NCBI GenBank assembly: GCA_016840965.1
Contig: JAEORI010000036.1
Span: 1 to 15,727 of the forward strand
Source: Candidatus Thorarchaeota archaeon
Lineage (GTDB): Archaea; Asgardarchaeota; Thorarchaeia; Thorarchaeales; Thorarchaeaceae
Direction of reading: 5' to 3'
DNA: 15,727 bases
Part shown: positions 1-15,727 of the stretch, piece by piece
Numbering within the stretch: position 1 is the first letter of the stretch
Layout of the letters: each line of letters begins with the position of its first letter
Made by a program: the position numbers and the translations under genes
The notes under the pieces: generated by a model
The model's database searches: none
Seen by the model: only the letters and a program-made list of their open reading frames with translations
Told to the model about the DNA's origin: nothing

Positions 1-333
1 AGCTGTATATCCATGAAGCGAAGCCATTGTGAGATACTCAACCACTGTGGTACGACCACCATAAGCTCCTCCAGCACCATATCCCAGACCTGTTGTTTCT
101 GCAACAAATGGCTCACCTCCAGCTGCTCGTACAAGATCAACAATCTTCCTAGCATATGCAGGACGTAGATAGTTTGTATTTCCCCACTGTCCAAAGTGAG
201 TTTTTATCATGACTTTCTCTCCAGATTTGATATCCTTGTTAAGACCAAGTTCATTGAATATATGTTCCAATTTGTCTAACATATTGTAGTCAGTACGTGC
301 CTGCCTATTACTGAAATAAACTTTCGACGACAT
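1..333 (-). CDS. DUF362-family protein, N-terminal part (runs off the left edge)
   Basis: The ORF opens with ATG at 333 (reading MSSKVYFSNRQA) and stays open for 111 codons to the window edge. The pattern matches the start of DUF362 proteins: a short strand with SKVYF, a helix with LDKLEHIF, a KVMIKTHFGQWGN segment at about residues 44-56, LRPAYARKIVDLVRAAGG, then PFVAETTGLGYG and VEYLTMASLHGYT. These proteins are often annotated as (4Fe-4S)-binding or ferredoxin-like proteins of unknown reaction; any Cys cluster would lie downstream of what is visible. The codons just upstream of ATG hold a weak AAGG about 12 bases away. An ATG at 340 is out of frame. The gene is divergent from the plus-strand gene at 529, with 195 bases between them. 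Family call is fairly sure; function is not known. Confidence 0.8.
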   Translation of the reverse strand, partial: MSSKVYFSNRQARTDYNMLDKLEHIFNELGLNKDIKSGEKVMIKTHFGQWGNTNYLRPAYARKIVDLVRAAGGEPFVAETTGLGYGAGGAYGGRTTVVEYLTMASLHGYTA

Positions 334-528
334 TTTTCATCAATCCTTTGAAAATTGAGGACAATCCACTAATTAACGGTTAGGCATTCGACGATTTATG
401 AGAAACCAATGAAAATTTGCTGAATTGCCATTGAAGAAGGCTTCGCAAGATGTTTAGACACCATTTTGAGATACTGATAGTATCATGAAACCGAAAAGGC
501 TATTCCACATATGAAACAGCGTTGATGC

Positions 529-1383
529 ATGTCAACCAAGTATGAATTCGACAATGAAGCCATTGAAAACTTCTGTAATAATAATGGAGTAACAATAACA
601 CTAACAGCGGACCAGTTGGAAAGTTTAGGTGCAAAGGGAAAGACACCGCTCTTGGTTGAACAATTATCAAATTTCGCAGATCAACTCAACCATGATGATG
701 AAGGCATTAAGAAGTTCCTTGAACAGAAATCAAAGGAGTTCCATCCAATTGGATTATCTCTCTACATCATAAATGATGATCTATGGAAGATAATGTCTCG
801 AAAGCATGAGCACCCGGATAGAATGCTTCCAATGGTAACGATTCCTTGGTTTTGTTGGGAATCCCAGGCAGAAAGTAGGGGAAATCCTTTAGGGATAAGA
901 AGACTCGATGATCCCAACAATCCACTCAGCATCAAAATAGAAGGAGAATTTCTAACAATTTCAGGTAGTGGAGGCGATTTTGGAGGTCTGTTGGAAAGCA
1001 GCATAGTTGACAAACGTAAGGGAGTAAGACCAATTATTGTTCCTGATTTTGGAGGTCCCAAGAAGATAGTTGCTAAATATGAATTCCAGATAATTCAAAT
1101 AAAAATCAGACTTTCCTCAATTCAATCAACACTATATCCAGAGCCTGTGAAGGAATTGGATTATTACTATTCAGAACATCCTCGAGTGTTCTATGAACAT
1201 GGTATCAGAATCGATACAGCTGGTGAAGAAATAAGTCTAAAGATTGGAAGAAAACCTGATGTCACTCTTCGTGGAAAAGCTATAATCTTCATGGGCAAAC
1301 ATTTTGGTGAACTTCTTAGTTCAGACTCAATACTGATGTTTCATGTGTGGCTCAATTTGCTTGATAGAATCCGTTTCCTTTAG
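529..1383 (+). CDS. Unrecognised soluble protein, 284 aa
   Basis: I do not recognise a family. The protein has no signal peptide or membrane segment. The first about 70 residues are helical and charged (DNEAIENF, VEQLSNFADQLNHDDEGIKKFLEQKSKEF). The middle is rich in Gly, Pro and short strands (VTIPWFCWES, then ISGSGGDFGG at about 144-153, then RPIIVPDFGGPKK at about 167-179). The C-terminal part alternates strands (KYEFQIIQIKI, IRIDTAGEEISLKI, RKPDVTLRGKAIIF) and ends in a hydrophobic helix. This gives a helical N-domain plus a beta-rich body. ATG at 529 has no clear Shine-Dalgarno, so the transcript may be leaderless or nearly so. It ends in TAG with a TAA four codons later in the same frame, then a T-run (1405-1410) that could terminate transcription. 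It lies 63 bases before the membrane protein at 1447 on the same strand. ORF confidence is high; no function can be assigned. Confidence 0.8.
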   Translation: MSTKYEFDNEAIENFCNNNGVTITLTADQLESLGAKGKTPLLVEQLSNFADQLNHDDEGIKKFLEQKSKEFHPIGLSLYIINDDLWKIMSRKHEHPDRMLPMVTIPWFCWESQAESRGNPLGIRRLDDPNNPLSIKIEGEFLTISGSGGDFGGLLESSIVDKRKGVRPIIVPDFGGPKKIVAKYEFQIIQIKIRLSSIQSTLYPEPVKELDYYYSEHPRVFYEHGIRIDTAGEEISLKIGRKPDVTLRGKAIIFMGKHFGELLSSDSILMFHVWLNLLDRIRFL

Positions 1384-1385
1384 AG

Positions 1386-1452
1386 TAGTATTTAAAATGA
1401 AATTCTTTTTTCCGGGTCTTTAATCTCAAATCGATATACTAAGGGAATGGAC
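1386..1452 (+). promoter_or_regulatory. Spacer with T-rich 3' end of one gene and TATA-like box of the next
   Basis: The gap between the two plus-strand genes holds TATTTAAAATG around 1389-1399, which looks like an archaeal TATA box, and a run of six T at about 1405-1410 that could end the upstream transcript. AAGGGA directly before ATG 1447 is an SD-like run that would suit the second ATG at 1453 better. All of this is by eye. Confidence 0.35.
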
Positions 1453-2223
1453 ATGGAATACACAGTTGGCTTGATAATTGCAGGTTCGTTCATTCTCCTT
1501 GTGACAATTTATCGATTAAGAAAGATAAGGCAATATCGAGAAATCCAACAACGCCTTTTGGAAACATATGACGTGTCAGGATTCGATACAAGTGGGAACA
1601 CTCGTTATGTGAGTTGCTATTCTCATAAATGGGTCTTAGAAAACATTACCAATAAGTCACACTCAAGAATCGGTTTAATAATTCAGGATCATTTAGCAGA
1701 CAGCACTCTAATTGCCGGGATGTGGATTGGTTTCATTGTAGCAATTTCTTCAATGATTCTTACACTCCTTTTAGTACAATCTCTAAGAGCTATTGGTACT
1801 GTCATTATCATAGTTCTTGTGGGAATTTTGGTTGCACTTGGACCTGGAGGACCAAGGTATGCAGAGAATCTTCTTGATGCAGTTGTAAAGAAAGAAATCA
1901 ATGAATTAAATGCTCAGGACTATGTTTACGTAAAGATTGCCAATGACACGATTAAACAATCTGTAGTAGTGAATGTGATCCTTGCATCAATCTTCATTTT
2001 GATTGCACCATGGGGCGATCTTCTACCAAATCTTTTCGCACAGGGGATTGCTCTTTTTACTGTAAATCTAATATGGGAACCAGCGATTCTTCTTCTAAAC
2101 TACAACATTGCAATTTCAATAATGTATATTGCAGGCATCATTGGAATTAGTAGCTTTGCCTGCTTCAGGATAGCTAGAAAGTTAGTATCACACGAAGATG
2201 AAGCTCCTGTGATTCATTATTAA
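1447..2223 (+). CDS. Unrecognised multi-pass membrane protein, 258 aa
   Basis: Six hydrophobic segments are visible at about residues 5-22, 92-112, 116-133, 172-189, 196-216 and 221-241. Between the first and second lies a soluble stretch of about 65 residues starting with the basic RLRKIRQYREIQQRL and containing VSCYSHKW. A second soluble stretch (about 134-170) is amphipathic and charged (PRYAENLLDAVVKKEINELNAQ). The C-terminus is a short acidic tail. Positive charge after helix 1 suggests that loop is cytoplasmic. No transporter or enzyme motif is evident and I do not recognise the family. An alternative start is ATG 1453, two codons in, which has a better SD distance (AAGGGA). Its TAA stop (2221-2223) directly abuts the stop codon of the convergent gene at 2224, with no base between them. 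ORF is sure; function is unknown. Confidence 0.8.
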   Translation: MDMEYTVGLIIAGSFILLVTIYRLRKIRQYREIQQRLLETYDVSGFDTSGNTRYVSCYSHKWVLENITNKSHSRIGLIIQDHLADSTLIAGMWIGFIVAISSMILTLLLVQSLRAIGTVIIIVLVGILVALGPGGPRYAENLLDAVVKKEINELNAQDYVYVKIANDTIKQSVVVNVILASIFILIAPWGDLLPNLFAQGIALFTVNLIWEPAILLLNYNIAISIMYIAGIIGISSFACFRIARKLVSHEDEAPVIHY

Positions 2224-2607
2224 TTATGAGATGGCTTGAGATGGGAAAGCTATTCCCAAAAGATAGAACAGCCCACTAAAAGCAAGCAGAAAGATTGATG
2301 CCAAAAGTATCTTCTTACCTAAAAGGGCATATCGCCATGATCGAGTTGGATTACCTGATGAATCATATCGCTTATCGTCATCAAGAGGTTGCCGACTCAT
2401 CAAACAGGCACCGAGAATCAACATTAATCCAAATTCAGGAATCATCAGGTTTGCTGCTGTGAAAAAGTCGAAGTTTGTCCCTGTTGCCATGTGAATAATG
2501 AGAGCTAGAATTGCATTAATGAAAGCAAGCATACTTGAAATAATCCAAGTTTCAAGAAGAAGTCTGGATATGTTACTCAAGATTATCCCGCCACAATTTG
2601 TAGCCAA
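2224..2607 (-). CDS. Small membrane protein, about 118-127 aa, unrecognised
   Basis: Three hydrophobic helices are visible, at about residues 18-40, 50-68 and 98-122, with a polar loop around 70-95 containing SRQPLDDDKRYDSSGNPTRSW. There is no ATG near the 5' end. TTG at 2607 would overlap the preceding gene by 25 bases. TTG at 2580 lies two bases past that gene's stop, with GGCGGG about 6 bases before it, and gives 118 residues. I slightly prefer 2580 but keep the longer frame because neither can be proved. The tight coupling to the upstream 76-residue protein suggests translational coupling and a joint role. Both lie downstream of the ATPase gene at 2872 on the same strand and may belong to the transporter operon. 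No family recognised. Confidence 0.65.
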   Translation of the reverse strand: MATNCGGIILSNISRLLLETWIISSMLAFINAILALIIHMATGTNFDFFTAANLMIPEFGLMLILGACLMSRQPLDDDKRYDSSGNPTRSWRYALLGKKILLASIFLLAFSGLFYLLGIAFPSQAIS

Positions 2608-2813
2608 AAATTGAAAGCAATCAAAACAAAAATGAGGACTATCAAAGGCAGAAAGATTGTTTGTATTGATGCGATGAACAGAGCAACGTAGTCTTTACCA
2701 TCTAATGGTCGAAGAGCCTCTTCTTCAACCTGAGCATACTCCAGCCAATCGATTTTCTCCTCATCCTCAGCTGGAGCTTTCTCTTCTTCAATGTCCCCGA
2801 AATCTGTATTCAT
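2583..2813 (-). CDS. Small single-pass membrane protein with acidic N-terminus, 76 aa
   Basis: Residues 1-40 are strongly acidic (MNTDFGDIEEEKAPAEDEEK, then WLEYAQVEEEALRP). Residues about 44-72 form one long hydrophobic segment (YVALFIASIQTIFLPLIVLIFVLIAFNFWL), and the tail is short. This is the layout of a tail-anchored protein with an acidic cytosolic arm. ATG at 2813 is the only good start; no strong SD is seen. It begins 58 bases after the TAG stop of the ATPase gene at 2872, on the same strand, and its last codons overlap or abut the start of the next small membrane gene. It could be an accessory subunit of the transporter or an unrelated pair read from the same transcript. No family recognised; the ORF is plausible because of the strong amino-acid bias and operon position. 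Confidence 0.65.
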   Translation of the reverse strand: MNTDFGDIEEEKAPAEDEEKIDWLEYAQVEEEALRPLDGKDYVALFIASIQTIFLPLIVLIFVLIAFNFWLQIVAG

Positions 2814-2871
2814 TTATTTCACACTCTACTAAAGGATTATTGTGTTCTTTAATCAATCGCAAGCAGCACGA

Positions 2872-3900
2872 CTATGCAGCTGTGCCATTGACTGCGTCAG
2901 CATATTCCATCTGAGCACTCTTTCCAAAATCAAGTTCTCCAGCGAAATGACATGCAACCTGATGACCATCACCCATGTCCCTAAGAGCTGGATCCTCAGT
3001 CTTGCATATATCTTGTGCAAAAATGCATCGAGGATAGAATCTGCATCCTGGAGGAGGACTGATTGGACTAGGAACTTCACCGGACAGAATTTGTGCTCTC
3101 CCTGCAAACTTAGGATTGGGAATTGGAACTGCAGATACGAGAGCAAATGAGTAGGGATGGAGTGGTTTCTTGAATATATCATAGGGAGTTGTTTCAACTA
3201 CCTTGCCCAAGTACATCACTGCAAGCCGGTCACTCATGTGCTTCACGACAGACAGGTTATGGGAAATGAACATATAGGTCAAATCAAACTCATCCTGAAG
3301 ATCCTTCATGAGATTCAAAGTCTGTGCTTGAACTGATACATCAGTACTAGACGTTGGCTCATCCATAACAACGAATTTTGGATTAAGCGCTAGAGCACGG
3401 GCTATGCAAATCCTCTGTCTCTGACCACCTGAAAACTCATGTGGGAACCGATTAAGGTGATCTTCAGTTAAACCTACTTTCTGAAGCAGGTCAAGAACAA
3501 TTGCTCTCATCTTTCTTCCCTTTGCGACTCCATTCACAACTAAGGGTTCGCCAATTGAGTTTTTAATTGTGACACGAGGGTCGAGAGAAGCCATAGGATC
3601 CTGAAATACAATCTGCATGTTAAAACGAACTTTTCTTAGAGCTCTCCCCTTGAGTTTGGTTATATCCTCGTTTTCAAAGAAAATTTTGCCGCTTGTCGGA
3701 TCCATAAGTCGAAGAATTGTCCGTCCAAGAGTAGTCTTTCCACACCCACTCTCACCGACAACACCTAGTGTTTCACCCTTCTTGATATCAAGGTTTACGC
3801 CATCTACGGCATGCACTTTTCCAATAATCTTCCGGAAAACTCCTCCTGTGAGCGGAAAGTGTTTCTTAAGATCTACAGTTTTGATTAATGTATCACTCAT
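2872..3900 (-). CDS. dppF: Peptide/nickel-type ABC transporter ATP-binding protein F (OppF/DppF-like)
   Basis: This is one of the two motor subunits driving substrate import at the cytoplasmic face. Numbered from ATG 3900 it has 342 residues, normal for the family. Visible: Walker A GESGCGKTT (49-57), Q-loop Gln 100 in VFQDP, signature FSGGQRQR (156-163), Walker B VVMDE (177-181) with catalytic Glu 181, and H-loop His 214. The C-terminal oligopeptide-transporter domain has Cys 286, 292, 299 and 317 in the CX5C-X6-C...VACH pattern known to hold an iron-sulfur cluster in this family. The D-loop reads SSTD where SALD is usual. Start choice: TAAGGAG, overlapping the upstream gene's stop, lies 8 bases before ATG 3900 but only 2 bases before ATG 3906, so 3900 is preferred. 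It follows ATPase D by 12 bases. It ends in TAG; the next in-frame stop is 28 codons on. Confidence 0.93.
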   Translation of the reverse strand: MSDTLIKTVDLKKHFPLTGGVFRKIIGKVHAVDGVNLDIKKGETLGVVGESGCGKTTLGRTILRLMDPTSGKIFFENEDITKLKGRALRKVRFNMQIVFQDPMASLDPRVTIKNSIGEPLVVNGVAKGRKMRAIVLDLLQKVGLTEDHLNRFPHEFSGGQRQRICIARALALNPKFVVMDEPTSSTDVSVQAQTLNLMKDLQDEFDLTYMFISHNLSVVKHMSDRLAVMYLGKVVETTPYDIFKKPLHPYSFALVSAVPIPNPKFAGRAQILSGEVPSPISPPPGCRFYPRCIFAQDICKTEDPALRDMGDGHQVACHFAGELDFGKSAQMEYADAVNGTAA

Positions 3901-3918
3901 TATCATATCTCCTTAATC
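3901..3918 (-). promoter_or_regulatory. Shine-Dalgarno of ATPase F overlapping the stop of ATPase D
   Basis: Read on the minus strand, TAAGGAG combines the TAA stop of ATPase D (3913-3915) with an AAGGAG ribosome-binding site. Its spacing picks ATG 3900 over ATG 3906 as the start and implies coupled translation. Confidence 0.7.
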
Positions 3919-5070
3919 AGTCAGAGGATGGTGACAAGCCACCCAATGGCCAGTTTCAAGCTCTTCCAGGAGAGGTTTTTTCTCCCTGCAAATATCTGTA
4001 GCATAATCACATCTTGGATGAAAACGACATCCAGGAGGGGGTGTGATGAGGTTTGGAACATTTCCTCTAATCTGAGGCAGACGCTCTTTCTCTTCGTGCA
4101 GTTTAGGTACAGCGGTCAAGAGACCGTCTGTATACGGGTGCAAAGGTCTAGCGAATAGCTCCTTTGTATCACATGATTCAACAGTTGTCCCTGCATACAT
4201 GACATTGACCCAGTTACATGTTTCAGCAACTACACCCATGTCGTGTGTAATCACGATGATTGAGGTGCCAATTTCTTTCTTTAGCTGGTTCAATAATTTA
4301 AGCACTTGCGCTTGAACTGTGACATCCAGTGCTGTTGTTGCTTCATCACAGATTAAAATGCTTGGATTGCATGCAAGTGACATTGCAATCAATGCTCGTT
4401 GCCTCATACCTCCTGAAAGTTCATGAGGATACTGATTAACTACCTGCTCGGGTGCAGGCATTCTTACTAGTCTAAGCATCTCAATAGACTTTAGCTTGGC
4501 AGCTTCCTTCAATGACTTCTTATCTGGTTCAGGAGGATCATCTAGCTGCTGTTTGTAATAAGCAATCTTGCTTTCGATTTCAGCTCGGTTTTCATCAGAG
4601 GTTGTTTCAGATAGAGCAAGTTCCAGCTTTGCTATCTTCATATAAAGGGCATCAAGGGACAGATCTTGGTGAAGTTGAATTACTTCCGCGATTTGGTCAC
4701 CTATTCGGAAAACAGGATTGGGATATGTTGCAGGATCCTGAAACACAATCGAAATTTTATTTCCACGAATCTCAAGCATTTCTTCAGGTGCAAGTTGAAC
4801 CAAATCAAGTTCCTGTATCTCTTGGGACTCTTCCTCTTTGTCATAGAACAAGATTTGCCCATCTTCAATCTTTCCAGGTGCCTCTACAAGACGGAGGATA
4901 GCTTTTGCTGTTACACTCTTTCCACAACCGGTTTCTCCAACAACACCCATTGTGTCGCCTCTTCGAAGAAACATTATGACTCCATCGAGTGCTTTCACGA
5001 CGCCTTCATACGTATAGAAGTTCACAAACAGGTCTTTGACATGTAGTACTAGTTCTTGAGACATTGTCAT
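3913..5070 (-). CDS. dppD: Peptide/nickel-type ABC transporter ATP-binding protein D (OppD/DppD-like)
   Basis: Second motor subunit of the importer. From ATG 5070 it has 385 residues. Visible: Walker A GETGCGKSV (45-53), Q-loop Gln 111 in VFQDP, signature LSGGMRQR (218-225), Walker B ILICDE (238-243), H-loop His 276, and the C-terminal PPPGCRFHPRC domain with Cys 348, 354, 361 and 379 in the CX5C-X6-C...C iron-sulfur pattern. Two oddities: the usual DEPTTALD reads DEATTALD, and residues about 136-196 are a charged, probably coiled-coil insertion in the helical subdomain, which explains why it is longer than typical OppD proteins (about 325-350). Start choice: the frame is open to 5151, but the upstream permease ends at 5075, and GGAG lies 8 bases before ATG 5070, leaving a 4-base gap. 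ATG 5064 is a weaker alternative. Confidence 0.93.
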   Translation of the reverse strand: MTMSQELVLHVKDLFVNFYTYEGVVKALDGVIMFLRRGDTMGVVGETGCGKSVTAKAILRLVEAPGKIEDGQILFYDKEEESQEIQELDLVQLAPEEMLEIRGNKISIVFQDPATYPNPVFRIGDQIAEVIQLHQDLSLDALYMKIAKLELALSETTSDENRAEIESKIAYYKQQLDDPPEPDKKSLKEAAKLKSIEMLRLVRMPAPEQVVNQYPHELSGGMRQRALIAMSLACNPSILICDEATTALDVTVQAQVLKLLNQLKKEIGTSIIVITHDMGVVAETCNWVNVMYAGTTVESCDTKELFARPLHPYTDGLLTAVPKLHEEKERLPQIRGNVPNLITPPPGCRFHPRCDYATDICREKKPLLEELETGHWVACHHPLTD

Positions 5071-5074
5071 TTTA

Positions 5075-5767
5075 TCATCTCCGTCGAAGTTTTGGATCCA
5101 AGATATCTCTGACTCCATCTCCCACCAGGTTGAATGCAAGTGCTGTAACAAGTATTGCCAGCCCTGGATAGAGTGTCATCCAAGGTGAACTAAGGATATA
5201 GTTCTGACCTCTAGCAATCATCATGCCCCACTCTGCAGTACCAACTGGTGGACCAAAGCCAATGAAGGCTAGACCAGCAGCTACCAGAAGAACTGAACCA
5301 AAATCCATAGTAGCCTGAACAATCACCGGTTGAATTGTATTGGGAAGAATGTGACTGAACAGAATTCTGGTATCGCTTGCTCCAGAAGACCGTGCAGCCT
5401 CAATGTAGAGCTTTTCCCTTTCTGAGAGAACCTGTCCTCGAACAAGACGAGCATACGTAGGCCACCATGTAATCATTAAGGCTATGCTAATAGTACCCAA
5501 ACTTCTTACACCTATTGCCATGACAATTGCCATAGCTAATACAAGTCCTGGAAATGCGAAGAAGATATCAGTGACTCGCATTACAAGTTCGTCCAGTTTA
5601 CCACCGAAGTAGCCAGATGCTGCACCGATGATTGCTCCTGATGTTAGAGCAACTAACACAACGCTAAGTGCAATCCGAAGGTCTTCCTGGGCACCCCAAA
5701 TGATTCGACTATAGATGTCACCACCATAGCTGTCAGTACCCCAAATATGGATAGGGTAGATACTGAA
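5075..5767 (-). CDS. dppC: C-terminal half of peptide ABC transporter permease C (after an in-frame TAG)
   Basis: This is the membrane core of a DppC/OppC permease. Codon 345 onward of the full reading frame gives FSIYPIHIWGTDSYGGDIYS, the family's conserved GTD-x-x-GxD-x-xSR entry motif, followed by about five transmembrane helices. The cytoplasmic coupling loop reads EAARSSGASDTRILFSHILP, the EAA motif that docks on the ATPases, and the end is DPKLRRR with TGA. It is in the same frame as the N-terminal half (5768-6799), separated only by one TAG codon at 5768-5770. A start within this half would have to be GTG 5659 or later, which would lose the conserved GTD region and part of the first core helix, so an independent start is unlikely. 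It ends 4 bases before ATPase D. Family call is sure; whether a full-length product is made is not. Confidence 0.85.
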   Translation of the reverse strand, partial: FSIYPIHIWGTDSYGGDIYSRIIWGAQEDLRIALSVVLVALTSGAIIGAASGYFGGKLDELVMRVTDIFFAFPGLVLAMAIVMAIGVRSLGTISIALMITWWPTYARLVRGQVLSEREKLYIEAARSSGASDTRILFSHILPNTIQPVIVQATMDFGSVLLVAAGLAFIGFGPPVGTAEWGMMIARGQNYILSSPWMTLYPGLAILVTALAFNLVGDGVRDILDPKLRRR

Positions 5768-5770
5768 CTA
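5768..5770 (-). other. In-frame TAG inside permease C
   Basis: The minus strand reads ATT GTG ATT GCT TAG TTC AGT ATC. Frame is kept exactly: the sequence before it belongs to the extracytoplasmic domain and the sequence after it to the conserved permease core. No frameshift is needed to join them. It is either a nonsense mutation, a sequence error, or a UAG that is translated. Confidence 0.9.
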
Positions 5771-6799
5771 AGCAATCACAATCCTAGTATTTGCAGACCA
5801 TGTGCTTGTTTTATATGGTGCAATGAATTGAAGCTCCCAAACATAGTTGCCCACCTCATCTGGAAGTTGGATATACTGCAGAAGATTTTGGTTGAGAACT
5901 GATACATTTGCATAAAGATAGGTTCTTCGTTCGGCTGCTGTCATATCCTGGTAATCTGTTAAGTTAAGACTATAGATTCTGAAGGTGACATTAACCGATA
6001 CAGCATCAGCTCCAGTCCTCAGATCACTGACTCCAACAAAAAGTTTCGGAATCTCAATAGTTTGAAGATAGGCCTCAGTTATTCTCACCGCGCCATATTT
6101 GTAGTCAGGCATTATTTCTGGATTGAAATATCTATCTTCCAAGAGATATTCATAGTTTTGTTTAATATCATTGCTTGGTGATCCGGGTGGAAGTCTGACA
6201 TCATCAAAGACCATGTCTGTGCCTTTATAGGGGGCTATCCAAGGTGCTGCAAAAGCTACTCCGACCATGAATACAATGATTGCAATTCCTGCTACAACCA
6301 GCGGACTTTTCCTAATAAGATGAAGGGTGAAACGAGTTTCCTTAATTCGTGGTTTTGTATCCTCTTTAAACTCCTCGAACCAGAAGTATCGTACACCTGG
6401 AAGGAACAAAAACAATAGTTGAAGACCAATTACACCAATGAATATGAGGCCAATCCAACCAATTGTTGCATATATAACAGCTAACAAGAGATATAGGTAG
6501 AATGAGCTAGCGAAGGCATCTGGTATTCGGTCACTGACCCCTTGATTCGATCTTAAGAGGAAGAAAGTCAACATCAGGATGATTAGACTCTGTAACATCC
6601 ATGCTCCAAGGAATTCTGGAACAGCGATCACAATACCCAACCATCCCTCAATTGCATAAACGAAGTTTCCGACGAATATTATCCCACCAAACATTAGACT
6701 AAGCATAACGAAGACTATCTGTAATAATGCGAGTACGCGAACAGTTGTAGTGTCCTGAGGTTCATATTGAGTTTCTGGATTCTGAGAGTCTGAGTCCAT
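5768..6799 (-). CDS. dppC: N-terminal half of peptide ABC transporter permease C, with extra membrane domain and large outer domain
   Basis: Up to the TAG this half has 343 residues from ATG 6799. Residues 1-18 are polar. Residues about 20-136 form three to four hydrophobic helices not found in ordinary DppC proteins. Residues 140-165 are a charged linker (FEEFKEDTKPRIKETRF). Residues 158-190 are the canonical first DppC helix and its flanks (HLIRKSPLVVAGIAIIVF ... APWIAPY). Residues 191-343 are an about 150-residue extracytoplasmic domain rich in strands and Tyr, where ordinary DppC has about 40. The frame then continues past TAG into the permease core, for about 573 residues plus the TAG position. 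Start choice: ATG 6799 leaves 16 bases after the permease B stop; ATG 6850 would overlap permease B by 35 bases. A truncated product would lack the coupling loop and could not transport. Confidence 0.85.
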   Translation of the reverse strand: MDSDSQNPETQYEPQDTTTVRVLALLQIVFVMLSLMFGGIIFVGNFVYAIEGWLGIVIAVPEFLGAWMLQSLIILMLTFFLLRSNQGVSDRIPDAFASSFYLYLLLAVIYATIGWIGLIFIGVIGLQLLFLFLPGVRYFWFEEFKEDTKPRIKETRFTLHLIRKSPLVVAGIAIIVFMVGVAFAAPWIAPYKGTDMVFDDVRLPPGSPSNDIKQNYEYLLEDRYFNPEIMPDYKYGAVRITEAYLQTIEIPKLFVGVSDLRTGADAVSVNVTFRIYSLNLTDYQDMTAAERRTYLYANVSVLNQNLLQYIQLPDEVGNYVWELQFIAPYKTSTWSANTRIVIA

Positions 6800-6815
6800 C
6801 TTACCATCACTTCCG

Positions 6816-7850
6816 TTATCCAAATCTGATTCGTGGATCGAGAACACCATAAATCATGTCAACGATGAAATTCGCTGTGACAAAGATAAATGCAACAAGC
6901 AGCGTGAATCCGTTGATGGCTGCGATATCTGAGTTCAGAATTGAACTTGTAGCCCAACGTCCCAATCCAGGCCAATTGAAGATAGTTTCCGTTAGAACAG
7001 CTCCAGTTATTAATCCACCAAAAGCCAGACCAATAACTGTGACGGTTGGAATGAGTGCATTCCTCAATGCGTGCTTATAGATCACAACTCTTTCTGTAAG
7101 CCCTTTGGACTTTGCTAGAGTGATGTAATCTTCTTTTATCACCTCAAGCATACTTGAACGCATCATTCTAGTGATTATTGCTAGAGTGATATATCCAAGA
7201 CAGAAACCAGGCATAATAAGATGCACTATAGCATCTACGAATAGATATGGGTTGTGTTCAAACAGTAGTGAATCTATCAGTAGAAATCCAGTGGTAGGAG
7301 TCCAAGAAAATGCGCGATAATTATATCGATCCCCACCTGGAAGATACGGGAGGTTCCATTGTGAGAATTGAAAGAAGAGCACATACTTCAACATTAAACC
7401 AAACCAAAAGATTGGCATCGAAACACCTGTGAGTGCAAAGATACGAGTGATATGATCTGCAACTTTGTCTTTCCTAGTTGCTGATATAATACCTAGTGGA
7501 ATGCCAAGAACTATCGCTATTATCATAGCAACAATGGACAGCTCAATAGTTGCAGGGAACAACATGGCAAGAACAGTGAGAACAGGCAAATCAGCACCTG
7601 TAGTAGTGCTTACACCCCAATCTCCTCGGAATAAAGAACTCAAATAAAGGAAGTATTGTACAACTAGTGGTTGATCCAGACCACGAGCTCGTATAATACC
7701 AGGTATTGCAGCATCCGGAGTTCTCTCTGTAACGTACATGGCTAAAGGATCACCAACTACGTATGAGAGAAACCAAGTTATGGTCAATACTCCAAACACT
7801 ACTGGAATTGCTAATATTATCCTTCGAAGTACAAAGTCCCTGAGCTTCAT
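6816..7850 (-). CDS. dppB: Peptide/nickel-type ABC transporter permease B (DppB/OppB-like)
   Basis: First gene of the minus-strand transporter operon and one of the two membrane subunits forming the pore. It has 344 residues, typical for the family. The N-terminus has the OppB signature: FVLRRIILAIPVVFGVLTITWFL helix followed by GDPLA. Six helices are visible, with the GLDQPLVVQYFLYLSSLFRGDWG region at about 55-80 on the outer side. The EAA coupling loop reads DYITLAKSKGLTERVVIYKH followed by ALRNALIP at about 239-265. The end is the conserved TETIFNWPGLGRW segment, a last helix and LDPRIRFG. ATG 7850 has GAGG about 8 bases upstream. A loop at about 165-205 with GGDRYNYRAFSW is somewhat longer than in bacterial relatives. 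It lies 16 bases before permease C and is divergent from the binding-protein gene across 313 bases. Confidence 0.95.
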   Translation of the reverse strand: MKLRDFVLRRIILAIPVVFGVLTITWFLSYVVGDPLAMYVTERTPDAAIPGIIRARGLDQPLVVQYFLYLSSLFRGDWGVSTTTGADLPVLTVLAMLFPATIELSIVAMIIAIVLGIPLGIISATRKDKVADHITRIFALTGVSMPIFWFGLMLKYVLFFQFSQWNLPYLPGGDRYNYRAFSWTPTTGFLLIDSLLFEHNPYLFVDAIVHLIMPGFCLGYITLAIITRMMRSSMLEVIKEDYITLAKSKGLTERVVIYKHALRNALIPTVTVIGLAFGGLITGAVLTETIFNWPGLGRWATSSILNSDIAAINGFTLLVAFIFVTANFIVDMIYGVLDPRIRFG

Positions 7851-7940
7851 TGATAGTCCTCAATCAGGCTTGTTTACATATACATAGGAATCCAATCTCG
7901 TAAACTACTGCTTGCCCACATTGTGTAATACTTAAGCTTT

Positions 7941-7974
7941 TGGTTATCATCAATGGGATGGTTATCATCAATGG
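7941..7974. repeat. Tandem direct repeat, 16 identical bases at an 18-base period
   Basis: TGGTTATCATCAATGG occurs at 7941-7956 and again at 7959-7974. An 18-base spacing is close to two helical turns, so two regulator copies would sit on nearly the same DNA face. The GTTATCAT core recurs once more at 7996-8003 as part of the palindrome. Probable operator; the regulator is not in the window. Confidence 0.7.
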
Positions 7975-7997
7975 CAGTTCGATGATATCTGATGAGT

Positions 7998-8009
7998 TAT
8001 CATATGATA
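7998..8009. promoter_or_regulatory. Perfect 12-base palindrome TATCATATGATA
   Basis: The palindrome lies 16 bases before the plus-strand TATA-like box. With flanking bases it reads GTTATCATATGATACC, so its left half repeats the GTTATCAT core of the tandem repeat. A dimeric regulator bound here could overlap the basal factors at the box. Confidence 0.5.
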
Positions 8010-8025
8010 CCAATTGAAACGTAAG

Positions 8026-8034
8026 CTATATTAG
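8026..8034 (+). promoter_or_regulatory. Candidate TATA box for the binding-protein gene
   Basis: CTATATTAG with a purine-rich GAAACGTAAG directly upstream looks like BRE plus TATA. Transcription would begin near 8055 and leave a leader of about 108 bases that includes two sets of inverted repeats. A later TTAAAAAC at 8151-8158 is too near the ATG to serve. Confidence 0.4.
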
Positions 8035-8068
8035 CATCTAAATCTAGCGTGTGAACTAATAGCGAAGT

Positions 8069-8107
8069 TAGACTGATACAGAGTTTGAGAATTTTGATAT
8101 CAGTCTA
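8069..8107 (+). repeat. Perfect 10-base inverted repeat in the binding-protein leader
   Basis: TAGACTGATA (8069-8078) pairs with TATCAGTCTA (8098-8107) across a 19-base spacer. It could be a DNA-binding site or an RNA stem in the leader. Confidence 0.55.
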
Positions 8108-8114
8108 GTTTGTT

Positions 8115-8150
8115 GTTGCGATTCATTCATTGAATCGTTCATAGCGCAAC
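8115..8150 (+). repeat. Nested inverted repeats just before the binding-protein start
   Basis: CGATTCA (8119-8125) pairs with TGAATCG (8131-8137) across a 5-base loop, and GTTGCG (8115-8120) can alternatively pair with CGCAAC (8145-8150) around it. The two pairings share bases, so they could be alternative folds 14 bases before the start codon. Confidence 0.4.
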
Positions 8151-8163
8151 TTAAAAACACGAG

Positions 8164-10041
8164 ATGGATGACATGGAGAGAAATCAATTAATAGCTGTCG
8201 TCGTAATCATCGTTGTTGTAGGTTCAGTTGGAGCGTACATTCTTCTGGCACCTCCGCCAATAACACTTGCAGAAGACCAGACGATTGTTTTTGAAACAAT
8301 AGCGCTTCCTGAATACTTGGACCCACACAAAGACTACGAGTCAGCTGGTTCGCATGTAAGTTTCAACGTTTATGAAACGTTGTATACTTATCCGTGGGAT
8401 ACTGCAGACACGACACCATCTGTTCCACTGCTTGCTACGGATGTAGATATATCAGCAGATGGAAAGACATACACCTTCACACTTCGTCAAGGTGTCACAT
8501 TCCATGATGGAACTCCCTTCAACGCGACCTGTGTCCAGATGAACTTCTGGCGAATGTTAGGACGTGGTTGGGATGATGGCTTTGGTCCAGTCTGGATGGT
8601 CGCAGAACCAATCCTGGGTGGTCAAGCCGTTGAGGATGCAGTATTCGAGTATGGAGACAGAAGTGCTGAGCACATCGCAGCTTGGGCAAACTGGCAAGCA
8701 AACGTCAGTGCAGTTGTTGTAACTGGTGACTATGAGGTGGAGATTCACCTTGCATATGCATTTGCACCATTCCTGCCTGCTATCACCTATGCAGTTGGAG
8801 CAATGATCAGTCCAACCTTCTTCATGGCTCATGGTGGAATGTCACCGGCGAGTGATGACTTCACCTTGGACAGTGAAACGTGCGGTACTGGTCCATTCAT
8901 TTTTGAGGAGTGGATTGACAATGACAGACTCTCAGTAGTACGCAATGACGACTATTGGAGAGCTGCTGATGCAAAGTTAACTCACCCCTACGCAGGTACT
9001 ATTGAGAAGGTCACATGGAAGAAGAACATTGACATAAACAGCAGAATGCTGAACTTGCAAGCTGGGACTACTGACACTTGTGACTGGCTAACAACCAATG
9101 CCTATGATATCTGGAACAACGTTACCACTCGCAATCCTAACGGTATTGGACAGAGTATCAATCCTGATGTCAAGGTCTGGACAGGTCTGCCAAACTACAA
9201 TGTCGCGTTCCTAGGGTTCAACATGAACGACTACCTGAACTATTCAGGCGAAATCGTTCTGAATCCATTCCAAGACTGGGAGCTAAGAACAGCTTTGACG
9301 TACGCATTTGACTATGATGCATACATCAATAATCTCCTAAACGGAATTGCTATTCCACTAGCTGGACCAATTCCAAAGGGTCTATTCGGACATAATGATG
9401 CAATAGTCCCATACGTAACGGACTTAGCTACAGCAGTCACACACTGGAACCTAGCTATGGCAAATGGATTGGATGACATCTTTGCAAACAACTCATATCA
9501 GGTAAACATCTATTACAACGAAGGTAACACTGGTCGTGAGGGTGCTAGCCTACTGCTCAAGTCGGCTCTAGAAGCAATCATTGCCGATCCAGCTTCGACT
9601 GATCCAACCACACCTCTTACCATTGATGTATATGGTCTTGAGTGGGCAAGCTATCTCTACCAAGTAAGGAACAGGCAATTGCCAATCTTCTTCCTTGGTT
9701 GGATGCCTGACTACGCTGACCCTGACAACTACATCTCACCCTTCGTCAAGAGCACTGGTACCTATCCATACAGAATGGGTCTTGAAGGCTCAACTGGTGA
9801 GGGTGATGTAGTTTGGGATCACGTGGCTATCGATGCTTTGATTGCCGATGCTGCCAAGGAATCTGATCCTGCTGAAAGGATTGTAATCTACAACGAGATT
9901 CTAGATGCTGTTATGGCTCACAATGCGTTTATCTGGACCTCCCAGGGAATTGAATTCCATGTTGAAGGAGCCTGGATGAACGGATATGTGTTCAATCCAA
10001 TGCATGACGAGTACTGGTACCACTACTACAAGACTGCATAG
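8164..10041 (+). CDS. Family 5 solute-binding protein of a peptide ABC transporter
   Basis: This 625-residue protein captures the substrate outside the cell and hands it to the permeases. Residues 8-28 are a hydrophobic segment (LIAVVVIIVVVGSVGAYILL) with no lipobox Cys, so it is probably a membrane-anchored archaeal binding protein. The mature part carries the family 5 pattern: LDPHKDYESA near 52, VYETLYTY near 69-76, the TYTFTLRQGVTFHDGTPFNA signature at about 102-121, TGPFIFEEW, LRTALTYAFDYDAYI in the second half, and GWMPDYADPDNYISPF near the end. Length exceeds typical DppA (about 535). Several Asn-X-Ser/Thr sites are present, as often glycosylated in archaea. Codons ending in C look more frequent than in neighbours, suggesting high expression. 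ATG 8173 is an alternative start. It stops at TAG, followed nine codons later by TAA and then a terminator hairpin. Substrate cannot be told. Confidence 0.93.
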   Translation: MDDMERNQLIAVVVIIVVVGSVGAYILLAPPPITLAEDQTIVFETIALPEYLDPHKDYESAGSHVSFNVYETLYTYPWDTADTTPSVPLLATDVDISADGKTYTFTLRQGVTFHDGTPFNATCVQMNFWRMLGRGWDDGFGPVWMVAEPILGGQAVEDAVFEYGDRSAEHIAAWANWQANVSAVVVTGDYEVEIHLAYAFAPFLPAITYAVGAMISPTFFMAHGGMSPASDDFTLDSETCGTGPFIFEEWIDNDRLSVVRNDDYWRAADAKLTHPYAGTIEKVTWKKNIDINSRMLNLQAGTTDTCDWLTTNAYDIWNNVTTRNPNGIGQSINPDVKVWTGLPNYNVAFLGFNMNDYLNYSGEIVLNPFQDWELRTALTYAFDYDAYINNLLNGIAIPLAGPIPKGLFGHNDAIVPYVTDLATAVTHWNLAMANGLDDIFANNSYQVNIYYNEGNTGREGASLLLKSALEAIIADPASTDPTTPLTIDVYGLEWASYLYQVRNRQLPIFFLGWMPDYADPDNYISPFVKSTGTYPYRMGLEGSTGEGDVVWDHVAIDALIADAAKESDPAERIVIYNEILDAVMAHNAFIWTSQGIEFHVEGAWMNGYVFNPMHDEYWYHYYKTA

Positions 10042-10085
10042 TCAATAGTAATCAAGTACTTACTCTAAAGCAATAGAACAAATGT

Positions 10086-10126
10086 AGACCGGGGTTTGAA
10101 ACCTCGGTCTCTCTTCTTATTTTTTC
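10086..10126 (+). terminator. Hairpin plus T-rich terminator after the binding-protein gene
   Basis: GACCGGGGT (10087-10095) pairs with ACCTCGGTC (10101-10109) with one G-T wobble and a 5-base loop, followed by TCTTCTTATTTTTTC. A 5' extension of the following gene back to a TTG at 10096 would fall inside this hairpin, so that start is rejected. Such a strong stop fits a highly expressed binding protein. Confidence 0.75.
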
Positions 10127-10177
10127 AGGATATAATACCACACTCATTCAGTTTGATTCATGGCCTAGTTGGAAATG

Positions 10178-10185
10178 CTTATAGC
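10178..10185 (+). promoter_or_regulatory. TATA-like box that decides the start of the six-helix protein
   Basis: CTTATAGC preceded by GGAAATG sits 44 bases before ATG 10222, leaving a leader of about 15 bases. It shows this gene is transcribed separately from the binding protein, whose terminator lies just upstream. Confidence 0.4.
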
Positions 10186-10221
10186 AATTATTTCATTCAA
10201 AAGTTGCAGGTGCCATTTGCC

Positions 10222-11127
10222 ATGCAGACCACAGAGAAAACCAGTAGTTTTTCAACAATGACTTCACATCAAATGTTTACACTATGGTGGGATGAACCAT
10301 GGGTGCGAAATCTTGTTCTACTCCTTTCACCAGTGGGAATCATTGATGCTACCTTTACAGTTCTTCTCTTTTATCAGATTGGTGTCAGTTTTGAATCAAA
10401 TCCATTCGTACGGGCTGCGCTTCTAAGTGAATGGTGGGTTGCTTGGTTCTTCCTCGATGCAATCTCATTTTTCTTATTCATTATGATGGCAGGGTCATAT
10501 TACTTACATACACGAAGAAGTCTCATTGATAATAGAATTGGTCTTGTTTCAGGTCTAGTCGCCATCAGAGTGGGCTTGGCGGCACATAATGTGGTTCGAT
10601 TCTATGGAATATTTCCAGCTGTATTTAGTGGAATAATAATCGGATTGATTACATTCATTATTGTAGACAGTTTGCTTGATCGCACAAGTGATGTAACTTG
10701 GCATGGATTCAAGCAATGGTGGAAACATAAGTTAGACAGGCGACATGATGAAAAGCTTATGAGGACAGCAAGAAAGCAAAAACGTGGAGATGAAACTCAA
10801 TTGGATGAAAAAGTTGAGAGAGATATTGATGCAGAAATAACCACAACCGAAGAACCAGCTAGACCGAGCACACAAAGAATTTGGAGGAAACGTGCTCTTT
10901 ACATATTGGGAGCTGCCGCACTCTTCATATTCATGCCCTATTTCCTTGTGTTTCTTGCAGATGTGACGGGTGTGAGCGCGTTTTCTGAAATCTATGGACC
11001 CTTGGTCTTTTGGAACCAATTATCAGCACCTGCATTTCTACTTGGATTCTTTTCGATTTGCATCTTCACTGCATTGATAATGTATCTAGTCCTAAGATCA
11101 TTTGAGGTTCAAGAAGGAGCTTGGTAA
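10222..11127 (+). CDS. Six-helix membrane protein, DUF5658-like N-terminal half
   Basis: From ATG 10222 it has 301 residues. Hydrophobic helices lie at about 28-55, 70-95, 105-128, 132-152, 228-250 and 264-292. Between helices 4 and 5 is a charged cytoplasmic loop of about 70 residues (KHKLDRRHDEKLMRTARKQK, then an acidic stretch). The first pair of helices has the pattern D-A-x-x-T ... G-x-x-x-E-x-NP, which resembles DUF5658 membrane proteins of unknown function; this is a pattern resemblance, not a search. Start choice: the frame is open upstream into the terminator, but a TATA-like CTTATAGC at 10178-10185 puts the transcript start near 10207, and GGTG lies about 10 bases before ATG 10222. 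It lies between the binding protein and the third ATPase, so an accessory transporter role is possible but unproved. Confidence 0.75.
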   Translation: MQTTEKTSSFSTMTSHQMFTLWWDEPWVRNLVLLLSPVGIIDATFTVLLFYQIGVSFESNPFVRAALLSEWWVAWFFLDAISFFLFIMMAGSYYLHTRRSLIDNRIGLVSGLVAIRVGLAAHNVVRFYGIFPAVFSGIIIGLITFIIVDSLLDRTSDVTWHGFKQWWKHKLDRRHDEKLMRTARKQKRGDETQLDEKVERDIDAEITTTEEPARPSTQRIWRKRALYILGAAALFIFMPYFLVFLADVTGVSAFSEIYGPLVFWNQLSAPAFLLGFFSICIFTALIMYLVLRSFEVQEGAW

Positions 11128-11168
11128 AGACATAGTTGTATTTTAACCATAATGCTTCTTTGACACGG

Positions 11169-11177
11169 TTTATTAAT
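11169..11177 (+). promoter_or_regulatory. TATA-like box of the third ATPase gene
   Basis: TTTATTAAT lies 32 bases before ATG 11209, which would give a very short leader holding GGTGG (11200-11204) as a possible ribosome site. The gene therefore appears to have its own promoter, which argues it is not yet a silent relic. Confidence 0.45.
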
Positions 11178-11208
11178 GCAATAGGGAAACTTTGCTGACG
11201 GTGGCAGT

Positions 11209-12294
11209 ATGACCAAGGGTGACCCATTACTCATCTTAGAAAACCTGAGAGCGTACTATCCTTCAAAAAAAGGACTGGTCAGAGCAGTAGATGATGTTTC
11301 TTTTGAAGTTAGAGAGGGTGAGTGTGTTGGACTTCTCGGAGAGAGTGGGTCAGGAAAGAGTAGTATGGCGCTCGCGATTATGGGGCTGTTTGAAAAAGTT
11401 GCGCGGTTTTCTGCTGGAACATCAAATGATCCAACATTACAAAGAGCGTTCAAGAAAGGGCTTCCTGGTACTACGGATTTACCTGGAGTTCGAGGTAAAG
11501 TATTCTTTAGAGGGAAGGAAATAACTGCTTTATCACAAGATGAACTCACTACAATCAGAGGTCGTGAAATATCACTAGTTCCACAGGGGCTTGGTCATGC
11601 TCTAAATCCAAAACATAGTATTGGACATCAGACTGCTGAACCTGTTGAAATACATGATGAAAACATCAGACTTCTTGAGCTCAAGAGGAAAGTCCTAGAA
11701 TATCTTGGGCTTGTTCAATTAGCTGATGCTAGCATGCGATTTGTATTGGATCCTGGAAGCTTCAGTGGAGGAGAGTCACAAAGGATACTGATTGCTATGG
11801 CGCTCATTGCTGGGCCCTACCTTGTGATTGCTGATGAACCAACTTCAGCTCTGGATGTGACTGTTCAACAGCAGATTATGAATGTCCTAAAGATGATTCG
11901 TGATGAATTTAATGTGTCACTGCTTCTCATCAGTCATGATGCCGGCGTTGTTGCAGAGATGGCTGATAGAGTTGCTATAATGTAGGCTGGTAAGATCGTT
12001 GAATATGCCAATGCAATTGATATCTTTCATGACCCACAACATCCATATACGATGGGACTGATGTCGAGTTTTCCAACAATCGCGATGATGCAGATGCGGG
12101 CTGGAAAGAAACCAAAACTGAGAGGAATTCCTGGAGATTCTCCAGACCTCTGTGCTATACCAAAAGGCTGTGCATTTCATCCTCGATGCAGATACGTAAT
12201 TGATAGGTGCAGAGAAGAAATACCGGAGTATAGAGAGGTAAAACCAGACCACTTTATTCGATGTCATAGATGGGGCGACTTAGATAAAGAATGA
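11209..12294 (+). CDS. Third OppD-type ABC ATPase, interrupted by one in-frame TAG
   Basis: The full frame has 361 positions with TAG at position 259. Before it lies the whole nucleotide-binding core: Walker A GESGSGKSS (44-52), Q-loop Gln 126 in VPQG, signature FSGGESQR (185-192), Walker B LVIADE (205-210), D-loop SALD, and H-loop His 243. After the TAG the same frame continues with AGKIVEYANAIDIFHDPQHP and the C-terminal domain with Cys 321, 327, 334 and 352 in the CX5C-X6-C...C iron-sulfur pattern, then TGA. An about 30-residue insertion lies after Walker A (67-97). Stopping at TAG would leave 258 residues with every ATP motif but no iron-sulfur domain. It is apart from the ATPase D/F pair and has no permease beside it, so it may be an alternative motor for the same importer. 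Family sure; intactness open. Confidence 0.85.
11983..11985 (+). other. In-frame TAG at a conserved tyrosine position of the third ATPase
   Basis: The frame reads GTT GCT ATA ATG TAG GCT GGT AAG ATC GTT. The equivalent positions in the two other ATPases of this window are VMYLGKVVE (codon TAC) and VMYAGTTVE (codon TAT). The TAG differs from a Tyr codon by one base. Confidence 0.9.
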
Positions 12295-12297
12295 AGT

Positions 12298-12319
12298 GTG
12301 GGCGCCAGAAGGCACCCAC
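12298..12319 (+). terminator. Hairpin directly after the third ATPase
   Basis: GTGGGcGCC / GGCaCCCAC with an AGAA loop, four bases after the TGA. No T-run follows, so it may protect the 3' end rather than terminate. Confidence 0.4.
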
Positions 12320-12551
12320 GGAGTATTCCTGTTTCAAGTCTGAGCGTCGATGGGCACCATATTATTTGGAGTTGAATTGCTTCATTCAATTTGCAAACAA
12401 CCACATGAATAGTCCCGCATCCTTCTAATCGACTTTATCCTCCCAGCTCTGACGAGTAATATTCCTAATTATAACAACTCAAATAATATTCTTCCGCCTC
12501 TTAGAAATGAGCAATAGGCTCAACAAAATGCATTCTGAGAGGCATCACTTC

Positions 12552-12617
12552 AAAAATTAGATTGCTCCTACTCATCACTGAGTAGAGAGATAGCCCCCAT
12601 TAGGTATTGGGGGCTAT
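12552..12617 (-). terminator. Two tandem hairpins and a T-run after the carbamoyltransferase
   Basis: On the minus strand the first stem pairs 12608-12617 with 12590-12599 (10 perfect base pairs, ATAGCCCCCA against TGGGGGCTAT, 8-base loop). The second pairs 12579-12585 with 12568-12574 (7 perfect pairs, 4-base loop). A TTTTT run follows at 12552-12556. The first stem starts only 8 bases after the stop codon. Confidence 0.65.
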
Positions 12618-12624
12618 ACACAGC

Positions 12625-13656
12625 TTATTGTTTACCCATTGTTAAAGCCATGATGGCCTTCTGAACATGGAGTCTGTTCTCAGCAACATCATAGACAATA
12701 GACCTAGGACTGTCACAGACCTCATCTGTGACTTCTGCATTTCTGTCGACTGGACCACAATGAGTGAAGTAAGCATTGTTTGTGTGTGACATCCACTCCT
12801 TGGTTGTAATCCAATCATCGTACTTTGCTGCAAGCTCTATCTCTTTCTTCTTTGCTTCATCTACTCCTCGTTTCATCATTTCATCATAGAAGCCATCAGT
12901 CATCCAGTTGCGAGAATAGACTATGTCTGCATTCTTGTAGCCTTCCTCAAGATCATGAACAATCTCAAATGTACTATCAGCCGCTGCAGCATTTTCCTCA
13001 CACCACTTGATAACCTCTGGGTCTAAATCGTAACCTGGAGGGTGGGCGAGTGTCACATCCATTCCAAGTCGTGAGTTAATCAATATACTCTCTTGGACAC
13101 TACACCACGAACGGACAAGTGCACCTTTCCCCCAGACCTGCAATATCTTCTTGCCCTTGAGGTTCTTACCAGCATGTTGTCGATAACCCATGACATCTGC
13201 AAGACCCTGACAAGGGTGGAACTTGTCGTGTGCCATAGAAATAATTGGAATACTCGCATTGTCAGCGTATTGCCTTAGGAGTTCGTCGCCTTGGCCATAA
13301 TACTCAATACCAGTTTCTAGAATTCGGATTCCAAGTCCTATTGCATAACGACTCATAACCTGAGCCGCGTCTTCAACAGTTTCACCAGCTGACTTACCAC
13401 TCTTGAGCCTCATTGTCTTTGGTTCTAAGAATTGGGCATGTCCACCAAGCTCCGTGGCTGCCGCTTCGAAAGACTGCCGAGTTCTAACACTAGGGTTGTA
13501 GAAGAACATGAAGAATGTCCTTCTATCAAGAGAGTTATTCAGCGGATGGTCATATCGGTTAGCCTTGAACTCAAATGAGAGGTCCAAGGTCTTTTCAAGC
13601 TCTTCAACACTCCATTCTTGTGTTGTAATTAAATCGCGTCCATACAGACTCTTCAT
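12625..13656 (-). CDS. Carbamoyltransferase of the ornithine/acetylornithine type, substrate uncertain
   Basis: Such enzymes move the carbamoyl group of carbamoyl phosphate to an amine. Numbered from ATG 13656 there are 343 residues. The carbamoyl-phosphate site is intact: SVRTR (56-60) and HPCQ (147-150). The C-terminal DSPRSIVYDVAENRLHVQKA (315-334) closely resembles N-acetylornithine carbamoyltransferases, and GMDVTLAHPPGYDL (198-211) resembles the YgeW group. The amino-acid-side motif reads HCGPVDRN (299-306), where ornithine enzymes have HCLP and acetylornithine enzymes HCLPLRRN, so substrate may differ. GTG at 13665 is three codons upstream and possible; ATG 13656 is preferred. No other arginine genes lie beside it. 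It is divergent from the PH-like gene. Family is sure; calling it plain ornithine carbamoyltransferase would be unsafe. Confidence 0.9.
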   Translation of the reverse strand: MKSLYGRDLITTQEWSVEELEKTLDLSFEFKANRYDHPLNNSLDRRTFFMFFYNPSVRTRQSFEAAATELGGHAQFLEPKTMRLKSGKSAGETVEDAAQVMSRYAIGLGIRILETGIEYYGQGDELLRQYADNASIPIISMAHDKFHPCQGLADVMGYRQHAGKNLKGKKILQVWGKGALVRSWCSVQESILINSRLGMDVTLAHPPGYDLDPEVIKWCEENAAAADSTFEIVHDLEEGYKNADIVYSRNWMTDGFYDEMMKRGVDEAKKKEIELAAKYDDWITTKEWMSHTNNAYFTHCGPVDRNAEVTDEVCDSPRSIVYDVAENRLHVQKAIMALTMGKQ

Positions 13657-13888
13657 TGTAGTCACGAGGCAATCTCAGTTCATCTTGGATTTGAGTCTAT
13701 CGCAAATTAGACCGCTACAAGAATAGGAAAATCAAATAATACTAGATCTCTTTTCTTCATGCTTTCTTTATGTAATAATATTCTTCATCATCCTCTTAGT
13801 GCCAATGGACTTCAATGAATCATACTAAAAAGCAAAAGACACGAAAGTGATAAATCAAGCAAACGAAAATCTTGTTTGTGGGAGTATC

Positions 13889-14242
13889 ATGGTAACCTTT
13901 GATGAGATTGAGCCGGATGAGCAGATACTAGCGACTGGTGAGTTTGGTTTTCTACATATTTCTGGGGGATTTACTAATGGAAAACTTATACTGACACAGA
14001 GGCGTTTGGTTTTTGTCATTGGAGGCGGATTATTTGGTTCCAAACAGAGGACGGCGCATGCTATCGACTTGAATCTGATTGATAACGTAATACTAGAGCC
14101 CGCACAAACGTTGGGGGTAAATCTACGTGTAGATTTTACATCATTCGAGGGGCCTGCTACAGTACGATATAATGGACGCATGAATGATGCCAAGAAAATA
14201 ACTGAAATAATCGCTCAAAGCATTGATTATGGATTAAGATAA
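13889..14242 (+). CDS. Small PH/GRAM-like domain protein
   Basis: From ATG 13889 it has 117 residues. The order of elements suits a single small PH or GRAM-like fold: an N-terminal PDEQILATGEFGFLHISGG, then the hallmark GKLILTQRRLVFVIGGGLFG at about 33-52, IDLNLIDNVILEPA, two strands NLRVDFTSFEGPATVRYN, and a closing helix DAKKITEIIAQSID. Proteins like this bind lipids or other proteins, but no ligand is visible here. There is no membrane segment. Start choice: GTG at 13847 keeps the frame open 14 codons further. ATG 13889 has GGGAG just before it and fits the usual start of the fold. A TATA-like ATACTAAAAAGC near 13823-13834 would give a transcript start around 13850, favouring ATG 13889 unless GTG is used leaderless. 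It converges with rubrerythrin. Family call is by pattern only. Confidence 0.65.
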   Translation: MVTFDEIEPDEQILATGEFGFLHISGGFTNGKLILTQRRLVFVIGGGLFGSKQRTAHAIDLNLIDNVILEPAQTLGVNLRVDFTSFEGPATVRYNGRMNDAKKITEIIAQSIDYGLR

Positions 14243-14268
14243 TAGATTGCTACGAAGGATCTATCAAG

Positions 14269-14309
14269 AAAAAAAAATAGAAAGTACCTTGGTCTGTCGT
14301 CGACCAAGG
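14269..14309 (-). terminator. Hairpin plus T9 terminator after rubrerythrin
   Basis: CCTTGGTC (14287-14294) pairs perfectly with GACCAAGG (14302-14309) across a 7-base loop, and on the minus strand a run of nine T (14269-14277) follows. The stem lies 11 bases after the TAG stop of rubrerythrin. Confidence 0.75.
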
Positions 14310-14320
14310 CAAAGGTAGAA

Positions 14321-14908
14321 CTAGTATTCTGAGCAGTGGAGCATAAAGTAGCCCTTCTCGTGTTGGCAAGCAGGGCATTTGTCTGGTGGGCTGTTGCCTT
14401 CGTGTATATAACCACAATTGTCGCAACGCCACTTGACCTTCTTATCCTTCTTGAAGATGCTACCATCTTTGATCTGTTCAGCCAGAGCAAGATAGCGCTC
14501 ATGGTGCCATGACTCAGCCTTCGCAACCATTCGCCATAGATGTGCGATATTCTTGAAGCCTTCTTTCTCTGCTATGTCAGCATAGCCAGGATACATTTCA
14601 GTGAATTCAAACTTCTCACCAGCAGCTGCATGTCTGAGAAGTGACTCAGTATTCTCATAGGCACCACTTGTCGGGAAATCCCACTCTACCTTGATAGCTT
14701 CTGTCGCTCCACCTTCCTTAAGAGCAGTGAAGAATCTCTTAGCATGTTCAAGCTCGTGACCCGCAGTTTCTTCAAAGATTGCTGCAATATGAGGGTAGCC
14801 TTCTTTTTTGGCAGTCTTTGCAGCAATTGTATATCTATTGCGTGCTTGAGATTCACCAGCAAAGGAAGTTAGCAGATTCTTCTCGGTTTTCGTTCCCTTA
14901 AGATTCAT
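14321..14908 (-). CDS. rbr: Rubrerythrin
   Basis: Cytoplasmic non-haem iron peroxidase that reduces hydrogen peroxide in anaerobes, with electrons from rubredoxin or reduced pyridine nucleotide systems. From ATG 14908 it has 195 residues, the family norm. The ferritin-like part shows the di-iron ligands Glu 19, Glu 52 and His 55 (HELEHAKR), Glu 98, Glu 101, Glu 132 and His 135 (AESWHH). The C-terminal rubredoxin-like part has Cys 162, 165, 178 and 181 as two CxxC pairs. Start choice: the frame is open to 14971, but LKGTKTEKNLL is the usual family start and a TATA-like GTATAATC at 14929-14936 lies 21 bases before ATG 14908, pointing to a leaderless or nearly leaderless transcript. It ends in TAG, then a hairpin terminator. 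It follows the flavodiiron gene by 122 bases on the same strand. Confidence 0.95.
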   Translation of the reverse strand: MNLKGTKTEKNLLTSFAGESQARNRYTIAAKTAKKEGYPHIAAIFEETAGHELEHAKRFFTALKEGGATEAIKVEWDFPTSGAYENTESLLRHAAAGEKFEFTEMYPGYADIAEKEGFKNIAHLWRMVAKAESWHHERYLALAEQIKDGSIFKKDKKVKWRCDNCGYIHEGNSPPDKCPACQHEKGYFMLHCSEY

Positions 14909-14928
14909 TTCTCTCAACTCACTAAGAA

Positions 14929-14936
14929 GATTATAC
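14929..14936 (-). promoter_or_regulatory. TATA-like box of rubrerythrin
   Basis: Minus-strand GTATAATC, spaced so that transcription would begin at or next to ATG 14908. It decides the start and implies rubrerythrin has its own promoter besides any read-through from the flavodiiron gene. Confidence 0.45.
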
Positions 14937-15030
14937 TCTCCTATCATTTCTACGCTAATGCGAGAATACATAGCTCAGGGGCATGTTGTTAATAAGAATG
15001 CGGTTAGACCAGACTAACTTTCAATCATTC

Positions 15031-15727
15031 TTATCGCAATCGTTTTGCAATCGCCCTGGCGAGAAGTTTGATCTGTTCACTCTCTTCATCGGAGGGTCTC
15101 GCTTTGACACGAATGATAGGTTCTAGAATCTCAAACTTCATCTCCTCGAAAATACTCTGAAGTTTCTTGACTCCTCCACCACCCCATCCATAGGTTCCAA
15201 AGAGAGCCACTGTCTTAACCGGGAATCTTTTCCCTTGGACTTCATTCACAAATGCCCAAATCTTTGGGAATGGAAATGCATCATATGTTGGAGTACCAAC
15301 CACCAGAACTCCTGCCCTAACCGCATCAACGAGAACTCTACTCATCTCAGTATATGAGATATTGTGCAGCTTCACCTCAATGCCGAGATCAATCAGTTCT
15401 TTCTTCAGTTTGATAGCTAGGCGATGTGTGTAGCCATACATGGTCCCATACACGATTGTTGCATGGTTCTCAAGCTCTGGTCTTGTCCATTCATCATACT
15501 TGTTAACAATCCACATCGGGTTCTTCCGATAAATTGGACCATGACTGGGAGCAATCACCTTGATGCCAATTCCAAGATCTTTTACCTTCTCAATTCCTCG
15601 TTGTACGAACTTGAAGTAGGATGTAATAATCGCTGATAGGTATCTCCGACTTTCTGACTCAACCATTCTTAGGTCAATCTCGTCATCAAACACCTTTTCA
15701 TTCAATGCGCCAAAAGCTCCAAAGGCA
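15031..15727 (-). CDS. fprA: Flavodiiron protein (FprA type), C-terminal part, runs off the right edge
   Basis: Soluble enzyme that reduces oxygen to water (or nitric oxide in some members). The frame stays open to the edge, so the apparent TTG start at 15705 is not the true start. The visible beginning AFGAFGALNEKVF is the end of the metallo-beta-lactamase-like di-iron domain, next to a metal-binding Asp, and APSHGPIYR carries a ligand His. Then comes a flavodoxin domain with the FMN loop GTMYGYTHRLA, the PTYDAFPFP loop and GTYGWGGGGVKKL; it ends KRLR with TAA. The N-terminal half is outside the window. GYT in the FMN loop replaces the more usual GNT. With rubrerythrin just downstream this is a familiar oxygen-plus-peroxide defence pair in anaerobic archaea. 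F420H2 oxidase activity is known for methanogen FprA, but donor cannot be told here. Confidence 0.92.
   Translation of the reverse strand, partial: AFGAFGALNEKVFDDEIDLRMVESESRRYLSAIITSYFKFVQRGIEKVKDLGIGIKVIAPSHGPIYRKNPMWIVNKYDEWTRPELENHATIVYGTMYGYTHRLAIKLKKELIDLGIEVKLHNISYTEMSRVLVDAVRAGVLVVGTPTYDAFPFPKIWAFVNEVQGKRFPVKTVALFGTYGWGGGGVKKLQSIFEEMKFEILEPIIRVKARPSDEESEQIKLLARAIAKRLR

Follow-up and report, generated by a model that had tools for sequence, protein, structure and literature searches.

Two internal TAG codons at conserved tyrosine positions in a peptide transporter cluster of a Thorarchaeon: probably ordinary stops, with tyrosine insertion an unlikely candidate

In a 15,727-nucleotide stretch of DNA from a Candidatus Thorarchaeota archaeon (the window), two genes of one ABC transport system are each interrupted by a single in-frame TAG, with the reading frame open on both sides, and both TAGs stand where the related genomes encode tyrosine. 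UAG is probably an ordinary stop in this organism, and each internal TAG would then stem from a lone T-to-G change in a tyrosine codon, introduced either as a base error or by a nonsense mutation of very recent date; we infer that ribosomes stop at both. The sequence-only reading, which had noted the two TAGs without their tyrosine context, proposed that the genome may decode UAG in some contexts. Its observation of two in-frame TAGs in one transport system is confirmed.

The window carries a peptide-type (Opp/Dpp) ABC transporter cluster. On the minus strand lie an OppF-type ATPase (2872..3906), an OppD-type ATPase (3913..5151), the oppC-type permease gene that holds the first TAG (5075..6850), and an OppB-type permease (6816..7850), while the plus strand carries a family 5 solute-binding protein (8164..10041) and an extra OppD/DppD-type ATPase gene that holds the second (11209..12294). 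The other genes of the cluster are uninterrupted, and those for OppF and the binding protein terminate in TAG. The nearest loci belong to two metagenome-assembled genomes (MAGs) labelled Candidatus Thorarchaeota, namely MP5_2600, represented by two loci of one genome (L002 and L011), in which the binding protein is 94% and 97% identical in its two parts, and Yap200.bin7.15 (L001), in which it is 91% identical. Together, oppC and the extra ATPase gene form part of one conserved cluster that is equally spaced in L001, L003, L004, and L005; the position of the ATPase gene relative to the cluster differs in L006 and L010. The window resembles other Thorarchaeota in its set of OppB, OppC, OppD, OppF, binding protein, and extra ATPase, all placed as in L001, L003, L004, and L005, but in two of its subunit genes a TAG stands in frame in place of a tyrosine codon, which none of the examined relatives' copies has. 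One OppC homologue, P0002, is named Candidatus Sifarchaeia and is about 90% identical to those of the Thorarchaeota MAGs L001 and L002, so that it belongs with the window's genus and its label looks doubtful.

The TAG of oppC is codon 361 (5768..5770, minus strand) and separates a 360-residue N-terminal piece matching OppC_N from a 230-residue C-terminal piece matching BPD_transp_1, and the TAG of the extra ATPase gene is codon 259 (11983..11985, plus strand) and separates a 258-residue ABC_tran piece from a 102-residue piece matching oligo_HPY, so that in both genes Pfam domains are matched on either side. Read through the TAG, OppC would have 591 residues and the ATPase 361. At both sites all seven related genomes have tyrosine (TAT or TAC), with TAT in the two closest, and if these closest relatives show the former state, both TAGs arose by a T-to-G change at the third base. 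Tyrosine occupies the OppC column in 49 of the 54 database homologues covering the site (the others have three phenylalanines, one histidine, and one gap), these being what is left of 58 listed proteins after three without alignment at the column, and the protein of the window itself, are set aside. The ATPase column is tyrosine in 118 of 118 covering homologues, taken from the best 120 of 7994 after removal of one short protein and of the window's sequence. Both internal TAGs therefore fall on conserved tyrosines, and this conservation, as judged from the alignments, is a new point beyond the original observation.

Nor were other disruptions seen alongside the TAGs. The earlier statement that neither comes with a frameshift is borne out, as no frameshift and no further internal stop appears among the listed gene rows compared with the open reading frames of eight related loci, and codon alignments of 15 window genes reveal no further stop at columns invariant in at least four relatives. 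Private changes at invariant columns are absent from OppB and the binding protein, so that the remainder of the transporter does not appear to be decaying.

The pair of tyrosine-to-TAG changes is unusual, for a reason other than the one given first. The sequence-only reading had argued that random decay would be expected to use all three stops; both interruptions are indeed TAG, but this carries little weight, since 35% of nonsense changes lead to TAG under the local spectrum and two of two would do so with a chance of about 12%. The tyrosine context is more restrictive. Among the single changes that create a stop in the 15 genes, 182 of 1820 (10%) convert tyrosine to TAG if all changes are equal, and the share falls to 2.0% of nonsense changes when the third-position changes observed along the two branches, window and sister, supply the weights, so that two of two would arise with a probability of 0.01 (equal changes) to 0.0004 (local spectrum), figures that are suggestive only, because the category was chosen after looking. 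Both TAGs are transversions, and stops in pseudogenes, according to the part of Shulgina and Eddy 2021 (PMC8629427) used here, arise mostly by transitions. This double tyrosine-to-TAG change counts against the ordinary-stop reading.

The substitution pattern bears on how old any inactivation could be. Beyond the TAGs, nonsynonymous to synonymous changes number 5:28 on the window's branch and 1:28 on the sister branch, and with this ratio any silencing of the downstream parts cannot be old; the point estimate of the silenced share of the branch is 5.5%, and a share of 15% gives P = 0.007. For the two interrupted genes as a whole the counts are 25:65 against 15:76 in the sister (p = 0.075, TAGs excluded), and for all genes 63:280 against 41:280 (p = 0.054, or 0.084 without the TAGs). 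The picture of ordinary pseudogenes, with relaxed constraint, mixed stops, and frameshifts, does not fit, as no frameshift was seen and constraint persists past the TAGs, though the two genes may have been inactivated very recently.

The window's nonsynonymous excess is located in transversions, where the counts are 37:84 for the window and 19:88 for the sister (p = 0.03, or 0.04 when the two TAGs are left out). The excess gives p = 0.04 and 0.07 once further outgroups are added, and it falls short of significance at columns invariant elsewhere (p = 0.06 to 0.24); it hints weakly at slackened constraint or at a small number of base errors. The window's other changes do not look like random errors, because the residues replaced are as similar to their replacements (mean BLOSUM62 0.85) as those of the sister (0.83), compared with -0.46 for random missense changes. 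This similarity rejects many random errors, and the somewhat elevated nonsynonymous transversions leave room for a few. Sequencing errors biased toward T-to-G are likewise rejected, with neither T-to-G nor A-to-C in excess on the window's branch: T-to-G changes number 7 against 13 in the sister, and 23 against 24 with more outgroups. With the nearest outgroup only, six of seven T-to-G changes in the window and four of 13 in the sister are nonsynonymous (p = 0.057), a difference that vanishes with more outgroups. A search of the open-access literature on Illumina error types returned nothing.

Within the ordinary-stop reading, because the transversion signal weakens without the two TAGs, we give nearly equal credence to error and to mutation. 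Base errors in the consensus of a single contig, which are a realistic prospect somewhat short of even, would fit two isolated transversions in a transporter that is otherwise intact. Real and very recent nonsense mutations, by which the sequenced strain would have a truncated OppC and a truncated accessory ATPase, have perhaps a one-in-three standing; they would fit the continued constraint, and they would need two rare changes close in time, although the first, by idling the transporter, could have opened the way for the second. If the mutations are real, OppC would end ahead of its membrane domain, and the ATPase would keep its nucleotide-binding core and lose its oligo_HPY tail.

TAG is also in normal use as a terminator here. 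It ends four of 14 genes in the window, and where the ends can be compared the closest relative also has TAG (three of three), with the next relative having TAG for the fourth; the next in-frame stop follows these terminators after 3 to 27 codons. As a terminator, TAG is neither avoided nor backed up; such avoidance would not be strictly required for recoding, since in Sifarchaeia, which have a full pyl set, UAG ends 21% of genes (Sun et al. 2021, PMC9723677, as far as drawn on here). No downstream recoding structure follows either internal TAG (z-scores -0.10 and +1.98).

The principal alternative to an ordinary stop is that TAG is partly a tyrosine codon, drifting into tyrosine positions while still ending genes, with a CUA tRNA charged with tyrosine, most simply an altered copy of tRNA-Tyr, competing with release factor. 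We consider this unlikely. It remains a candidate because both internal TAGs fall on conserved tyrosines, with none on another residue, a result that ordinary nonsense mutation would rarely give twice. If TAG were synonymous with the tyrosine codons, about 1.5 would be expected over the 182 tyrosine positions (from third-position rates of 0.0084 for T-to-G and 0.0083 for C-to-G), and two are seen; the persistence of constraint past both TAGs is also in keeping with it. Tyrosine-inserting amber suppressor tRNAs are known as a laboratory type, and one here would likewise give TAG at tyrosine positions with other TAGs still acting as stops, but no such tRNA was seen in the window or in the relatives examined. 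Further against tyrosine insertion are the share of genes ending in TAG, which is unshifted from the sister, the restriction to two sites on one contig, and a low prior. Shulgina and Eddy 2021 inferred an amino acid for nine stop codons in 2309 archaeal species, candidates only, though with a method that cannot detect context-dependent stops (PMC8629427, in the portions relied on here).

The tRNA searches bear directly on this alternative. The window contains no tRNA of any kind, and none of the 66 tRNA matches in the two closest genomes (G001 and G002, both fragmentary MAGs) has a CUA anticodon; Aragorn named tRNAs in 58 of the 63 loci of these genomes, and visual reading covered the five uncalled loci and a tRNA in L108 that it had not called. 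Across 16 genomes of the genus, a pattern for intron-free tRNAs with a CTA anticodon gave 127 hits, fewer than the 186 of the reversed control and hence not enriched, and none of the 50 loci inspected has a CTA anticodon stem. The pattern recovers 30 of 36 intron-free tRNAs; tRNAs whose intron follows the anticodon escape it, as does the tRNA-Pyl of two distant genomes, G195 and G196. In the inspected loci the clearest true tRNAs are tRNA-Arg(UCU) with a D-arm insertion. Aragorn does not call tRNAs of this kind as Arg (L100, L114, L116, L135, and L152-L155).

Copies and fragments of tRNA-Tyr were read in 45 loci, some of them overlapping, and carry the anticodon GTA in 50 segments (33 + 17); the remaining segments are one degenerate TTA and two with a gap. 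Additional 3' fragments of tRNA-Tyr occur in L204, L205, L206, L207, L209, L210, L211, and L184; they start variously from about position 25 to 54, extend to the end of the tRNA, and lie about 0.2 to 5 kb from the tRNA-Tyr gene or from each other, resembling attachment-site remnants. By eye, an open reading frame like transcription factor B is found near or between the fragments in L205, L206, and L207. The repeated duplication of tRNA-Tyr 3' pieces in the order, many of them including the anticodon, would provide raw material for a tyrosine-inserting suppressor. A 'tRNApyl' is moreover reported in Thorarchaeia genomes without pyl genes (Sun et al. 2021, PMC9723677, in the portion used), which could be taken in its favour.

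Pyrrolysine, the example offered by the sequence-only reading, would require the window's genome to have a pyl system that inserts it at each of the TAGs, and we regard this as highly improbable. A full pyl set is known in Asgard archaea, in Sifarchaeia, and the share of UAG terminators there means that use of TAG as a stop is no bar to pyrrolysine. The window shares with Sifarchaeia an Asgard origin, in-frame UAG, and frequent UAG stops, but in Sifarchaeia the pyl genes are present and one in-frame UAG is reported, in a dimethylamine methyltransferase; Pyl is reported in no other Asgard class in the passages cited (Sun et al. 2021, PMC9723677). Here the genes encode OppC and an OppD-type ATPase, with tyrosine at both sites in the relatives, and neither is a methylamine methyltransferase with UAG at its pyrrolysine site. 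The PylS C-terminal domain exceeds the cut-off in two of 227 genomes of the phylum and in none of the 47 of the window's order, and PylB in none of those 47, in searches in which one of 14 controls exceeded the cut-off; the PylS N-terminal domain was found in none of nine genomes, one of them non-Asgard, with a control positive only in Methanosarcina acetivorans. Both genomes that have PylS are only distantly related, sharing 50% identity in ornithine carbamoyltransferase, and Aragorn places a tRNA-Pyl (CTA) near PylS in them (G195 and G196; loci L225, L043, and L044). P0002 was ruled out as a sign of a pyl-bearing class close to the window, as it groups with the genus and the PylS genomes do not. 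Literature on all-TAG pyrrolysine codes was sought in open-access sources and none was found.

It is also conceivable, with very little probability, that the TAGs are real and tolerated, and that each protein is made as two pieces, separately produced by restarting translation, which then assemble. The TAGs do lie between Pfam domains (OppC_N and BPD_transp_1; ABC_tran and oligo_HPY), and downstream frames begin at GTG 5659 on the minus strand and at ATG 12052. These starts, however, sit 36 and 22 codons past the TAGs, cutting into conserved sequence, and no homologue piece ends at either TAG among the 58 and 120 proteins listed, the window's own aside. Split genes and pyrrolysine are the least supported of the readings.

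Stops elsewhere give some measure of the background. Among 12 flagged rows listed, no TAG common to the relatives' copies was seen. Ten rows were checked by alignment, nine of them lying at or beyond gene ends or outside the alignment and one being a TGA midway through a distant paralogue from G216, and the other two (G005 C36 and G006 C195) were judged from the L005 and L006 alignments, which are stop-free from residue 17 or 18 on. With a mid-gene stop in only one of the 12, two in one window are unusual. Separately, a radical-SAM gene in L223 (G207:C11:300-2200) is interrupted in frame by a single TAG where relatives mostly have aspartate or glutamate, and stray TAGs in the order can accordingly arise without a link to tyrosine.

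If the ordinary-stop reading is right, the locus is a caution against inferring recoding from two stops of one contig. On the improbable alternative that a Thorarchaeal lineage reads UAG part-time as tyrosine through a CUA tRNA of tyrosine identity, with UAG kept as a terminator, one codon would carry two meanings in an Asgard archaeon that lacks the pyrrolysine system. From the open-access literature searched, we know of no published case of UAG as tyrosine in a prokaryote, and such a reading would mean a stop codon with two uses among the archaea most closely related to eukaryotes. Under either reading, the tyrosine pattern makes a loose suspicion sharply testable.
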